From Marivita hallyeonensis (GTDB taxonomy: Bacteria; Pseudomonadota; Alphaproteobacteria; Rhodobacterales; Rhodobacteraceae): a stretch of 64,000 nt of DNA. Positions 1 to 64,000 of this stretch are shown here, piece after piece (the stretch's first letter is position 1; each line of letters starts with the position of its first letter). The notes beneath the pieces were generated by a model, which saw only the letters and a program-made list of their open reading frames with translations, did not search any database and was not told the DNA's origin. Location of the stretch: NCBI RefSeq assembly GCF_900129875.1, contig NZ_FQXC01000001.1, positions 310,001 to 374,000 of the forward strand, in the 5' to 3' direction. Position numbers and translations under genes: made by a program.

Positions 1-297
1 GACGGCGACCAGTCCCGGCGCGGCGATCATGGTATGATGACCACTTTCGTCTTCCGCGTCCGCAACATCCCGGCCGCACTCTATAAGGCCATGGGCGGCT
101 TTGCGACGAACGGGGTCAACATGACCAAGCTCGAATCCTACATGGTCGACGGCAGCTTCTCGGCCACCCAGTTCTATGCCGATATCGAAGGCCACCCTGA
201 AGACCCGCCAGTCGCCCGCGCGCTCGAGGAACTCGACTACTTCACAAGCATGCTCGACATCCTCGGAACGTATCCGAGGGATCCCCGGCGAGATTGA
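1..297 (+). CDS. pheA: Prephenate dehydratase, C-terminal part (cut by window start)
   Basis: The open frame runs in from base 1, so only about the last 98 residues are present. They form an ACT regulatory domain with the phenylalanine-binding-type stretch NMTKLESYMV, followed by TQFYADIEGHP, as in alphaproteobacterial PheA. The enzyme makes phenylpyruvate from prephenate in phenylalanine synthesis, and the ACT domain gives feedback inhibition. The catalytic domain lies outside the window. The ATG at 34 is internal to the domain and is not a start. Identity is by motif recognition. Confidence 0.88.
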   Translation, partial: DGDQSRRGDHGMMTTFVFRVRNIPAALYKAMGGFATNGVNMTKLESYMVDGSFSATQFYADIEGHPEDPPVARALEELDYFTSMLDILGTYPRDPRRD

Positions 298-367
298 CGC
301 TTCTCAGATCGTTCCGAATCTGCAATCCTGCAACCTAGGGGTGCAAGATATCGGAGAGGTATGACCT

Positions 368-1000
368 ATGACGAAGCACGTTCTTGCTGCCGCACTGCTT
401 GCAGTGGTTTCAATTCCAACAAACGAGGCCCTTGCGGCCAATGTCGGACAGGATGCAATCGACGCCTGTATCGATCAAATCCGCGCTGTGGGCGGGCCGG
501 ACGGGCAAAGCGGGACCGTGCTGTCCTCCGAATTCTCAGAAGCCAATTCGCTGGTCATGTTCCGCGACAGCGGTGAAACCGTGTGGCGCTGCCTTGTCTC
601 GAACGACGGGGTCGTGGCGGATCTTTCCGTCGCTCAGGCCGCAGATGATGGCGACGGCGCCATGGCGGGCGCTCCGAGCTCCGCCGGATCAGGCTCGGAA
701 CGCGTATCGTTTCCGGCAGGTGCGTCAGGCACAGAGCTGACCGGATCGCTACTTCCGCAGGAAAGCCGCCGCTATCTCCTCGGTGCGAATGCGGGACAGA
801 CCCTTTACGTGCGTGTCGCAGCCAACGGTCCCGACATGACCTATGTGATCTTCAATCCCGATGGATCGGTTCTGCTTGATGAAACAAGTGCCTCCAACGA
901 ATACCGCGGGGAGCTTTGGCAGTCGGGCGACCACATGGTCGAGGTCTACAACATGGCGAACGGCGCGCAGTCCTACGACGTGATCTTTGGGATTGAGTGA
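368..1000 (+). CDS. Secreted protein of unknown function
   Basis: A 210-residue protein with a clear Sec signal peptide ending near ALA-A (residue about 24), so it is probably periplasmic. After a region with two cysteines it has a Gly/Ser/Ala-rich linker (about residues 95-115) and a beta-rich C-terminal domain containing SRRYLLGANAGQ and YNMANGAQSYDV, which resembles the pre-peptidase-type beta-sandwich domains of exported proteins. A GAGAGG ribosome site precedes the ATG. I cannot name it; it may be part of a small envelope set with the next three genes. Confidence 0.7.
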   Translation: MTKHVLAAALLAVVSIPTNEALAANVGQDAIDACIDQIRAVGGPDGQSGTVLSSEFSEANSLVMFRDSGETVWRCLVSNDGVVADLSVAQAADDGDGAMAGAPSSAGSGSERVSFPAGASGTELTGSLLPQESRRYLLGANAGQTLYVRVAANGPDMTYVIFNPDGSVLLDETSASNEYRGELWQSGDHMVEVYNMANGAQSYDVIFGIE

Positions 1001-1037
1001 CGCGGTTCTTTTTCGAGAACGGACACAGGAGACACGC

Positions 1038-1337
1038 ATGACACATGTCACAAGAATAGCGTTTGCAACTGCTGCGCTTGCCGCGGTCGCAGGGTGCGTG
1101 GAAACCACGGAAACTGTCGGTCAGCCTGCCGTCGGAAGCGCAAGCGACCTTTCGGCATTCGAAGGCGCGCGCGCCGGTCAGGCCGAGATGGGCATACAAA
1201 ACCTTGGTTACGAACTCATCCGCACCGAGGGTCTCACCGCGTACTGGTTCAATCGCGAGACGGGTGCCTGCGCGGAAATCACAACATCTGATGGTCGGTA
1301 CAGCGACGTGACGATGCTGCCTGCTGAGGATTGCTGA
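1038..1337 (+). CDS. Small putative lipoprotein
   Basis: A 99-residue protein with a short hydrophobic signal and a lipobox (VAGC, Cys at about residue 20), so it should be lipidated and membrane anchored. The start at 1038 is chosen because it has an ACAGGAGA ribosome site and puts the signal peptide at the N-terminus; an upstream in-frame start at 987 would bury it. The mature part is short, with two further cysteines near the C-terminus. The family is not recognised. Confidence 0.7.
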   Translation: MTHVTRIAFATAALAAVAGCVETTETVGQPAVGSASDLSAFEGARAGQAEMGIQNLGYELIRTEGLTAYWFNRETGACAEITTSDGRYSDVTMLPAEDC

Positions 1338-1365
1338 CATTTGTAAGTGGGTCCTCCGGATCGCC

Positions 1366-1596
1366 GTGGTCGCTTACCTCGCGGCACTAATATTGCTCCT
1401 GATCGGAACCTTCGGGCTTTTCGGTCAGGACCGCGACCCTCTGGCCGGCGTCTTTCTCATGCCGCTTGGCTTGCCGTGGGTTCTCTGGATGGATGACCTA
1501 CCAGAACCGCTTTTACCCTGGGCCGCAGCGCTGGCGCCTGTGATCAATCTCGCGCTAATCGCGGCGCTGTGCCGGCGTTTCGGGCGTCGGTCATGA
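1366..1596 (+). CDS. Small membrane protein
   Basis: About 76 residues with two or three hydrophobic helices and a basic C-terminus (CRRFGRRS). The GTG at 1366 is the first plausible start; the frame stays open slightly upstream, so the start is uncertain. No family is recognised. It lies 28 bases after the lipoprotein gene and 18 bases before another small membrane protein, suggesting co-transcription. Confidence 0.5.
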   Translation: MVAYLAALILLLIGTFGLFGQDRDPLAGVFLMPLGLPWVLWMDDLPEPLLPWAAALAPVINLALIAALCRRFGRRS

Positions 1597-1614
1597 AAAC
1601 CTGAAGGAAATGCC

Positions 1615-1791
1615 ATGACACATGATCTCGTCCACGCAGTGATCACCGGAGCTCTCGTGTTTTCGGTAATGATGGGCTTGCAGAAAGCGGGTCTCTACAA
1701 GCCCCACAAGGAAGGCGGCCCGAGATGGAGCTGGCCTTTGTTCTTCGGGGTCGCCGTATCGGTCTTCATCCTGAACCTGATTTGGCCATAA
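1615..1791 (+). CDS. 58-residue membrane protein
   Basis: A short frame from ATG 1615 to TAA 1789-1791 preceded by a GAAGGAAA ribosome site. The product has two hydrophobic segments (about residues 7-20 and 40-57) separated by a charged loop with KPHKEGG, a two-helix hairpin. Function is unknown. It is the last gene of the plus-strand run before the convergent ogt gene. Confidence 0.6.
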   Translation: MTHDLVHAVITGALVFSVMMGLQKAGLYKPHKEGGPRWSWPLFFGVAVSVFILNLIWP

Positions 1792-1820
1792 GGTCAGGGT
1801 GGGGTTGCGAAGACCCTGCG

Positions 1821-1843
1821 GCGAAAACCGAATGCGGTTTCGC
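1821..1843. terminator. Hairpin between convergent genes, possible terminator
   Basis: The arms GCGAAAACCG and CGGTTTCGC pair with one bulged A around an AATG loop. It sits 30 bases after the last plus-strand gene. No T-run follows on either strand, so intrinsic termination is only a guess. Confidence 0.35.
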
Positions 1844-1867
1844 ACAAGAAAGACGCGGTAACGCCAG

Positions 1868-1905
1868 TTTGCAAAGCTTAACGCGCTGTTAACCGAGTTT
1901 GCAAA
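1868..1905. promoter_or_regulatory. CtrA-type box flanked by two TTTGCAAA palindromes
   Basis: TTAACGCGCTGTTAAC at 1878-1893 is an exact TTAA-N7-TTAAC CtrA full site. It is flanked almost symmetrically by identical palindromes TTTGCAAA at 1868-1875 and 1898-1905. It lies between two convergent gene ends, not upstream of any gene I can see. The CtrA consensus is established for alphaproteobacteria; occupancy here is inference. Confidence 0.45.
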
Positions 1906-1927
1906 ATTAGGTCCGGATCGGACCCAT

Positions 1928-1945
1928 TGTTTCGCGCGCGAAACA
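1928..1945. promoter_or_regulatory. Perfect 18-bp palindrome resembling a ParB/RepB site
   Basis: TGTTTCGCGCGCGAAACA is a perfect palindrome. It shares TGTTTC...GAAACA with chromosomal parS, but the centre is two bases longer. Its inner 16 bases fit the GTT-N4-GC-N4-AAC pattern of repABC-plasmid centromere sites. Only one copy was noticed in the window. Confidence 0.4.
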
Positions 1946-1974
1946 TTTTGCGCCCAGGAAGATCCGTTTTCATG

Positions 1975-2433
1975 TCAGATCAAAAGCCCAGCCGCCCCTT
2001 CGTGGCGCAGGAGCGCCACTTTGGTTTCGATCCCGCCGCTGCCTGAGTATCCGCCGAGCCCATTGGCGCCGAGGACCCGGTGGCACGGAATGATAATGGG
2101 CAAGGGGTTGCCGCCGCAGGCCTGACCGATGGCTTGCGCCGGGACGCCAAGCTGTTCTGCCAGGTCGCCATATGTTCGCGTCTCGCCAAACGGAATGCCT
2201 GCCATCGCGGCGCAGACTGTTTGCTGGAACTCCGAACAGCGCAGCCGGATCGGCACCGTGAACTCCGTCAATTCACCGGCGAAATACAACTCCAGCTGCT
2301 CGATCGCTCGGCGCAGGATCGGCGTGTCGTCCATCCCGCCCTTGCGCCACTCAAGCGCCAGTACACCGCTTGTTCCGGCAATCGCCGTCAGGTCACCGAC
2401 CGGGGAGGGCATGGACCGTTCAAACCGACTCAT
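1975..2433 (-). CDS. ogt: Methylated-DNA--protein-cysteine methyltransferase
   Basis: A 152-residue suicide repair protein that takes O6-alkyl groups from guanine onto its own cysteine. The active-site PCHRV motif is at residues 116-120 (Cys117), preceded by the winged-helix recognition region with FGETRTYGDLA (about 82-92). Length fits the stand-alone Ogt/AGT form without an Ada N-terminus. The ATG overlaps the stop of the upstream DUF3253 gene (ATGA), so the pair is probably translationally coupled. Confidence 0.95.
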   Translation of the reverse strand: MSRFERSMPSPVGDLTAIAGTSGVLALEWRKGGMDDTPILRRAIEQLELYFAGELTEFTVPIRLRCSEFQQTVCAAMAGIPFGETRTYGDLAEQLGVPAQAIGQACGGNPLPIIIPCHRVLGANGLGGYSGSGGIETKVALLRHEGAAGLLI

Positions 2434-2696
2434 GCAGGCAGGCCCAAGCGGATCGGGCCCTTGGCAATGACCGGATCGACCGGCTTCCCTTTTTGTGTCG
2501 CTCGCAGCGAAAGGTCTGCCGCAACGCGACGCACGTCCGGCATCAAGGGTCGCCAGTCCGCCGCCAATCGCCGGGCTGCTTCGGATGGACAGAAGGTCTT
2601 GCCGCTCCCGCGCTGGTGCGCGAGGTCCAGAAGGACGTCGGCGATTTCGGCATCACTCGGGCCCAAAACGCCGTCTTTCCACGGTGACACGCCCAT
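2430..2696 (-). CDS. DUF3253-family small protein
   Basis: An 88-residue reading whose C-terminal 75 residues have the DUF3253 pattern: an N-terminal helix, then GKTFCPSEAARRL, DWRPLMPDVR, and TQKGKPVDP...GPIRL near the end. Such proteins look like small winged-helix proteins of unknown role. The ATG at 2696 lies inside the 3' end of the phosphatase gene (about 44 bases overlap in another frame); a GTG two codons later is also possible. The much longer frame upstream to 3005 is only a shadow. It overlaps ogt by 4 bases. Confidence 0.7.
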   Translation of the reverse strand: MGVSPWKDGVLGPSDAEIADVLLDLAHQRGSGKTFCPSEAARRLAADWRPLMPDVRRVAADLSLRATQKGKPVDPVIAKGPIRLGLPA

Positions 2697-3141
2697 TCGC
2701 GTCGGCGCGCGCGATGAAAAGGTCGCCATAGTCGAGGGGGGCTGGTTGGGGCAGCGAGAAACTGTCCCAGATGCTTTGGATGTTGCCCTTGTTGCCGATC
2801 CAGATAACCGATCGCCCGACGGCCTCCCGCGCGAGGCGTGGGGCCGGGTTTTCCTGCGGACGACGTTCGATGGGCAGACCGCGGGCGTCAGACAACGGCG
2901 CCGCGGTATCGAGATTGCGCTGAATGCTGGGGCTGTAGATCGCGTCGAGCGGATCGCCCTCAAGCGCCGCCACCAACGCCCGCGAACGTTCAAGTCCCTT
3001 GGCATTCAGGTTCTCGCCGTCCCGGTCGCTGTGCCGGACAACGATCAGCGTCGTGTTGGGGGCAAGGCGGACGGACCCCGGCGTGGTGCACCCTGCGACA
3101 GCAAGCGCGGTGAGCGATGACAGAAAGAAGCGGCGGTGCAT
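2653..3141 (-). CDS. Histidine phosphatase family lipoprotein
   Basis: A 162-residue protein with a signal peptide and lipobox (AVAGC, Cys at about residue 18), then a short phosphoglycerate-mutase/histidine-phosphatase fold: the catalytic RHS(D)RDGENLN motif begins near residue 36 (RHG in most family members, here RHS). The YSPSIQRNLDTA segment near residue 70 is the second conserved block. It lies 55 bases after ileS on the same strand. The substrate is unknown. Confidence 0.75.
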   Translation of the reverse strand: MHRRFFLSSLTALAVAGCTTPGSVRLAPNTTLIVVRHSDRDGENLNAKGLERSRALVAALEGDPLDAIYSPSIQRNLDTAAPLSDARGLPIERRPQENPAPRLAREAVGRSVIWIGNKGNIQSIWDSFSLPQPAPLDYGDLFIARADANGRVTVERRRFGPE

Positions 3142-3196
3142 GTCGGCCTCCGGCGTTTCCCGAAGCCTAATCCACCGCCGCCTTTTCGATCAAGGG

Positions 3197-6103
3197 TCAG
3201 CCCAAGGCCTCGTTACAGCGGCTGCAGGTGCCGGGGTGCTGGTGTCTGCCCACATCCGGCAGAATTTTCCAGCAGCGCTGACACTTCTCGCCCTCGGCCT
3301 TTTCGAACACCACGCCCACGCCATCGACTTCCGGCATCCGGAACGCTTCGGCCGGGGCCGGGTCGCCGGTCAACTGGATGGCGGAGGTGATGCAGATGTC
3401 GTCGAAATTGACCGATTTCAGCGCGGCGAGCATCTCGGCATCCTCGATATGCACCACCGGGGCCGCCTCAAGCGACGCGCCGATCACCTTGTCCGTGCGT
3501 TGCACCTCCAGCGCGGCGGTTACGGCGCGACGGGCACGGCGTACCTTGGCCCATTTCGCAGCGAGCGCTTTATCGCGCCAATCTGCGGGCGTCTCGGGGA
3601 TGTCCTGCAAATGGATCGACGAGTCCTCACCCGGGAAGCGGTCAAGCCAGACGTCTTCCATCGTGAAAACCAGCACAGGCGCGAGCCACGTGGTCAGGCG
3701 GTGGAACAGGATGTCCATCACCGTCCGCGCGGCTCGGCGGCGCGGGGTGTCGCCGTCACAATACAATGCGTCTTTGCGGATGTCGAAGTAGAAGGCGCTG
3801 AGTTCCACCGTGCAGAAGTTGAACAACTGCTGGAACACACCCTGGAAATCGTAGGCGTCGTAGCCTTTGCGCACGACCTCGTCGAGTTCCGCCAGACGGT
3901 GCAGAACGTAACGCTCCAATTCCGGCATGTCCGCGGGGTCAACACGATCCGCTTCGCTGAAATGCGACAGAGCACCCAGCATGAACCGCATCGTGTTGCG
4001 CAGACGGCGGTAGCTGTCGGCGACGCCTTTCAGGATCTCTGGACCGATCCGCAAGTCAGCGGTGTAGTCGGCCTGCGCCACCCAGAGCCGCAGGATGTCC
4101 GCGCCGTATTGCTTGGTCACGTCCTCCGGCGCAACGGTATTGCCGAGCGACTTGGACATCTTGTTGCCCTTCTCGTCGAGCGTGAAGCCGTGGGTGAGCA
4201 CGCCGCGATAGGGCGCGCGGCCCCGCGTGCCGCAGGCTTGCAGCATGGACGAGTGGAACCACCCCCGGTGCTGGTCGGTGCCTTCGAGGTAAAGATCGGC
4301 CAGCCCGTCCTCGGACCCATCCTCACGGTCGCGCAGAACGAAGGCGTGAGTCGACCCGCTATCGAACCAGACGTCGAGGATGTCGAACACCTGTTCCCAG
4401 TCGTCCGGATTGTAGTCATTGCCCAGGAACCGCTCTTTCGCGCCATGCTTGTACCATGCGTCCGCGCCTTCGGCTTCGAATGCCTCAAGCACCCGCTTGT
4501 TCACCGTTTCGTCGCGCAACAGGAAGTCGTCGTCGGTGGGCAGCGCGCCTTTCTTGACGAAACACGTCAGCGGCACCCCCCACGCGCGCTGGCGCGACAG
4601 CACCCAGTCGGGACGCGCTTCGATCATCGAATAAAGACGATTGCGCCCGGTCTGCGGGGTCCATTTGACCAGTTGGTCGATAGAGGTCAGCGCCCGTTGG
4701 CGGATCGTCTTGCCGTAGGTGTCCTGCCCGTCGCCCACTTCCTTGTCGATGGCGGCAAACCATTGCGGCGTGTTGCGGTAGATGACAGGAGCCTTGGAGC
4801 GCCACGAGTGCGGGTAGCTGTGGGTCATGCGGCCACGCGCGAGCAAGCCGCCCACCTCGACCAGCTTGTCGATCACGGCCGTGTTGGCCTTGCCTTCCTT
4901 GCCCTTGTGGTCGAGCACCTTGAGGCCCGCGAAGAACGGGACGTGCGGCAGAAACTCGGATTCCTCGCCCACATTGTGCGTCATTCGGTCCATCCAGCCG
5001 CGCGCGACGAAGGCGTCGTAGTCTTCCTGACCGTGGCTTGGCGCGGTGTGGACGAAACCGGTGCCCGCATCGTCGGTGACGTGATCGCCGTCGATCATCG
5101 GGACCTCGTAGTCCCAAAACCCTTCCGCTCCTTCGGCACCGTGGAACGGGTGGATCAGTGACAGCGCGCCCAATTCGTCGGCGGACACATCGCGCAGGCG
5201 GCGGTACATCGTTGGCTCCAGACGGGCTTTGGCGAGAACGTCTTCGGCCAGAGCGTCGGCCAAAAGGTAGCGATCTCCGATCCGCGCCCAGCATTCCTCA
5301 GGACGGCCTGTGACTTCGTACAGGCCGTAGGAAATGGTGTGGTTGTATGCGACGGCCTTGTTCGATGGGATTGTCCAAGGTGTCGTCGTCCAGATAACAA
5401 CCTTAACGCCTTGCAAATCACCCGTTCCGTTGGTTGCTTTGAACGGCACCCAGATCGTATGGGATTTGTGGTCGTGATACTCGATCTCGGCCTCGGCCAG
5501 CGCGGTCTTTTCCACAGGCGACCACATCACGGGTTTCGACCCCTGATACAAAGTGCCGGTCATCAGGAACTTCTGGAATTCCTCCGCGATGATCCGCTCG
5601 GCGCGGTAGTCCATCGTGAGGTAGGGCTTTTCCCATTTACCGGTCACACCGAGGCGCTTGAATTCGTCGCGCTGGATGTCGATCCAGCCCTCGGCGAACT
5701 CGCGGCACTCCTGCCGGAACTCGACCACGTCGACGTCGTCCTTGTTTTTGCCCTTGGAGCGGTACTTTTCCTCGATCTTCCATTCGATGGGCAGACCGTG
5801 ACAGTCCCAGCCGGGGATGTAGCGCGCGTCGCGGCCCATCATTTGCTGTGAGCGGACGACCATGTCCTTGAGGATCTTGTTCAGCGCGTGGCCGATATGA
5901 AGGTGGCCGTTGGCGTAGGGCGGGCCGTCATGAAGGGTAAAGGGCTGGCGTCCGTTGGCCTTGTCGCGCAGGCGGTCGTAGATGCCCATCTTCTCCCATC
6001 TCTCAAGCCATTCGGGCTCGCGCTTGGGCAGGCCCGCGCGCATGGGGAAATCGGTTTTGGGCAGGTTCAGCGTGTCTTTATAGTCAGGTGTTTCGGCGCA
6101 CAT
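3197..6103 (-). CDS. ileS: Isoleucyl-tRNA synthetase
   Basis: A 968-residue class I aminoacyl-tRNA synthetase that charges tRNA-Ile. The HIGH motif is at residues 69-72 and KMSKS near residue 648; the editing (CP1) domain lies between, with the usual GWDCHGLPIE block near 110. A C-terminal zinc finger (CQRC ... CSRC) is at about residues 945-965, giving the standard bacterial length. It is followed on the same strand by the phosphatase, DUF3253 and ogt genes. Confidence 0.98.
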   Translation of the reverse strand: MCAETPDYKDTLNLPKTDFPMRAGLPKREPEWLERWEKMGIYDRLRDKANGRQPFTLHDGPPYANGHLHIGHALNKILKDMVVRSQQMMGRDARYIPGWDCHGLPIEWKIEEKYRSKGKNKDDVDVVEFRQECREFAEGWIDIQRDEFKRLGVTGKWEKPYLTMDYRAERIIAEEFQKFLMTGTLYQGSKPVMWSPVEKTALAEAEIEYHDHKSHTIWVPFKATNGTGDLQGVKVVIWTTTPWTIPSNKAVAYNHTISYGLYEVTGRPEECWARIGDRYLLADALAEDVLAKARLEPTMYRRLRDVSADELGALSLIHPFHGAEGAEGFWDYEVPMIDGDHVTDDAGTGFVHTAPSHGQEDYDAFVARGWMDRMTHNVGEESEFLPHVPFFAGLKVLDHKGKEGKANTAVIDKLVEVGGLLARGRMTHSYPHSWRSKAPVIYRNTPQWFAAIDKEVGDGQDTYGKTIRQRALTSIDQLVKWTPQTGRNRLYSMIEARPDWVLSRQRAWGVPLTCFVKKGALPTDDDFLLRDETVNKRVLEAFEAEGADAWYKHGAKERFLGNDYNPDDWEQVFDILDVWFDSGSTHAFVLRDREDGSEDGLADLYLEGTDQHRGWFHSSMLQACGTRGRAPYRGVLTHGFTLDEKGNKMSKSLGNTVAPEDVTKQYGADILRLWVAQADYTADLRIGPEILKGVADSYRRLRNTMRFMLGALSHFSEADRVDPADMPELERYVLHRLAELDEVVRKGYDAYDFQGVFQQLFNFCTVELSAFYFDIRKDALYCDGDTPRRRAARTVMDILFHRLTTWLAPVLVFTMEDVWLDRFPGEDSSIHLQDIPETPADWRDKALAAKWAKVRRARRAVTAALEVQRTDKVIGASLEAAPVVHIEDAEMLAALKSVNFDDICITSAIQLTGDPAPAEAFRMPEVDGVGVVFEKAEGEKCQRCWKILPDVGRHQHPGTCSRCNEALG

Positions 6104-6533
6104 GTGGGGCGTCCTCAGAATGCGTATCGGTCAGATGTGAGAGGATCGGCGCGGGTGTCCATACGCCTTGTCCCGGCGGCTCGTGTCGTCAGAGCGCCGG
6201 GCATGTAATTCGAATAATGATCGCATATGCGTACATCATGGCGGGGCTTATAGGGTTGCGTGAACCATACGTCCAGAGGGCGACGCCCGGCCAAAACCCG
6301 CGCAAAACCGGGGCTTGTCATGAGTGGGACTTCGCCGGGTGACGTCCGTGAAGGAAAAGCCGCCAAAACATGCCGATCCTGATCTGCGAATCCAGCCGGA
6401 AATGGCCGGAATCCCGGGTCGTGTGCGTTGTGAATGGCCCCGCTTTTGACCGGGGTCATACTCGCTCTTGTCCGGCGGGTGTGGCCGAATACGTCGGCAC
6501 GCCGCGCCATGGTAAGAGAGAAAGGACATGCCC
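6104..6533. other. 430-bp divergent intergenic region
   Basis: The region between ileS (minus) and a small plus-strand gene should carry both promoters. I see a palindrome CGCATATGCG at 6222-6231 on the ileS side and TGACC-GG-GGTCA at 6447-6458 about 75 bases before the plus-strand gene, a possible operator. No convincing coding frame, tRNA or riboswitch was found. Confidence 0.4.
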
Positions 6534-6821
6534 ATGTCTTACGAGTCTGACTATCGCTACCGAGAGCAGGCTGGCAAAAGCGCCGGTCGGGCGGAACGGC
6601 ACCACCCCATGGATTTGCCGTCAGGCGGCGGGTCTGCCAAAGGTCTGCTGATCGCCGCCATCGCCATTGTCGCATTCATTGCCTTCGTCGCGCTGGTCTC
6701 GGTCGGCGGCGGGTCTGACGGCACTGCGCCGTCGGTCGACGGCGAAACCACGCAAACCACACCCGAAGCCGGGACGGCCATCGAAACGGCGCCGACAACA
6801 GCCCCCGCAACGGGCGAATAG
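6534..6821 (+). CDS. Small single-pass membrane protein
   Basis: A 95-residue protein: a polar N-terminus of about 35 residues, one transmembrane helix (LLIAAIAIVAFIAFVALV), and a Thr/Pro/Ala-rich tail. The ATG at 6534 is preferred over 6528 because the AGAAAGGA ribosome site is then correctly spaced. No family is recognised. Confidence 0.6.
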   Translation: MSYESDYRYREQAGKSAGRAERHHPMDLPSGGGSAKGLLIAAIAIVAFIAFVALVSVGGGSDGTAPSVDGETTQTTPEAGTAIETAPTTAPATGE

Positions 6822-6953
6822 AAGGGCACGGCCGGGAACGCGTCTCGCCCGGTCCGGTGGGTCGGGCGGGACTGAAGAAGGATTTACGGACGATGGCGCG
6901 ATGCCCGATGGGGGCTGCCAATCCCCTGCCACCACTGCACGGCTTTTCTACCC

Positions 6954-7676
6954 TTAGATGTTGAACAGTGTCCCCACGAAATACGCGATGAGCGCGGCGA
7001 TGCCGCCAATGAAAAACGTCTCCAGTCCAGAGCGCCACCACGGCGAGAGCGACCACTTGGATTTGTAGGCCCCTATGGCAAAGAAGGTGGCCATCGTGGC
7101 GACCGTTGAGATGGTGAACGCGTTCTGCAATCCGAACAGGAACGGCAAGAGCGGAATCATTCCGGCGATGAGAAACGCGATAAAGGTGGCCCAGGCGGCG
7201 CGGAGCGGGTGCGGGTCGACCGAGGCGAGACCGTATTCGCCCTCCATCATGAACTGAACCCAATGCTCTCGCTGCTGGCTGATCTGCTCAACGGCGCTGT
7301 CCAAGGGGTCACCTGAGAGGCCCTTGCGTCGAAGGATCTCACGCAGTTCGCGCTTTTCGCCGTCAGGGTGCAGACGTATGTGGTTGTGCTCCACCTCGCG
7401 CAGGCGCTTTGCGTCATCGATCTCTGCCTTCGTGCCGGAATAGTTTCCGGCCGCCATGGAGAACCCGTCGGCCAGAACGTTGGCAATTCCCAGCGCGATG
7501 ATGACCCACGGGCTGAGCCCTGCGCCCGCCACGCCCGCCACGATGGCGAAGGTCGTGACCGACCCGTCGATGCCGCCATAGACAATGTCGCGCAGATAAC
7601 CTCTGCCTTCGGGGCGACCGATGCGGGCTTCGATTTCGGCCTGACTGTGGCCGTGTTCTGTCAGTTTATCGTCCAT
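6954..7676 (-). CDS. VIT1/CCC1-family metal transporter
   Basis: A 240-residue integral membrane protein of the vacuolar iron transporter (VIT/CCC1) family. It has the first-helix DIVYGGIDGSVTTFAIVAG block and the second-helix NVLADGFSMAAGNY block, a charged cytosolic metal-binding loop rich in Glu (about residues 85-145), then three further helices. Relatives export Fe(II)/Mn(II) across membranes. It is encoded 45 bases after the DUF2339 gene on the same strand. Confidence 0.88.
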   Translation of the reverse strand: MDDKLTEHGHSQAEIEARIGRPEGRGYLRDIVYGGIDGSVTTFAIVAGVAGAGLSPWVIIALGIANVLADGFSMAAGNYSGTKAEIDDAKRLREVEHNHIRLHPDGEKRELREILRRKGLSGDPLDSAVEQISQQREHWVQFMMEGEYGLASVDPHPLRAAWATFIAFLIAGMIPLLPFLFGLQNAFTISTVATMATFFAIGAYKSKWSLSPWWRSGLETFFIGGIAALIAYFVGTLFNI

Positions 7677-7720
7677 GAGGGCAGAGTGCGGAATGCGGCT
7701 TCGCTCCGCTTTGCGCTACA

Positions 7721-10384
7721 TCAAGCCCCGGCGCGTTGCCGTGCCCATCGGTCGATCCACGCCATCCCGGCCAGCATCAGGCCAAGTGCCAGCAGCGAAA
7801 ACACGCGGATGAGGCCGGTAAGCCCGGAGATGTCGATCAGAAACACCTTGGCAATGGCGAGCGCGATCACCGCCAGCCCGGCCCGGCGGAGCAGGTCTGA
7901 ATGGCGCGCGAGGGATTGGTAAAACAGCGCGCCGCCCACAATGAGGAGCGTCAGCGTATAGGTGTAGAGCTCTGGCTGCGAATACCCCCGGGTGATCCGC
8001 ATGCCCTCCGCGCCCTGCCACACGTGGCGGATGGTCAGGAAGAGCCAGAAGCTGGCGAGCGCAAGGGCAAGTGCACCGAGGCCAAGACGCAGAGTGCGCG
8101 GCAGTGCCCCCAGGCGCCACGCCGCCAGCCCGATAAGCACCGCAGGAAGCAGGAAAGCCGGGATCAGCGTATTCAGAACCGGCGGCCCAAGAACGCGGGC
8201 CGGGCTGATGAACGGGTTTTCCTCAATCAGCAACGCTGCGAGCGCGAAGATGGCCGTGAGGCAGAACACCGCAGCAAGCCCGATCCGGATCCAGCGGAAC
8301 TGCGGCACCGCTTGCAAACGCCACATCTGGACCGCTGCCAGCATGATCCAGACCGAGGCGTAGATGCCGAGCCCCCAGTGTTCGTCGATCATGCGTACGG
8401 TTGGCGACACCGCGTCGATGGCGAAGGCCAGCGCGGTGCAGGCAAAGATGCCCGCAAAGGCCCAAGCTGCACTTTCCAGCGCGGTCTGCGCCTTGAGGCG
8501 CTGCATCCCCCGCAAGAGAAAGAACGCGGCGATACACGCCGCAGTCGCGGTAGCTTGGGCGAACAACGGCGCAAACGCACTGCCCAGCAAGAGCCAAGGA
8601 ATGCCCGGATCGAACACCAACCGATAGCTGAGCGCGGCCACGCCCGCGAGGACGAACCATTCCATAAGTGGAAGCTTGAACAGGCGGTCCAAAGCTGCGG
8701 CGCTGAGGACGACGGCTACGAAGGCGATGGTCAGAGCATGTTCGGTGAAGAGTACGGAGAAGGTGAACGCCACAGTGGCGAGCGCCGACATCGTCGCAAG
8801 CGACACGCGTGTCCGGTCCGGGCCATCGGCCCGCGCGAACCGCTCGGCCAGAAAGACCATCACGGCCGCCACGGCGATCGCCTGCAGGGCCCACGGGTAT
8901 GCGCCGATCACGTCGGCGGGACGCCAAGTGAAGTCCAGAACAAGGCCCATGGCCGGAAGGAAGACCACCGCAGCCGCGGCCCAAAGCGGGCGGAAAAGCC
9001 GCGACTGTCCGCTGCGCCATGCGAAGACCAGCGTCACGGCGGCTGCCACACCCAAAAGCCAGAACGTGTCAGTCGGCAACGCAGCCTCGGGCAACCGGTC
9101 TGCACGGAACGCGCGCAAGGTGGACCCATTTGTTTCGAAGACGCCAACAAGGCACAGCGCGCCGATGGCGGGGATGAGGGGCAGGTCCTGCAACCCGGTG
9201 GCCTTTTTTGACCAGATGGTAAAAATCGCCGCCAAAGCCGACAGAAGCGCAAAGGACAACCAGAAATCGCGGTGCGCGCTCATCGTTGCGAAAAGGATCA
9301 CGCCGGTGGTCGCCGCCAGTGTTCCCGCGGACAGAAGAACCGGGAAGATCGGATGGCCAGGTTTGCGGCGTCCGAAGGCGGAATACAGGATCGTGCGACC
9401 GCCGTGGTCCGGCCAGGCCGACCGCGCCGGGATGAGCGTGGCAAAGAGCGCCAGTGCGGTGGCGTAGATCGTCAGCCACGGCGCGATGGGGTCGTCTGCC
9501 ATCCAGATCAAAACGCCCGCGGCAAAGGCCAAAACAACGGTGAGGACAGACACCCACGCCCATCTCCGCACCGTGTCGATGCCAAGACCAAGGAGTGCGA
9601 GCAATCCGAAATAGAGCAGCAGGACCTCGGGCGTGTCGGACGATCCGCCAAGGATGAAGGGCGCCGCGAAACCGCCGATCAGGCCGATGGCGGCCAGCAT
9701 CGGTCCGTAGAACCAACCCAGCACAAGAGCGACGAGTGTGATTGCACCGAACCCCGCGAAAGCAAGTCCCGGACCGATCAAATCGTACAGAACGCGCGCG
9801 GCCAGTGTGCCGCCGAAGAGCGAGACAATTCCCGCGCCACTGAATACAGAGGGCAGGTTGATGGTCGGCGTCTCGCCCTCGTCCCCGGAACGCCGCCGCA
9901 CCCATTCGCCCGCCGCGATCAATGCAACGCCGAACAGCAGCGCCGCCGCAACCCGCGCGGCCGGTGGCAACAGACCGTTCTCCACGCCGTACTGCACGAG
10001 AAACACCCCGGCCAGGGCGAGCGAGACGGCTGAGATGGCGTAGACCCAGTTCTCTTGCAAAAAGGTGAAGAGCCGATCCACGTAACCGGGCGTCTTGGGT
10101 GGTTCGGGAGCAACCTTCGGTTCCGTCGGCTGGTGCACCTCCCACGGTCCGGCAGCCTCGACCGGCGCGGTCTCCGGTTCGGTCGGCGCCGCCGGCGCCT
10201 CAGCCGGTTCCCGCGCGCCGCCCGTCTCCGCGGTGGACTGCCCAACCGCCGCCCGTCCCAATTCCCCGATCTTCCGCTCCAACTCGCGCGTGCGGCCAAA
10301 CAGGAGCACAACCATGATTGGCAAACCAAGCAGGTAGAACAGGGCCAGAAGGCCCAAAAGCGCTATGACACCGTCTTCAAACAT
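7721..10384 (-). CDS. DUF2339 polytopic membrane protein
   Basis: An 887-residue protein with an N-terminal helix, a short coiled coil (RTRELERKIGELGRA, about residues 31-45), an acidic Pro/Ala/Glu-rich linker to about residue 95, then more than twenty hydrophobic helices filling the rest. This is the layout of the DUF2339 family, whose function is unknown. No catalytic motif is visible. It probably shares a transcript with the VIT gene downstream. Confidence 0.85.
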   Translation of the reverse strand: MFEDGVIALLGLLALFYLLGLPIMVVLLFGRTRELERKIGELGRAAVGQSTAETGGAREPAEAPAAPTEPETAPVEAAGPWEVHQPTEPKVAPEPPKTPGYVDRLFTFLQENWVYAISAVSLALAGVFLVQYGVENGLLPPAARVAAALLFGVALIAAGEWVRRRSGDEGETPTINLPSVFSGAGIVSLFGGTLAARVLYDLIGPGLAFAGFGAITLVALVLGWFYGPMLAAIGLIGGFAAPFILGGSSDTPEVLLLYFGLLALLGLGIDTVRRWAWVSVLTVVLAFAAGVLIWMADDPIAPWLTIYATALALFATLIPARSAWPDHGGRTILYSAFGRRKPGHPIFPVLLSAGTLAATTGVILFATMSAHRDFWLSFALLSALAAIFTIWSKKATGLQDLPLIPAIGALCLVGVFETNGSTLRAFRADRLPEAALPTDTFWLLGVAAAVTLVFAWRSGQSRLFRPLWAAAAVVFLPAMGLVLDFTWRPADVIGAYPWALQAIAVAAVMVFLAERFARADGPDRTRVSLATMSALATVAFTFSVLFTEHALTIAFVAVVLSAAALDRLFKLPLMEWFVLAGVAALSYRLVFDPGIPWLLLGSAFAPLFAQATATAACIAAFFLLRGMQRLKAQTALESAAWAFAGIFACTALAFAIDAVSPTVRMIDEHWGLGIYASVWIMLAAVQMWRLQAVPQFRWIRIGLAAVFCLTAIFALAALLIEENPFISPARVLGPPVLNTLIPAFLLPAVLIGLAAWRLGALPRTLRLGLGALALALASFWLFLTIRHVWQGAEGMRITRGYSQPELYTYTLTLLIVGGALFYQSLARHSDLLRRAGLAVIALAIAKVFLIDISGLTGLIRVFSLLALGLMLAGMAWIDRWARQRAGA

Positions 10385-10479
10385 ACGCTGTTACAGTGAC
10401 GTATCTTGGACGCCGCCAAAAGGCAGGAATTCCGGAGGGTATCCGGTCCCGGGTTTTTTCGCTTAAACCCTTATGAATG

Positions 10480-12093
10480 CTAATCGTTCACATGTTCCCA
10501 TACGCGCGACATGACGACGGAGCCTTCACCTACGGCGCTGGCGACGCGTTTTACCGATCCGGCGCGGACGTCTCCGACGGCGAAGACGCCGGGGCAGGAA
10601 GTGCCGTAAGGGCTATCTGCGCCCACCTCGGGTCCGGTGACGATGAAGCCCTTGTCGTCGAGTTGCACCAGGCCTGACAACCAGTCGGTGTTGGGCGCCG
10701 CGCCGACCATGATGAAGAGCGCGTGTGTGCGCAGTTCCCAATCCATACCGGAAGTGCTGTCATGGATCGTCAGGCAGGTGAGCGTGCTGTCGCCGTGCAG
10801 GTCCCGGACGCTGGTGCGGGTGTGGATTGTGATGCGTGGATGCGCCTGCAGGCGCGACAGCAGGTAGTCCGACATCGACGACGCTAGGCTGGCCCCGCGG
10901 ACGAGGACGTGCACGTGGCGCGCGGTTTGTGCAAGGTACATCGCCGCCTGTCCTGCCGAGTTGCCTCCGCCGATCACGGCGACGTCGCTGTCGCGACAGA
11001 AGCGTGCTTCGGTTTCGGTGGCGGCGTAATAGATGCCGTTGTTTTCGAACTCCTCGAGCCGGTCGAGCGGCAGCTTGCGGTATTGCACACCCGTTGCGAC
11101 AATCACCGACTTGCAGGGTACTTCGCGACCGTTGTCGAGGGTGAGGCAGAAGCGTCCGTCGGTCTGGGTCATCGACGAGACCCGGCGCGGCATGGCGAAG
11201 CGCGTGCCGAACTTGAGCGCCTGTATTTCGCCGCGCCCGACAAGGTCTGAGCCGGAAATGCCGGTGGGAAAGCCCATGTAATTCTCGATCCGGCTGGAGG
11301 TGCCTGCCTGACCGCCGATGTTGATGTCTTCAACCACGAGTGCGGACAGCCCTTCAGCACCTGCATAGACGCCGGCAGCGACACCTGCAGGGCCCGCGCC
11401 AACAATGACTGTGTCGTAGATCTTCTCTGGGTCGATCGAGAGATCGAGGCCAAGGATCTCGGCCACTTTTGACGGGGTCGGATCGCAGATCGGCATCCTG
11501 TCACCGATCACCAGAAAGGGCTCATCCGGCGGCACATCACAATTGGCGGCAAGCCGTTTGCCTTCGTCCGAGCCGATGGCGACATCCCGCCATGGCAGGC
11601 GGTTGCGCCCGGCGAACGCCGCGATCTGGCGCAACGGGCCGGATTGATCCAGACCCACCAGCGTCAGGCCGGATTCCTGTGTTTCCAGCAGACGACGACG
11701 GCGCGCGGCAAAGACGGTGATGATGATGTCCGACATCTCGGGCGTCCGCGACATCAGGTCGAGCATCGTGTCGCGCGGGACGACGATGAAGCGGCTGTCC
11801 TTGACGCAGCGGCTTCCGATCATGGCTTTGCCACCACTGAGGAAATTGAGCTCTCCGAAGAACTGGCCCGGGCCGAGCGTGGCGGTCCCGTAGCGAGTGC
11901 CGGTGGAGGGATTGATCGCCTCGGTTTCACCGTCGAGCAGGTAGAAGAACTCTGTGCTGGGTTGGCCCGCTTTCTGCACATCGCCACCTGCGTGGATTTC
12001 CCGTTCTTCACCATTGCGGCGCAAAAGAGCGACGTGTTCGTCTGTCAGCGGTGTGCGGGCCATTGTGGCCAGATCGGCGGCAAAGCTCTCCAT
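10480..12093 (-). CDS. Cyclic-nucleotide-binding domain / thioredoxin-reductase-like fusion
   Basis: A 537-residue protein. Residues about 15-130 are a cyclic-nucleotide-binding (cNMP) domain with the phosphate-binding-type GQFFGELNFLSGG. Residues about 215-537 are a thioredoxin-reductase-like FAD/NAD(P)H domain with GAGPAGVAAGVYAG and GGGNSAGQAA dinucleotide motifs. The redox CxxC expected after GIYYAAT is missing (that stretch reads ATETEARFC), so a classical TrxR disulfide cycle is unlikely. It starts 3 bases after the YcjF stop, so it is in that operon. Confidence 0.85.
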   Translation of the reverse strand: MESFAADLATMARTPLTDEHVALLRRNGEEREIHAGGDVQKAGQPSTEFFYLLDGETEAINPSTGTRYGTATLGPGQFFGELNFLSGGKAMIGSRCVKDSRFIVVPRDTMLDLMSRTPEMSDIIITVFAARRRRLLETQESGLTLVGLDQSGPLRQIAAFAGRNRLPWRDVAIGSDEGKRLAANCDVPPDEPFLVIGDRMPICDPTPSKVAEILGLDLSIDPEKIYDTVIVGAGPAGVAAGVYAGAEGLSALVVEDINIGGQAGTSSRIENYMGFPTGISGSDLVGRGEIQALKFGTRFAMPRRVSSMTQTDGRFCLTLDNGREVPCKSVIVATGVQYRKLPLDRLEEFENNGIYYAATETEARFCRDSDVAVIGGGNSAGQAAMYLAQTARHVHVLVRGASLASSMSDYLLSRLQAHPRITIHTRTSVRDLHGDSTLTCLTIHDSTSGMDWELRTHALFIMVGAAPNTDWLSGLVQLDDKGFIVTGPEVGADSPYGTSCPGVFAVGDVRAGSVKRVASAVGEGSVVMSRVWEHVND

Positions 12094-12096
12094 GCG

Positions 12097-13110
12097 TCAG
12101 CGTCCTTTTTGCGACGTACTCGTAATCAACCCGCTGAGCGCCGATTTGATGATCGACCGCACCGAGGGGCGCTTTTTGCCAACATAGGGCAGGGGGCGGC
12201 AGACCTCCATCGCGGCGACGCCGACACGCGCCGTCAGCGCTCCATTGACCAACCCTTCTCCGAAGCGCCGGGACAGTTTGCCCAAAATTCCGCCACCCAG
12301 GATCGGCTCCAACATGTCATCGCCGACCGCGACAGCGCCAGTGGCGACGAGGTGCGAGAGCACGGCGCGAGTCAAACGCCAGCTCCCGAGCGTGCCGGAG
12401 CGCCCGCCGTAGATCTCTGCGATCCGGCGGATCATGCGGATGTTGGCGCCGAGGGCCGCAACCACATCGGCCAGCGCCAGTGGGACGAGGGCGGTGACCG
12501 TGGCAACCTGACGGGCAGCCGCTTCGACCTCGCGCTGAGCAGCCTGATCGAGTGGGCCAAGCAGTTCGTGATCGGCCAGCGCGAGAAGGGCGGAGGCGTC
12601 GAACATGTCGCTTTCGCGATCCTTCAGCCGGTCACGGCCCCAACGCGTGTCATCGCGGTTGCGGTAGAGGTGATCGAGGTCCTTGATCACGCTGCGTGCT
12701 GCCTTGAGATCTTCGGCGGCAAGGGCTGTTTCGGCATCATGCTGAATACGGTCGATGCGGCCAAGACGGGCGAAAGCCGACAACTCCTTGACGACGATCA
12801 TCAGAACGACGGCGATGAAGAGCGCGAAGAGGGCAGCGACCGCGTAGCCGAGGTAGACGTTTTGTGTGAGCAGATCGGTGACAAAGTTCCATGCCGCGAC
12901 GGAGGCGACGGTGGTGATGAGCGCCAGAAGCAGCGTCCAGAACCAGCGGGCCAATCGTGACGTGGGGCGCGCGGCCAATGCGGCGACCGTGGTCATCGCC
13001 TGGCCTTGCGGTGCAGGCTCCTGCGTGTCCGGGACGGGCGGGGCCTCAGCCGGGGTCGGCGCAGGCGCGTCGTCGTCGAGATCGAAGAGGACGGGGCCTT
13101 TCTGGGTCAT
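12097..13110 (-). CDS. ycjF: YcjF family (TIGR01620) membrane protein
   Basis: A 337-residue protein with a Pro-rich acidic N-terminus, two transmembrane helices (about residues 60-115) and a C-terminal DUF697-type hydrophobic domain. It is the usual partner of YcjX. The ATG at 13110 overlaps the stop of the GNAT gene (ATGA) and has an AAAGGA site, so it is preferred over 13128. The cellular role is not established; in enterobacteria ycjX-ycjF belong to the heat-shock/phage-shock regulon. Confidence 0.8.
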   Translation of the reverse strand: MTQKGPVLFDLDDDAPAPTPAEAPPVPDTQEPAPQGQAMTTVAALAARPTSRLARWFWTLLLALITTVASVAAWNFVTDLLTQNVYLGYAVAALFALFIAVVLMIVVKELSAFARLGRIDRIQHDAETALAAEDLKAARSVIKDLDHLYRNRDDTRWGRDRLKDRESDMFDASALLALADHELLGPLDQAAQREVEAAARQVATVTALVPLALADVVAALGANIRMIRRIAEIYGGRSGTLGSWRLTRAVLSHLVATGAVAVGDDMLEPILGGGILGKLSRRFGEGLVNGALTARVGVAAMEVCRPLPYVGKKRPSVRSIIKSALSGLITSTSQKGR

Positions 13111-13544
13111 GGCGCTGTCCTTTTCCATTCATAGTGGATGTCGGGCAGGTTCTCGTCGTTTTCTGCGCCATCGGTGCGGTGGGTTTCCACGAAGCCTAGC
13201 CGTTCATAAAGCCGTTGCGCCCCGGTGTTGGCGGTGAAAGTCCAAAGCCGCAGGGCGTTCTCACGCTGCATGGCATCCGAGATCAGCTCGGTCCCGATGC
13301 CTTGCCCCCTTGCTTGCGGGTCGACGTAAATTGCGTGGATTTCCTCGTTTTCGCGGGCGAGATAGCCCTGAACAGCGTCGGTCTCGGCAACGGTGATCCA
13401 GCCCCGATCGATCATCGTCCCGGCATGGGCGATGTCTTCCGCCCGGGTGTGCAGGGGCGGAACCCACGGCGTTTCTTCGATCCAGGCCGACATGATCGCA
13501 CCGACGCGGCCTGCGTCCAGAGGGGTTGCCGGGCGCAGGATCAC
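13107..13544 (-). CDS. GNAT-family N-acetyltransferase
   Basis: About 145 residues of a GNAT fold: an N-terminal ILRPATPLDAG strand, EEIHAIYVDPQARGQGIGTELI (the acetyl-CoA pyrophosphate-binding motif is the RGQGIG segment) and TGAQRLYERLGF near the end. I choose the GTG at 13544 because it overlaps the YcjX stop (GTGA) and gives the normal family N-terminus; the open frame upstream lies inside ycjX. The substrate is unknown. Confidence 0.85.
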   Translation of the reverse strand: MILRPATPLDAGRVGAIMSAWIEETPWVPPLHTRAEDIAHAGTMIDRGWITVAETDAVQGYLARENEEIHAIYVDPQARGQGIGTELISDAMQRENALRLWTFTANTGAQRLYERLGFVETHRTDGAENDENLPDIHYEWKRTAP

Positions 13545-15013
13545 AGGCGGTCTCCGATCAAAAACTGCGCTGCGCGGTCCAGACGGATATGCGGTGGGCC
13601 TTCGCCGGGTTTGAGGCTCAACTTCGCGGGGGCAAAGCGCATGATCTGGTAGTCCTGGTCGAGCCATTTCTCGACCCCGTCCCGCGCCGGTCCCAGCAGG
13701 CGCGATGGATCTTCGGGCAGCTCTCCGGGATAGAAGGCGGCCTGTTTGCCGCTGTCGAGCAAGGTGCCGCGCACGCAGTCGAGCGACTGGCCGTTGTGCT
13801 GGCGGGTCTCTTCGACCGTCGCGCGCAGGCTGGCGATAGACATGGCGCTCGTCTGCGCGCCGGCAAATTGTGCGCGGTCGCGGGCTTCGCGGGTGAGGGC
13901 CTGCATGATGCCAGTGAGACGCGCGTGTTGCGTGTGGTGCAGGTGATCGGCCTTCGTAGCGGCAAAGAGGATCTTCTCGACCCGCTTGCCCATCAGAAGC
14001 TGGGTCAGGAACGCGTTTTGCCCCGGGCGGAACGACCCCAGAATGTCGGCCATCGCCTGACGCATGTCCTCGACGGCCTGCGGGCCGGCATGGATCGCGC
14101 CGAGCGCATCGACCAGTACGATCTGGCGGTCGATCTTAGCGAAATGCTCGCGGAAGAAGGGTTTGACGACCTGGGATTTATAGGCCTCGAACCGCCTGTC
14201 CATCTCGCGCCAAAGCGATTTGCGGGGTGCAGCGGGTTCCGGTGGCAGCGGCGCGAAGGTCAGAACTGGACTGCCTGCGAGGTCGCCAGGCAGAAGGAAC
14301 CGCCCCGGTGTGCAGTCCGAGAAGCCAGCAAGCCGCGCAGATTTGAGATATGCGGTGAATTGCGCGGCAAGCGCCTGTGCAGTGGGTTCGTCGAGCTTGG
14401 CTTTGGCATCTTCGTATTTCGCGCGCGCAAGAAACTCCTGGGCATGGTCGCGCGTCGCGATGCGATTCAGCGTTTCTTCAGACCACTGGGTGTAGCTTTT
14501 CTCTAAAAGACCCAAATCCAGAAGCCACTCACCGGGATAATCCACGATGTCGAGATGTATGGTCCGCGGACCCTGAAGCCCCGCCAGAAGACCTGCGGGA
14601 CGGACCTTGAGCGAGAGCCGCAATTCGCTGACGGTGCGGGTGCTGTCGGGCCAATGCGGGTCTTGCGCAGTGATGGCACCCAGATGCGTCTCATAGTCGA
14701 AGCGCGGCAAGGTGTCGTCGGGTTGTGGCTGAAGATAAGCTGACAGAATGCGACCTTCGCTGTGGGCCAGCAGGCCAGGCATGCGCCCGCGGTCCATCAT
14801 GTTGGCGACGAGAGACGTGATGAAGACCGTCTTGCCCGAGCGTGCGAGGCCGGTCACGCCCAGGCGGATCACGGGTTCGAAAAACGTCTCGGACACTGTG
14901 CCGGTGACGTTTTCGATGCCGCGGGTCAGCGTGTCTGCGATGTTGGTGATGACCAAGTTTGCGGCCTCTTCATTCAGCGTTGAGGCTAGAGATAGAGGCG
15001 CACGGCCAGACAT
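13541..15013 (-). CDS. ycjX: YcjX-like P-loop ATPase/GTPase
   Basis: About 490 residues with a Walker A motif GLARSGKT near residue 55 and a Walker-B-like LDIVDYPGEWLLDL block, typical of the DUF463/YcjX family. The start is uncertain: ATG 15013 is given, while a TTG near 14957 would leave a family-like N-terminus. The frame upstream of 15013 overlaps truA and is not credible. It is followed by GNAT, YcjF and the cNMP/TrxR fusion in one overlapping minus-strand operon. Confidence 0.85.
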   Translation of the reverse strand: MSGRAPLSLASTLNEEAANLVITNIADTLTRGIENVTGTVSETFFEPVIRLGVTGLARSGKTVFITSLVANMMDRGRMPGLLAHSEGRILSAYLQPQPDDTLPRFDYETHLGAITAQDPHWPDSTRTVSELRLSLKVRPAGLLAGLQGPRTIHLDIVDYPGEWLLDLGLLEKSYTQWSEETLNRIATRDHAQEFLARAKYEDAKAKLDEPTAQALAAQFTAYLKSARLAGFSDCTPGRFLLPGDLAGSPVLTFAPLPPEPAAPRKSLWREMDRRFEAYKSQVVKPFFREHFAKIDRQIVLVDALGAIHAGPQAVEDMRQAMADILGSFRPGQNAFLTQLLMGKRVEKILFAATKADHLHHTQHARLTGIMQALTREARDRAQFAGAQTSAMSIASLRATVEETRQHNGQSLDCVRGTLLDSGKQAAFYPGELPEDPSRLLGPARDGVEKWLDQDYQIMRFAPAKLSLKPGEGPPHIRLDRAAQFLIGDRL

Positions 15014-15069
15014 ACCAGTGCAGCGCCAGGGGGATTGTTCGACCGGTTTTGTCAGGATAAGCGGTGCGC

Positions 15070-15843
15070 ATGCCGAGATACGCTTTGAAAGTCGAATATG
15101 AAGGCGCCCCATTCGCCGGTTGGCAGCGGCAGGCGGATCAGCCGTCGGTACAGGGCGCAATCGAAGCGGCCTTGGCGAAACTGGAGCCGGGCGAGCACAC
15201 GATTGCGGCCGCCGGGCGGACCGATGCGGGCGTCCATGCCCGTGGGCAGGTGTGTCACTGTGATCTGCTAAAGGACTGGACGCCGTTTAGGTTGTCAGAA
15301 GCTCTGAACCATCACCTCAAGCCGTTGCCGGTGGCAATTGTCGATGCTGCGCAGGTTGCGGATGACTGGCACGCTCGGTTTTCAGCTGTGGAGCGGCAGT
15401 ATCTGTTCCGACTGGTGGCTCGGCGTGCGCCGATGACGCTAGAGGCGGGGCAGGTCTGGCAGGTGAAACACGCGCTGGAGCTGGAGCCGATGCAGAAGGC
15501 CGCCGCGCACCTGATCGGGCGGCACGATTTCACGACCTTTCGGTCCACGATGTGTCAGGCCCAATCTCCGGTGAAGACATTGGACGCGTTGGACATCTCA
15601 GAGGTCGAGACTGAGTGGGGAACCGAGTTTCAGTTTCGCCTGCGCGCGCGATCTTTCCTGCACAATCAGGTGCGCAGTTTCGTGGGCACGTTGGAACGGG
15701 TCGGTGCGGGCGCTTGGACTCCACGGGATGTGCGGACCGCCTTGGAGGCGCGCGACCGGGCAGCCTGCGGCCCGGTATCCCCGCCGCATGGTCTCTACCT
15801 CATGCATGTCGGGTATCCGTCTGACCCGTTTGCGGCGGTCTAG
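15070..15843 (+). CDS. truA: tRNA pseudouridine(38-40) synthase
   Basis: A 257-residue enzyme that makes pseudouridine at positions 38-40 of the tRNA anticodon arm. The catalytic Asp is in GRTDAGVHA (Asp52); [15 protein letters not shown] near residue 200 is the second conserved block. ATG 15070 gives the usual [10 protein letters not shown] start; GTG 15064 is possible. The TAG stop shares its CTAG with the stop of the convergent VOC gene. Confidence 0.96.
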
Positions 15844-16397
15844 TCCGACAAACTGCGCTGCCGCCGGGCCGACAGACGTTCAATAGCGATGGCCAGATGC
15901 GGATCCCCGATGGCATCGTCACCCTGTTCGACGCGCACCATATGCGCTTCATGCAGCACGTCGGCATGTGTCGCGCCAAGTGGCGGTTTGAACCGGTAGG
16001 AGGCCAGTTCGATCAGCATACCGAGCGGGTCCTTGAAATAGATCGAGTTCATGAAGCCCCGGTCTTTTTCGCCTGAGTGGTCGATGCCGCGCGCATTCAG
16101 GCGGTCGACCAGTTGCGAATACATCGACTGGCTGACAGCGAAAGCGATGTGATGCACGCAGCCCGGATCGGTCGGTGTTCGCGTCGGATCGGGAGTGCGA
16201 TCTTCGGAGGTGAAGATAGTAATGAGACGCCCATCCCCGGGGTCGAAATAGAGATGCCCCTGATCGGGATCGTCGAGGTTTGGCTGTTCGAACAGGAACG
16301 GCATGCCAAGAACCCCTTCCCAGAAATCAATGGATGTTTGCCGGTCCGCACCCATCAACGTGATGTGGTGCAACCCCTGTACCTGTAACTTGTGCAT
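15840..16397 (-). CDS. VOC-family (glyoxalase/dioxygenase-like) protein
   Basis: A 185-residue protein with a vicinal-oxygen-chelate fold: [24 protein letters not shown] at the N-terminus, CVHHIAFAV in the middle and [13 protein letters not shown] near residue 140 give the usual His/His/Glu metal ligands. It resembles ring-cleaving or glyoxalase-type members. The start at 16397 follows a GAGGGGGAC ribosome site. The substrate is unknown. Confidence 0.8.
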
Positions 16398-16684
16398 GAT
16401 GTCCCCCTCGGCATTGCCATGGCCCAACCCTACTATAGCCTACTTGTTGCATGGGACTTTCGGGAAAAATTCGGCGGGTTTGAAAAAATGCTTGTCTTGG
16501 CGGCGCTTTTCCCCGATGAGCGAGCCATGGATAAGCTGACGCATCTGCGACGAGGCAACTGAGCCCTTCCCGCCGCCCCGTAATGTGGGCGAACCGTCAC
16601 CTTTTGTCCGACTTCTTCATCCTTTCCGTTGACTTGGCCCGCGCCGCTTGGCACGGCTTGGGCTTCTTGAAATGAGGTTTCCAC

Positions 16685-17866
16685 ATGATCCCCTCTGTCT
16701 TGCCGACCTATTCCCGTGCGCCGTTGCAATTCGTCAAAGGCGAAGGTTCCTGGCTGATCGAGGCGGATGGGCGACGTTTTCTGGACCTTGGTGCGGGGAT
16801 CGCGGTGAATGCGCTGGGTCATGCGCATCCGGCGCTGGTTCAAGCGCTGACCGATCAGGCGCAGAAGGTCTGGCATGTCTCGAACCTTTATGAGATCCCG
16901 CAGCAGAAGGCTCTGGCGGACAAATTGGTTGAGGCCACATTCGCCGACACCGTGTTCTTCACCAATTCCGGGACGGAGTCCTGCGAATTGGCGGTGAAGA
17001 TGGCGCGCAAGTACTGGTACGAAAAAGGCCAACCGGAGAAGACCACGATCATCACGTTCAGCGGCTCGTTCCACGGCCGGTCCTCGGCAGGCATCGCCGC
17101 AGCCGGGTCCGAGAAGATGACCAAAGGGTTTGGACCGCTTTTGCCAGGGTTCAAGCATTTGCCATGGGGTGATCATGCGGCGTTGGACGAGGCGATTGAC
17201 GATACGGTGGGCGCGATCCTGATCGAACCTGTGCAGGGCGAGGGCGGAATTCGACCCTTGCCGGACCAGTGTCTCAAGGGTCTGCGCGATCTCTGTGACG
17301 AGAAGGATCTGCTTTTGATCTTGGACGAAGTGCAATGCGGTGTGGGCCGAACGGGGCGCTTGTTCGCGCATGAATGGGCGGGGATCGAACCGGACATCAT
17401 GATGGTCGCCAAGGGCATTGGCGGGGGGTTCCCGCTTGGCGCTGTTCTGGCTTCCGAAGACGCGGCGTCGGGCATGATTGCGGGCACACATGGATCGACC
17501 TATGGCGGCAATCCTCTTGCCTGTGCGGTTGGTTGCGCGGTCATGGACATCGTCAGCGACGCGGATTTTCTGCAGAGCGTCAATGCCCGCGCCGGGTTCC
17601 TGCGGCAAAAGTTGGAAGGTCTGGTTGCGACGCATCCGGACGTGTTCGACGGCGTTCGCGGATCTGGTCTGATGCTGGGCCTGAAGTGCAAAGTAGCCCC
17701 GGCCGACGTGGTGAAGGCGGGCTTTGAGTGCGGGGTGATCACGGTCCCGGCGGCAGACAACGTGGTGCGCATTCTTCCGCCGCTCAACATCAGCGAAGAC
17801 GAGATGTCCGAAGCCGTGAACCGGCTTGATTTCGCAGCGGACGCGGTTCGCGAAGCGATGGGGTGA
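16685..17866 (+). CDS. argD: Acetylornithine aminotransferase
   Basis: A 393-residue class III PLP aminotransferase of arginine synthesis (N-acetylglutamate semialdehyde to N-acetylornithine; often also succinyl-diaminopimelate). PLP-related motifs visible: [29 protein letters not shown], and the Schiff-base Lys243 in AKGIGGGFP. It is followed 10 bases later by argF, so the two form an arginine operon. Confidence 0.95.
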
Positions 17867-17876
17867 GGACAGAACG

Positions 17877-18803
17877 ATGAAGCATTTCCTCGATATCCAC
17901 AAAACCGACGCGTCCGATCTGCGGCAGGTGATCGACCAGGCCATTGATATGAAGGGCAAGCGCAACGGGCGCCCGAAGGGTGCGCCCGACGACGAGCAGC
18001 CGCTCGCGGGGCACATGGTGGCGCTGATCTTTGAGAAGCCATCGACGCGGACGCGCGTATCGTTTGACGTTGGCGTGCGCCAGATGGGCGGCGAGACGAT
18101 GGTCCTGTCCGGCTCGGACATGCAGCTTGGGCATGGCGAGACCATCGCGGACACGGCACGGGTGCTGAGCCGCTATGTCGACCTGATCATGATCCGAACC
18201 TTCGATGAGGCGGTGCTGGAGGAGATGGCGGAATATGCCAGCGTCCCGGTCATCAACGGGCTGACCGACCGCACGCATCCCTGCCAGATCATGGCAGACG
18301 TCATGACTTACGAAGAGCACCGCGGGCCGATCAAGGGCAAGAAGGTCGTCTGGTGTGGGGACGGGAACAATGTCTGTTCCTCGTTCCTTCATGCCGCGGC
18401 GCAGTTCGGGTTCAATTTCACTTTCACGGGGCCGGTGCAGCTTGACCCGGAAATGGAGTTCGTGGGCCTTGCCCGAAACGCTGGCGTATCAGTGACCATT
18501 GAGCGTGACCCTCACAAAGCCGTCGACGGTGCGGATCTGGTGGTCGCTGACACCTGGGTCAGCATGCATGACGCTCAATCCGCGAAAGAGCGGCGGCATA
18601 ATATGTTGCGGCCCTATCAGGTGAACGAGGATCTCATGCGCCACGCGAAGGAAGACGCGCTTTTCATGCACTGCCTGCCGGCCCATCGCGGGGAGGAAGT
18701 GACGTCAGAGGTGATGGACGGTCCGCAATCGGTGATCTTCGATGAAGCCGAGAACCGCTTGCACGCTCAGAAGGCCATCATGCGATATTGCCTTGGCGTC
18801 TGA
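17877..18803 (+). CDS. argF: Ornithine carbamoyltransferase
   Basis: A 308-residue enzyme that makes citrulline from ornithine and carbamoyl phosphate. The carbamoyl-phosphate-binding PSTRTR motif is near residue 55, HPCQIMAD near 137, and the ornithine-binding [10 protein letters not shown] near 265. The start at 17877 follows GAGGACAG just after argD; the longer open frame from 17826 lies inside argD. Confidence 0.96.
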
Positions 18804-18844
18804 CGCGCCTGTTGAAGGAAAGTCAAATCCCGACCCCGGCTCGG

Positions 18845-19465
18845 TTAATCGGTTGTGATGCCGCGACCGGGGCGGGTGCGTTTCCAGACACGCAGATCGT
18901 TGAGAGCCACCAGTAGCGCGACACACAAGGCGCCGGAGAGGGCGGCTTTGCTCATGGTGCCCATTGCACCTTCGATCATCACGGCATGCGCAGCCGTGGT
19001 GCTGACAATTACGATGGCCAGAGCGCTATGCGCGGCGCGCCAGTAGCGCAGGTTTTGCCGGAATCGTTTGCGGGCGAGGGCAAGGATCGCGGTTGCGATC
19101 AGCGCCCACATCGCAATCACACCCCATATCGCGAAAGGAGTCGGGGACCGAAAGAGAAGCGCGTCCACCACGTCAGGCGGGCTCGTGATCCAGAGACCGC
19201 CGATATGCGCAAATACCGACAGGATCAAAGCTGCGCCGAGCCAGCGATGCACTCGGCGCGCAACAGCAAGGGACAGGCCTGGAAGGCGTCCGGCAGCAAG
19301 AAGTGGTTGGAAGAGCAGGAGCGCCATCGCAATGATACCAGCGAAGCCGCCTGCGATATAGACAGGGTCGCGCCATTGCAGCAGCGGGCTGTTGGCCGCA
19401 ATTACGATGGGTATGGCGGCGATGAAGATCACCGCGCCCCAGGTCGACAGGTGTTTGCGCGTCAA
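18845..19465 (-). CDS. Ferric-reductase-like transmembrane protein
   Basis: About 206 residues with six hydrophobic helices and paired histidines in helices (RRVHRWLGAALILSVFAHIGG and RAAHSALAIVIVSTTAAHAVM), the pattern of heme-binding ferric reductase/MsrQ-like membrane domains. It has no flavin domain. The start appears to be TTG at 19465, three bases after the stop of the upstream gene. Function is inferred from fold only. Confidence 0.65.
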   Translation of the reverse strand: MTRKHLSTWGAVIFIAAIPIVIAANSPLLQWRDPVYIAGGFAGIIAMALLLFQPLLAAGRLPGLSLAVARRVHRWLGAALILSVFAHIGGLWITSPPDVVDALLFRSPTPFAIWGVIAMWALIATAILALARKRFRQNLRYWRAAHSALAIVIVSTTAAHAVMIEGAMGTMSKAALSGALCVALLVALNDLRVWKRTRPGRGITTD

Positions 19466-19468
19466 GCG

Positions 19469-19957
19469 TCAGGCCGGTTGCAAGACGAAATGCGCTTCCA
19501 GCGTTGTGTCCCGCGCGCTTGACATCACCGGGCGTAGAAACACCGTCTCGAACTCTTCACTGTCGTAGGCGAGGTGCCCGTGGGGCTGTCCGAACGCAGG
19601 CACGATCTGGGGCATCTCAAGGCGGAACACGCCGTTTGCATCGGTCAGTGTGGCTCCGTGGCTGTGCCAGTCGCGTTCGTGACCTTCGGTGGTGTGAGCC
19701 CAGATCTGAATGCGCTGACCTGACAGGGGCGCTCCATCACCGGCGCGGCGCACGGTGCCGGTCATCCAGAAACCGCCTCCTCCGATGCGCTCCACGATCG
19801 GAGCGCCGGGGCGATAATTGTTGGAGCCACCCCGCATGGATTGCGTCGGAGCGAGCGATTGCGCGCGGGCAGGCGCCAGTCCGCCTGCAACGCCGGTCGC
19901 GAGCACCGCGCCACTGGATGCGATGAGGGTTCGGCGGTTCATGTGAAGCTTGGTCAT
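19469..19957 (-). CDS. Exported intradiol-dioxygenase-like protein
   Basis: About 162 residues. The N-terminus NRRTLIASSGAVLATG looks like a Tat signal, followed by a beta-sandwich resembling the intradiol ring-cleavage dioxygenase fold (TDANGVFRLEMPQI, QPHGHLAY). Only some of the 2-Tyr/2-His iron ligands of true dioxygenases are recognisable, so activity is doubtful. ATG 19957 has a CGGGAGAA site. It is encoded directly before the ferric-reductase-like gene, suggesting a small redox unit. Confidence 0.6.
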   Translation of the reverse strand: MTKLHMNRRTLIASSGAVLATGVAGGLAPARAQSLAPTQSMRGGSNNYRPGAPIVERIGGGGFWMTGTVRRAGDGAPLSGQRIQIWAHTTEGHERDWHSHGATLTDANGVFRLEMPQIVPAFGQPHGHLAYDSEEFETVFLRPVMSSARDTTLEAHFVLQPA

Positions 19958-20050
19958 CCGAGTTCTCCCGATGTGATCAGCGTCATACTTGAAGAATGTA
20001 GGGCATCCGGTGCTCGGACCCAAAACACCGCTGCGTGAGGCGGCATCCCT

Positions 20051-20272
20051 TTATTCCGGAACGTTGTCCACGCCTGTCCCGCCCCATGGGTGGCACCGGG
20101 CGATCCGTCGGGCGGCGAGCCAGCCGCCTTTAAGCCCGCCGTGCTTTTGCAGGGCTTCGAGGGCGTAGGCCGAGCATGTCGGGTGATAGCGGCAGTTGTG
20201 GCCGACCCAAGGGCTGAAGACGAGGCGATAGGCCTTGACCGGTAATGACAGTATCCATGCGAGCGGGGTCAT
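20051..20272 (-). CDS. yidD: Membrane protein insertion efficiency factor YidD
   Basis: 73 residues with the YidD signature: a hydrophobic N-terminus, FSPWVGHNCRYHPTCSAYALEAL with the conserved cysteines, then RIARCHPWGGTGVDNVP. It helps YidC-dependent insertion of inner-membrane proteins. It overlaps rnpA by 4 bases (ATGA). The yidC gene that often follows is not here; an unrelated gene comes next. Confidence 0.93.
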   Translation of the reverse strand: MTPLAWILSLPVKAYRLVFSPWVGHNCRYHPTCSAYALEALQKHGGLKGGWLAARRIARCHPWGGTGVDNVPE

Positions 20273-20679
20273 TGGTCCTGCCCGGCGTGCAGTTTTCGCA
20301 AAGCATAGTTCAGATCGCCCAACAGGTCGGTATAGTCACGATTGACCGTGACGCCTGGACGGCCGACCAAAACGTAATCCCAACCGGGACGTGCCTTCTC
20401 TGTCAAAACCTCGGCTGCGACGGACCGCAAACGGCGCTTGGCGCGGTTGCGGGTGACGGCGTTGCCGATTTTCTTGGAGCAGGTATAGCCCACACGGATG
20501 GTCGGATCGTTGTCGCGGCGGCACCGCGCCTGCACGAGCATGCCCTGCGTACCTTGCCGCAGCGCACGAGCAGCGCGCAGGAAATCGGCGCGGTGACGGA
20601 GCGTGGTGATCTGCGGACATGACAACACCGCCGGAGGCTTGGTTCCCCTTGTGTCCAAGGCGGCCTCCGGCGGTGTCAT
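20269..20679 (-). CDS. rnpA: Ribonuclease P protein component
   Basis: 136 residues; the RnpA signature RNRAKRRLRSVAAEVL is near residue 80 and the RxxxFLRAARALRQG block near residue 33. The protein helps the RNase P RNA trim tRNA 5' ends. The first 25 residues (Pro-rich, poorly conserved) are encoded inside a strong inverted repeat; a GTG at the GTGTTGTCATG stretch downstream could be an alternative start. It lies 29 bases after rpmH. Confidence 0.93.
   Translation of the reverse strand: MTPPEAALDTRGTKPPAVLSCPQITTLRHRADFLRAARALRQGTQGMLVQARCRRDNDPTIRVGYTCSKKIGNAVTRNRAKRRLRSVAAEVLTEKARPGWDYVLVGRPGVTVNRDYTDLLGDLNYALRKLHAGQDQ
20625..20676. repeat. 14-bp perfect inverted repeat at the rnpA start
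   Basis: The arms ACACCGCCGGAGGC (20625-20638) and GCCTCCGGCGGTGT (20663-20676) are exact complements with a 24-base loop that contains a further CTTGG/CCAAG pairing. On the rpmH-rnpA transcript this hairpin would begin a few bases after the rnpA ATG. Confidence 0.75.
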
Positions 20680-20708
20680 TTTGGTTTACCTGTTGGGTCG
20701 CGGGACGC

Positions 20709-20843
20709 TTACGCGCTCAGCGACTTGCGGCCGCGCGCGCGGCGCGCGTTCAGGATCTTGCGCCCGGCTTTTGTCGCCATGCGCGAACGGAACCCATGAC
20801 GCCGTTTGCGTACGAGGTTCGAAGGCTGAAAGGTGCGTTTCAT
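20709..20843 (-). CDS. rpmH: 50S ribosomal protein L34
   Basis: A 44-residue very basic protein from ATG 20843 to TAA 20709-20711. It begins [20 protein letters not shown] and carries the L34 pattern [20 protein letters not shown]. It is the first gene of the rpmH-rnpA-yidD set. Confidence 0.97.
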
Positions 20844-20990
20844 CGCGTCCTACTCCGTCTTGTCGGTCCGGGGGCGCGGATTCGTCCGCCGGGGTTATTC
20901 GAAGCCCGTGCTATAGGCAGGTGACCTTGGCTTGTCAAACGGTGTGAGCCGCAATTGTGCAGGTTTTCCGCGGCATCGTGTCGGAGGGAT

Positions 20991-21054
20991 TGGGGGGCGC
21001 TGCCCCCCGTCGCCTCGCGGCGACTCCCCCCGAGGTATTTTGGAAACAGAGAAG
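20991..21054. repeat. G/C-rich intergenic repeat of the Rhodobacteraceae type
   Basis: GGGGGG-CGCTG-CCCCCC, then GTCGCC-TCGC-GGCGAC, then TCCCCCCGAGGTATTTTGG and AAACAGAGAAG. This arrangement of two hairpins followed by a CCCC-GGTATTT-AAACAGA tail matches a repeat I recognise from many Rhodobacteraceae intergenic regions. Its role is unknown (REP-like or transcription-end associated). Confidence 0.6.
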
Positions 21055-21076
21055 GAGGGGGTTGGCGTGTCATTTC

Positions 21077-21157
21077 CTGAAACATTTGCCCACGAGCGCG
21101 TGTGACGCTGACACAGTCTGCAATATTCACCGGCTCCGGAGTGGCGGAATGTTTCAG
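21077..21157. repeat. Spaced inverted repeat CTGAAACATT / AATGTTTCAG
   Basis: Perfect 10-bp arms at 21077-21086 and 21148-21157, 61 bases apart. The spacing suits two operator half-sites or a looped site rather than a hairpin. It lies about 150 bases before the TVP38 gene. Confidence 0.4.
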
Positions 21158-21307
21158 TGTGTCAGGATGAGAGGCGGATTCTCACGCAAATGGCATCGTC
21201 GGATCAAGCAGGCGTGAAGCGGGTGTTGCTGCGCTGCTGCAGGGGACATGTTTTGGTCAACCGAAACGCAACATTCCAAGAGGCGGGCCGCGGCGGCCCT
21301 GTAAGAC

Positions 21308-22042
21308 ATGACAGATATGACAGAGACCCCACAAACGCCTGGTTGGCGGCGCTACCTGCCGCTGATCGTCATCGGTACCGTGGCCCTGGTCGGGGCATTC
21401 ACCCTGCGCGACTACCTGAGTTTCGACACGCTTGCGGCGAACCGTGAGGCGCTGACCGGATTTCGGGATGCGAATTATGTGCTGACGGCAGGGCTCTTCA
21501 TGCTGGCCTATGTGGTCATCGTGGGTTTCTCATTGCCCGGTGCGACGATTGCCACCTTGACGGGCGGGTTTCTGTTCGGTGTGTTTCCCGGCGCGCTGTT
21601 CAACGTGCTGGCAGCGACGATTGGCGCGACGGTGATCTTCCTGGCTGCGCGCTACGGGCTGGGGGATCGGCTTTCGGCCAAGATGGATGCCAGCGAAGGC
21701 ACGGTGCGCAAGATCAAGGACGGCATTGACGAGAACCAGTGGTCGATGCTCTTCCTGATCCGCCTCGTTCCAGCCGTGCCGTTCTTCGTCGCAAACCTCG
21801 TACCCGCACTTGTCGGCGTGCCGCTGTATCGTTTCTTTGTCTCGACTTTCCTCGGCATCATTCCGGGCGGCGTGGTCTATACCTCAGTGGGTGCCGGGCT
21901 TGGTGAAGTGTTCGAGCGCGGCGAAACGCCGAACCTTGGCATCATCTTCGAGCCGCATATCCTCTTGCCGATCCTTGGCCTGTGTCTGCTCGCGGCGCTG
22001 CCGATCCTGCTCAAGACCGTACGCGGCAAGAAGGGGCTCTGA
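21308..22042 (+). CDS. TVP38/TMEM64 (DedA-like) membrane protein
   Basis: 244 residues with about six hydrophobic segments. The SNARE-associated/VTT domain shows FSLPGATIATLTGGFLFG near residue 77, GATVIFLAARYGLG, and FLIRLVPAVPFFVANLVPALVGV near residue 145. Relatives act in lipid scrambling or transport. It lies 3 bases before the flavin disulfide reductase gene, a pairing often seen in bacteria. Confidence 0.88.
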   Translation: MTDMTETPQTPGWRRYLPLIVIGTVALVGAFTLRDYLSFDTLAANREALTGFRDANYVLTAGLFMLAYVVIVGFSLPGATIATLTGGFLFGVFPGALFNVLAATIGATVIFLAARYGLGDRLSAKMDASEGTVRKIKDGIDENQWSMLFLIRLVPAVPFFVANLVPALVGVPLYRFFVSTFLGIIPGGVVYTSVGAGLGEVFERGETPNLGIIFEPHILLPILGLCLLAALPILLKTVRGKKGL

Positions 22043-22045
22043 GCC

Positions 22046-23464
22046 ATGGAAAAGATCAAGACGGATATCCTTGTGATCGGCGGCGGCTCTGGCGGGTTGT
22101 CGGTTGCCGCCGGCGCGGTCCAGATGGGCGCTTCGGTGGTTCTGCTGGAGGCGCACAAGATGGGGGGCGACTGCCTGAACTACGGTTGTGTGCCGTCCAA
22201 GGCACTGATCGCGTCGGCCAAGACGGCCTATGCCATGAGCCATGCGGAACAATACGGGATCGCCAATGTCACGCCACAGGTGAACTACGCTGCCGCGAAG
22301 GACCATGTGGCCGATGTCATCAGCCAGATTGAACCGGTCGACAGCCAGGAGCGGTTCGAAGGTCTGGGCGTGCGGGTGATCCGGGACTACGGGAAATTCG
22401 TTTCACCGACCGTGGTCGAGGCGGGCGCGCACAGGATCGAGGCGCGGCGAATCGTGATCGCGACCGGCTCATCGCCCTTTGTGCCGCCGATCTCGGGTCT
22501 GGAGACCGTTCCTTACATCACCAATGAGACCCTTTGGGAATTGCGCGAACAGCCCGAGCACCTTCTGGTGATCGGCGGTGGCCCCATCGGCATGGAGATG
22601 GCGCAGGCCCACCTGCGGCTTGGCTCGAAAGTGACAGTGGTCGAAGGCGACCGCGCGCTTGGCAAGGACGATCCGGAAATGGCCGAGATCGTCCTGGACA
22701 AGCTGCGGGCCGAGGGGCTGGCCATTGCCGAAGGGTCGAACGCCAAGGAGGTGCGCGGTACAGCTGGCGCGATCGAAGTCGAAACCGAGGACGGGACCGT
22801 TCACAAGGGCACCCATCTGCTTGTCGCGGTCGGACGCAAGGCCAACACCGATGGGCTGGATCTCGACAAGGCCGGGATCAAGACCACACGGTCAGGCATT
22901 CAGGTCGACGACAGCCTGCGCACGACGAACAAGAAAGTGTACGCTATCGGGGACGTGGCAGGCGGTCTGCAATTTACCCATGTGGCGGGCTACCACGCAG
23001 GTGTCATCATCCGGTCTATGCTGTTCGGCCTGCCGTCCAAAGCCTCCACGCGGCACATTCCGTGGGCGACTTATACGCAGCCCGAGCTTGCGCAGGTTGG
23101 ATTGACCGAGGCACAGGCGAAGAAAGAGCATGGCTCCAGGCTGGAAGTCGTCCGTTTTCACTACAGCCACAACGACCGCGCCATCGCAGAACGCAAGACG
23201 CGCGGGCTGATCAAGGTGATGGTCGCAAAAGGCAAACCCGTCGGTGCGTCGATTGCGGGGGAACAGGCGGGCGAACTGATCAATCTGTGGGCCCTGGTGA
23301 TCGCCAACAAGATGAAGATGAGCCAGATCGCCAGCATGGTCGCGCCCTATCCGACAATCGGAGAGCTTAACAAACGGGCCGCGGGGGCCTACTTCTCACC
23401 CAGACTGTTTGAGAGTGACACCGTGAAGAAAGTGGTCGGGTTTGTTCAGAAGTGGCTTCCATAA
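22046..23464 (+). CDS. Class I pyridine nucleotide-disulfide oxidoreductase
   Basis: 472 residues with a GGGSGGLSVAAGA FAD motif at the N-terminus, redox cysteines in CLNYGC (Cys43/Cys48), a second GGGPIGMEMAQ NAD(P)H motif and a C-terminal dimerisation domain. Near the end APYPTIGE has Tyr where dihydrolipoyl dehydrogenases have the catalytic His, as in the mercuric-reductase-like group that accompanies TVP38 proteins. It is therefore probably not the E3 subunit of a 2-oxoacid dehydrogenase. Confidence 0.85.
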   Translation: MEKIKTDILVIGGGSGGLSVAAGAVQMGASVVLLEAHKMGGDCLNYGCVPSKALIASAKTAYAMSHAEQYGIANVTPQVNYAAAKDHVADVISQIEPVDSQERFEGLGVRVIRDYGKFVSPTVVEAGAHRIEARRIVIATGSSPFVPPISGLETVPYITNETLWELREQPEHLLVIGGGPIGMEMAQAHLRLGSKVTVVEGDRALGKDDPEMAEIVLDKLRAEGLAIAEGSNAKEVRGTAGAIEVETEDGTVHKGTHLLVAVGRKANTDGLDLDKAGIKTTRSGIQVDDSLRTTNKKVYAIGDVAGGLQFTHVAGYHAGVIIRSMLFGLPSKASTRHIPWATYTQPELAQVGLTEAQAKKEHGSRLEVVRFHYSHNDRAIAERKTRGLIKVMVAKGKPVGASIAGEQAGELINLWALVIANKMKMSQIASMVAPYPTIGELNKRAAGAYFSPRLFESDTVKKVVGFVQKWLP

Positions 23465-23482
23465 GGTGATCGGCCGGGGAGC

Positions 23483-24871
23483 ATGGGGATGATCAATTCG
23501 CTCTCCGGTCGCTTCCTCATCCTGACGGTGATCTTTGTCATGATCGCCGAGGTGATGATCTTTGTGCCGTCGGTGGCGCGGTACCGGGAGGATTTTCTTT
23601 TGAACCGGTTGGAGCGGGCGCAGATCGCGTCATTGGCGCTTCTGGCGGATGACATGATCGACAGTGAGCTTGAAGCGGAGCTCTTGCTCAACGCGGGTGT
23701 TTTCAACGTGGTTCTGCGTCGCGATGAGCTGCGGCAACTCGTGTTGTCGTCCCCTATGCCGGAAGAGGTCTCGGCAACCTATGATTTGCGGGACGCGACG
23801 GCCCTTACCTTGATCCGCGACGCGATGGTGCGGCTTCTGACCCTCGAGCCAGAGATGATCCGCGTGATCGGCCACCCGTTCCGGGACGGCGGCTTGCTGA
23901 TCGAGATCACCATCGAGACGACAGAGTTGCGCGCCGCGATCATCGATTACGGCATCCGCATTCTGATGCTCTCCGCTGTCATCTCGATCGTCACGGCGGG
24001 GCTGCTGTTCCTGGCCGTGCGTGTCTTGCTTGTGAAACCGATCAAGGGCGTGGTTGGCCATATGCAGAGCTATGCCATGGCCCCGGAAGATGCGCGGCGG
24101 GTGATCCAGCCCTCGGCCAGCGTAACGGAATTGCGCGAAGCGGAAGAAGCGCTGCAATCGTTGCAGATGCAGTTGACCCAAGCTTTGCGGCAGAAAGAAC
24201 GTCTGGCGCAGCTTGGCGGCGCGGTGGCCCGTGTGAGCCACGACCTGCGAAACATCCTCACGTCGGCGCAGCTTTTCACAGACCGGATCGAGATGAGCGA
24301 GGATCCGACGGTCAAACGGATGGCGCCGAAGCTCGTGAATTCGATCAAGCGCGCGGTGTCGTTGTGTGAAAGCACCCTTGCCTTTGGACGCGCGGAAGAA
24401 CCCGCGCCCACTCTGACACTGTTCAATCTGGCGGAACTGGTGGGCGACGTGATCGACAGCGAACGGCTTGCCATTGACGATTTCGACCTGAGCCTGAGTG
24501 AAGACGTGCCCGGCAACCTGATGGTGCGCGCAGACCCCGAACAAATGTACCGTATTCTGGCCAATCTCGTACGTAATGCACGACAGGCGATCATCGGAAC
24601 CGGTCAGCCGGGTGAGATCAGCGTGTCCGCCCGAACCGGGGACGATGCCTGGTGCATCGATGTGATCGACACAGGTCCCGGCTTGCCCAAGAAAGCACAG
24701 GAATACCTGTTCCAGCCCTTCCAGGGCGGCGCCCGCAAAGGTGGGTCGGGACTGGGGCTTGCCATTTCCGAAGAGCTGGTGCGCGGACATGGGGGAACCC
24801 TGACGCTGCTCAAAACGGACGAGACTGGAACAGCTTTCCGCATCAGGCTGCCCATGGGCGATGTGACCTGA
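23483..24871 (+). CDS. Membrane-bound sensor histidine kinase
   Basis: 462 residues: two transmembrane helices (about 10-30 and 155-180) bracketing a periplasmic sensor loop, a HAMP-like linker with coiled coil (about 205-240), the phosphoacceptor His253 in VARVSHDLRN, an N box (NLVRNARQAI), and G boxes (DTGPGLP, GGSGLGLAI). No response regulator is adjacent, so it is an orphan here. The stimulus is unknown. Confidence 0.9.
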   Translation: MGMINSLSGRFLILTVIFVMIAEVMIFVPSVARYREDFLLNRLERAQIASLALLADDMIDSELEAELLLNAGVFNVVLRRDELRQLVLSSPMPEEVSATYDLRDATALTLIRDAMVRLLTLEPEMIRVIGHPFRDGGLLIEITIETTELRAAIIDYGIRILMLSAVISIVTAGLLFLAVRVLLVKPIKGVVGHMQSYAMAPEDARRVIQPSASVTELREAEEALQSLQMQLTQALRQKERLAQLGGAVARVSHDLRNILTSAQLFTDRIEMSEDPTVKRMAPKLVNSIKRAVSLCESTLAFGRAEEPAPTLTLFNLAELVGDVIDSERLAIDDFDLSLSEDVPGNLMVRADPEQMYRILANLVRNARQAIIGTGQPGEISVSARTGDDAWCIDVIDTGPGLPKKAQEYLFQPFQGGARKGGSGLGLAISEELVRGHGGTLTLLKTDETGTAFRIRLPMGDVT

Positions 24872-24951
24872 AGGGCTTTACACAATGCGCGCAGTTTTGT
24901 TGGAATTTGCGCTTGCATCACACCACCGCTGCGTCTATTTCCACGCCTCGT

Positions 24952-25028
24952 GGACCGATAGCTCAGCTGGATAGAGTACTTGACTACGAATCAAGGGGTC
25001 GGGGGTTCGAATCCTCCTCGGTCCGCCA
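24952..25028 (+). tRNA. tRNA-Arg (anticodon ACG)
   Basis: A 77-base cloverleaf with CCA encoded. Acceptor GGACCGA pairs with TCGGTCC, the anticodon stem CTTGA/TCAAG holds the loop CTACGAA (anticodon ACG), and the T-loop is GTTCGAATC. Decodes CGN arginine codons after A34 deamination. A degraded integrase lies just downstream, so its 3' end was probably an integration target. Confidence 0.97.
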
Positions 25029-25084
25029 CTTCTTCCCTTAAGTCATTATGATAGCTCATTTTTCTGCTCATTTTGTCGAGCCTT

Positions 25085-25300
25085 GCTCTTAGGGTTCGTC
25101 AGTTTTTGAACCCGTTACGTTCTTCTGTAGCTTTGCAAATCCGCGATCTGCCATAAGCCCGCGACGCGCTTTTCCTGCGTAAATCTGGACCATTTGCGGT
25201 GATGTGTGTCCGGTTCAAGCCATGATTTCTCGTTCCGAAGCACCAGCTTCCGCAAGCCGTGTGGGGGAAGCCTTTCTCAAGCCGTGCGATGTGCACTCAG
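25085..25300 (-). pseudogene. Tyrosine-recombinase (phage integrase) C-terminal relic
   Basis: Reading the minus strand across several frames gives the hallmark order of an integrase C-terminus: HTxHGLRK-like, GASEREIMA, GHTSPQMVQIYAG (with the nucleophile Tyr), then LMADRGFAKLQKNVTGSKT. No single frame carries it, so it holds several small indels and no N-terminal part. Its C-terminus points at the tRNA-Arg gene, as expected for an integrase next to its attachment site. Confidence 0.75.
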
Positions 25301-25315
25301 GAAGCCCGGTTTAAT

Positions 25316-26135
25316 GGGACTGTTGCGTTAACTGCAGCAGGTTGAAGCCTGTTTTGTTGGGTGACTTTGTCACGTGGCGGCTCCGAACAATTCACTGATG
25401 AAGTCGATCTCGCCTCTGACGCCAGCTTGCTTGTGGTGGATATGACCGCGTTTGATGCTTCGCATTGTCTCAATGCCGCTGAGGGTCGCCTTTGCCGCAA
25501 GCAGCGATCGGAAACTCTGTCGGCAACCGAGGAGCCGCCTCGAGGCGGCGTGGTCGCTCTCGATCAGGTTGTTTCGCCACTTTCGGTCGACGTGCCGTAT
25601 ACTGTCGAAATGCGGATGACATCGGTGCTTTGTTTCTCGGATAACGCGCCGATGCGTATGCGCTTTGCCGGTGCAGGCTGTGACCGACCGGTGCAAACGC
25701 AGGCGCTCGATCGCCTTGCGCAGGAAAGCCCATGCGACCTTTGCGTCACGCCGCGCTTTCAGTCGGAAATTGACCATCTGACCGTTTGCATCGATCGCGC
25801 GCCAGAGGTAGCGCCACTTGCTGCCGACCCGAATGTAGGTCTCGTCCACGTGCCAATCTTCGCTGGATCGGCGTAAGTGTTTCTAGGTTCGTTTGGTCAA
25901 TTCAGGGCCAAATTTCTGAATCCAGCGATACACGGTCGAGCGGTCAACTAAGTTGCCGCATTCTGCCATAAGGTCGACGACATTCTGATAGGGCAGGCGG
26001 TGGCGCAAATACCAACGCACGGAGCGCAGAATGACGTCTTGAGGGAAGCGGTGATGTTTAAAAGGCGATTTGTAGGGCAAGTTAAACACCCAAGACCAAA
26101 GGCCGCCCAAATCCTCCCATTGATGCAAAAGTCCC
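25316..26135 (-). mobile_element. IS6-family insertion sequence, 820 bp
   Basis: The ends are GGGACTGTTGC (25316-25326) and its near-complement GCAAAAGTCCC (26125-26135), one mismatch in 11, the IS6/IS26 type of terminal repeat. The length of 820 bp equals that of IS26. No 8-bp target duplication is visible at the ends (ggtttaat versus cttaattc), so one flank has probably rearranged. Confidence 0.8.
25370..26100 (-). pseudogene. IS6-family transposase with internal amber codon
   Basis: The N-terminal part (HHRFPQDVILRSVRWYL, STVYRWIQKFGPELTKRT) and the C-terminal DDE part (WHVDETYIRV ... YLWRAIDANGQ, IESDHAA) are in the same frame, separated by a single TAG at 25883-25885 where relatives have a Glu codon (GAG). 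The DDE residues look intact. The exact start is uncertain. Translation would stop before the catalytic domain unless the codon is read through. Confidence 0.8.
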
Positions 26136-26148
26136 CTTAATTCAAATT

Positions 26149-26976
26149 TCAGCGAATATGAGTCGAGCTGGATGTTCTTGCGCGTTCGAACGCGATGATC
26201 GAAACGTGATCTTTTTCGAAACGCTGCTCGCCCTCGATAACCATTTTGGGAAACCAATTACGGATGGTGTCGATTTTCGGACAGATTGGCACAATCCAGT
26301 CGAACAGCGAGATGACCTGAGTTTTTGCACCGACTAGGTGCTGCACGGCATCAAAAAGCTCAAACCAAACGTTGAGGAGCGGCTGATGCGTCTTCAGTGC
26401 TATGCCCGCATCCCTTGCGGAACAGGCACTCCAACGGGATATCAGTTGGATCGACATTTCTCTGGACGATCGGGCATTCCACAGTTCGACAATTCGGTCC
26501 GTTCGTTGGGCAGCGCGCGTCATTATACCAAGTTGCGATCCAGCCAAGCGAAAACAATCTCCAGGAGAGAAAACGCCTTGCAACCACATTCCCCCAGGTT
26601 TCAGCACCCTTGCTATCTCCGACGAGGCCAGAGCGCAGGCATCCTGGTCATCACAAGGCAATACACCGGTTGAGCCCAGAACAGTTGCGAAAGCTGCATC
26701 ACGAAAGGGCAGTTGCGGAAGCTGCGCGACCACTGTCGAAACCCCGCGCCGTTTGTGTGCCTCCAGAGCCATCGACAGGCTCTGATCCACGGCGACGACG
26801 CGTCCCGCTTTCCAACTGCGCAATCCATCCACCAATATTCCCTGTCCCGAGCCGATGACGAGACACGGAAAAGCAATTGCGGTCTTGAAATGCTCTAAAT
26901 GGTCGATCCTTAACCCATCTTCTTCAAGGAGCGACCATATTCGGGCCAACGCATCCCACTGAGCGCTACGTGGCAA
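26149..26976 (-). CDS. Class I SAM-dependent methyltransferase
   Basis: 275 residues with the SAM-binding glycine motif VIGSGQG near residue 42, an acidic VVAVDQS after the second strand, and a VLKPGGMWLQG post-motif, as in Methyltransf_11 proteins. The likely start is TTG 26976. It follows the Hint gene in the same reading frame with only TAG-ATT between that gene's last codon and the TTG, so it is coupled to it or was once fused. The substrate is unknown. It ends 14 bases from the IS6 element. Confidence 0.75.
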   Translation of the reverse strand: MPRSAQWDALARIWSLLEEDGLRIDHLEHFKTAIAFPCLVIGSGQGILVDGLRSWKAGRVVAVDQSLSMALEAHKRRGVSTVVAQLPQLPFRDAAFATVLGSTGVLPCDDQDACALASSEIARVLKPGGMWLQGVFSPGDCFRLAGSQLGIMTRAAQRTDRIVELWNARSSREMSIQLISRWSACSARDAGIALKTHQPLLNVWFELFDAVQHLVGAKTQVISLFDWIVPICPKIDTIRNWFPKMVIEGEQRFEKDHVSIIAFERARTSSSTHIR

Positions 26977-26979
26977 AAT

Positions 26980-27915
26980 CTAATGATCTCGAACGATCAA
27001 GCCATGATCGCCGACAAGAAAAGTGTCGAACCCTTCGACAACCAGATTGTATACCTTGTCAACATACCCGGCAAAAGTTCGGGCATCCAGACTGATCACA
27101 CCACCCCGGCTGCACAACGGGGTCTTGGCGCTAAGTTTCTCTGTTGGTGTCCAAGGCATTCGGTCAACCGCGAAGCGGTGCCCATCCGTTGCTGAAACAA
27201 ACTTGCCCATTGTCTCAAGCCGCGTCACGGGGAACCGACCGGCATGAACATCTTTTTTTTCCAGTCTTGCTGGCTCGACAGTGTGCCTTTGCGGGTTCCA
27301 TGCAAGAATCGAATCCCCTTCTTCGAGGGTTTCAATCGCCTTAAATCCTTGGGGCGTATGAATGGAAGTTCCGGCGGCAAAACAACATGCTTTGCGCGAC
27401 CAATCGACTTCTGTTGGCGGCGGTGGTGGCTCGTCCCAACACCGATCCGCATTGCACAAAACATAAGGTTCAAGGCTATAATTAACCCTAAGGACAGAAT
27501 TGTGAAGGCCCGTGCCGGCTCTGACCGTGACGTTCCAAATACCTGCCAAAGCCCGCATCAGAGACCGGTTCTGTCCAGATTCGCAGTGCTGCAAATGGAC
27601 GGTTGCACCGGCTGAAAAATACGGGGTCAGCCGACCCAGCTCAGCTGAATAATGCGGCAATGTGCCAGCGGTTATCCATTGGTCGCCGATCTGAATACCA
27701 TTGGGGTTTCCGTGATCCAAAATGTTCAACCATGAAATGGAATTTCCGTCCAAAACGGCAATAACGTTGTCAACCATCGTCTGAACGCTTGTCATGGTCA
27801 CCACATTGGACTCACGACTCCGCGTGAAAGCTGCCATAGGCCCTGTGTATCTTGGTATGAAGTACCAAGCGCCATCCTCTGTCCGGTCATCGATTGCTGT
27901 TACAGCTAGCCCCAA
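26980..27915 (-). CDS. Caspase/DUF4347-like protein with C-terminal Hint domain
   Basis: 311 residues. Residues about 40-140 resemble DUF4347/caspase-like domains, with His68 in LDHGNPNG and Cys111 in HLQHCESG placed like a His-Cys protease dyad. A PPPPP linker (163-167) leads to a Hint (intein/hedgehog-type) domain from Cys178 (CFAAGTSIHTPQGF) with the block-B T243-D-G-H246. It ends GDHGLIVRDH, without the His-Asn needed for splicing, so N-terminal cleavage is the expected activity. The TTG start at 27915 has a GAAGGA site 8 bases upstream. Composition is visibly richer in AT than the flanks. Confidence 0.7.
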   Translation of the reverse strand: MGLAVTAIDDRTEDGAWYFIPRYTGPMAAFTRSRESNVVTMTSVQTMVDNVIAVLDGNSISWLNILDHGNPNGIQIGDQWITAGTLPHYSAELGRLTPYFSAGATVHLQHCESGQNRSLMRALAGIWNVTVRAGTGLHNSVLRVNYSLEPYVLCNADRCWDEPPPPPTEVDWSRKACCFAAGTSIHTPQGFKAIETLEEGDSILAWNPQRHTVEPARLEKKDVHAGRFPVTRLETMGKFVSATDGHRFAVDRMPWTPTEKLSAKTPLCSRGGVISLDARTFAGYVDKVYNLVVEGFDTFLVGDHGLIVRDH

Positions 27916-28099
27916 CGAACTATTCCTTCAAATAAACGATCGAAAAATACGCAAATACTGTCGCAGCAATTACATGATTCGGTCAACGCTTTTGATATCA
28001 TCGCGCCACTATGCGCCGGTTCCGAAAGGCATCGCGCGGGGAGATTTGGGCAGTCGCGCACGCATTTGCCAAAATGCTAGTCCCGCGACACGTTCACCT
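27916..28099. other. Spacer with no recognised gene
   Basis: About 185 bases between the Hint gene and the IS481 relic. It should contain the promoter of the Hint-methyltransferase pair on the minus strand. No clear motif was found. Confidence 0.35.
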
Positions 28100-28369
28100 C
28101 CAATCTGAAGCCAACAACAGTCACGCGTTCGTCGCACGTGAGCACTGGCCAGCGCGACGCGATGCTCGCAGCGCTTCGACGAAATAGCCTGCTTTCGTTC
28201 GGCGACTGCCTTTACGAGCGTCCACCGTCGATTCCGCATCTGACGCGCTCAGTGCTTCACAGGTGGTTGCCAATACACCGCATTCACGGCCCGGAAGACA
28301 GATCTCGACCGAAGTTAGAAAGGAGCAGCTATGCCAAATATCACCATTGAGCTGAACCTAAACGAAGAG
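28100..28369 (+). pseudogene. IS481-family transposase relic
   Basis: The plus strand encodes LRRNSLLSFGDCLYERPPSI followed by PHLTRSVLHR, the helix-turn-helix region of IS481-type transposases (family pattern LLPLDDCLYAL..TIPHLTRSSLHRCLQRHGI). After a stop at about 28348 the reading resembles the next family block (YPIGYFHIDIAEV) and then is cut at 28370 by the IS3 element. The DDE core is missing, so it is dead. Confidence 0.6.
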
Positions 28370-28395
28370 TGACCTGCTCCACTTTGAGTCCGCGT

Positions 28396-29260
28396 CTATA
28401 GGTTAGCTCTGTTCAGGGTTTGGTCCTCTTCTGATCTTTGGTGATACTCGTGCGGGGAGAGCCCGTCGAGGCTCGAGTGTGAGCGGTGGTGATCGTAGTC
28501 GTCGCGCCATGCCGCGATCAGATGGCGGGCATGGCGCAGGGTCGGGAACAGGTGCTCGTTCAGGCACTCGTCTCGCAGGCGGCCATTGAAGCTTTCCACG
28601 ATGCCGTTCTGCATCTGCTTGCCCGGTGCGATGTAGTGCCATTCCACACGTCGATCTTCCGGCCATTTGAGCATAGCGTTCGATGTCAGCTCGGTGCCCC
28701 CTCTCGGCAGACTTACTGCGCAAATCGCCTGCCGGGCAATGGTTGTCGCTGACCACCATGCAGGGGGAGCCCCGCATCTCGGCGATCCGGTCGAGTTCGC
28801 GGGCGACGCGTATGCCCGAGAACGAGGTATCCACGACCGTCGCCAGGCATTCCCGGCTGAAGTCGTCGATCACACAGAGGATGCGGAACCGGCGGCCAAC
28901 CGACAGCGCGTCTGATACGAAGTCGAGCGACCAGCGCTGGTTCGGACCTTGAGGGATGGTCATCGAAGCTCTGGTCCCGATCGCGCGCTTGCGTCCGCAC
29001 CATTTACGGACGGCTAACCCTTCTTCGCGGTAGAGCCGGTAGAGCTTCTTCCAGTTCACTTCCCAGCCCTCCCGCTTCAGTAGGATGTGCAGCCGCCGGT
29101 AGCCGAACCGCCGCCGCTCCGAGGCCAGTTCCCTCATCCTGGCCCGCAGCGCCGTATCAGCCGGACGCTTTGAGCGGCGCTGATAGACAAGCGGATCGAT
29201 CCCCGCGAGCGCACAGGCCCGCCGCTGCGAGTAGCTCTTCGCTTGCATGGCCCAGTCCAC
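28396..29260 (-). pseudogene. IS3-family transposase orfB, disrupted by a 43-bp insertion
   Basis: The N-terminal half reads normally (RRFGYRRLHILLKREGWEV, GPNQRWSLDFVSDAL with the first Asp, DDFSRECLA). After MVVSDN the family motif should continue GTELTS, but 43 extra bases intervene and shift the frame; the C-terminal part ([20 protein letters not shown] with the catalytic Glu) resumes in another frame to 28396. The extra segment has CGGCAG/CTGCCG arms. Confidence 0.85.
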
Positions 29261-29550
29261 AGCCTTCCTCCTCGAACCGGGCCTCGGAAGTTTTTTCCGA
29301 GCATCTCTTTCAGCGTCGCTTCATCCATCATTTGCTCCGCAAGCATCTTCTTGAGCTTCGCGTTCTCGGCTTCCAGCGCCTGCAGCCGCTTGGCATCGGC
29401 GACTTCCATGCCGCCATACTTGCGACGCCAGTTGTAGAAGGTCGCATCACTGATCCCGTGCTTGCGGCACAGATCGAACGCGCTCATGCCCGCCTGATGC
29501 TCCTTCAGAATGCCAATCATCTGCGCTTCGCTGAAACGGCTTCTCTTCAT
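29134..29550 (-). CDS. IS3-family transposase orfA
   Basis: The N-terminal about 90 residues form the orfA helix-turn-helix (FSEAQMIGILKEHQAGM, CRKHGISDATFYNWRRKYGG) and leucine-zipper region (LEAENAKLKKMLAEQ). A GGAAAAAAC run near 29290 fits the programmed -1 frameshift that joins orfA to orfB in IS3 elements; the residues after it in this frame are probably not family sequence. Confidence 0.8.
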   Translation of the reverse strand: MKRSRFSEAQMIGILKEHQAGMSAFDLCRKHGISDATFYNWRRKYGGMEVADAKRLQALEAENAKLKKMLAEQMMDEATLKEMLGKNFRGPVRGGRLWTGPCKRRATRSGGPVRSRGSIRLSISAAQSVRLIRRCGPG

Positions 29551-29654
29551 CGTCTGTCTCCTCGTTCGGAGAACAGGCTAACCTCAAACCGAGGACTTTC
29601 AGGGGAGCAGGTCACCAGGCTTGCGTGTCGGGATGAAAGCCAAGCCAAACCGTG

Positions 29655-29855
29655 TCAGATTTGTTGGGGCAAGCAAGTGCAATACCGAATAATTGAGAGC
29701 TTCAACGCCCGTCTGCAAAACGATTGCCTGAACGAGCATTTGCGGCCCACCCTACGAGATCCTAGTTAACTGATCGCGGCATGGCGCTACGACGACAATC
29801 CATACCGCCCGCATTCGTGGCTCGACGAACTCGCTCCGCTGTAGCATCACCAAAG
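29655..29855 (+). pseudogene. Second IS3 transposase C-terminal relic
   Basis: The plus strand reads VQYRIIESFNARLQNDCLNE then HLRPTLRD, a stop, and LIAAWRYDDNPYRPHSWLDEL, the catalytic-Glu end of an IS3-type transposase with stop codons. It is distinct from the adjacent IS3 copy (opposite strand, diverged). Confidence 0.7.
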
Positions 29856-30204
29856 CTTGAGAGAGGACGAACCTCTGGGTACAGCTAACCTGAAAACGTG
29901 CACTCCAAGGTGCTTAAGTCAGGCTATACGCAACAGCAAATTGTTTTCGCTGGTTCGCACTTCAGTCAACTTGTTCTGCGATATCCTGCAGCTTTGAAAA
30001 TAGCAAAATTGGTCGACGCCACCCACGCACGATTGGTGTAGACGATGGTCAGAGTTTGCTTGCATCTCAACACTTTTGTCGTCCGATAGACCAAGAAAGG
30101 TCCTCATGTCGGGACGTAAATTCCCTAAAGCAGTCTGCGCCGGGATCGCTAAGACGACAACAGAATATCATTGCCTCGGCACGTTTTCCGACCACAGTAA
30201 TCTT
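29856..30204. other. Region before hypF with no recognised gene
   Basis: About 350 bases between the IS relic and hypF. In R. capsulatus the sensor genes hupTUV lie upstream of hypF; here I see no trace of them. The frame of hypF stays open upstream to 30076, but that extension is not hypF-like. The hypF promoter should lie here. Confidence 0.4.
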
Positions 30205-32442
30205 ATGTCGTTCGGATTTACCATCAGGATCAGAGGTCAAGTTCAAGGCGTCGGCTTTCGCCCCTTCGTTTATCAGTTGGCGCTGGATTTCGGCGCGGCC
30301 GGTACTGTGCAAAACGATGCTGAAGGCGTGCTCATTTACATTTATTGTAAGGAGATCGATGCTTTTCTGCGCGCACTTGAGACGCGTTGCCCGCCGCTTG
30401 CTCAGATTGACACAATCGAAACGCATCCGATCGACATGAAACATTTCACCGGGTTCGAGATCCTTGAGTCAGGCAACGCAGGGGCAGAGACGCGGGTCAC
30501 GCCCGATGCAGCGACCTGTGTGGATTGCGTTGATGAGATCACCACTGACGGGCGTCGACGGGGATATGCGTTCACGAATTGCACCAATTGCGGGCCGCGT
30601 TTCACCATTTTGAAGAACTTGCCTTATGATCGGGCGAAGACCTCGATGGCGCACTTCGAGATGTGCCCGGCCTGTGCAGCAGAATATGCCGATCCGTCCG
30701 ACCGCAGGTTTCATGCGCAACCTATCGCATGCCCGAACTGTGGCCCGAAACTGGCCATGTCTCCTGCGTCAGACGATCCCTTGCGAGATGCAGTACGGCG
30801 CTTGCGCGCCGGAGAGATCGTCGCGATCAAGGGGTTGGGCGGGTTTCATATCGCGTGTGATGCCACCAATGCGGATGCCGTGGCAAAGTTGCGGGAGCGT
30901 AAGCGGCGGCCCACGAAACCGTTTGCATTAATGGGGTCGCTGTCGTGCATACGACGATACGCATCGGTTTCGCCGGACGAAACAGCGCGGCTTCAGGACC
31001 CGGCGGCACCGATCGTGTTGCTGCACTCAGAGGGGACCGCGTTGCCCGAAAGCATTGCTCCGGGCTTTCACGAATTGGGGTGGATGCTGCCCTACACCCC
31101 CCTGCATCACCTCCTGCTGCGTGATGTTGGGCGCCCCCTGGTCATGACATCCGGTAATCTGTCAGGAGAGCCGCAGGTGATCGGCAACGAGGAGGCCGCG
31201 CAAAAACTGGGCGATATTGCCGACGCGATCCTGCTTCATGACCGCGATATCGTGCGACGCTTGGATGACAGCGTGGAACGCGAAACGGCGCACGGACCGA
31301 TGATCCTCCGACGGGCACGGGGGCGGGTTCCGGGGACGCTGCAGCTGCCGCCGGGGTTTGAGGATGCGCCAGACGTCGTGGCCTATGGGGCGCATCTGAA
31401 GTCGGCGATATGTCTGACGAAAAACGGCCAGGCATTGTTGTCCCATCATCTTGGTGACCTCGACGATCCGCTGACCTGGGATGAGTTCGTCAAAGCGGAT
31501 GCCGATTATGCAGCTCTGTTTGACCATGCGCCTGAAGCGGTCGCCTGCGACCTGCATCCGGACTACAGGTCGTCCCGTCACGCGAGCGACACAGGCCTCC
31601 CCTGTATCGAGGTCCAACATCATCACGCTCATCTCGCGTCCTGTCTGGCAGAGAATATGTGGCCGCGCGACGGGGGGCGAGTGGCCGGGATCATTCTGGA
31701 CGGATTGGGTCTGTGCGACGACGGGACCGTCTGGGGCGGCGAGGTCCTGATCGGTGATTACCAGGAGTTTGAACGCTACGCCTGGCTGGACCAGGCACAT
31801 CTTCCCGGCGGGGATGCTGCAAACCGCGAACCCTGGCGCAATCTTTTGGCAAGGCTGCTGAAGGCTGATTTGGACCCGGCCGCGCACGACGTTCTTGCTG
31901 ACAAACCTATCGGCCTTCTGCAACAGGCGATGGATGCCGGCGTGAACGCGCCGCTTTCGTCCTCTGCAGGGCGGTTGTTCGACGCGATGGCAGCGGCCTT
32001 GGGATTTGACGGCGCGCAAAGCTTCGAAGGAGAGGCCGCCATGCAACTCGAGGCGTGGGCGCGGAAGGCTCCTGCGCAAGAGGCAGGCGGCAGCTATGGG
32101 CTTCGGGTGCCTCTGGAAGGGGGCGCAATCATCGATACCGATTTATGGGCAGAGGTCATGCACGACCGAGATGCAGGCGTGTCAATCGAGGCCATGGCAA
32201 TGCGTTTCCATACGGGTGTTGCGCAGTCATTTGCAGCAGTTGCACGTCACGTTGTGAAAACGGGGCGGGCCCAGGCCGTGGCGCTGTCAGGCGGGTGTTT
32301 TCAGAACGCGCTGCTGCTTGATCTGATGATCGAAGCGTTAGGGGATGTCCCGGTTTTACTCCAAACAAAAGTGCCAGCGAACGACGGCGGGTTGGCGTTG
32401 GGACAGGCTTTGGTTGCGATGGCGCGGCTGGAAGCGAAGTAA
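30205..32442 (+). CDS. hypF: Carbamoyltransferase HypF (hydrogenase maturation)
   Basis: 745 residues. It makes thiocarboxamide on HypE from carbamoyl phosphate, the source of the Fe-CN ligands. Domains in order: acylphosphatase (GQVQGVGFRPFVY near residue 10), two zinc-finger blocks (CVDC ... CTNCGPR; CPAC ... CPNCGPK), a YrdC-like domain (IKGLGGFHIACDA), and a Kae1-like domain (HHHAHLASC, LSGGCFQN). ATG 30205 gives the family N-terminus; the open frame from 30076 is not supported. Confidence 0.95.
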   Translation: MSFGFTIRIRGQVQGVGFRPFVYQLALDFGAAGTVQNDAEGVLIYIYCKEIDAFLRALETRCPPLAQIDTIETHPIDMKHFTGFEILESGNAGAETRVTPDAATCVDCVDEITTDGRRRGYAFTNCTNCGPRFTILKNLPYDRAKTSMAHFEMCPACAAEYADPSDRRFHAQPIACPNCGPKLAMSPASDDPLRDAVRRLRAGEIVAIKGLGGFHIACDATNADAVAKLRERKRRPTKPFALMGSLSCIRRYASVSPDETARLQDPAAPIVLLHSEGTALPESIAPGFHELGWMLPYTPLHHLLLRDVGRPLVMTSGNLSGEPQVIGNEEAAQKLGDIADAILLHDRDIVRRLDDSVERETAHGPMILRRARGRVPGTLQLPPGFEDAPDVVAYGAHLKSAICLTKNGQALLSHHLGDLDDPLTWDEFVKADADYAALFDHAPEAVACDLHPDYRSSRHASDTGLPCIEVQHHHAHLASCLAENMWPRDGGRVAGIILDGLGLCDDGTVWGGEVLIGDYQEFERYAWLDQAHLPGGDAANREPWRNLLARLLKADLDPAAHDVLADKPIGLLQQAMDAGVNAPLSSSAGRLFDAMAAALGFDGAQSFEGEAAMQLEAWARKAPAQEAGGSYGLRVPLEGGAIIDTDLWAEVMHDRDAGVSIEAMAMRFHTGVAQSFAAVARHVVKTGRAQAVALSGGCFQNALLLDLMIEALGDVPVLLQTKVPANDGGLALGQALVAMARLEAK

Positions 32443-32475
32443 CCACTTTGAAAAACGGGTGGTAAGACCGTTATC

Positions 32476-32489
32476 TTGATCTGGATCAA
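32476..32489. promoter_or_regulatory. FNR/FnrL box upstream of hupS
   Basis: TTGATCTGGATCAA is a perfect TTGAT-N4-ATCAA site, 168 bases before the hupS start. FNR-type regulators bind such sites under low oxygen. The long leader that would follow is compatible with a promoter just downstream of the box. An almost identical box precedes hupD. Confidence 0.75.
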
Positions 32490-32656
32490 AAAAGCAGACC
32501 GCAAAGGCGCAACTGTCTGATAAGCAATAATTTTGTCGTTTTGTCGCAGTTTGAGACTTTGCGCAAAGCCTTTTCATCACGGCTCCGGCACATTTGGCGC
32601 AGGGCCGCCGCATGCCGCGCGTCGGCATAAGTGCCATTGCCGGATGGGAGGGAATA

Positions 32657-33757
32657 TTGTCTCAGATCGAAACCTTTTATGATGTGATGCGTAGGCAGGG
32701 GATCACCCGCCGCAGCTTCATGAAGTATTGCACCCTGACGGCGAGCGCGCTGGGACTCGGGCCTGCCTTCGTTCCGAAAATCGCGCACGCGATGGAAACA
32801 AAGCCACGCACGCCGGTGATCTGGGTGAACGGTCTGGAATGCACCTGCTGCTCGGAGAGCTTCATCCGGGGCGCGCACCCGCTGGCCAAGGATGTGGTGC
32901 TGTCGATGATCTCACTCGACTATCAGCACGTGCTGATGGCCGCTGCCGGACACGCCGCCGAGGCGGCACTGGAAGAGAGCATCGAGAAATACAAGGGCAA
33001 CTACATCCTTGCGGTTGAGGGCAATCCGCCGCTTAACGAAGACGGAATGTTCTGCATCAGCGCTGGCAAACCCTTTGTCGAAAAGCTGCGCCATGTCGCG
33101 AAGGACGCGAAGGCCGTGATCAGCTGGGGCGCCTGTGCGTCGTACGGCTGTGTGCAGGCCGCCGCGCCGAACCCGACGCAAGCGACGCCTGTGCATAAGG
33201 TCATCACCGACAAGCCGATCATCAAGGTGCCGGGCTGTCCGCCCATCGCCGAGGTCATGACCAGCGTCATCACTTACATGCTGACCTTCGACCGTCTGCC
33301 CGAGCTTGACCGCCAGGGCCGACCGGCGATGTTCTATGGCCAGCGCATTCACGACAAATGCTACCGCCGCGCGCATTTCGACGCCGGTCAGTTCGTCGAA
33401 AGCTGGGACGATGACAACGCGCGCAAGGGCTATTGCCTTTACAAGATGGGCTGCAAAGGCCCGACCACGTACAACGCGTGTTCGACCATCGGTTTCAACG
33501 AAGGTGTCAGCTTCCCGATCCAGTCGGGCCACGGCTGCATCGGCTGTTCCGAAGACGGGTTCTGGGATCAGGGCAGCTTCTACAACCGTGTGACGGACTT
33601 GACGCAGTTCGGGGTCGAGGCCAATGCCGACAAGGTCGGTGTGGCCGCGGCGGGCGTCGTGGGCGGGGGCATCGCGCTTCATACCGCTGTCACCGCGCTG
33701 AAGGCGGCTCAGGACAAGGCCCAGAAATCCACCGCAACATCGACAGAGGAGGCGTAA
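32657..33757 (+). CDS. hupS: Uptake [NiFe]-hydrogenase small subunit
   Basis: About 366 residues, the electron-transfer subunit with three Fe-S clusters. A Tat signal TRRSFMK is near residue 18, so the folded HupSL complex is exported. Cysteines appear as [28 protein letters not shown] and [13 protein letters not shown]. Cleavage is expected near AHA-ME. The TTG at 32657 follows GGGAGG and gives the normal family length; the frame opens further upstream without support. It lies 3 bases before hupL. Confidence 0.95.
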
Positions 33758-33760
33758 CAG

Positions 33761-35554
33761 ATGGTCGTCCAAACACCCAACGGCTTCAGCCTCGATAATT
33801 CCGGTCAGCGCATCGTGGTCGACCCGGTGACACGGATCGAAGGGCATATGCGCTGCGAAGTGAATGTCGATGAAAACAACATGATCACGAACGCGGTCTC
33901 GACCGGCACCATGTGGCGCGGCCTTGAAGTGATCCTCAAGGGCCGCGATCCGCGCGATGCCTGGGCCTTTACCGAACGGATCTGCGGGGTGTGCACCGGC
34001 ACGCACGCGCTGACCTCGGTCCGCGCGGTCGAAGACGCGCTGGGGATCGAGATCCCGGACAACGCCAACTCGATCCGAAACATCATGCAGTTGAACCTGC
34101 AGATCCACGACCACATCGTGCATTTCTATCACCTGCACGCACTAGACTGGGTGAACCCGGTAAACGCCCTGCGCGCGGACCCGAAAGCGACCTCCGAGTT
34201 GCAGCAGGCCGTCAGCCCGTCGCATCCGATGTCCTCACCGGGCTATTTCCGTGACGTCCAGAATCGGCTGAAGCAGTTCGTCGAAAGCGGTCAGCTCGGC
34301 CTCTTCAAGAACGGTTATTGGGACAATCCGGCATATCTGCTGCCGCCCGAAGCCGACCTGATGGCGACGACGCACTACCTTGAAGCGCTCGATCTGCAAA
34401 AAGAAGTCGTCAAGATCCACACGATCTTTGGCGGCAAGAACCCGCACCCGAACTGGCTTGTCGGAGGCGTGCCGTGCCCGATCAACGTGCATGGCTCCGG
34501 CGCGGTCGGCGCGATCAACATGGAGCGGCTGAACATGGTCAGCTCCATCATTCAGAAGTGTATCGACTTCAACAACAACGTCTATATCCCGGACGTGATC
34601 GCCATCGGCGGCTTCTACAAGAACTGGCTCTACGGCGGCGGTCTCTCCAGCCAGGCGGTTCTTGCCTATGGTGATATCCCCGAGAACCCGAACGACTTCT
34701 CGCCGGAGCAACTTCACCTGCCGCGCGGCGCGATTATCAATGGCAACCTCAACGAGGTGCACGATGTCGACGTCCGCGATCCCGAGCAGGTTCAGGAATT
34801 CGTCGATCATTCGTGGTATGACTACGGTGAGCCGGGCAAGGGTCTGCACCCCTGGGACGGCGTGACCGATCCGAAGTTCGAACTGGGCGCCAACATGAAA
34901 GGCACTCGGACGAACATCAAGGAAATCGACGAAGCGGCGAAGTATTCCTGGATCAAAGCACCGCGCTGGCGCGGTCACGCGATGGAGGTTGGCCCTCTGG
35001 CCCGCTACATCGTTGGCTATGCAAACGGTCACGAAGACATCACCAATCAGGTGACAGGCCTTCTGAAAACGATGGACCTGCCGGTCGAAGCGCTCTTCTC
35101 GACGCTGGGCCGCACCGCGGCCCGCGCTCTGGAAAGCGAGTACTGTGGCCGACTGCAGAAGCACTTCTTTGACAAGCTGGTGCAGAACATCAAAAACGGC
35201 GACGAAAGCACCGCCAATGTCGCCAAATGGGATCCGTCCACCTGGCCGAAAGAGGCCAAGGGCGTCGGCATGACCGAAGCACCTCGCGGTGCTCTGGGGC
35301 ATTGGGTTCAGGTCAAAGACGGGCGCATCGACAACTACCAATGCGTCGTGCCGACCACCTGGAACGGGTCGCCAAGAGACAGCGCCGGCAATATCGGCGC
35401 GTTCGAGGCCAGCCTCATGAACACCAAGATGGAGCGCCCGGAAGAGCCCGTCGAAATCCTGCGCACGCTGCACAGCTTCGACCCGTGCCTCGCCTGTTCC
35501 ACACATGTGATGTCGCCCGATGGCGACGAACTGACCACCGTCAAAGTGCGCTGA
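33761..35554 (+). CDS. hupL: Uptake [NiFe]-hydrogenase large subunit
   Basis: 597 residues, the catalytic subunit that oxidises H2. The Ni-Fe ligands are RICGVC (Cys75, Cys78) and DPCLAC (Cys576, Cys579). The C-terminal extension after His582 is the peptide removed by the HupD protease after nickel insertion. It belongs to the group 1 membrane-bound uptake type, consistent with HupC and the Tat signal on HupS. Confidence 0.97.
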
Positions 35555-35565
35555 GGGAGGCCACC

Positions 35566-35739
35566 ATGAAAAAGCTTATCACACTGATCGCACTGACACC
35601 GGCAACCGCCTTTGCGCACGGAGCACATGTTCCGGTTTCAGAGGCCGCCCATGGCACGGCACATGCAGGCATGTACGCCGGCCTTGCCCTGATCGCGGTG
35701 GCCTTGGTTCTGGGGGTCGTCCTGAGGGTTCGGTCATGA
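35566..35739 (+). CDS. 57-residue signal/anchor peptide between hupL and hupC
   Basis: From ATG 35566 with a GGGAGG site to a TGA that overlaps the hupC ATG (ATGA). It has a signal-like N-terminus (MKKLITLIALTPATAFA), a His-containing short loop (HGAHVP ... HGTAHAG) and one C-terminal transmembrane helix. The intervening histidines could face the periplasm. I do not know a named family; position implies a role with the membrane hydrogenase. Confidence 0.65.
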   Translation: MKKLITLIALTPATAFAHGAHVPVSEAAHGTAHAGMYAGLALIAVALVLGVVLRVRS

Positions 35740-36524
35740 AGGTCGAAGCGCAAGACACCCCGGAAGAACTTCAGAAATCCAAGGTCGATTTCTATTCGGC
35801 CTCGGTTCTGACCGGCGATGCGACGCGGGAAGACCTTGAAACCATCAAGCGTCACACCTCTGTCTACGTCTACGAGACCCCTGTACGGCTTTGGCACTGG
35901 GTGAACGCGCTGGCCATTGTCGTCTTGTGCGTTACGGGCTGGTTCATCGGGAACCCGCCGCCGACGATGCAGATCGGGGAAGCCGTCGATCAATACGTGT
36001 TCGGCTACATCCGCTTTGCTCATTTCGCGGCGGCTATGGTGATGACCATCGGCTTTTTCGGACGCCTGTTCTGGAGCTTTGTTGGCAATCACCACTCCAA
36101 GCAGATGTTCCGCCTTCCAGTCCACAAGGCGGATTGGTGGAAAGAGGTCTTCTTCGAACTTCGCTGGTACTTGTTCCTGGAAAAAGAGCCGAAGAAATAC
36201 GTCGGGCACAACCCGCTCGCGCAGATCGCGATGTTCCTTTTCATGACCGTTGGCATGACTTTCATGATCGTTACCGGTTTCGCGCTCTATGCCGAAGGTC
36301 TGGGCGCGGATCACTGGCTCTGGGCGCTGACCAGCCCCGTGATGAACCTCGTCGGCAATAGCCAGATCATGCATTCGGTGCACCATCTGGGCATGTGGGC
36401 GATCGTGATCTTCATGATGATCCATATCTACGCGGCGATCCGCGAGGACATCATGTCGCGGCAATCGATGGTGTCGACGATGATCTCGGGTCATCGGACA
36501 TTCAAGGATGATCGGCCCGAGTGA
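35736..36524 (+). CDS. hupC: Hydrogenase b-type cytochrome subunit
   Basis: 262 residues with four transmembrane helices and the heme-ligand histidines of the HyaC/HupC family (RLWHWVNA near residue 55, RFAHFAAA near 93, SVHHLGMW near 215, MIHIYAAIRED). It anchors HupSL to the periplasmic side of the membrane and passes electrons to quinone. The N-terminal 45 residues are polar and longer than in many homologs. Confidence 0.95.
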   Translation: MKVEAQDTPEELQKSKVDFYSASVLTGDATREDLETIKRHTSVYVYETPVRLWHWVNALAIVVLCVTGWFIGNPPPTMQIGEAVDQYVFGYIRFAHFAAAMVMTIGFFGRLFWSFVGNHHSKQMFRLPVHKADWWKEVFFELRWYLFLEKEPKKYVGHNPLAQIAMFLFMTVGMTFMIVTGFALYAEGLGADHWLWALTSPVMNLVGNSQIMHSVHHLGMWAIVIFMMIHIYAAIREDIMSRQSMVSTMISGHRTFKDDRPE

Positions 36525-36565
36525 TTTCCCGGAACGGGCATTTCCCGCAATGGTTTAAGGGCTTA

Positions 36566-36590
36566 GAGCGCGCCGCTGGCGCGCTCTTTC
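36566..36590 (+). terminator. Rho-independent terminator after hupC
   Basis: GAGCGCGC (36566-36573), loop CGCTG, GCGCGCTC (36579-36586), then TTTC. An 8-bp GC stem 42 bases after the hupC stop that separates the structural operon from the maturation operon. Confidence 0.75.
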
Positions 36591-36656
36591 ACATTTTTCA
36601 CATCTCATTTCCGCTATGTAATTGAAACTGCTTAATTTTTGGGCAAAGGCAAAACT

Positions 36657-36670
36657 TTGATCCAGATCAA
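36657..36670. promoter_or_regulatory. FNR/FnrL box upstream of hupD
   Basis: TTGATCCAGATCAA is a perfect TTGAT-N4-ATCAA site 169 bases before hupD, differing from the hupS box only in the spacer. If used at the class II position (centre near -41), transcription would start near 36705. The remaining stretch to 36838 has no gene. Confidence 0.75.
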
Positions 36671-36838
36671 ATACGCCTCCGTCATACATCTTTTAACAGA
36701 GTCGGCAGCGGGTGGTTAGCAACCGGTTTTCACGAAAGGTGGAAAGGTCCTAACCAAGCCAACCCGTGGAGGAGGCGCATCGCCTGCGCATAATCGGTCG
36801 TCATTAATGCGGCCATCGGGGAACCGGGAGGACACGAA

Positions 36839-37447
36839 ATGGATCATCGGGTTCTGGTGCTTGGCATCGGAAACGTCTTGTGGGCCGATGAAGGTTTCGG
36901 CGTGCGCTGCGTCGAAGAGATGGTGCGCAACTGGTCGTTCCCGACGAACGTCACACTGCTCGATGGCGGTACACAGGGCCTCTACCTATTGCCGTTTCTT
37001 GAAGAGGCGGACGTTCTCATTGTCTTTGACGCCGTCGATTATGGCCTGACGCCCGGAACGCTCAAAATCGTCGAAGGCGATGCGGTGCCGCAGTTCATGG
37101 GTGCCAAGAAAATGAGCCTGCACCAGACCGGGTTTCAGGACGTGATCGCGACCGCGACGCTGATGGGATACTGCCCGGAAACGCTGATCCTCATCGGTTG
37201 CCAGCCCGTCGAGCTGGAAGATTACGGCGGCGGGTTGCGGGACGCGGTTGCGGCGCAGATCGGACCGAGCATCGACATCGCACTGTCGCGCCTGCGCGAT
37301 CTTGGGATCGAACCGGTGCCGGGGCAGGGCGATGACAGCCTTCTCGCAGACGCCTCGATCAAGCGCGACGCCTACGAAGAAGGCCGTCCTTCCGAAGACG
37401 AAGCCTGCCGCATCGGCGACGCGCGTTTCCTCCCGGTCGGAGAATAA
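36839..37447 (+). CDS. hupD: Hydrogenase maturation protease
   Basis: 202 residues of the HyaD/HupD endopeptidase family that trims the large-subunit C-terminus once nickel is in place. It has the N-terminal LGIGNVLWADEGFGVR motif with the metal-binding Glu, and FDAVDYG and LHQTGFQDV with the other ligands (Asp and His). The C-terminal about 30 residues are acidic and less conserved. Confidence 0.93.
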   Translation: MDHRVLVLGIGNVLWADEGFGVRCVEEMVRNWSFPTNVTLLDGGTQGLYLLPFLEEADVLIVFDAVDYGLTPGTLKIVEGDAVPQFMGAKKMSLHQTGFQDVIATATLMGYCPETLILIGCQPVELEDYGGGLRDAVAAQIGPSIDIALSRLRDLGIEPVPGQGDDSLLADASIKRDAYEEGRPSEDEACRIGDARFLPVGE

Positions 37448-37450
37448 GCC

Positions 37451-37774
37451 ATGTGCGTCGGCATCCCCATGCAGATCACGCAGGTGGACACCTTCCGCGC
37501 GACGGCCTTCGATGGTGATGCGAGCCACGAGATCGATCTGTCTTTGGTCGGTACGCAGCCCGTTGGCACTTGGGTACTGACTTTTCTTGGGGCCGCGCGC
37601 GACGTGCTGGACCCGGACGACGCACTCAAGATCAAGGCAGCCGTCGATAACCTCCGTGCGGTCATGTCGGGACACGACACCGGCATCGACGCCTTCGCCG
37701 ATATCGAGGCGCGGGGGCCGCAGCTTCCGCCGCATCTGCAAGCCGCGCTGGACGCGGGCAAATCCACAGCCTGA
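37451..37774 (+). CDS. hupF: HypC/HupF-family hydrogenase chaperone
   Basis: 107 residues beginning MCVGIPMQI with the essential Cys2 of the HypC family and a long C-terminal tail, the HupF variant. HupF protects the large subunit from oxygen during maturation in rhizobia and Rhodobacter. It starts 3 bases after hupD. The separate hypC is at 43262. Confidence 0.9.
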   Translation: MCVGIPMQITQVDTFRATAFDGDASHEIDLSLVGTQPVGTWVLTFLGAARDVLDPDDALKIKAAVDNLRAVMSGHDTGIDAFADIEARGPQLPPHLQAALDAGKSTA

Positions 37775-37784
37775 AGGACCAAAG

Positions 37785-38171
37785 ATGACCCACCCGCTGA
37801 TTGCCAGACTGACGGACGACATGGGATGGCCCGCGCTGAACCAGCATGACGCCGTCGCGGATTTCGTCAATCGCCCCGGCGCGCATTGCCTGTTTATTCC
37901 TGGCGACCCGGCCAAGAACCTCGAAACCACCGACGCCGCCGTGATCCTGCCCGAGATCGTACAGTGCTTTCAGGGCAAGTTCGACTGCGCCGTGATCGGC
38001 GACGAGATCGAATACCAGGTCCGCGAAGACGCGGGCGTTTTCAAGACGCCGCTGCTTGTTTTCTTCCGCGACGGTCAGCAGGTCGGCACGATCCCGAAAG
38101 TGCGCGACTGGGACGATTACCTCGCACGCGTCACGCACATACTCTCGCTTGTCCCGGAAGGAGCCGACTGA
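37785..38171 (+). CDS. hupG: HyaE/HupG thioredoxin-like chaperone
   Basis: 128 residues with a thioredoxin-like fold and no CxxC active site (the corresponding region reads PGDPAKNLE). HupG/HyaE assist maturation of Tat-exported hydrogenase subunits. ATG 37785 follows AAGGACCA. It overlaps hupH as TGATG. Confidence 0.88.
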   Translation: MTHPLIARLTDDMGWPALNQHDAVADFVNRPGAHCLFIPGDPAKNLETTDAAVILPEIVQCFQGKFDCAVIGDEIEYQVREDAGVFKTPLLVFFRDGQQVGTIPKVRDWDDYLARVTHILSLVPEGAD

Positions 38172-38998
38172 TGGTCCAGAATTTCCAGATGCCCCCCACA
38201 GGTTTTGGCCCCGGCTCGCAGCCCGAGGATGAGACGCTTGACGTAATGCCGATGCCGCAGGAGATGCGGACGTATTCCCCGCGCATTCCGGAAGCCGCAG
38301 ATGCCAGCGACGCCGCGACGATGCGGTTGCTGGACGAGATCGCCGACGCCGCGTCGGTCTGTGCCGAAACCGGCGCAGCGCAGGTTTTCGACCTGTCAGG
38401 TCTCAGCCCCAAATCCCGCGCTCTCGTGGCCGAGGTGATGGGAGAAGGCGAGGTATCGATCCGAATGCGCGGCATCCCTGCAATTGCTGCGCAGGAAAGC
38501 GTGTTTGCGGGCGTTTGGGTTCTGAAGGGCGAAGGGATCGACCGGATCGAAGTCGCTCCTGTGCCGACGCTCGCGCTTGATCGCGCATTTGCACCGGTGC
38601 GCGCGGGACAAGGGAAAAAGACACCCGAGCTGCCCGGCCTTGCGAGCGCGCCGGCCCTGATCGTCGAACTTCTCGACAAGTCCGGGGCTTTCGTGCCCGG
38701 GCAGGATCCGCATGTCATCAACCTGACGCTGCTGCCCCATTCCGAACCGGATCTTGTCTGGCTTGATAGCGCCTTGGGTGAAGGATCGGTGACGATCCTG
38801 TCCCGTGGCTATGGCAACTGTCGGATCACGGCGACCGCCACGAAAGGCATCTGGCGCGTTCAGTTCTTCAATTCCATGGACACCTTGATCCTCGACACGT
38901 TCGAAGTGACTTCCATTCCAGAGGTTGCCATCGCGGCAGACGAAGATCTTGCCGACAGCGCGTTGCGCATCCGCGCTGTGATGGAGGCCATCGCATGA
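38171..38998 (+). CDS. hupH: Hydrogenase expression protein HupH (HyaF)
   Basis: 275 residues with the HupH/HyaF features LLPHSEPDLVWLDSALGEG and SRGYGNCRI near residue 215, and a VQFFNSMDTLILDTFEV end. It is a maturation factor of uncertain biochemistry, implicated in small-subunit Fe-S assembly. It overlaps hupJ by 4 bases. Confidence 0.88.
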   Translation: MVQNFQMPPTGFGPGSQPEDETLDVMPMPQEMRTYSPRIPEAADASDAATMRLLDEIADAASVCAETGAAQVFDLSGLSPKSRALVAEVMGEGEVSIRMRGIPAIAAQESVFAGVWVLKGEGIDRIEVAPVPTLALDRAFAPVRAGQGKKTPELPGLASAPALIVELLDKSGAFVPGQDPHVINLTLLPHSEPDLVWLDSALGEGSVTILSRGYGNCRITATATKGIWRVQFFNSMDTLILDTFEVTSIPEVAIAADEDLADSALRIRAVMEAIA

Positions 38999-39783
38999 CC
39001 ACGTTCGAAGGCAGCTATCTCGGCGCCACCGACAAGATCAGCCCGCTGGCCATCATGGAATGCAAGATTTGCTGGACACCCTATGATCCAGCCGAAGGCG
39101 ACGATGTGCGTCAGATCGATCCGGGCACACCTTTCGTAGCCTTGCCCGACGATTGGTCTTGTCCGAATTGCAGCGCCCCGCCTGAACAATTCCTCGTTCG
39201 CGAAGACCCGGGCGCGCCTGAGGTGGCGGAAACGGCGTTTCTGAACGAGTGCACCAAGGCGCTCGCGGCGGATTTCACCGAGATCTGGAACGCCAAGATG
39301 AAAGATGTTCCCATCGTCAACAAGCTCCTGCATGTGCAGGCCGTCGGTTTCCGGATGCACGAGGGACGCCCGCTCGGCGTGTTGATCAGCCCGTGGTTCA
39401 TGAACCTGATCCAACTGCCGGGGAAGGACGAGACCTGGGATGATCTGACGCCCGGCGAGAAGGAACTGATCGCGTTTCCATCGGGCGCGTACGAATTCAT
39501 CCACAATACGCGCGAACAGACAGGCGGTTACAAAGCCTGTTCGCTTTTCTCGCCCATGGGCGATTTCAACACTCAGGCGCAGGCCGTGGATGTCGGCAAA
39601 GCCGTGATGCAGGCGCTGTTCGATGAGGCCAACCGTGCCGAAACGGACCGCTCAGCGGACATCCGTTCTGCGCGAGAAGCGGAACTGGCGGCGCTTGAAG
39701 AGACAGATGAACCCCAACTCGATGACACTCCGACACGTCGCAAAGTCATCACCGGTGGCATTGCAGCGGGCACGGACGGCTGA
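38995..39783 (+). CDS. hupJ: Rubredoxin-HybE fusion, hydrogenase assembly protein
   Basis: 262 residues. Residues 20-68 are a rubredoxin-like domain with Fe ligands C23xxC26 and C56xxC59 (the HupI part), followed by a HybE/HupJ chaperone domain with VGFRMHEGRPLGVLISPWFM and ETWDDLTPGEK. In rhizobia hupI and hupJ are separate; here they are fused, and no separate hupI exists in the locus. It probably protects or matures the small subunit in air. The Glu-rich C-terminus is variable. Confidence 0.88.
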   Translation: MTTFEGSYLGATDKISPLAIMECKICWTPYDPAEGDDVRQIDPGTPFVALPDDWSCPNCSAPPEQFLVREDPGAPEVAETAFLNECTKALAADFTEIWNAKMKDVPIVNKLLHVQAVGFRMHEGRPLGVLISPWFMNLIQLPGKDETWDDLTPGEKELIAFPSGAYEFIHNTREQTGGYKACSLFSPMGDFNTQAQAVDVGKAVMQALFDEANRAETDRSADIRSAREAELAALEETDEPQLDDTPTRRKVITGGIAAGTDG

Positions 39784-40676
39784 TGCTCGACGGGCGCGCG
39801 CATACTCTTGTGGCGGAAACGGCGCCGCCATTGCCGGTTGAGGCCTTGGTGCTGGGCAAGTCCCGCCGTGAGGTCGCCGACCTGATGCCGCGCCTGTTCA
39901 ACCTATGCCGTGCGGCGCAAGGCATGGCCACGCGCCTGGCGCTTGGGCTGCCAACATTGGACGACAGCGAGGCTTTGCGCCGCGAGATCCTGCGGGACCA
40001 CGTCTTGCGTCTGACGCTGATCCTGCCCGGACATTTCGGCCAAAGCCCTGTTCCACTACCCGACGGATGGCAGGAAGGCGGCGATGAACTCGCGCGTGCG
40101 CTCTTCGGACCGCAAGGCCGCCTGCCCGACACGGCACAGGACTTTGAGAGTTTTTGCGCTTCCGACGCGGGTATCGCGGGCTTGCTGGGAAAGGTTCAAA
40201 ACCTGTTCCGCGACGGTGAGGCCGTTGCATGCGACCTCCCATTCGTGACCGCAACCACAGCAGGGGACCGCTTTGCACGGGTCGAAAACTCCTGCGCTGT
40301 GCGAGTTCACGAACACCCGATCCTCGCTCTGGTCGAACACCAACACGGTCGGGGCCCACTCTGGCGCATAATGGCGCGGGCCTACGACCTGCAGGCGTTG
40401 TTACAAGGCGCCCCTTTGCTTGCCAGATCCCCTGAACCGGGCCTTGCGCATGTGCCCGCAACGCGCGGTCTCTATACCGTTCAGGCCAACACCACCGGCG
40501 AAACTGTTGCCGAATTCAATCGCGTTACACCCACTGATCACTTGCAGGCGAAGGGTGGCGTGCTGGATCAGACGCTCGCCGCACTTCCCGCTGACAGGGC
40601 GGGTTTGGCGCCCCTTGTGATCGACATCCTCGATCCCTGTTCGCCCATCCGCGTTAAGGAGATGTCCCATGCATGA
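39783..40676 (+). CDS. hupK: HupK, large-subunit-like maturation scaffold
   Basis: 297 residues. It aligns in style with HupL remnants: the C-terminus has [12 protein letters not shown], a partial version of the L2 cysteine motif, while the N-terminal half has only [12 protein letters not shown] in place of L1. HupK is thought to act as a scaffold for the Fe-ligand unit. It overlaps hypA by 8 bases and hupJ by one. Confidence 0.85.
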
Positions 40677-41010
40677 GATGTCACTCTGCGAAGGCATCCG
40701 GTCGGTCATCGAGGATCAGGCGGCAATACATAATGTCGAGAAGATCAATCGCGTGCGCGTCGAAATCGGCCGGTTCGCGGGCGTTGAAAAGCCCGCTCTG
40801 GAATTCGCCTTCGACGTCGTGATGCGCGGATCGGTCGCCGAGGGCGCGACGCTTGTCATGATCGACCTGCCGGGAAAAGCCATGTGCTTCGACTGCGCGA
40901 AAGAGGTCGAAATCGATGACAGACTACAACCCTGCCCGCTGTGTGGTGGCGGAAAGCTGATGCCGACGGCGGGTGATGAAATGCGGATCAAAGATTTGGA
41001 GGCAGCCTGA
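40669..41010 (+). CDS. hypA: Hydrogenase nickel incorporation protein HypA
   Basis: 113 residues starting MHEMSLCEG with the nickel-binding His2; the zinc site cysteines are C73, C76, C89 and C92. Works with HypB to deliver nickel to HupL. It shares one base with hypB. Confidence 0.95.
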
Positions 41011-41843
41011 TGTGTACGGTTTGCGGATGCGGAGACAGCACGGTCGAGGGCCATAAACATGACCACGATCACCACCATCATCACCATGGTCACCACCATC
41101 ACCACGGGGATCATGGCGATCTGCACTTCGGCGAAAACGCTGCCGGTGTGTCCGTGCCGGGCATGTCCGAGGCGCGGTTGATCGAGGTTGAGACAGATAT
41201 CCTTGCCAAGAACGACGCCTACGCAATGGCCAACCGAGCCCGTCTCGCGAAGATCAATGCGCTGGCGCTGAACCTCGTGTCGTCGCCCGGCTCAGGCAAA
41301 ACGACCCTGTTGTGCAAAACGATCGAAGCGTTGGGCGACCAACCGCTGGCGGTCATCGAAGGCGATCAGCAGACGTCGAACGACGCCGACCGCATTCGCG
41401 AGACCGGTGCGAAGGCGATCCAGGTGAACACCGGAAAAGGGTGCCACCTCGACGGTCACATGGTCGGCCACGCCATGGATCATCTCGACCTGCCGGATGG
41501 CGCTATGCTGTTCATCGAGAACGTCGGCAACCTCGTATGCCCGGCGGCCTTTGACCTTGGTGAGGACGCGAAGGTCGCAATCCTTTCTGTAACAGAAGGC
41601 GAAGACAAGCCGCTGAAATACCCGGATATGTTCACCGCAGCACGGCTTGCTTTGCTCAACAAGGTCGACCTGGCGCCGCATTGCGACGTGGACCTTGACC
41701 TCTATGAAGAAAACCTCCGCCGCGTGAATCCGGGTATCGATATCATCCGCATTTCCGCACGCACGGGCGAAGGTATGGGCGCATGGGTGCAGTGGCTTAA
41801 TGCTCAGCTTGCGGCGAAGTCCCATCGGGCCGCAGCCGAATGA
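41010..41843 (+). CDS. hypB: Hydrogenase nickel incorporation GTPase HypB
   Basis: 277 residues with an N-terminal CTVCGC nickel site (residues 2-7) and a long His-rich stretch (about 15-39) that can store nickel. The GTPase part has Walker [10 protein letters not shown] near residue 92, ENVGNLVCP with the metal-binding Cys, and NKVD. It overlaps the following regulator gene by 4 bases. Confidence 0.96.
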
Positions 41844-43258
41844 AAGACAGCGCCCCCCTTCCAACGGTTCTGGTCTACGGCGGCACCGCCGAAGACCGTT
41901 CCGCTATGGGGTGCGCTCTGGAGGCACGATTTGATTGTCTGACGGCGGAAACGCCCGATGCGCTACGCCGCTTGATGACCGAAAATTTCGTACAAGTCGC
42001 GGTGTGTGCAGGCGGTCAGGAGAATGTGTCAGAGCTTTTTTCCGATTGGCCGGAAACGCGGCTTATCAGCATCGACGCTGATCCCGCAGCAACAACCGGG
42101 TCAGATTATCCGTGTCAGATCCTCCCGCGCGACTGGTCGGCAACACAGCTTGCAAATGCCGTAGCGACCGCGACACAACTCTTTAACCTGAAACGCGAGA
42201 ACGAGCGCATGGCGCTGGAAATGCGGTGCTTGGGGTCGCGCAGACCTCAACCCTTGCCGTCGCCAAATGCGCTTGGCTTCGAGGGCATCCTGCGAACGCC
42301 GGGATCGCCGATGACGTCGGTCATCACCGCCGCGCGGCAATACGCGAGCTTCGACGTGCCGATCCTCTTGGTCGGAGAGCAAGGCACCGGTAAAGCCGAC
42401 ATGGCGCGCGCGATCCACGACAGTTCGTTGCGCTCGGACCAACCGTTTCAGGCGTTGGACGTCACTGGCTTGACGGAAGAGGCAGTGTCTCTCGCGCTAT
42501 TCGGTCAACGCAAACCGGCAAACGGGTCTCCTGCCATCAACAAGATGGGTCTGTTGCGCAAGGCGGATCAGGGAACGCTTTATCTCGCTGGCATCGACAC
42601 GCTGCCCCCGTCACTGCAACTGCGGGTCCTCCGCGTCGCGAGAGACGGTCTGTTCGAAGTGCCCGGCCTGGCCGAACCCACAGTCAGCCAGGCCCGTTTG
42701 ATTACCTCTACAACCGTTGACCCGCACAAACTGATTGCGTCGGGTCGGCTCGACGCGGCGCTTTATTACGCAATTTCCATTGCGGAACTGGCTCTACCGT
42801 CACTCAAGTCCCGGATGTGCGACATCCCTCTTCTGGCGCGCGCAGCGGCCGAGGACGCCAGCCGGGAACATGGCAAGCTTGTGCACGGCTTCAGCGAGGC
42901 CGCGCTTGAGTTCCTGATGGCCTATTCCTGGCCCGGAAACCTATGCGAATTGCGCAACGAGGTGACCCGCATGCTGATCCAGGCGCAGGATCCGATGCTT
43001 GGCCCCGAGGTCATCTCGCGCCGCATCCTGCAAGCGGGTCCGGTGCAGTCCGACATTGCCGAGACAGAGATCATGTCGGCGGAAGGTCCACTCAAGGATC
43101 GCGTCGAAGCCATTGAGGGCCGCATCCTGCGCGAAACCTTGACCCGTCTCAAATGGAACAAAAGCCGCGCGGCTGCCGAACTTGGCCTCAGCCGGGTCGG
43201 TCTGCGCGCCAAGATCGAACGCTACGGCATCACACAGCCGCAAACAGAGGGGGCCTGA
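41840..43258 (+). CDS. hupR: NtrC-like hydrogenase regulator with degenerate receiver and AAA+ domains
   Basis: 472 residues at the hupR/hoxA position. The receiver-like part (1-120) has no acidic pair after the first strand (VLVYGGT) and CAGG where the phospho-Asp should be. The AAA+ part keeps a P-loop-like GEQGTGK (179-185) but lacks GAFTGA (that region reads [11 protein letters not shown]) and its Walker B is LYLAGI, not LFLDEI. The C-terminal Fis-type helix-turn-helix ([20 protein letters not shown]) is intact. It therefore probably binds DNA and acts on sigma-70 polymerase without phosphorylation or ATP turnover. Confidence 0.88.
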
Positions 43259-43261
43259 CTC

Positions 43262-43552
43262 ATGTGCCTTGGAATACCCGGACAGATTATCGAAATCACG
43301 GATGAGGTCCGACAGATGGCAATGGCGGATATCTCGGGCGTGCGGCGCGAGGTAAGCGTCGCCCCGGTCGTGGATGGCCCGCTGGACGGGTTGATCGGAT
43401 CATACGCCTTGATCCACGTTGGTTTTGCCATGGCTCTGATCGACGAAGACGAGGCCGCGCGTACCTTGGAAGCACTGCAAGGACTGGGTGAAGCGCAGGA
43501 AACGCTCGACGCCATGGAAGACGGCGCGCGCGCATTGGAGGGCCAGTCATGA
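43262..43552 (+). CDS. hypC: Hydrogenase maturation chaperone HypC
   Basis: 96 residues beginning MCLGIPGQI with the essential Cys2. With HypD it carries the Fe(CN)2CO unit to the large subunit. It starts just after the regulator and overlaps hypD (ATGA). Confidence 0.94.
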   Translation: MCLGIPGQIIEITDEVRQMAMADISGVRREVSVAPVVDGPLDGLIGSYALIHVGFAMALIDEDEAARTLEALQGLGEAQETLDAMEDGARALEGQS

Positions 43553-44718
43553 GATACATCGAGGAGTTCCGCGACCCGAAAGCGGCCGAAGGCCTGCTGT
43601 CCGCCATCACGCGCGTTGTGGACGAGATCGGGGCCACCTTCGAGAACCCCGTTCACATCATGGAAATCTGCGGCGGCCACACGCACGCGATCTTTCGCTA
43701 CGGGCTGGACCGCCTGACACCGCCGGGGGTCGAATTCATCCACGGGCCGGGCTGCCCGGTCTGCGTCTTGCCGATGAGCAGAGTGGATGAATGTGTGGAA
43801 TTGGCGGAGCGCCCGGAGGTTATCTTCACCACTTTCGGCGACGCGATGCGCGTGCCCGGCACGCGGAAATCGCTGATGCAAGCCAAAGCCGAAGGCGCGG
43901 ATATTCGTATGGTTTATTCGCCGCTCGACGCGTTGGAGCTGGCACGCCGCAATCCGGACCGCGAGGTGGTGTTCTTCGGCCTTGGATTCGAGACGACCAC
44001 GCCATCGACGGCGCTGTCAGTCCAGCAAGCCGCGCGCGAGGGGCTCGAGAACTTCTCGGTCTTCTGCAACCACATCACCGTGCCGCCGCCGATCAAGGCG
44101 TTGCTCGATGATCCGCACATGGTCCTCGATGGTTTTGTTGGTCCCGGCCACGTGTCGATGGTGATCGGCACGACACCGTACAACTTCATCGCCGAACAGT
44201 ACGGAAAGCCCATTGTCGTCGCAGGGTTCGAACCGCTCGACCTGCTCCAGTCGGTATTAATGGTTCTGACGCAAATCCGCGATGGGCGCGCCGAGGTCGA
44301 AAACCAGTACGCCCGAGTTGTCCCTGAAGACGGAAATCCGATCAGCCTTGCGGCCATCGACGACGTCTACGAAAAGCGCCCCAGCTTCGAATGGCGCGGC
44401 TTGGGTGAGATCGATGAAAGCGGCCTCCGCATTCGCGCCAAATACGCGCCTTTCGATGCGGAAGAGAAATTCGGCATCGGCTACGGTGCCGGTCCGCGTG
44501 TTGTCGCCGAACCCGAAGGCTGCGCCTGCGGGCAGGTGATGACCGGCCGCATCAAGCCCACCGGGTGCCCGCAATACGGGATTGGTTGTACGCCCGAGAT
44601 GCCCTTGGGGGCCTTGATGGTCAGCTCGGAAGGCGCCTGCGCAGCCTACTGGCAATACGGGGGCTTGCGTGGTCTGAGTGACACCACCGCCACATCACCG
44701 ATGGAGCCGGCGGAATGA
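43549..44718 (+). CDS. hypD: Hydrogenase maturation protein HypD
   Basis: 389 residues, the Fe-S scaffold on which cyanide and CO are attached to iron. It shows the family blocks MEICGGHTHAIFRYG and GPGCPVCVLP near residues 42-65, GFETTTP and CNHITVPP, and the C-terminal 4Fe-4S cysteines in GCACGQVMTG and GCPQYGIGC. It overlaps hypE. Confidence 0.96.
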   Translation: MRYIEEFRDPKAAEGLLSAITRVVDEIGATFENPVHIMEICGGHTHAIFRYGLDRLTPPGVEFIHGPGCPVCVLPMSRVDECVELAERPEVIFTTFGDAMRVPGTRKSLMQAKAEGADIRMVYSPLDALELARRNPDREVVFFGLGFETTTPSTALSVQQAAREGLENFSVFCNHITVPPPIKALLDDPHMVLDGFVGPGHVSMVIGTTPYNFIAEQYGKPIVVAGFEPLDLLQSVLMVLTQIRDGRAEVENQYARVVPEDGNPISLAAIDDVYEKRPSFEWRGLGEIDESGLRIRAKYAPFDAEEKFGIGYGAGPRVVAEPEGCACGQVMTGRIKPTGCPQYGIGCTPEMPLGALMVSSEGACAAYWQYGGLRGLSDTTATSPMEPAE

Positions 44719-45755
44719 ACATGCATGCCAAACCCAAATTGCGTGACGGCGTGGTGACCTTGGCCCATGGCGGCGGTGGAAAGGCCATGCGCGACCTGAT
44801 CGATGACGTGTTCACGTCGGTCTTTCAGCCGGCCTCGATGGAGGACCAGGCGCGGTTGACCTCAACGGCTCTGACTGAACCGGGTGCGCAACTCGCCTTC
44901 ACCACCGACAGTTTCGTCGTCGATCCGGTCGAATTTCCCGGCGGCGACATCGGCAAGATCGCGGTATGCGGCACGGTCAACGACCTCGCCGTTGGCGGCG
45001 CAAAGCCGCTGTGGTTGTCGGCGGCCTTCATTATCGAAGAAGGGTGTGACGTGGCCTTGCTCAGACGCATCGTCGCATCGATGGCGACAGAGGCGGACAA
45101 AGCCGGGGTGCGCATCGTTACCGGCGATACGAAGGTGGTCGGTCGCGGCAGCGCTGACAAAGTTTTCGTCACGACCTCGGGCGTCGGCGTGATCCCGGCG
45201 GGTCGCAACCTTGCTGCGGACCAGGTGAGACCGGGCGACGTGGCCATCGTGAATGGCGTGTTGGGGGATCACGGAGCCGCCATCCTCGCCGCCCGTGGAG
45301 ACATGGCGTTGTCGAGTGACATCGAGAGTGATTGCGCCGGGTTGGGGCACCTCATGGAAGCGGTTATCGACGCCGCACCGAATGTCAGAGCCGCACGCGA
45401 CGCGACCAGAGGCGGAGTGGCGAGCGCATTAAACGAAATCGCGCAAACCGCCAAATGCGGCATCGTTATTGACGAAGACAGCCTGCCTCTCAGGCCCGAG
45501 GTCAAGGGTGTGTGCGAAATCCTTGGGCTCGATCCCCTCTACCTCGCGAACGAAGGCACGCTGGTGCTCTTTGTCCCCCCGCATGAGGCCGATGCCGCAG
45601 TCGCCGCCATGCGGAGCACGCCGGAGGGACGCAATGCGCAGATCATCGGAACCGCCGTCAGCGACCATCCGGGCACCGTCACCATGCGCACCCGCTTCGG
45701 CGGCGGCCGCATCGTGGACATGCTGGTCGGCGAACAGTTGCCGCGGATTTGCTGA
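44715..45755 (+). CDS. hypE: Hydrogenase maturation protein HypE
   Basis: 346 residues of the PurM/HypE fold. It ends PRIC, the C-terminal Cys that is carbamoylated by HypF and dehydrated to thiocyanate. HGGGGKAMRDL near the N-terminus and DATRGGVASALNE are ATP-site blocks. It is the last gene of the locus; no clear terminator follows. Confidence 0.96.
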   Translation: MNMHAKPKLRDGVVTLAHGGGGKAMRDLIDDVFTSVFQPASMEDQARLTSTALTEPGAQLAFTTDSFVVDPVEFPGGDIGKIAVCGTVNDLAVGGAKPLWLSAAFIIEEGCDVALLRRIVASMATEADKAGVRIVTGDTKVVGRGSADKVFVTTSGVGVIPAGRNLAADQVRPGDVAIVNGVLGDHGAAILAARGDMALSSDIESDCAGLGHLMEAVIDAAPNVRAARDATRGGVASALNEIAQTAKCGIVIDEDSLPLRPEVKGVCEILGLDPLYLANEGTLVLFVPPHEADAAVAAMRSTPEGRNAQIIGTAVSDHPGTVTMRTRFGGGRIVDMLVGEQLPRIC

Positions 45756-46852
45756 AGAATCGTTCTTGTATATTGGACCAGCAGAATAGTCTGGCGCAGT
45801 TGTCCCGCACGCGAGCAGTCTACACCACCCAGACTCGAACGCCTAATCCGCCGCTAAAAGATTGCGTCAAAACCGCGGGGTACCTCACCTTGTCGACCGG
45901 AATTCGCTAATGATCGCGCATGGGCAATGCGCAATTTGCTAGCACGCCGTCTGTGCCAGTAGCATGAGGCGTAGGATGTCGGGCTGTCGCGTTGCTTGTT
46001 TTGGGAGCCGGGCCGAAGACACATGTATCGGCTTGGACCCTGAGATATCTTGCTGCGGATATTAAGGCCGAGCCGTTGGGCAGGGACCGAAGAGATCTTG
46101 GCCATCGCCTCACTCAGGTTCACGACACCACTGTCGCAGACTTTATGTCTGTCAAAGCAAAGTTACGTCCGAGAACGCCCCTGATTTTTGTTGAAGTGTT
46201 CTTGTCGGTGCTGTGCTACCGGAAGTGTCCCCGCTTGGGGCTAGATTTTCCGCCCTTTGATCACACAGACGGGCTGGATGCGTCTGGCAACGGGGAGACG
46301 GACATTCTTCGTACGATCATGACGCCTTCTAATCTTCCTGCCTGTGCTCAATCAGCCATGCTGAAGATATCGGAGTTACACGTCATCGTGTTTTCCGGCA
46401 AATTGGCTATCCGATCACAATCCGTGTCCTCCAGGAACGCAGCTTAATCGTGCGCGACAGAAGCCTCTGGGCTTATTGGCGCGATGTTCTGCTCAATTAT
46501 TTGCTACAGAACAAGCTGGTCGAAAGTGCATATAATAAGTCTTCAATAGGCGGTTCATCGGTCTGCTGAATGAACGGCGGTGGCCCATGAGCCTCAGATT
46601 TGTGACCGAATAGTTGGAACCATGGTTTCGAAGCTTTTTCGAGGAAAGGTCGCGGAGCACGATTGGGCGCAACCTACCGGCAGCGCTGATGAAACCGGAA
46701 TTCGCATCCTGCTCGCGTGCTTGATCGAAGTGCCGAAACCAAGACAACGACTCTGCGCAATTCAGGCAGAACTTCAAATCTAAAATAGACCAAGGAAGTA
46801 ACGCGGACTTAAAGGGAATCGTGCCACGTCCTCCCGCAGCGCGCCCAAAAAA
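45756..46852. other. Decayed right flank of the hydrogenase locus
   Basis: About 1.1 kb with no intact gene and lower GC. It contains a deacylase relic (45854-46160, listed). The plus-strand open frame 45992-46447 is unlike any family I know and overlaps the relic, so I treat it as noise. Nothing recognisable was seen from 46160 to 46850. Confidence 0.5.
45854..46160 (-). pseudogene. N-acyl-D-amino-acid deacylase (amidohydrolase) C-terminal relic
   Basis: The minus strand reads VVNLSEAMAKISSVPAQRLG in one frame, ADTCVFGPAPKTSNAT and GVLANCALPMRD in the next, and NSGRQGEVPRGF at the end. This is the order of the D-aminoacylase C-terminus (LSLEEAV..MTSLPA, ADLVVFDPATV.D.AT, VLVNG, G.hTGalPGrvL). 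The frameshift and missing N-terminus mark it as dead. Confidence 0.6.
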
Positions 46853-47101
46853 TCAACTGATCTCGTTCAACAGCCATTCGGCGCGTTCGATGTGGGTGCG
46901 GGCCACACCCAATTTGCCTTCCAGGCGGGCGGTCTTCTCGGGCGAGGTGGTGGATGCGATCTCGGCTTCGAGTTCGGCTTCCTTGGCGCGGAGCTTTTCC
47001 AGCACCTTCGCCACGTGGCGAGGTTTGATCTTGCTCGCTTTGCCGCCTTCGAGGCGTTCGTTGTAGTCCACCACCTTGGCGGCAAGCTTTTTCAGACCCA
47101 T
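46853..47101 (-). CDS. Small coiled-coil protein
   Basis: 82 residues, mostly one long charged helix with heptad character (VAKVLEKLRAKEAELEAEI) and a C-terminal helix (ARTHIERAEWLLNEI). It looks like a conserved small cytosolic protein, but I cannot assign a function. It is 45 bases downstream of the NptA gene on the same strand. Confidence 0.6.
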   Translation of the reverse strand: MGLKKLAAKVVDYNERLEGGKASKIKPRHVAKVLEKLRAKEAELEAEIASTTSPEKTARLEGKLGVARTHIERAEWLLNEIS

Positions 47102-47146
47102 GGTTGCGTTCCAATCCTGACCTCGACGGCATATCCTGCCGGTGTT

Positions 47147-48997
47147 TCATGACGGTTTCGTGACTGTCGCTTGTGCCGACCCGTCACTGGAAAGGAGGCC
47201 GGTGTCCATAATCGCCTCGTGAAGTTCCTCTTCGTCAAGTGACAAAAGCTGCTCGACTTCGGCCATGGCGCTGTCGCGGGGGATGTAGTACGTGCGTGCC
47301 GCTTTGATGAGTTCGCGCATGGCGCTGTAGGCATATCCAGAGTCGTTCATGAAAGACGTCGCAGCCGTGGGGGCCAGATCGCCCGAACGGATCAACGCGT
47401 CAACGCGTTTGGAGGTCGACCGCGCATCCTCTTCTATCCGCGCGCGCTCCTGATCGAGCCAAAGCGCGCTGCGGTCGTCCGGGTCAGCCAGACCAAGCTT
47501 TCTGATCTCGATTGTGATACGCGCGATCTCCGTGCGCAGTTGGTCGTATAGCTCTGTCGTCGCGCCGCCGCGATGCACCGTGTAGCGCAGGACGTTCTTG
47601 CGCAGGTGTTTGACGGACTTCACCGCCTGCACAATGTCACTCGAAACGTCGCGCAAGGCGTAGATACGCTCCGCGATATCAGGCGCGATGCGTTTGTCGC
47701 CCGCACGTGTCGAGAACTCCACGATGCTCGAATACAGCGTTTTGACCCGTCGCTCGTAAGACTCGTCCAGATCAAGTTCGAGCGGTACCCGGCTTTTGCG
47801 CACAAGGGTGTCGACATCCTGTGTGGAGAAGACTTCGTCGCGGTGTAGGTTCAGCCCGTGCAGGATCAGCTCCACCGCATTCTCGTAGAGGTGAAGCACT
47901 TCTTTGCGAAGAGCGATCTCGAAGGTCTGCGGAAATTCGTCCACGGCCTCATTCAGGAAATGCGGTCGGCTGACATCCGGCACGGGTTCCGCAATCCGAT
48001 GCTCAAGAAACGTGATGAGCCGCTGCAGCACCGGCAGCATGAGCGTCACGCCAAGCACGTTGAAGATCGTATGGAACACGGCCAGCTTCATCGCGTAGTC
48101 CGTCGCGCCGATGCCGACCCAAGCGCTGATCCAATCGACGGTGTCGCGCAGGGGGATGATAAGGACGATTGCCACGACCGCGGTGACCGAGTTGAAGATC
48201 AAATGCGCGAGCGCCAATCTCTTGCCTTGGAAATTCGCGCCAAGTGATCCGATGATGGCGGTGATCGTGGTCCCGATATTCGCGCCGATCGCCAGTGCCA
48301 GCGCGTTCTCGTAGCTTATCTGTCCTGCGGCCAATGCTGTCAGGATCAACACCATGGTGGCATGGCTCGATTGCATGATGACGGTCGCGGCTGTTCCGAT
48401 GAGCGAATAAACGAACAAGCCCAGCACCCCGGACAGTGCAAAGCGCGTGAGGTCGATCTGGTCCTTGAACGCTTCGAACCCCTCTTTCATGTGGTGGATC
48501 CCGAGGAAAAGAAACCCCAGCCCCGCCAAAGCGTAGCCAATGCCTCGCAGCGGTTTTGATTTCTGAAACACCAGCACGATGCTGAGGGCGATCATCGGCA
48601 TGGCGTAGGCGGCGATATTCACCTTCAGGCCAAGCCCCGCGACCAACCAGGCACCGGTGGTCGTCCCGATATTTGCACCGAAGATGATGCCGACGCCGCC
48701 GATCAGAGAAATCAGCCCGGCGCTGAGAAACGAAATGGTGATGACGGAAACGAGCGAACTCGACTGCAAGAGCGTTGTGGACAGGATACCAAACGACAGC
48801 GCGCGCGGCGTCGATCCTGTCGCCCGCTCCAGAACCTTCTCCAGCGTGCCACCACTGAATAGCTTGAACCCGTCTTCGAGCATCAGCATGCCGAAGAGAA
48901 AGATCGCCACCCCCGCCGCGATCTCCTGCGCGTCCGTACTGAACCAGAACGCAAAAAGAAGCGCACCCATCGCAACTGGGAGGAAGAACCGTGTCAT
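47147..48997 (-). CDS. Na/Pi-cotransporter II (NptA/YjbB-like) protein
   Basis: About 616 residues. Eight or so helices include the duplicated QSS signature of the family (TLLQSSSLVSVITI and VIMQSSHATMVLI), each followed by GANIGTT. The last about 220 residues form a PhoU-like helical domain. Members export or co-transport phosphate with sodium. ATG 48997 is preferred because it starts directly before the first helix; 49042 is possible. It is divergent from a Pit-type transporter. Confidence 0.88.
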   Translation of the reverse strand: MTRFFLPVAMGALLFAFWFSTDAQEIAAGVAIFLFGMLMLEDGFKLFSGGTLEKVLERATGSTPRALSFGILSTTLLQSSSLVSVITISFLSAGLISLIGGVGIIFGANIGTTTGAWLVAGLGLKVNIAAYAMPMIALSIVLVFQKSKPLRGIGYALAGLGFLFLGIHHMKEGFEAFKDQIDLTRFALSGVLGLFVYSLIGTAATVIMQSSHATMVLILTALAAGQISYENALALAIGANIGTTITAIIGSLGANFQGKRLALAHLIFNSVTAVVAIVLIIPLRDTVDWISAWVGIGATDYAMKLAVFHTIFNVLGVTLMLPVLQRLITFLEHRIAEPVPDVSRPHFLNEAVDEFPQTFEIALRKEVLHLYENAVELILHGLNLHRDEVFSTQDVDTLVRKSRVPLELDLDESYERRVKTLYSSIVEFSTRAGDKRIAPDIAERIYALRDVSSDIVQAVKSVKHLRKNVLRYTVHRGGATTELYDQLRTEIARITIEIRKLGLADPDDRSALWLDQERARIEEDARSTSKRVDALIRSGDLAPTAATSFMNDSGYAYSAMRELIKAARTYYIPRDSAMAEVEQLLSLDEEELHEAIMDTGLLSSDGSAQATVTKPS

Positions 48998-49169
48998 GCG
49001 GCGACCATCGCGCAAAGCGCGAGTCGGCCCTGCCCGGACCACTGCCTCTGAACCGATCTGCTCCGCATTCGGTCCCGTCTCCTCCCATCGTGGTAATTAG
49101 GGAACATACCTCTGGGCGAATGTGCCGTCCTTGATTTGGCTCATATCGGCTTTCGCCCGACCCGCGATG

Positions 49170-50774
49170 ATGACTCGTCCAATCACGGAAGTTTGGGGGG
49201 TATCTGCCGTGCTACGTACCGAAAACATCGAGCAGGCCGTTCAGCGAAATCGCGATGAGCTTTTCCGTTTTGGAACGGCGCTGCTTTTCATCGTCGGGAT
49301 CATGTTGTTCACCATTGTGCGCACCGATGGCGGCATTGACGGAATCCTCATGGTCGCTGCGGCCATGATCGGCGGCTACATGGCGATGAATATCGGCGCC
49401 AATGACGTGGCGAACAATGTCGGACCAGCCGTTGGATCACACGCCATAACCCTGACCGGTGCGATTGTCATCGCGGCGTTCTTCGAAGCCGGAGGTGCAC
49501 TTATCGCCGGTGGGGATGTTGTCGGCACCATAAAAAGCGGGATCATTGATCCGGACCTTGTTGCCGACCGGGACACCTTTGTCTGGCTGATGATCGCGGC
49601 GCTTTTGGCGGCAGCGGTCTGGCTCAATTTCGCGACCGCAATTGGCGCGCCGGTCTCTACTACACACTCAATCGTTGGTGGTGTGCTTGGTGCCGGGATC
49701 GCAGCAGCGGGTTGGAATATCGCTGACTGGTCTGTGGTGGGCCAGATCGCGGCAAGCTGGGTCATCTCTCCGGTCCTCGGCGGTCTGATCGCGGCAGGTT
49801 TTCTCTACATCATCAAACGTACGATCACCTACAAACGCGACGTGCTCTCAGCGGCCAATCGCATGGTTCCCGTGCTGGTCGCATTCATGGCCTGGGCCTT
49901 TGCGACCTATCTGATGCTCAAGGGCGTGAAGAAGGTGATCGCGGTGTCTTTCCCAATGGCGCTCCTGATCGGCCTGGCTATTGCGCTTGCGGTCTACATG
50001 ATCATGCGCCCCTATATTGCGCGGGCAACGGCGAAGCTCGAAAACCACAAGGCAAGCGTCAACTCGCTCTTTACGGTGCCGTTGATCTTCGCGGCGGCGC
50101 TCTTGAGCTTTGCGCACGGCGCAAATGACGTCGCCAACGCAGTTGGCCCACTGGCCGGGATCAACGAAGCCATCACCAGCGGCGGGATATCAACCAAAGC
50201 CGGAATCCCCCTGTGGGTCATGGCCGTTGGGGCCATCGGCATCTCGCTCGGTCTGGCGCTTTATGGGCCCAAACTGATCCGCACGGTCGGCAGTGAGATC
50301 ACCGAACTCGACAAGATGCGCGCCTTCTGCATTGCCATGGCTGCCGCAATCACCGTCATCATCGCCTCCCAACTCGGGCTACCGGTCAGCTCGACCCATA
50401 TCGCCGTCGGAGGTGTCTTCGGCGTCGGGTTCCTGCGCGAGTACATCAAGGCAAGTTACGCGCGTATGCTTGACGAGATCAGAGAGCACCACTCCGAAAA
50501 CGACCCCGAGGCAGTTGAGACATTTCTGACGCAATTCGAGGCCGCTGATGTGGCAATAAAAGGCGAAATGCTTCGCGACATGAAGGCCCAGGCGGCCGCC
50601 GATCGCCTGCTTGGAAAGCGCGAAAGACGCGGTCTGGGACGAGTCCAGCGTGTCGAACTCGTGAAGCGCAACCTCCTTCTGCGCATCGCGGCAGCCTGGA
50701 TCATCACAGTCCCAATCGCCGCCATCCTCGCAGCCATGTTCTTCTTCATGATCCGCGGGATGTTGTTGCCGTAG
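49170..50774 (+). CDS. pit: Inorganic phosphate transporter, Pit family
   Basis: About 534 residues with the duplicated Pit signature GANDVANNVGPAVGS (N-terminal half) and GANDVANAVGPLAG (C-terminal half), about ten helices, and a charged cytosolic segment of about 85 residues before the last helix. Likely a low-affinity phosphate (metal-phosphate/H+) symporter. Start uncertain: ATG 49122 or GTG near 49209 are alternatives. Confidence 0.9.
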   Translation: MTRPITEVWGVSAVLRTENIEQAVQRNRDELFRFGTALLFIVGIMLFTIVRTDGGIDGILMVAAAMIGGYMAMNIGANDVANNVGPAVGSHAITLTGAIVIAAFFEAGGALIAGGDVVGTIKSGIIDPDLVADRDTFVWLMIAALLAAAVWLNFATAIGAPVSTTHSIVGGVLGAGIAAAGWNIADWSVVGQIAASWVISPVLGGLIAAGFLYIIKRTITYKRDVLSAANRMVPVLVAFMAWAFATYLMLKGVKKVIAVSFPMALLIGLAIALAVYMIMRPYIARATAKLENHKASVNSLFTVPLIFAAALLSFAHGANDVANAVGPLAGINEAITSGGISTKAGIPLWVMAVGAIGISLGLALYGPKLIRTVGSEITELDKMRAFCIAMAAAITVIIASQLGLPVSSTHIAVGGVFGVGFLREYIKASYARMLDEIREHHSENDPEAVETFLTQFEAADVAIKGEMLRDMKAQAAADRLLGKRERRGLGRVQRVELVKRNLLLRIAAAWIITVPIAAILAAMFFFMIRGMLLP

Positions 50775-50837
50775 GAAAATGGCCTGGACCAAGGTTTGAA
50801 TGCGTGGGGGCGTAAATCCGAATGGTGATTTCTGTGC

Positions 50838-51725
50838 TTAAAGAAGCTCCCACAACTCCCGCGTCACCTGATCGAAAAGGGATGGGTTTGCATAAGCCGA
50901 GATTGTGAGTTCAGCGCGCCAATGCTGTTGTCCAATTGGGGTGACGCTTCCGTCCGCCAATTCGGACTGTATCGCGGTTTCTGGCATCCAGGCGAAACCG
51001 CTGCCAGCCATCAGTCGGCGTTTGATTGCCTCGACGAGGGCGTCGACGTAAATCGTTTCGGCATGGAACGGTTTGCGTCCGATCGTTTGCTCGACAACCA
51101 TACCGAGAAAACTTGATCGCTCATATGCAAGGTAGGAGATCTTTTGCCTGGCTCGATTATCCAAGTTCCATGCGTGCTTTTGGGCTGTGGCCGTGGCGGC
51201 GACGGGGATCAACATATCTGTCAGGAGGTCTTTGCGCTCGAACGCGGTCTCATCGATGGTAGGTGAGACTGCTCCGTGTGCATAACAGAGCATGATGTCG
51301 ACCGCGCCCTCCATCAAAAGCTCACAACACGTGCTCAGGGAATCCGAGATGACGCGGGTGCGCATGCCGGGCAGCTGGCCCTGCAGTGTTTCGATGCGCT
51401 TTGCGAGGTAATTGACTGAGATCGTATGCAGGACCGAGAAGCGAATGAAGCGATGTTCACCGCGGTCCGCATCGCGCAGGAGCTGGCGTGCTTCGGACAG
51501 CTGGGACAACGCTCCTGTGGCGGTTGGCAAAAACTGTTTTCCTGCTTCGGTGAGCTGTACCGGGTATGTCGCGCGATTGACCAAGGGCAAGCCGACCCAG
51601 CTTTCCAGTGCCTTGATCCGGCGGCTGAATGCGGATTGAGTGATGTTTCTTTCATCAGCAGCTCGCGTGAAGTTTTGCGAGCGCGCCAGACACTCGAAAT
51701 CGCGCAGCCAATTCAGATCCATCAC
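50838..51725 (-). CDS. LysR-family transcriptional regulator
   Basis: 295 residues with an N-terminal LysR helix-turn-helix (LRDFECLARSQNFTRAADER and SQSAFSRRIKALE-type block) and a substrate-binding effector domain. It is divergent from the ABC-transporter/hydantoinase operon and is the obvious candidate regulator; the effector is probably the transported compound or an intermediate. Confidence 0.92.
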   Translation of the reverse strand: MMDLNWLRDFECLARSQNFTRAADERNITQSAFSRRIKALESWVGLPLVNRATYPVQLTEAGKQFLPTATGALSQLSEARQLLRDADRGEHRFIRFSVLHTISVNYLAKRIETLQGQLPGMRTRVISDSLSTCCELLMEGAVDIMLCYAHGAVSPTIDETAFERKDLLTDMLIPVAATATAQKHAWNLDNRARQKISYLAYERSSFLGMVVEQTIGRKPFHAETIYVDALVEAIKRRLMAGSGFAWMPETAIQSELADGSVTPIGQQHWRAELTISAYANPSLFDQVTRELWELL

Positions 51726-51950
51726 ATGTCCTTACATTTCAAAGGCTTTCCCCGATGCTACGCGAGATCATGCAAATTCGGAATAGTTTGATGAAATGTT
51801 TGAATTGGTATGGATTTCGAATCTGTTCCTAGGCTTGAGCATGGGCATGATGCTCCAACCGAGGTGCCACCTCAGACCTCGTGAAGAAGGTTCGTGTTGG
51901 ATCATGCCCGGCCGGGACCCGCCGGCCAGCCACCAACAGAGGAGACCACC
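51726..51950. promoter_or_regulatory. Divergent control region, LysR gene / transporter operon
   Basis: 225 bases with AT-rich sequence and short dyads: ATTCGGAAT near 51777, TTTCGAA near 51813, and a small hairpin GAGCAT-N7-ATGCTC at 51837-51855. LysR proteins usually bind T-N11-A dyads in such regions; which of these is used cannot be told by eye. Confidence 0.35.
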
Positions 51951-52916
51951 ATGAAATACACATTCAAATCCCTTGGTTTGGCTGCGGCCGTCAGCGCATT
52001 AGCTCTGCCGGTTCTTGCATCTGAGGAAGTGAAGATCGGAGTGCCATCCTGGACAGGCGCGCAGGCGATAGCTCATGTGCTCGGGCATGTCGTAGAGACG
52101 CGTATCGGCGGTCAAGTCGAATACGTACCCGGTAACAATGCCACGATTTTCCAGGCGATGGATCAGGGCAAGGGCGACATCGATGTGCACCCCGACGTTT
52201 GGCTGCCGAACCAGGAAAGCTTTACGAAGCAATATGTTGACGAAGCCGGAACAGTCACATTGTCAACGAACCCCTACCAGGGGAACCAGGGCTTCTGTGT
52301 GACAAAGGACTTCGGCGAAGCCAATAACATCACCGACATCGCGGACCTCGGCCGTCCTGATGTGGCGACATTGATGGACAGTGATGGCAACGGAAAGGGC
52401 GAGATGTGGATAGGTGCGCCGGGGTGGGCCTCTGCCAATGTCAATGAGGTCAAGGTGCGCGACTACGGATTGCTTGACTTCATCGAACCCATCCGCGCCG
52501 AAGAAGCGGTCAAAACTGCTCGCATCAAAGACAGCATCGCAAAAGGTGAGGGCTACGCGTTCTATTGCTACGAACCTCACGCGGTTTGGTTCATGTTCGA
52601 CGTGCAGATGCTGACAGAACCAACCTTTGATCCTGCCAAATACGTCATGGTGCAGCCGTCGGACGACCCGGATTGGTACAACAAATCCATGGTCGCAACA
52701 AAAGATGCTTTGAAAGATGTGCAGATTGCCTGGTCCAATTCGCTGGTTGATCGGTCGCCGGCCATCGCGGAGTTTTTCCAGAACTTTCAGCTGAACGCCG
52801 AAGACGTTAGCCAATTGGCATTCGAAATCAGCGCTAATGGGCGTGATCCGGGTGAAGTGGCGGCGGAGTGGGTGGAAGCCAATTCCGAACGCGTCGACGG
52901 CTGGTTGGGTCTCTGA
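51951..52916 (+). CDS. Glycine betaine/choline-type ABC substrate-binding protein
   Basis: 321 residues with a signal peptide (cleavage near VLA-SEE). The OpuAC/ProX-type fold shows aromatic-box residues in VPSWTGAQ, VHPDVWLPNQ, GAPGWAS and CYEPHAVW, which bind quaternary ammonium groups. The ATG at 51951 has a GAGGAG site. The substrate is likely a betaine-like compound, judging from the box; the downstream enzymes suggest it is broken down. Confidence 0.88.
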   Translation: MKYTFKSLGLAAAVSALALPVLASEEVKIGVPSWTGAQAIAHVLGHVVETRIGGQVEYVPGNNATIFQAMDQGKGDIDVHPDVWLPNQESFTKQYVDEAGTVTLSTNPYQGNQGFCVTKDFGEANNITDIADLGRPDVATLMDSDGNGKGEMWIGAPGWASANVNEVKVRDYGLLDFIEPIRAEEAVKTARIKDSIAKGEGYAFYCYEPHAVWFMFDVQMLTEPTFDPAKYVMVQPSDDPDWYNKSMVATKDALKDVQIAWSNSLVDRSPAIAEFFQNFQLNAEDVSQLAFEISANGRDPGEVAAEWVEANSERVDGWLGL

Positions 52917-52934
52917 CGTCTGATCTTCTACTTC

Positions 52935-52968
52935 GGGCATCTGGCCGCGGTCCGATGCCCTCTCTTTT
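52935..52968 (+). terminator. Stem-loop with T-run between binding-protein and ATPase genes
   Basis: GGGCATC (52935-52941) pairs with GATGCCC (52954-52960) around a 12-base loop, followed by TCTCTTTT. It is 18 bases after the binding-protein stop and can act as a partial terminator or mRNA stabiliser giving more binding protein than transporter. Confidence 0.65.
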
Positions 52969-52992
52969 ACTGGCTCAATAAGGCGTGACCTG

Positions 52993-54048
52993 ATGCACGA
53001 CGAGACGGTCATAGAAATCTCTGACGTCTGGAAGATTTTCGGCGCCCATCCGGAAGCGGCCCTTCGCGCCATACGCGAAGAGGGACTGACAAAGTCCGAG
53101 GTTCTGGCCCGGCACAATGCCGTGGTCGGTGTGGCCGATGTCAGCCTGTCGATCAACCGTGGCGAAATCTTCTGCATCATGGGCTTGTCCGGGAGCGGTA
53201 AATCGACGCTCGTGCGCCACTTCAACAGGTTGCTGGAGCCGACGGCGGGAAAGATCGAGATCGAAGGCATCGACGTAATGGCCCTTGGCAGCAAAGAGCT
53301 TCAGACATTCCGGAACCGCAAGATTGGCATGGTGTTTCAAAACTTCGCGCTAATGCCGCATCGGTCTGTGCTCGACAACGTAGCAATGCCGCTGGAAATC
53401 CGACAAGTCGCCAAGAATGAACGAATGCGGCAGGCAGCGGCCATCCTCGATATTGTTGAGCTTGGTCCATGGGGGTCGAAATTCGCGCATGAGCTGTCAG
53501 GAGGGATGCAGCAACGCGTGGGTCTGGCGAGAGCCTTGGCTGCCAACCCGGACGTACTGTTGATGGACGAGCCGTTCTCAGCGCTGGATCCGCTAATCCG
53601 GCGACAATTGCAGGATGAATTCATCCGCCTGAGCAAGATTCTGAAGAAGACCACCGTCTTCATCACTCATGATCTGGACGAAGCCGTGCGCATTGGTGAC
53701 CGGATCGCCATCATGCGCGATGGTAAGGTGGTGCAGATCGGGACGGCCGAGAACATCGTAATGCACCCGGCGGATGACTATGTCGCAGATTTCGTGGCGG
53801 GGATTTCGCGACTGAAGGTGGTTCACGCGCATGCCGTCATGCAGCCCATCGCGGAATACGTCGCTGCGCATGGATCCGTTCCCGCCGACGCGCCGCGTGT
53901 GGGTGAGAACGAAACCCTGAGCAATCTGATCAATCTTGCCATTGAGAAGACCGACGCAATCATAGTCGAAGACGCAGGTAAGGAAGTAGGCGTCATCACG
54001 CGTTCAGATTTGCTGCGGACAGTGATCGAAGGAACGGAAGTGTCATGA
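52993..54048 (+). CDS. Betaine-type ABC transporter ATP-binding protein (ProV-like)
   Basis: 351 residues: Walker A GLSGSGKST near residue 63, Q loop in VFQNFALMPH, signature LSGGMQQRVGLARAL, Walker B LLMDEPFSALDP, and a C-terminal about 80-residue CBS-like segment of the osmoregulatory ProV type. It overlaps the permease gene (ATGA). Confidence 0.93.
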   Translation: MHDETVIEISDVWKIFGAHPEAALRAIREEGLTKSEVLARHNAVVGVADVSLSINRGEIFCIMGLSGSGKSTLVRHFNRLLEPTAGKIEIEGIDVMALGSKELQTFRNRKIGMVFQNFALMPHRSVLDNVAMPLEIRQVAKNERMRQAAAILDIVELGPWGSKFAHELSGGMQQRVGLARALAANPDVLLMDEPFSALDPLIRRQLQDEFIRLSKILKKTTVFITHDLDEAVRIGDRIAIMRDGKVVQIGTAENIVMHPADDYVADFVAGISRLKVVHAHAVMQPIAEYVAAHGSVPADAPRVGENETLSNLINLAIEKTDAIIVEDAGKEVGVITRSDLLRTVIEGTEVS

Positions 54049-55586
54049 ATGACTATGGCATCAACCCGCTTGAAGACACGGAAAGTGAAGCTGCGGTTGC
54101 TTATGCGGACGAGCGCCGGAACAACATTCGGACCTTTGTGCGTACTAGCCCGGACTACTACATCCGGAATTTCGAAAAGATCGGAGCATCGTCCCGTTTC
54201 ACACCAACCTTCAACGTGATGGCGGGGCTGTTTGGGCCGATCTGGTTCGGTGCGCGAGGGCTTTGGTCTTGGGCCCTGCCGTTCCTGATCCTTGAAGCGC
54301 TTGCATTTGTGCAGATTGCGCGAGGGTTGTTCGGGGATCTGGCTGCTGAGGCGATGGAGCGTATAGCGTCTATTGAAGGAACGCTGGACTTGCGCCGTCA
54401 GCAATTGGCAGCGGCGATCGAGAACAATTCTGATCGGGTAGATGCTTTTCGACGCACCGTCGACTCCCTTGAAGCCAATATCGACGGCATTCGCGCTGAA
54501 GCGGAGGCGCTGGCGTCGCAGGGCCCGTGGATCGTATTGGGCGGGGTGGTGCTGCTCATCGTTGTGAAGTTGGTCCAGGCAACCACGGCCAACTGGGCGC
54601 TGGAAACGCGGTTTTCGGAATGGCTGTCGGACCGTACGATCCGATCAGGACTTCCCACGGCTGAAATTGTATTCAGCGCGGTCTTCATGGTGCTGATCGT
54701 CTGCACCGCGATGCTGCACTACAGCTTTCCAGGGCGTTTCTCGCTACTGAGTGCTTTTCCTACCGACCCCGATATCCGGCTCACGAGTATTACATGGGTC
54801 GAAGATTTCATCGCCTGGTGTGTGCGCAACAGCGAAGCGTTCTTCGACGTATTGACCTTCGGCATCCGAAGCCTTCTGGACGCGTTGGAAGTGATCCTCG
54901 TTCAAACTCCGTGGATCGTGATCGCCAGTCTCATCATTCTTCTGACTTGGCTGACCGCGGGCGTCCGCACCGCCATCTATTCGGGCGCATTCCTCGCCTA
55001 TATGGGCCTTCTGGGGTTCTGGGAAGCCGCCATGACGACCTTGGCGCTGCTCGGAACAGCGGCGTGTCTTTCGATCCTGATTGGTATTCCCCTTGGCATG
55101 TTTGCGGCCAGACGGCCCCGGTTCTACGCTTTTATCCAGCCGATCATGGACTTCATGCAGACAATGCCGGCGTTTGTCTTCATGGTTCCGGTTATTGCGT
55201 TTTTCGGTGTCGGCAAACCGGCCGCGGTGGTTGTTACGATGATCTTTGGCGGTACGCCGGTGGTGCGCTTAACTGTACTGGGTCTACGCGGCGTGCCGGA
55301 AAGCGTGCGGGAGGCGGCCATCAGTTTCGGTGCCAACAAATGGTACCTTCTGACAAAGGTCGACCTACCTCTTGCCAGCCCATCAATCCGCGCGGGGGTC
55401 AATCAAACGATTATGCTGTCCTTGGCAATGGTTGTGGTGGCCTCGCTTATCGGTGCCAAGGGTCTGGGCGAGGATGTGCTCGAAGCGCTGCAATACGCGA
55501 ATGTAGGTCAAGGGATTCTTGCGGGGTTCTCAATTCTGTTTTGCGCCATGATCCTAGACCGTATCGTGCAGGGCGCTCGCAAATGA
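54045..55586 (+). CDS. Betaine-type ABC transporter permease with long N-terminal extension
   Basis: 513 residues. The last about 200 are a ProW-type permease domain (TLALLGTAACLSILIGIPLG; EAA-like loop GVPESVREAAISFGANKW). The first about 300 residues are unusual: a polar start, hydrophobic helices with FGPIWFGARGLWSW, a coiled coil (about 105-155) and further helices. It overlaps the hydrolase gene (ATGA). Confidence 0.9.
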   Translation: MNDYGINPLEDTESEAAVAYADERRNNIRTFVRTSPDYYIRNFEKIGASSRFTPTFNVMAGLFGPIWFGARGLWSWALPFLILEALAFVQIARGLFGDLAAEAMERIASIEGTLDLRRQQLAAAIENNSDRVDAFRRTVDSLEANIDGIRAEAEALASQGPWIVLGGVVLLIVVKLVQATTANWALETRFSEWLSDRTIRSGLPTAEIVFSAVFMVLIVCTAMLHYSFPGRFSLLSAFPTDPDIRLTSITWVEDFIAWCVRNSEAFFDVLTFGIRSLLDALEVILVQTPWIVIASLIILLTWLTAGVRTAIYSGAFLAYMGLLGFWEAAMTTLALLGTAACLSILIGIPLGMFAARRPRFYAFIQPIMDFMQTMPAFVFMVPVIAFFGVGKPAAVVVTMIFGGTPVVRLTVLGLRGVPESVREAAISFGANKWYLLTKVDLPLASPSIRAGVNQTIMLSLAMVVVASLIGAKGLGEDVLEALQYANVGQGILAGFSILFCAMILDRIVQGARK

Positions 55587-56317
55587 CACCTTTGGTGCTG
55601 GTTCACGGTTTCATGGGTGGCAGTCGGCAATGGAAGGGACAGAAGACGGCTTTCGAGCATGCTTTCGACGTCGTCGCGGTAGATCTTCCAGGATTTGGTC
55701 AGAATGCTGATGTCAGCGCGCCGGAGCGTATTCGCGACTATGCAAATTGGGTTTTGGACCATCTTGATGCCACCGGCGCCGATCGCTTTCATCTCTTGGG
55801 ACATTCGATGGGCGGCATGATCGCTCAGGAGATTGCAACAGTAGCCCCAGAGCGCGTTGACCGGCTGGTGCTCTATGGTACCGGCGCGGCAGGCGTTTTG
55901 CCCGGCCGGTTTGAACCGATCCAGACGTCAAAAAGCAGGGCACACTCAGATGGTCCGAAGAAAACTGCCAGACGGATCGCGGCAACTTGGTTCCTAGAGG
56001 GCGAAACCGCGCCAGCCTACGAAGACTGCGCTGCGATAGCAGAGCGTAGCAGCCTTCAAGCTATCTTCGCTGGGCTGGACGCTATGGAATCTTGGTGTGG
56101 CATCTCTGAATTGCCCCGGATTCGGGCGAATACACTTGTGATCTGGGGCGACCGCGACCGAACATACGGATGGAACCAGATAGAACGACTGTGGACATCG
56201 ATAGATCGCACCAGTCTAGCCGTCATTCCGAATTGTGCACATGCCGCCCATCTGGAGAAGCCCGCAATCTTTAATCAAATTTTGGGCGACTTTTTGGAGA
56301 CTGATTTCGCCGCGTGA
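55583..56317 (+). CDS. Alpha/beta hydrolase
   Basis: 244 residues of the alpha/beta-hydrolase fold: oxyanion-hole HGFMGG near residue 9, nucleophile Ser75 in GHSMGG, acid in WGDRD, and His in NCAHAAHLE near the end. It is translationally coupled to the permease, so the ester, amide or lactone it cleaves probably derives from the imported compound. Confidence 0.85.
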   Translation: MTPLVLVHGFMGGSRQWKGQKTAFEHAFDVVAVDLPGFGQNADVSAPERIRDYANWVLDHLDATGADRFHLLGHSMGGMIAQEIATVAPERVDRLVLYGTGAAGVLPGRFEPIQTSKSRAHSDGPKKTARRIAATWFLEGETAPAYEDCAAIAERSSLQAIFAGLDAMESWCGISELPRIRANTLVIWGDRDRTYGWNQIERLWTSIDRTSLAVIPNCAHAAHLEKPAIFNQILGDFLETDFAA

Positions 56318-56474
56318 TCGCCTTTCGGGTTTCGCAGCCAGCGAAAGCACATGGGATTGAATATCTGCCTTTGTCGGCACTGCACTGAAATTCTTCAATC
56401 TTCCTGCTTTGCAGCACTCGGCGTTCAGGGCATGCTGAGATAAGGTGCACAGCACATTTGGAAAGGGTGTGTCT

Positions 56475-57902
56475 ATGGCTTCCAACGTCGATCTGGTCAT
56501 TCACGACGGTCGCGTGGTGACACCTCAAGGGATCGTGGAAAGCGACCTGGCGGTGGATCACGGGCGTATTGTTGCGATAGGACCGGCGGGCGGTGCAACC
56601 AAACACATATCGGCCGAAGGAAAATGGGTCATGCCGGGCGGTGTCGATCCGCATGCTCATATTGAGCAGATGTCCGGCATGGGACAGTGGAATGCAGACA
56701 CCTTCGAAACTGCCACGAAATCTGCTGCGATGGGCGGGACGACAAGTGTCATATCGTTTGCGGCGCAAGCGAAGGGGCAGCGGCTTTCCGATACTGTTTC
56801 GGATTACGCCGTTCGCGCCAAAAGGGGGGCGATGATTGATTACGCCTTTCACATCACTTTGACCGATACGGAGGTGAAGGGCTTCGCCGAAGATCTTGCG
56901 ACACTCATCGACGGTGGCCACCGATCCTTAAAGGTTTTCACGACGTACAACATCCAACTCAACGACGCCCAGCTTCTTAACATTTTTCGTCATGCGAGAG
57001 ACGACGGAGCTTTGGTTTGTGTACATGCCGAAAACGATGCGATCATTGCGCAAGCCAAGAAAGCTTTGATTGAAGCAGGACATGTTAAGCCTCTTGATCA
57101 CGCGAAATCGCGACCGCGGGTGGCTGAGATCGAAGCGGTAGAGCGTATCTGTCGCTTCGCAGAATACCTCGACCAGCCCGTGATGCTGTTTCACATCTCT
57201 ACAAAGGAAGGCGCCGACGCGATTAGGGCTGCGCGGGCTCGCGGTGCGCCAGTGTGGGCGGAGACCTGTCCACATTACCTTTTCATGACAGAGGACATTC
57301 TGGACAAACCTGGGCTCGAAGGGGCCAAGTGGATGTGCTCTCCGCCGCAGCGCACCGCCGATGATCAACAGGCCTTGTGGGATGCGTTGCTTGAAGGCAC
57401 GTTAAGCCTCGTCTCTTCTGACCATGCTCCCTACAGGTTCGACGAAACGGGCAAATTATCTGCAGGACCTAATCCTGGTTTCCATCAGATTGCCAATGGT
57501 TTGCCGGGGTTGGAAACGCGATTGCCGCTCATGTTCGATGCGATGGTCACCCAAGGCAGAGGCGGACCGGTAGCCTTTGCTGAATTGACGGCCCACGCAC
57601 CCGCGCGGATCTACGGGCTTCTTCACAAAGGTAGGATCGCCGAAGGCATGGACGCCGATATCGTGATCTGGGATCCAGACAAATCGGTGATCTATGGCGG
57701 CAACGATTTGCACGACAACGTCGGATACAATCCATGGGAGGGAAGGACTGTAACCGGCTGGCCTGAATATGTGTTCCTTCGCGGGCAAATGCTTGTGAAA
57801 AACGGCAGGTTTTTTGGCGCGCCAGGTAACGGACAGTGGATTGATCGGCCCGAACTTGCAACGCACCCTAGACAGCACGCGATGGGGTTGTCGACGCAAT
57901 GA
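56475..57902 (+). CDS. Dihydropyrimidinase/hydantoinase-like amidohydrolase
   Basis: 475 residues of the cyclic-amidohydrolase family. Metal ligands are visible: H60 and H62 in DPHAH, the carboxylated-Lys candidate K153 in SLKVFTTY, H184 in VHAEN, H240 in LFHIST, and D316 in SSDHAPY. It should open a five- or six-membered cyclic amide. ATG 56475 is preferred because 56445 lacks a ribosome site. It overlaps the VOC gene by 4 bases. Confidence 0.9.
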   Translation: MASNVDLVIHDGRVVTPQGIVESDLAVDHGRIVAIGPAGGATKHISAEGKWVMPGGVDPHAHIEQMSGMGQWNADTFETATKSAAMGGTTSVISFAAQAKGQRLSDTVSDYAVRAKRGAMIDYAFHITLTDTEVKGFAEDLATLIDGGHRSLKVFTTYNIQLNDAQLLNIFRHARDDGALVCVHAENDAIIAQAKKALIEAGHVKPLDHAKSRPRVAEIEAVERICRFAEYLDQPVMLFHISTKEGADAIRAARARGAPVWAETCPHYLFMTEDILDKPGLEGAKWMCSPPQRTADDQQALWDALLEGTLSLVSSDHAPYRFDETGKLSAGPNPGFHQIANGLPGLETRLPLMFDAMVTQGRGGPVAFAELTAHAPARIYGLLHKGRIAEGMDADIVIWDPDKSVIYGGNDLHDNVGYNPWEGRTVTGWPEYVFLRGQMLVKNGRFFGAPGNGQWIDRPELATHPRQHAMGLSTQ

Positions 57903-58288
57903 AGCGACCGGAATCCGCGAATGAACTGACCGTCACGTTTTTCTACTACCGTGATCTGCCCAAAGCGATGCGGTTCTATGAGGATGTGCTTGGCCTCACG
58001 TTAGCCATTGATCAAGGGTGGACCAAAATCTATCGAATTTGCCTTGGCGGGCATGTCGGGCTGGTGGACGAAACGAAAGGCATGAACAAATGGACGGCGG
58101 ATAAACCCGTTCAATTGTGCATCAGGGTTTCGAACGTGGACGACTGGTATGCCTATGCTCAAGCCAGAAAGCTCAAGAATTTGTCAGAGCTTTTTGCAAA
58201 TGACGAAATCGGCATTCGCGCCTTTGTATTCAACGATCCCGAAGGTTACCAGATCGAGATCCAATCCGCGATACGGCCCGGCACATGA
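57899..58288 (+). CDS. VOC-family protein
   Basis: 129 residues of the vicinal-oxygen-chelate fold (FFYYRDLPKAMRFYEDVLGL at the N-terminus, VFNDPEGYQIEIQSA at the end with a Glu metal ligand). It could be a lyase, isomerase or glyoxalase acting in this pathway. It overlaps both neighbours by 4 bases. Confidence 0.8.
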   Translation: MKRPESANELTVTFFYYRDLPKAMRFYEDVLGLTLAIDQGWTKIYRICLGGHVGLVDETKGMNKWTADKPVQLCIRVSNVDDWYAYAQARKLKNLSELFANDEIGIRAFVFNDPEGYQIEIQSAIRPGT

Positions 58289-58965
58289 AATCGCTGATCG
58301 TCATCAATCCGAATTCTTCGGAAGATGTCACGCGTGGTATTGACGCTGCAATCGACCCACTCCGCAAACTTGGCCTCCCGATCCGATGTCTGACGCTGAA
58401 GGAGGGCCCAAAAGGTATCGAAAGCCAACTTCAGGCAGACCTGATCATCGCACCAATGCTGGCCTTGGCGGCGGCGCAAGCGGATGCGGCGGGATACGTG
58501 ATTGCCTGCTTCGGCGATCCGGGATTGCATGCCTTGCGCGATCAAACATGGCTTCCCGTCGTAGGCATTCAGGAAGCTTCGGTCATGACCGCCCTCACGC
58601 TCGGCCAACGCTTTGGAGTCATTGCGATATTGTCGCGGTCCATTCCGCGCCATTTGCGGGCATTCGGCGCTATGGGTGTCCTCGACCGCATGGCCGGTGA
58701 CAGGGCTATTGAACTGGGAGTTACCGAATTGGCGGACACCGACAAGAGCCTGAATGCCATGATAGAAACCGGAAAACGACTGCGCGACGAAGACGGGGCC
58801 GATGTGCTTATTATGGGCTGTGCGGGTATGGCAAAATACCGCGCGCCACTGCAAAGCGCCGTTGGATTGCCGGTCGTTGAACCGGCGCAGGCCGCAGTGA
58901 GCATGGCACTCGGTCATATATCCCTTGATCTTTCTCACGCTTCACAAAGAGCAGACCATGATTGA
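58285..58965 (+). CDS. Asp/Glu/hydantoin racemase family protein
   Basis: 226 residues starting LIVINPNSS, the family hallmark, with the two catalytic cysteines Cys75 (ACFGDPG) and Cys179 (MGCAGM). Next to a hydantoinase it most likely racemises a substituted hydantoin or the ring-opened amino acid. Its last codons overlap the start of the next gene. Confidence 0.88.
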   Translation: MKSLIVINPNSSEDVTRGIDAAIDPLRKLGLPIRCLTLKEGPKGIESQLQADLIIAPMLALAAAQADAAGYVIACFGDPGLHALRDQTWLPVVGIQEASVMTALTLGQRFGVIAILSRSIPRHLRAFGAMGVLDRMAGDRAIELGVTELADTDKSLNAMIETGKRLRDEDGADVLIMGCAGMAKYRAPLQSAVGLPVVEPAQAAVSMALGHISLDLSHASQRADHD

Positions 58966-59932
58966 TGAAACGACAAAAGGCGTGTTCACGATCGCCGTCA
59001 CGCCGTTCCTCCCTGATGGCACACTGGATTTGGCCAGTCTCGACAGGATGGTCGATGCCTATATCGCGAGGGGCGCTTCTGGCCTGACAATTCTCGGAAT
59101 GATGGGGGAGGCGGGCAAGCTGTCTTCGTCGGAGTCGGTCGAGGTCATTCGGCGTGTTATCTCCAGATCAACCGTTCCGGTCATCGTGGGCGTGTCTGCC
59201 CCCGGTTTCGCGACTATGGCGGCCATGAGCACCGAAGCAATGGACGTGGGAGCAAGCGGGGTCATGGTGGCACCGCCGATGGGCTTGAAAACCGACGCAC
59301 AGATTGTCAGCTATTTTCACAACGCCGCAGATTGCTTGGGGGAAACACCTTTCGTTTTGCAAGACTTTCCACTTGCGACGGGAGTCCAAATATCGCCTTC
59401 GGTTATCCTGCAGATTGTCGAGGAGTGTCAGACATGCGTCATGCTCAAACACGAAGACTGGCCGGGCTTGGAGAAGATCACATCCTTGCGCAAAGCTTCA
59501 GAAGACGGTTCGCGACGCATCTCGATTCTGTGCGGTAATGGCGGGATGTATCTGCTCGAGGAAATGATGCGGGGCGCCGACGGCGCGATGACGGGATTTG
59601 GCTATCCGGAGATGATGCGACTGGTCATTGATGCGTACCACGCTGGTGATATCGACCGCGCGCGAGACATTTTCGACGCCTACATGCCAATGATCCGTTA
59701 CGAAGCGCAGCCCGGTATGGGCCTAGCGATCCGAAAACACTCTCTGGCGCGTCAGGGCGTCATTCAACATGCAACTGTGCGAAAACCCTCAACAAGTCTG
59801 TCGGTCCAAGCCATCGCCGAAATTGATGCGCTCGCTCGTCGACAAGAGAAACGTCTCTTGGATCTTGGTGTTCCAAGAGACGTATTCTGGCAAAGCGACG
59901 TTCAACAAGATCTGTCGATGAGCAGAAAATGA
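58958..59932 (+). CDS. Dihydrodipicolinate-synthase-family lyase
   Basis: 324 residues of the DapA/NanA TIM-barrel family. The Schiff-base Lys is in MLKHED near residue 166. The usual YNxP motif is replaced by LQDFPLATG, so the catalytic Tyr is absent, and the GTTGE motif reads MMGEAG. This argues against lysine synthesis and for an aldolase or dehydratase in the catabolic operon. ATG 58958 lies inside the racemase gene end. Confidence 0.85.
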   Translation: MIDETTKGVFTIAVTPFLPDGTLDLASLDRMVDAYIARGASGLTILGMMGEAGKLSSSESVEVIRRVISRSTVPVIVGVSAPGFATMAAMSTEAMDVGASGVMVAPPMGLKTDAQIVSYFHNAADCLGETPFVLQDFPLATGVQISPSVILQIVEECQTCVMLKHEDWPGLEKITSLRKASEDGSRRISILCGNGGMYLLEEMMRGADGAMTGFGYPEMMRLVIDAYHAGDIDRARDIFDAYMPMIRYEAQPGMGLAIRKHSLARQGVIQHATVRKPSTSLSVQAIAEIDALARRQEKRLLDLGVPRDVFWQSDVQQDLSMSRK

Positions 59933-59962
59933 GTCCTTGCTAGAACTTGCAACCGACAGCCT

Positions 59963-62245
59963 CTAATCCGCACCCCGCACGCGGATGGGTGTGTCGGGGT
60001 CGGGACGCAGGAACTTCTGGACGAAGAAGATACCAGTCGCCGCACCGACGCCGATGAGATCGGTAATCAGACCGCCCTCGATCATGAAGAGCGCCGCGAC
60101 GATCAGGGCTAGACGCAAGAACCACACCGTGCGGCCGCCCATGAACCAGCCTTGCACACCGGACGACAACAGGAACACTCCGAAGGTGGCGGTGAGACCG
60201 GCGCGGATGACCTCGAACCACGTGCCCTCCATCAGAATGGCGGAGTTGTAGAAGAACATGAACGGCACGATGAAGGCTGCGATGCCGATCTTGAAGCTTG
60301 CGACGCTGGTCTCCATCGGGTTCGATCCCGAGATCCCCGCAGCGGCGTAACTGGCCAGCGCCACGGGGGGCGTGATGGCCGAAACCACCGCAAAGTAGAA
60401 GACGAAGAAATGCGCGGTGAGCATCGGAATCCCAAGCTGCACCAGACCCGGCGCCACAACCGAAGCCGCCACCGCGTAGGCGGCGGTCGTCGGCATGCCC
60501 ATGCCCAGAAGGATCGCGATGCACATGGCGAAAAAGAGCGCCAGAAGCTGCGAGGCCGCTGCGAGGTCGAGCAACACTGCCGAGAAACGCGCGCCGACGC
60601 CAGTGAGGGAAATGACACCCACGATGATGCCCGCACAGGCGCAGACCGCGATGATCTGGATCGACATCACCCCGGCGAGTTCAAACGCTTTCAGGATGGA
60701 CCGAATGCCCATCCGGTGCGGCGTCAGCCAGGACACGACGGCGGCTGCCACGGTGGCGAGCGTGCCGGCCCGGATCACGGAATAGCCAAGGAACAGCGCG
60801 ACAATCAGGATGAGGATCGGCACAAAGAGATAGGCCTGCCGCGCAAGTGCCGCGAATTTGGGCAACTCGTCTTCACGCATGCCGCGCATGTTCAGCTTGG
60901 CCGCTTCGAAATCGACCATGAAGTAGATCGACACAAAGTAGAGGATCGCCGGGATGATCGCTGCAATGGCGATTTCCTGATACGGAATCCCGGTGATCTC
61001 GGCCATGATGAACGCACCCGCGCCCATGATTGGCGGCATGATCTGACCGCCGGTAGAAGCCGCAGCCTCAACAGCGCCGGCGGTTTTTCTGTGATAGCCA
61101 ACCTTTTTCATCAGCGGGATGGTGAGCGACCCGGTCGCGACCACGTTGCCCGCCGACGTCCCGTTGATCATACCCATCAGACCCGAGGCGAAGATCGCCA
61201 CCTTGGCGGGACCGCCCCGCGCGCGTCCGGCGGCTGCGAAGGCGAAGTTGACGAAGTAGTCGCCGACCTTTGACGCCTGCAGAAAGGCCGCGAAGATGAT
61301 GAAGAGGATGATGTAGGTCGAACTCACCGCTGTCGTTGGTCCGAGGATACCCGCATCGGAGTAGACATGACCAAAGAAGCGCTGCCAGGTGTAGGGGTTT
61401 TGCACCGCCAGAATGCCGGGCAAAAGGTGCGCGGAGAAGGTGTAGACAAGGAACACACCCGTGATGATGACCAGCGCCAGACCCGCCACACGACGGGTCA
61501 GCTCGAGGATCATCGCGGACCCGGCGGTAGCCGCGAACGCGACACCGATTGGCACAAACGGCGTACCAACCGAGTTCCGCGCGGCAGTGCCGTAGATCGC
61601 AACAAGGTAGATCGCCACAACGATCGCACACAGCGCCAACACGATATCGGACGCCGAGAAAAGCTCTCGCCCCCGACGCTCGAACCAGCCGGTCACGATG
61701 GCTCCGAGCGTGGCGATGAGAAGGGGAATGCCGAACCATTGCACTTCGGTTGCGTAGATTTCAGTGCCGGGGAAAGCGGCCCATGTGGTCAGACCGCCCA
61801 TCTCGGGCAAGGTGCCAGAGTTGATCAGGTTCATGAACCCGATCGCGGTGACACCAGATAAAAGTGCAGGAATGGCAAGCAGAAGGGCCGCAATTGATAC
61901 TATGCGCGTGGCTTTCTGCGGTTTGTCGGCTTGGAACGCATGCGCAGAGAACAATAGAAACCCAAGCGCCAATGCACCGGCGATATGTACGATGCGGAAA
62001 TTCCACGTCTCCATCGGAAACTGGGGAAGGAACGGGATCTCGATCCCGGTCCAGTCCGAAATCGACACACCATTCAGCGCAATCATGTGGAACGCGGCAT
62101 ACAGCGTCGAAAGTCCGGCAATGAAGAGATACGCGTTCCCGGCAAAGAGCCGTCGGTTGGACTCGATCGGGTCCTCATCGACACCTTCGGCGAGGACAAC
62201 CTCCTCGACCTGATCCTGTTGTGCGGCGCTGTCCCGATCCGTCAT
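59963..62245 (-). CDS. TRAP transporter fused permease (4TM-12TM)
   Basis: About 760 residues with about 18 helices. DctQ-like and DctM-like parts are fused, the form that works with TAXI binding proteins. Conserved blocks visible: GRARGGPAKVAIFASGLMGMINGTSAGNVVATG and EAAASTGGQIMPPIMGAGAF. ATG 62245 follows GGGGATGGGG. It imports an unknown solute, probably an organic acid, with sodium. Confidence 0.93.
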   Translation of the reverse strand: MTDRDSAAQQDQVEEVVLAEGVDEDPIESNRRLFAGNAYLFIAGLSTLYAAFHMIALNGVSISDWTGIEIPFLPQFPMETWNFRIVHIAGALALGFLLFSAHAFQADKPQKATRIVSIAALLLAIPALLSGVTAIGFMNLINSGTLPEMGGLTTWAAFPGTEIYATEVQWFGIPLLIATLGAIVTGWFERRGRELFSASDIVLALCAIVVAIYLVAIYGTAARNSVGTPFVPIGVAFAATAGSAMILELTRRVAGLALVIITGVFLVYTFSAHLLPGILAVQNPYTWQRFFGHVYSDAGILGPTTAVSSTYIILFIIFAAFLQASKVGDYFVNFAFAAAGRARGGPAKVAIFASGLMGMINGTSAGNVVATGSLTIPLMKKVGYHRKTAGAVEAAASTGGQIMPPIMGAGAFIMAEITGIPYQEIAIAAIIPAILYFVSIYFMVDFEAAKLNMRGMREDELPKFAALARQAYLFVPILILIVALFLGYSVIRAGTLATVAAAVVSWLTPHRMGIRSILKAFELAGVMSIQIIAVCACAGIIVGVISLTGVGARFSAVLLDLAAASQLLALFFAMCIAILLGMGMPTTAAYAVAASVVAPGLVQLGIPMLTAHFFVFYFAVVSAITPPVALASYAAAGISGSNPMETSVASFKIGIAAFIVPFMFFYNSAILMEGTWFEVIRAGLTATFGVFLLSSGVQGWFMGGRTVWFLRLALIVAALFMIEGGLITDLIGVGAATGIFFVQKFLRPDPDTPIRVRGAD

Positions 62246-62299
62246 GTGTTCCCCATCCCCAGTTTTGCGCAGTTGTGCGGGCAAACGCCCAATGTGCGA

Positions 62300-62332
62300 A
62301 AAGCCCGCGCCTCAATAAGAAGCGCGGGCTTT
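62300..62332 (-). terminator. Stem-loop between TAXI and TRAP permease genes
   Basis: AAAGCCCGCGC (62300-62310) and GCGCGGGCTTT (62322-62332) form a perfect 11-bp stem with an 11-base loop. Read on the minus strand it ends in GGGCTTTTCG. It lies in the gap between the binding-protein and permease genes and probably lowers permease expression relative to the binding protein. Confidence 0.7.
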
Positions 62333-62375
62333 CATTGCTACCGAAGAAAGCGCAAATTGCACTCTCTTTTTTGGC

Positions 62376-63371
62376 TTAGCCGCCGTGGATCATGTCCGCA
62401 GGAATGTCGGCACCTGCGTTATCGATGAACCATTGAGCCGCGCCGGGGTGCCACTTCATCACGCCATTCTTGTCCCAGTTCTCGGGCAGCGTGGAGCGTG
62501 CCGCGCGGTGAATGTTCACCATGCGCTCGTTGTCGGACATCACCACGTCAACCACCGCATTCACGAGGCTCTCGGGCAGGTCGCAATTCGCGATGGCGAA
62601 GTTCCACATCGACACAGAGCGCGCCGGCGCTTCCAGCGTGGTGTAGGTGTCTGCCGCGATCTCGAATTGGGACACCGGGAAGGCAGCAAGAATGGTCGCC
62701 TGCTCTTCTTCGGTGAATTCGATGATGTTGACGTCTGTCTGTACTTCAAGCTGCGACACCGCCGGGACCGGAACACCGGCCGCGAAAGCGATCACGTCAA
62801 GGAGACCATCCTGAAGCTGGCCGCCTAGATCGGACCAACCGCCATTGCGGCGCTCGAAATTGACGCCCAGCTCTTCCATCATACGTGGGAAGTAGGTGTC
62901 GGAGGTCGACCCGGCCGGGCCGAAACCGATGCGCGCACCGTCCGGGATATCCGAGATCGACGAGATGCCCGAGGCCGACAAGGCCGTCACCGAGAACGGC
63001 GTCTGGTACATCGGGAACATCGCGCAGGCATTGGTCATCTGAAGGCCGGGTGCGATCGGGTTGGTGCCCTGAAGCGATTCTGCTGCCGGACCCATTGTGG
63101 TCATGCCGAACTGCGCCTCGCCGGTGTGGACGAGCGCCATGTTCTGCATCGGGCCACCGGTGACTTCGCCGCTGCCGGACAGGCCCAGCTCTTCGGCGAC
63201 AAGGTTCGCCCAGCCCGAGCCGTAGGCAAAGTACGTGCCGCCCTGCGACGCCGTGCCGACGGTAAAGCTCTCAGGCCAGCCGGTGCGGTCCACGTGGCCG
63301 TCAGCGTAAACCGCTGTTGTGGTAAAGGCCGCTGCCGCAGCGATTGCGGCGATCTTGGTATATGCGGTCAT
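62376..63371 (-). CDS. TAXI-type TRAP solute-binding protein
   Basis: About 331 residues with a signal peptide (cleavage near VYA-DG). The TAXI signature appears as FTVGTASQGGTYFAYGSGWANLV near residue 40 and GPAGSTSDTYFPRMME. ATG 63371 has a GGAGGATCT site; the frame upstream to 63464 has no support. It is the first gene of the minus-strand TRAP pair. Confidence 0.93.
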   Translation of the reverse strand: MTAYTKIAAIAAAAAFTTTAVYADGHVDRTGWPESFTVGTASQGGTYFAYGSGWANLVAEELGLSGSGEVTGGPMQNMALVHTGEAQFGMTTMGPAAESLQGTNPIAPGLQMTNACAMFPMYQTPFSVTALSASGISSISDIPDGARIGFGPAGSTSDTYFPRMMEELGVNFERRNGGWSDLGGQLQDGLLDVIAFAAGVPVPAVSQLEVQTDVNIIEFTEEEQATILAAFPVSQFEIAADTYTTLEAPARSVSMWNFAIANCDLPESLVNAVVDVVMSDNERMVNIHRAARSTLPENWDKNGVMKWHPGAAQWFIDNAGADIPADMIHGG

Positions 63372-63568
63372 TAAGATAGATCCTCCCATGGATATCTTGG
63401 CTCGAGGGAAACAGCGCAACATCGGCCCCGCCAACGTGCGTTCCTCCCCCCAAGCAGTGTGCACTAAGCTATAGAGCGAATTTGTCGCGCCTCAACCCGA
63501 AAGTTTAAGCCAGCTCTCTGCTTTCAAAATATCGCTCGACGCCTCTTTTCGACCGCTGTCTGAAGTCG

Positions 63569-64000
63569 CTACCGCGCATTTTCCAGAACCCACGAGACGG
63601 ACTCGGTGATCATACGAGACGTCGCGCGGTCGAAGGCGGCGACGATGTCGTCGGCATTGTTCGATAGCGCGGGTTCGGATGTCGCGAAGGTGCGTGCGGC
63701 GACGACGCGGCTGTCGCGTTCTCGGACAAGGCGCATGGCCAGTTGAACATTGACCGTTGCAGTGCCAGTGGCATCCAGAGTCTCGGCCTGGAATGCAGTG
63801 AGCTCGCTGAGCACCGCGAAATCTGCAACGGTTCCGATCGGGCGCCGTCCGACCGAAGAAAGGCGGTTGGTCTGGGCCAGACTACGGACCAGAAGCGTCT
63901 GTACCATAACCGGCGCAGTGTCAGCCCAGCGGATGTCCGGCAGGTATTGCGCCTGAAGCGGAGCGGGGCGGATCATGATGCGTTCGACGTCGAGCGTGCC
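63569..64000 (-). CDS. PqiC-like ABC-transport auxiliary lipoprotein, C-terminal part (cut by window end)
   Basis: The frame is open to the window edge, so the N-terminus with its lipobox is missing. The visible part has YLPDIRWADTAPVMVQTLLVRSL and later VVAARTFATSEPA, the pattern of the DUF330/PqiC auxiliary lipoproteins of MCE-type lipid transporters, which would then be encoded just outside the window. Confidence 0.8.
   Translation of the reverse strand, partial: GTLDVERIMIRPAPLQAQYLPDIRWADTAPVMVQTLLVRSLAQTNRLSSVGRRPIGTVADFAVLSELTAFQAETLDATGTATVNVQLAMRLVRERDSRVVAARTFATSEPALSNNADDIVAAFDRATSRMITESVSWVLENAR

What the first reader, a model, noticed from the sequence alone, without database searches (positions are those of the whole stretch)
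26149..27915. Caspase-like/Hint protein followed in frame by a methyltransferase across a single TAG
Seen: a 311-residue frame with a His68/Cys111 pair placed as in DUF4347/caspase-like folds, then a Hint domain with intact Cys178 and T243-D-G-H246 but no terminal His-Asn. It ends in TAG, then ATT, then TTG starts a methyltransferase in the same frame. Known: Hint domains release or modify the part before them, and in polymorphic toxins they often sit just before an effector. Inference: this is either a stop-restart gene pair or a split caspase-Hint-methyltransferase polypeptide, possibly a toxin or self-processing protein modification system. The locus is AT-richer than its flanks and boxed in by IS elements, pointing to recent transfer.
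Basis: partly seen in the sequence, partly recalled or inferred. Interest (0 to 1): 0.82.

Follow-up and report, generated by a model that had tools for sequence, protein, structure and literature searches.

The report
Protease-intein effector-like gene plus methyltransferase
An acquired gene pair in a bacterium joins a caspase-like protease domain, of a kind that another bacterium loads into its injection machine, to an intein-like self-cutting domain, with a methyltransferase gene right behind it; the combination looks new, but what it does is untested.

Summary
ORF1 (27915-26980, minus, 311 aa) is a DUF4347 domain (His68, Cys111) plus a bacterial intein-like Hint domain (Cys178, Thr243-Asp-Gly-His246) lacking the terminal His-Asn. 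TAG, ATT, then TTG opens a class I methyltransferase (26976-26149) in the same frame. Added here: DUF4347 is the family of Tce1, a P. aeruginosa Hcp3-bound putative cysteine-protease effector (PDB 9QPE); the host carries a type VI secretion (T6SS) cluster on the same contig; in one genome of the same class a short DUF4347 gene follows tagH in a T6SS cluster. Best reading (0.4): an acquired DUF4347 cysteine-protease effector, probably T6SS-type, whose C-terminal Hint can cut only on its N-side, with a methyltransferase expressed by stop-restart. Against: no T6SS gene adjacent, no close relative of either ORF in the collections searched, a modest Hcp association, both structure predictions failed. 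Read-through or an ancestral single polypeptide has no support but is not excluded. The pair is IS-flanked, has foreign codon usage, and was not found downstream of the same tRNA-Arg at 14 same-genus loci. New variant of known kinds.

The parts
26980..27915 (-). ORF1, 311 aa, TTG start: DUF4347 domain + Pro-rich linker + Hint (bacterial intein-like) domain
   Evidence: no full-length relative in 394 family or 398 phylum genomes
27511..27813 (-). DUF4347 match (residues 35-135), caspase-like putative cysteine protease
   Evidence: E 1.8e-8; E 1.4e-8; family profile hits PDB 9QPE_G, E 1.5e-6
27712..27714 (-). His68 codon (putative catalytic His)
27583..27585 (-). Cys111 codon (putative catalytic Cys)
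26986..27384 (-). Hint / bacterial intein-like domain, residues 178-310
27382..27384 (-). Cys178, Hint nucleophile (Cys1)
   Evidence: invariant in 7 of 7 rows
27178..27189 (-). Thr243-Asp-Gly-His246, Hint TxxH motif
   Evidence: T and H invariant in 7 of 7 rows
26983..26991 (-). Arg309-Asp310-His311: Arg-Asp stands where the terminal His-Asn is lost
   Evidence: His-Asn in 6 of 6 other rows
26977..26982 (-). TAG stop of ORF1 and ATT spacer before ORF2
26149..26976 (-). ORF2, 275 aa, TTG start: class I SAM methyltransferase (motif VIGSGQG); substrate unknown
   Evidence: no close relative
27924..27928 (-). AAGGA, Shine-Dalgarno-like, 8 nt before the TTG of ORF1
   Evidence: by eye in the sequence
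25311..26140 (-). IS6-type element ending 8 bp from the ORF2 stop codon; its transposase frame is cut by a TAG at 25883-25885
   Evidence: limits inferred from end repeats matching in 12 of 14 bases
28369..29615 (-). IS3-type element upstream of ORF1
   Evidence: inverted repeats; IS3 plasmid matches
24952..25028 (+). tRNA-Arg(ACG), the edge of genus-conserved synteny

Best explanation
ORF1 is a horizontally acquired cysteine-protease effector of the DUF4347 (Tce-like) kind, most likely a cytoplasmic cargo loaded by the cell's own type VI secretion system, carrying a C-terminal intein-like (Hint) domain as an N-side self-cleavage module. Steps: (1) ORF1 and ORF2 are read from one message, ORF2 by re-initiation at the TTG three bases after the TAG (inferred from the sequence). 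(2) The N-domain has the family's His/Cys pair and is probably a protease (inferred from family members). (3) Cys178 with Thr243/His246 can make a thioester with residue 177; water or a thiol then frees residues 1-177 (inferred from Hint chemistry). Since His-Asn is missing and nothing of note follows, C-side cleavage and splicing are lost and not needed. (4) Delivery through Hcp into a neighbour (inferred, weakest step). (5) The methyltransferase is a co-acquired partner of unknown substrate: protective modification, a second cargo, or effector modification cannot be told apart.
For: Domains and residues. DUF4347 profile A3 (33 rows, ORF1 included) hits PDB 9QPE_G 'DUF4347 domain-containing protein', E 1.5e-6; that entry is the Hcp3-Tce1 (PA0256) complex, Tce1 being a putative cysteine protease effector, and the companion Tce2 impairs yeast growth depending on its predicted active site (PMC13323088, passages). 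PA0256 bears DUF4347 (PMC8262886, passage) and is 310 aa; ORF1 is 311 aa and shows no evident signal peptide (by eye). Own T6SS cluster on the same contig: ImpA_N, VipA, VipB, Hcp, ImpE, TssF, an AAA ATPase, VgrG, FHA, TssK, TssL. In G1151, same class, a DUF4347 ORF with a weak PG_binding_1 match begins 3 nt after a tagH-like ORF, both downstream of vgrG on one strand. Hcp is in 4 of 4 same-family genomes found with short (<350 aa) DUF4347 frames, the window's own included; base rate 37 of 149, own included. Hint similarity to bacterial intein-like domains; B-type BILs lack the C-terminal motif yet can cleave N-terminally (PMC7765530, passage). Co-transfer: GC3 0.519 and 0.558 against 0.587-0.809 in 26 hand-picked window genes.
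Against: No T6SS gene lies next to ORF1; the T6SS is about 0.7 Mb away. Outside the family the Hcp link is mixed: 2 of 2 and 1 of 4 (where the hits are weak and in atypical frames) of the short-frame holders tested. Large adhesin-type DUF4347 holders have Hcp in 4 of 7, so shortness is not shown to be what associates. The tagH-DUF4347 arrangement was seen in 1 genome; the other 22 genomes of its family gave no match to the gene. ORF1 alone did not hit 9QPE (E up to 10); the link is through the family. PA0256 was toxic to E. coli in the 2021 paper, but in the 2026 paper neither Tce1 nor Tce2 markedly affected E. coli, and Tce1 did not affect yeast. Against one message: two terminator-like sites on the minus strand lie inside ORF1 (27637-27624 and 27040-27024), though the scan found 7 where shuffles give 4.4 (sd 1.9). 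AlphaFold2 models were unusable (pLDDT 35.6 and 42.2).
Confidence: 0.4

Rival explanations
1. An intracellular self-processing caspase-like protease with a methyltransferase partner (regulatory or stress/defence module), not secreted. The Hint removes itself to activate or mark the protease inside its own cell.
For: No evident signal peptide (by eye), no adjacent secretion gene, no immunity gene recognised; close methyltransferase spacing. Caspase-like domains act inside bacterial cells in other systems (recalled).
Against: No PADLOC match for either ORF at E up to 1; the DUF4347 protein with a studied function met here is a T6SS cargo; the DUF4347 ORF of G1151 lies in a T6SS cluster.
Confidence: 0.25
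2. A decaying transferred cassette: a former DUF4347-Hint or DUF4347-Hint-toxin gene that lost its Hint C-end, held between two insertion sequences, with the methyltransferase a chance neighbour.
For: His-Asn lost while 6 of 6 relatives in the alignment keep it; IS6 and IS3 flank, and the IS6 transposase frame is itself broken by a TAG; no close relatives found.
Against: Both frames are open over 311 and 275 codons; His68, Cys111, Cys178, Thr243, His246 and methyltransferase motif I are intact; Shine-Dalgarno-like site before ORF1.
Confidence: 0.2
3. A polymorphic toxin split by one nonsense codon: DUF4347 - Hint - methyltransferase was one polypeptide, with the methyltransferase as the toxin that the Hint released.
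For: Same frame, only TAG-ATT between; Hint usually sits just before the toxin in polymorphic toxins (recalled; the G581 protein printed looks by eye like RHS-type sequence, then a Hint ending in HN, then a C-terminal part).
Against: No full-length relative of ORF1, fused or not, in 394 + 398 genomes, 72,556 plasmid or 50,697 phage records (the genome searches scored at most 5 candidates per genome, and the partial hits were not each checked for a methyltransferase downstream). The residues for release of the C-side part (His-Asn) are gone. Same frame has a 1 in 3 chance.
Confidence: 0.12
4. Programmed read-through or a reassigned TAG joins ORF1 and ORF2 into one protein.
For: In-frame TAG; a second in-frame TAG lies in the neighbouring IS6 transposase frame.
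Against: TAG ends 4 of 26 window genes as an ordinary stop; no read-through context that I recall follows the TAG; the IS6 case is plainly explained by decay of a mobile gene.
Confidence: 0.02

Closest known systems
Tce1 (PA0256; PDB 9QPE) and Tce2 (PA2372), Hcp3-bound T6SS putative cysteine-protease effectors of P. aeruginosa
   Same: Tce1 bears DUF4347; both have a His/Cys pair; Tce1 is 310 aa against 311 aa for ORF1 (passages)
   Different: ORF1 has its protease-like domain at the N-end and a Hint at the C-end; Tce1 has the domain in 110-310 after an N-terminal part, and neither 'hint' nor 'intein' occurs in that paper. Tce1 lies near an orphan vgrG cluster, ORF1 near none; no Hcp binding shown for ORF1
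Bacterial intein-like domain 2LWY (CthBIL4, name recalled), A-type BIL / PT-HINT (PF07591)
   Same: Whole-domain similarity E 1.3e-10; Cys1 and TxxH kept
   Different: ORF1 lacks the terminal His-Asn and has no C-side part, the condition described for B-type BILs
Hint domains of polymorphic toxins such as MafB (seen as search listings only)
   Same: Hint as a C-proximal processing module in a toxin-like protein
   Different: There the toxin follows the Hint (recalled); here the only candidate effector domain precedes it
Short stand-alone DUF4347 proteins of the same family (L002 twice, L005, L006)
   Same: 27-30% identical over the domain, His and Cys kept
   Different: No Hint; no ORF2-like gene recognised by eye among the ORFs around them
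Methyltransf_25/Methyltransf_11 class I methyltransferases
   Same: Pfam domain above cut-off and motif I
   Different: NCBIfam matches are all far below their cut-offs; substrate unknown

Membership tests
DUF4347 (PF14252) | Score above Pfam's gathering cut-off | tested here: met
   34.7 against 24.6 bits
DUF4347 (PF14252) | Conserved His-Gly and Cys columns | tested here: met
   H68-G69 and C111 align
Clan CD / caspase-like cysteine protease | alpha/beta fold with His and Cys at strand ends | tested here: inconclusive
   AlphaFold2 failed; fold inferred from the family's 9QPE
Clan CD / caspase-like cysteine protease | Proteolytic activity | not testable with these tools
   needs an assay
T6SS effector (Tce-like) | Host has a T6SS | tested here: met
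   TssE, TssG, TssJ and TssM were not scanned
T6SS effector (Tce-like) | Gene linked to hcp, vgrG or PAAR | tested here: not met
   none recognised in the ORFs around it; hcp about 0.7 Mb away
T6SS effector (Tce-like) | Hcp binding and T6SS-dependent secretion | not testable with these tools
   needs an experiment
A-type BIL / PT-HINT | Cys1 and TxxH | tested here: met
A-type BIL / PT-HINT | PT-HINT score above Pfam's cut-off | tested here: not met
   21.2 against 27.7 bits
A-type BIL / PT-HINT | Terminal His-Asn | tested here: not met
   Arg-Asp instead; definition from PMC7765530 passage
B-type BIL | Intein motifs except the C-terminal one | tested here: inconclusive
   residue pattern fits, but overall similarity is to 2LWY
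Polymorphic toxin with Hint pre-toxin domain | Toxin domain C-terminal to the Hint in the same protein | tested here: not met
   ORF1 stops one residue after the Hint
Class I SAM methyltransferase | Pfam domain above cut-off | tested here: met
   40.8 against 27 bits

The most novel reading that the evidence does not exclude
A three-part self-processing system: the Hint domain puts a reactive C-terminal thioester on a secreted caspase-like protease (as the hedgehog Hint does on its N-part), and the co-translated methyltransferase modifies that end or its acceptor, giving a C-terminally modified effector.
Probability: 0.06. Interest if true: 0.75.

Novelty: new variant of a known kind. Interest (0 to 1): 0.42.

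Why it matters
DUF4347 was recently tied to type VI effector cargo. A member fused to an intein-like domain that can cut only on its N-side would be a new way to process such an effector, and would make the role of C-terminal Hint domains lacking His-Asn directly testable. The paired methyltransferase could point to a protection or modification step; the 2026 paper found no obvious immunity genes near the P. aeruginosa Tce genes (passage).

Tried and rejected
Rejected: read-through (TAG is an ordinary stop in 4 of 26 window genes). The IS6 frame next door is not part of the system. Similarity of ORF2 to the methyltransferase next to the host's tssA (L080:13404-14615), and of ORF1 to the caspase gene upstream of that T6SS cluster (L080:7431-8969): no alignment better than E 1.3. 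The tagH-DUF4347 order as a widespread arrangement: the gene was found in 1 of 23 genomes of that family.

Led nowhere: both genome-contig scans; viral-contig scans with ORF1 and three DUF4347 proteins (no relative); of three stretches found by pattern, L098 holds a DUF4347 with Asn in place of the His, and L099 and L100 showed none in the frame my script chose, which may not be the frame of the pattern; three Hint-pattern loci were looked at and not used; phages; plasmids for ORF2, for the ORF1 N-domain and for two other short DUF4347 proteins (none; one Dolichospermum plasmid); PHROGs: only weak Hint-region matches for ORF1 and one chance-level match for ORF2; AlphaFold2 with 1 and 3 sequences, so no fold search was run. 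The DUF4347 profile also listed two caspase-3 chains at E 0.94 and 1.7, which is chance level. A paper search for Hint, methyltransferase, caspase and polymorphic toxin listed 4 papers, none with the term 'Hint domain'. My first codon table used a wrong frame for one reference gene (hypF); one search replaces it and only its values are used here.

Full report
What is there. On the minus strand, ORF1 (27915-26980, 311 aa, TTG start, AAGGA 8 nt upstream) is followed in the same frame by TAG, ATT and the TTG of ORF2 (26976-26149, 275 aa). I saw no Shine-Dalgarno-like site before ORF2 by eye, which suits re-initiation after the ORF1 stop. The ORF1 start agrees with two relatives whose proteins begin at the same place in the alignment (L002). 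A consensus scan finds two terminator-like sites on the minus strand inside ORF1 (27637-27624, 27040-27024), which would speak against one message; but it finds 7 in the region where shuffles give 4.4 (sd 1.9), so they are near chance.

ORF1 N-domain. Pfam DUF4347 scores 34.7 bits against a cut-off of 24.6. In the 33-row alignment Gly69, Cys111 and Ala133 are nearly invariant; the His is replaced in 3 rows (Glu in L042 and L043, Trp in L063, which also has Ser for the Cys) and not covered in one (L057). That alignment left out L045, which carries an internal TAG, L055, which is ORF1 itself, and two hits for which no locus was held. The profile of this alignment, which contains ORF1, finds PDB 9QPE chain G, 'DUF4347 domain-containing protein', at E 1.5e-6. 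ORF1 alone does not find it at E up to 10. Paper passages identify 9QPE as the Hcp3-Tce1 complex: Tce1 (PA0256, His186/Cys240) and Tce2 (PA2372, His65/Cys115) are described there as putative cysteine proteases by structural likeness to a known toxin protease domain. Tce2 impaired yeast growth and mutation of its predicted active site relieved this. Tce1 did not affect yeast, and neither markedly affected E. coli. An earlier paper (passages) reported PA0256 as toxic in E. coli and as bearing DUF4347. So the family's function is emerging and the two papers differ.

ORF1 C-domain. Hint_2 and PT-HINT match below their own cut-offs, but phmmer finds the bacterial intein-like domain 2LWY at E 1.3e-10, and the 7-row Hint profile finds 2LWY at E 2.6e-36 and many inteins. 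Cys178, Thr243 and His246 are invariant in 7 of 7 rows. The terminal His-Asn is present in 6 of 6 other rows and is Arg-Asp in ORF1, followed by one His and the stop. A review states that B-type BILs share the intein motifs except the C-terminal one and can cleave their N-terminal part, while A-type BILs contain conserved His-Asn at their C-terminal ends (PMC7765530, passage). ORF1 therefore looks like an A-type-like Hint that kept the N-side chemistry and lost the C-side chemistry, with nothing after it to cut off.

ORF2. A class I methyltransferase (Methyltransf_25 40.8 bits, cut-off 27; Methyltransf_11 38.6 bits, cut-off 21.2). NCBIfam gives only matches far below cut-off, PDB only weak methyltransferase hits, best E 8.5e-5. 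No substrate can be named.

Rarity. ORF1 has no full-length relative in 394 genomes of its family (73 have a match at E 1e-3, its own included; the other 72 are partial) or 398 genomes of the phylum (10 at E 1e-5, its own included; the other 9 partial); these searches scored at most 5 candidates per genome. Elsewhere: plasmids 4 records, Hint part only; phages none; viral contigs none; species genomes none. ORF2 has, at E 1e-8, one partial match other than itself in 292 genomes of the order (G405, 38% over residues 43-137) and none other than itself in 299 genomes of the phylum, none in plasmids or species genomes. Hence the question whether the two genes are adjacent elsewhere cannot be answered. 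Four papers in the held library mention DUF4347 (search listing); in the three paper searches that bear on it (listings) I saw none that joins DUF4347 to a Hint domain.

Type VI link. The window's genome has Hcp inside a cluster on the same contig with ImpA_N, VipA, VipB, ImpE, TssF, an AAA ATPase, VgrG, an FHA protein, TssK and TssL. TssE, TssG, TssJ and TssM were not scanned. Of short-frame (<350 aa) DUF4347 holders found, Hcp is present in 4 of 4 genomes of the window's family (G000, G232, G294, G004) and in G1076 and G1151, and in 1 of 4 others (G1014 yes but weak and in atypical frames; G976, G840, G1030 no): 7 of 10 in all. The base rate in the family is 37 of 149, own genome included. 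In those 149 genomes, DUF4347 of any size goes with Hcp in 6 of 9 against 31 of 140 without (Fisher one-sided p 0.008; own genome counted; 'without' means no match at E 1e-4). Large adhesin-type holders alone are 4 of 7, so the link is not shown to be specific to short proteins. The sharpest single piece is G1151: a tagH-like ORF (T6SS_FHA_C domain), then, 3 nt after its stop by longest-ORF start, a DUF4347 ORF with a weak peptidoglycan-binding match; vgrG lies upstream on the same strand, with about 0.67 kb between vgrG and tagH that I did not annotate. The gene gave no match in the other 22 genomes of that family searched.

Origin. GC3 is 0.519 (ORF1) and 0.558 (ORF2) against 0.587-0.809, median 0.761, in 26 window genes that I picked by hand. 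An IS6-type element ends 8 bp from the ORF2 stop codon and an IS3-type element lies upstream of ORF1. In 17 genomes of the genus, own included, the stretch holding the end of a kinase-like gene and the tRNA-Arg is conserved in 16, and the match to the others ends within 20 nt after the tRNA. At 14 of the 15 other loci (G1186 was not fetched; its match lies at a contig edge) I read downstream of that tRNA (1.4 to 15.3 kb each; 4 of them shorter than 9 kb): none encodes ORF1, ORF2, the IS6 or IS3 protein or the three hydrogenase-type proteins tested, at E 1e-5 (hydrogenase and kinase are named by eye). In 6 of the 14 a LysR-type gene whose printed start resembles window 50838-51725 is the first or second listed ORF after the tRNA (by eye). 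The pair thus lies in a variable, probably acquired region of up to about 26 kb.

Mechanism and limits. Shown: sequence, domains, conserved residues, co-direction, variable setting, presence of a T6SS. Inferred: re-initiation, protease activity, Cys178-dependent N-side cleavage, Hcp delivery, and any role for the methyltransferase. Both AlphaFold2 attempts gave unusable models, so the fold claim rests on family homology.

Verdict. The most useful addition is the DUF4347-T6SS effector connection. It is a new variant of known kinds: an effector-type DUF4347 protease domain with a C-terminal, N-side-only Hint, paired with an orphan methyltransferase.

Noticed in passing
window 25883-25885: The IS6 transposase frame (25370 to about 26140) is interrupted by an in-frame TAG; with the ORF1-ORF2 TAG this makes two in-frame TAGs within about 1.1 kb, read here as ordinary decay of the IS.
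   Followed up: partly
L080:7431-8969 and L080:13404-14615 (own genome, C9, about 0.7 Mb from the window): The host T6SS cluster has a Peptidase_C14 caspase gene with Sel1 repeats upstream and a methyltransferase gene beside tssA; neither resembles ORF1 or ORF2.
   Followed up: partly
window 25029-50837: Up to about 26 kb between tRNA-Arg and a LysR-type gene, including a [NiFe] hydrogenase-like cluster (named by eye), appears to be inserted relative to several same-genus genomes in which a LysR-type gene follows the tRNA.
   Followed up: partly
window 28382-28624 and 29667-29909: 243-nt arms 72% complementary: perhaps a degenerate second IS3-like end beside the IS3 element.
   Followed up: no
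L002 1282-1878 and 2059-2691 (minus): Two neighbouring short DUF4347 genes (198 and 210 aa) in one genome of the same family, without Hint.
   Followed up: partly
L071:1961-5314: A viral-contig Gly/Pro-rich protein of 1117 aa carries an intein-like domain ending in His-Asn in its middle.
   Followed up: no
L040:1961-2494: A frame with many repeats of a HPTGYWPAPSVESMSD-like unit near a DUF4347 match.
   Followed up: no
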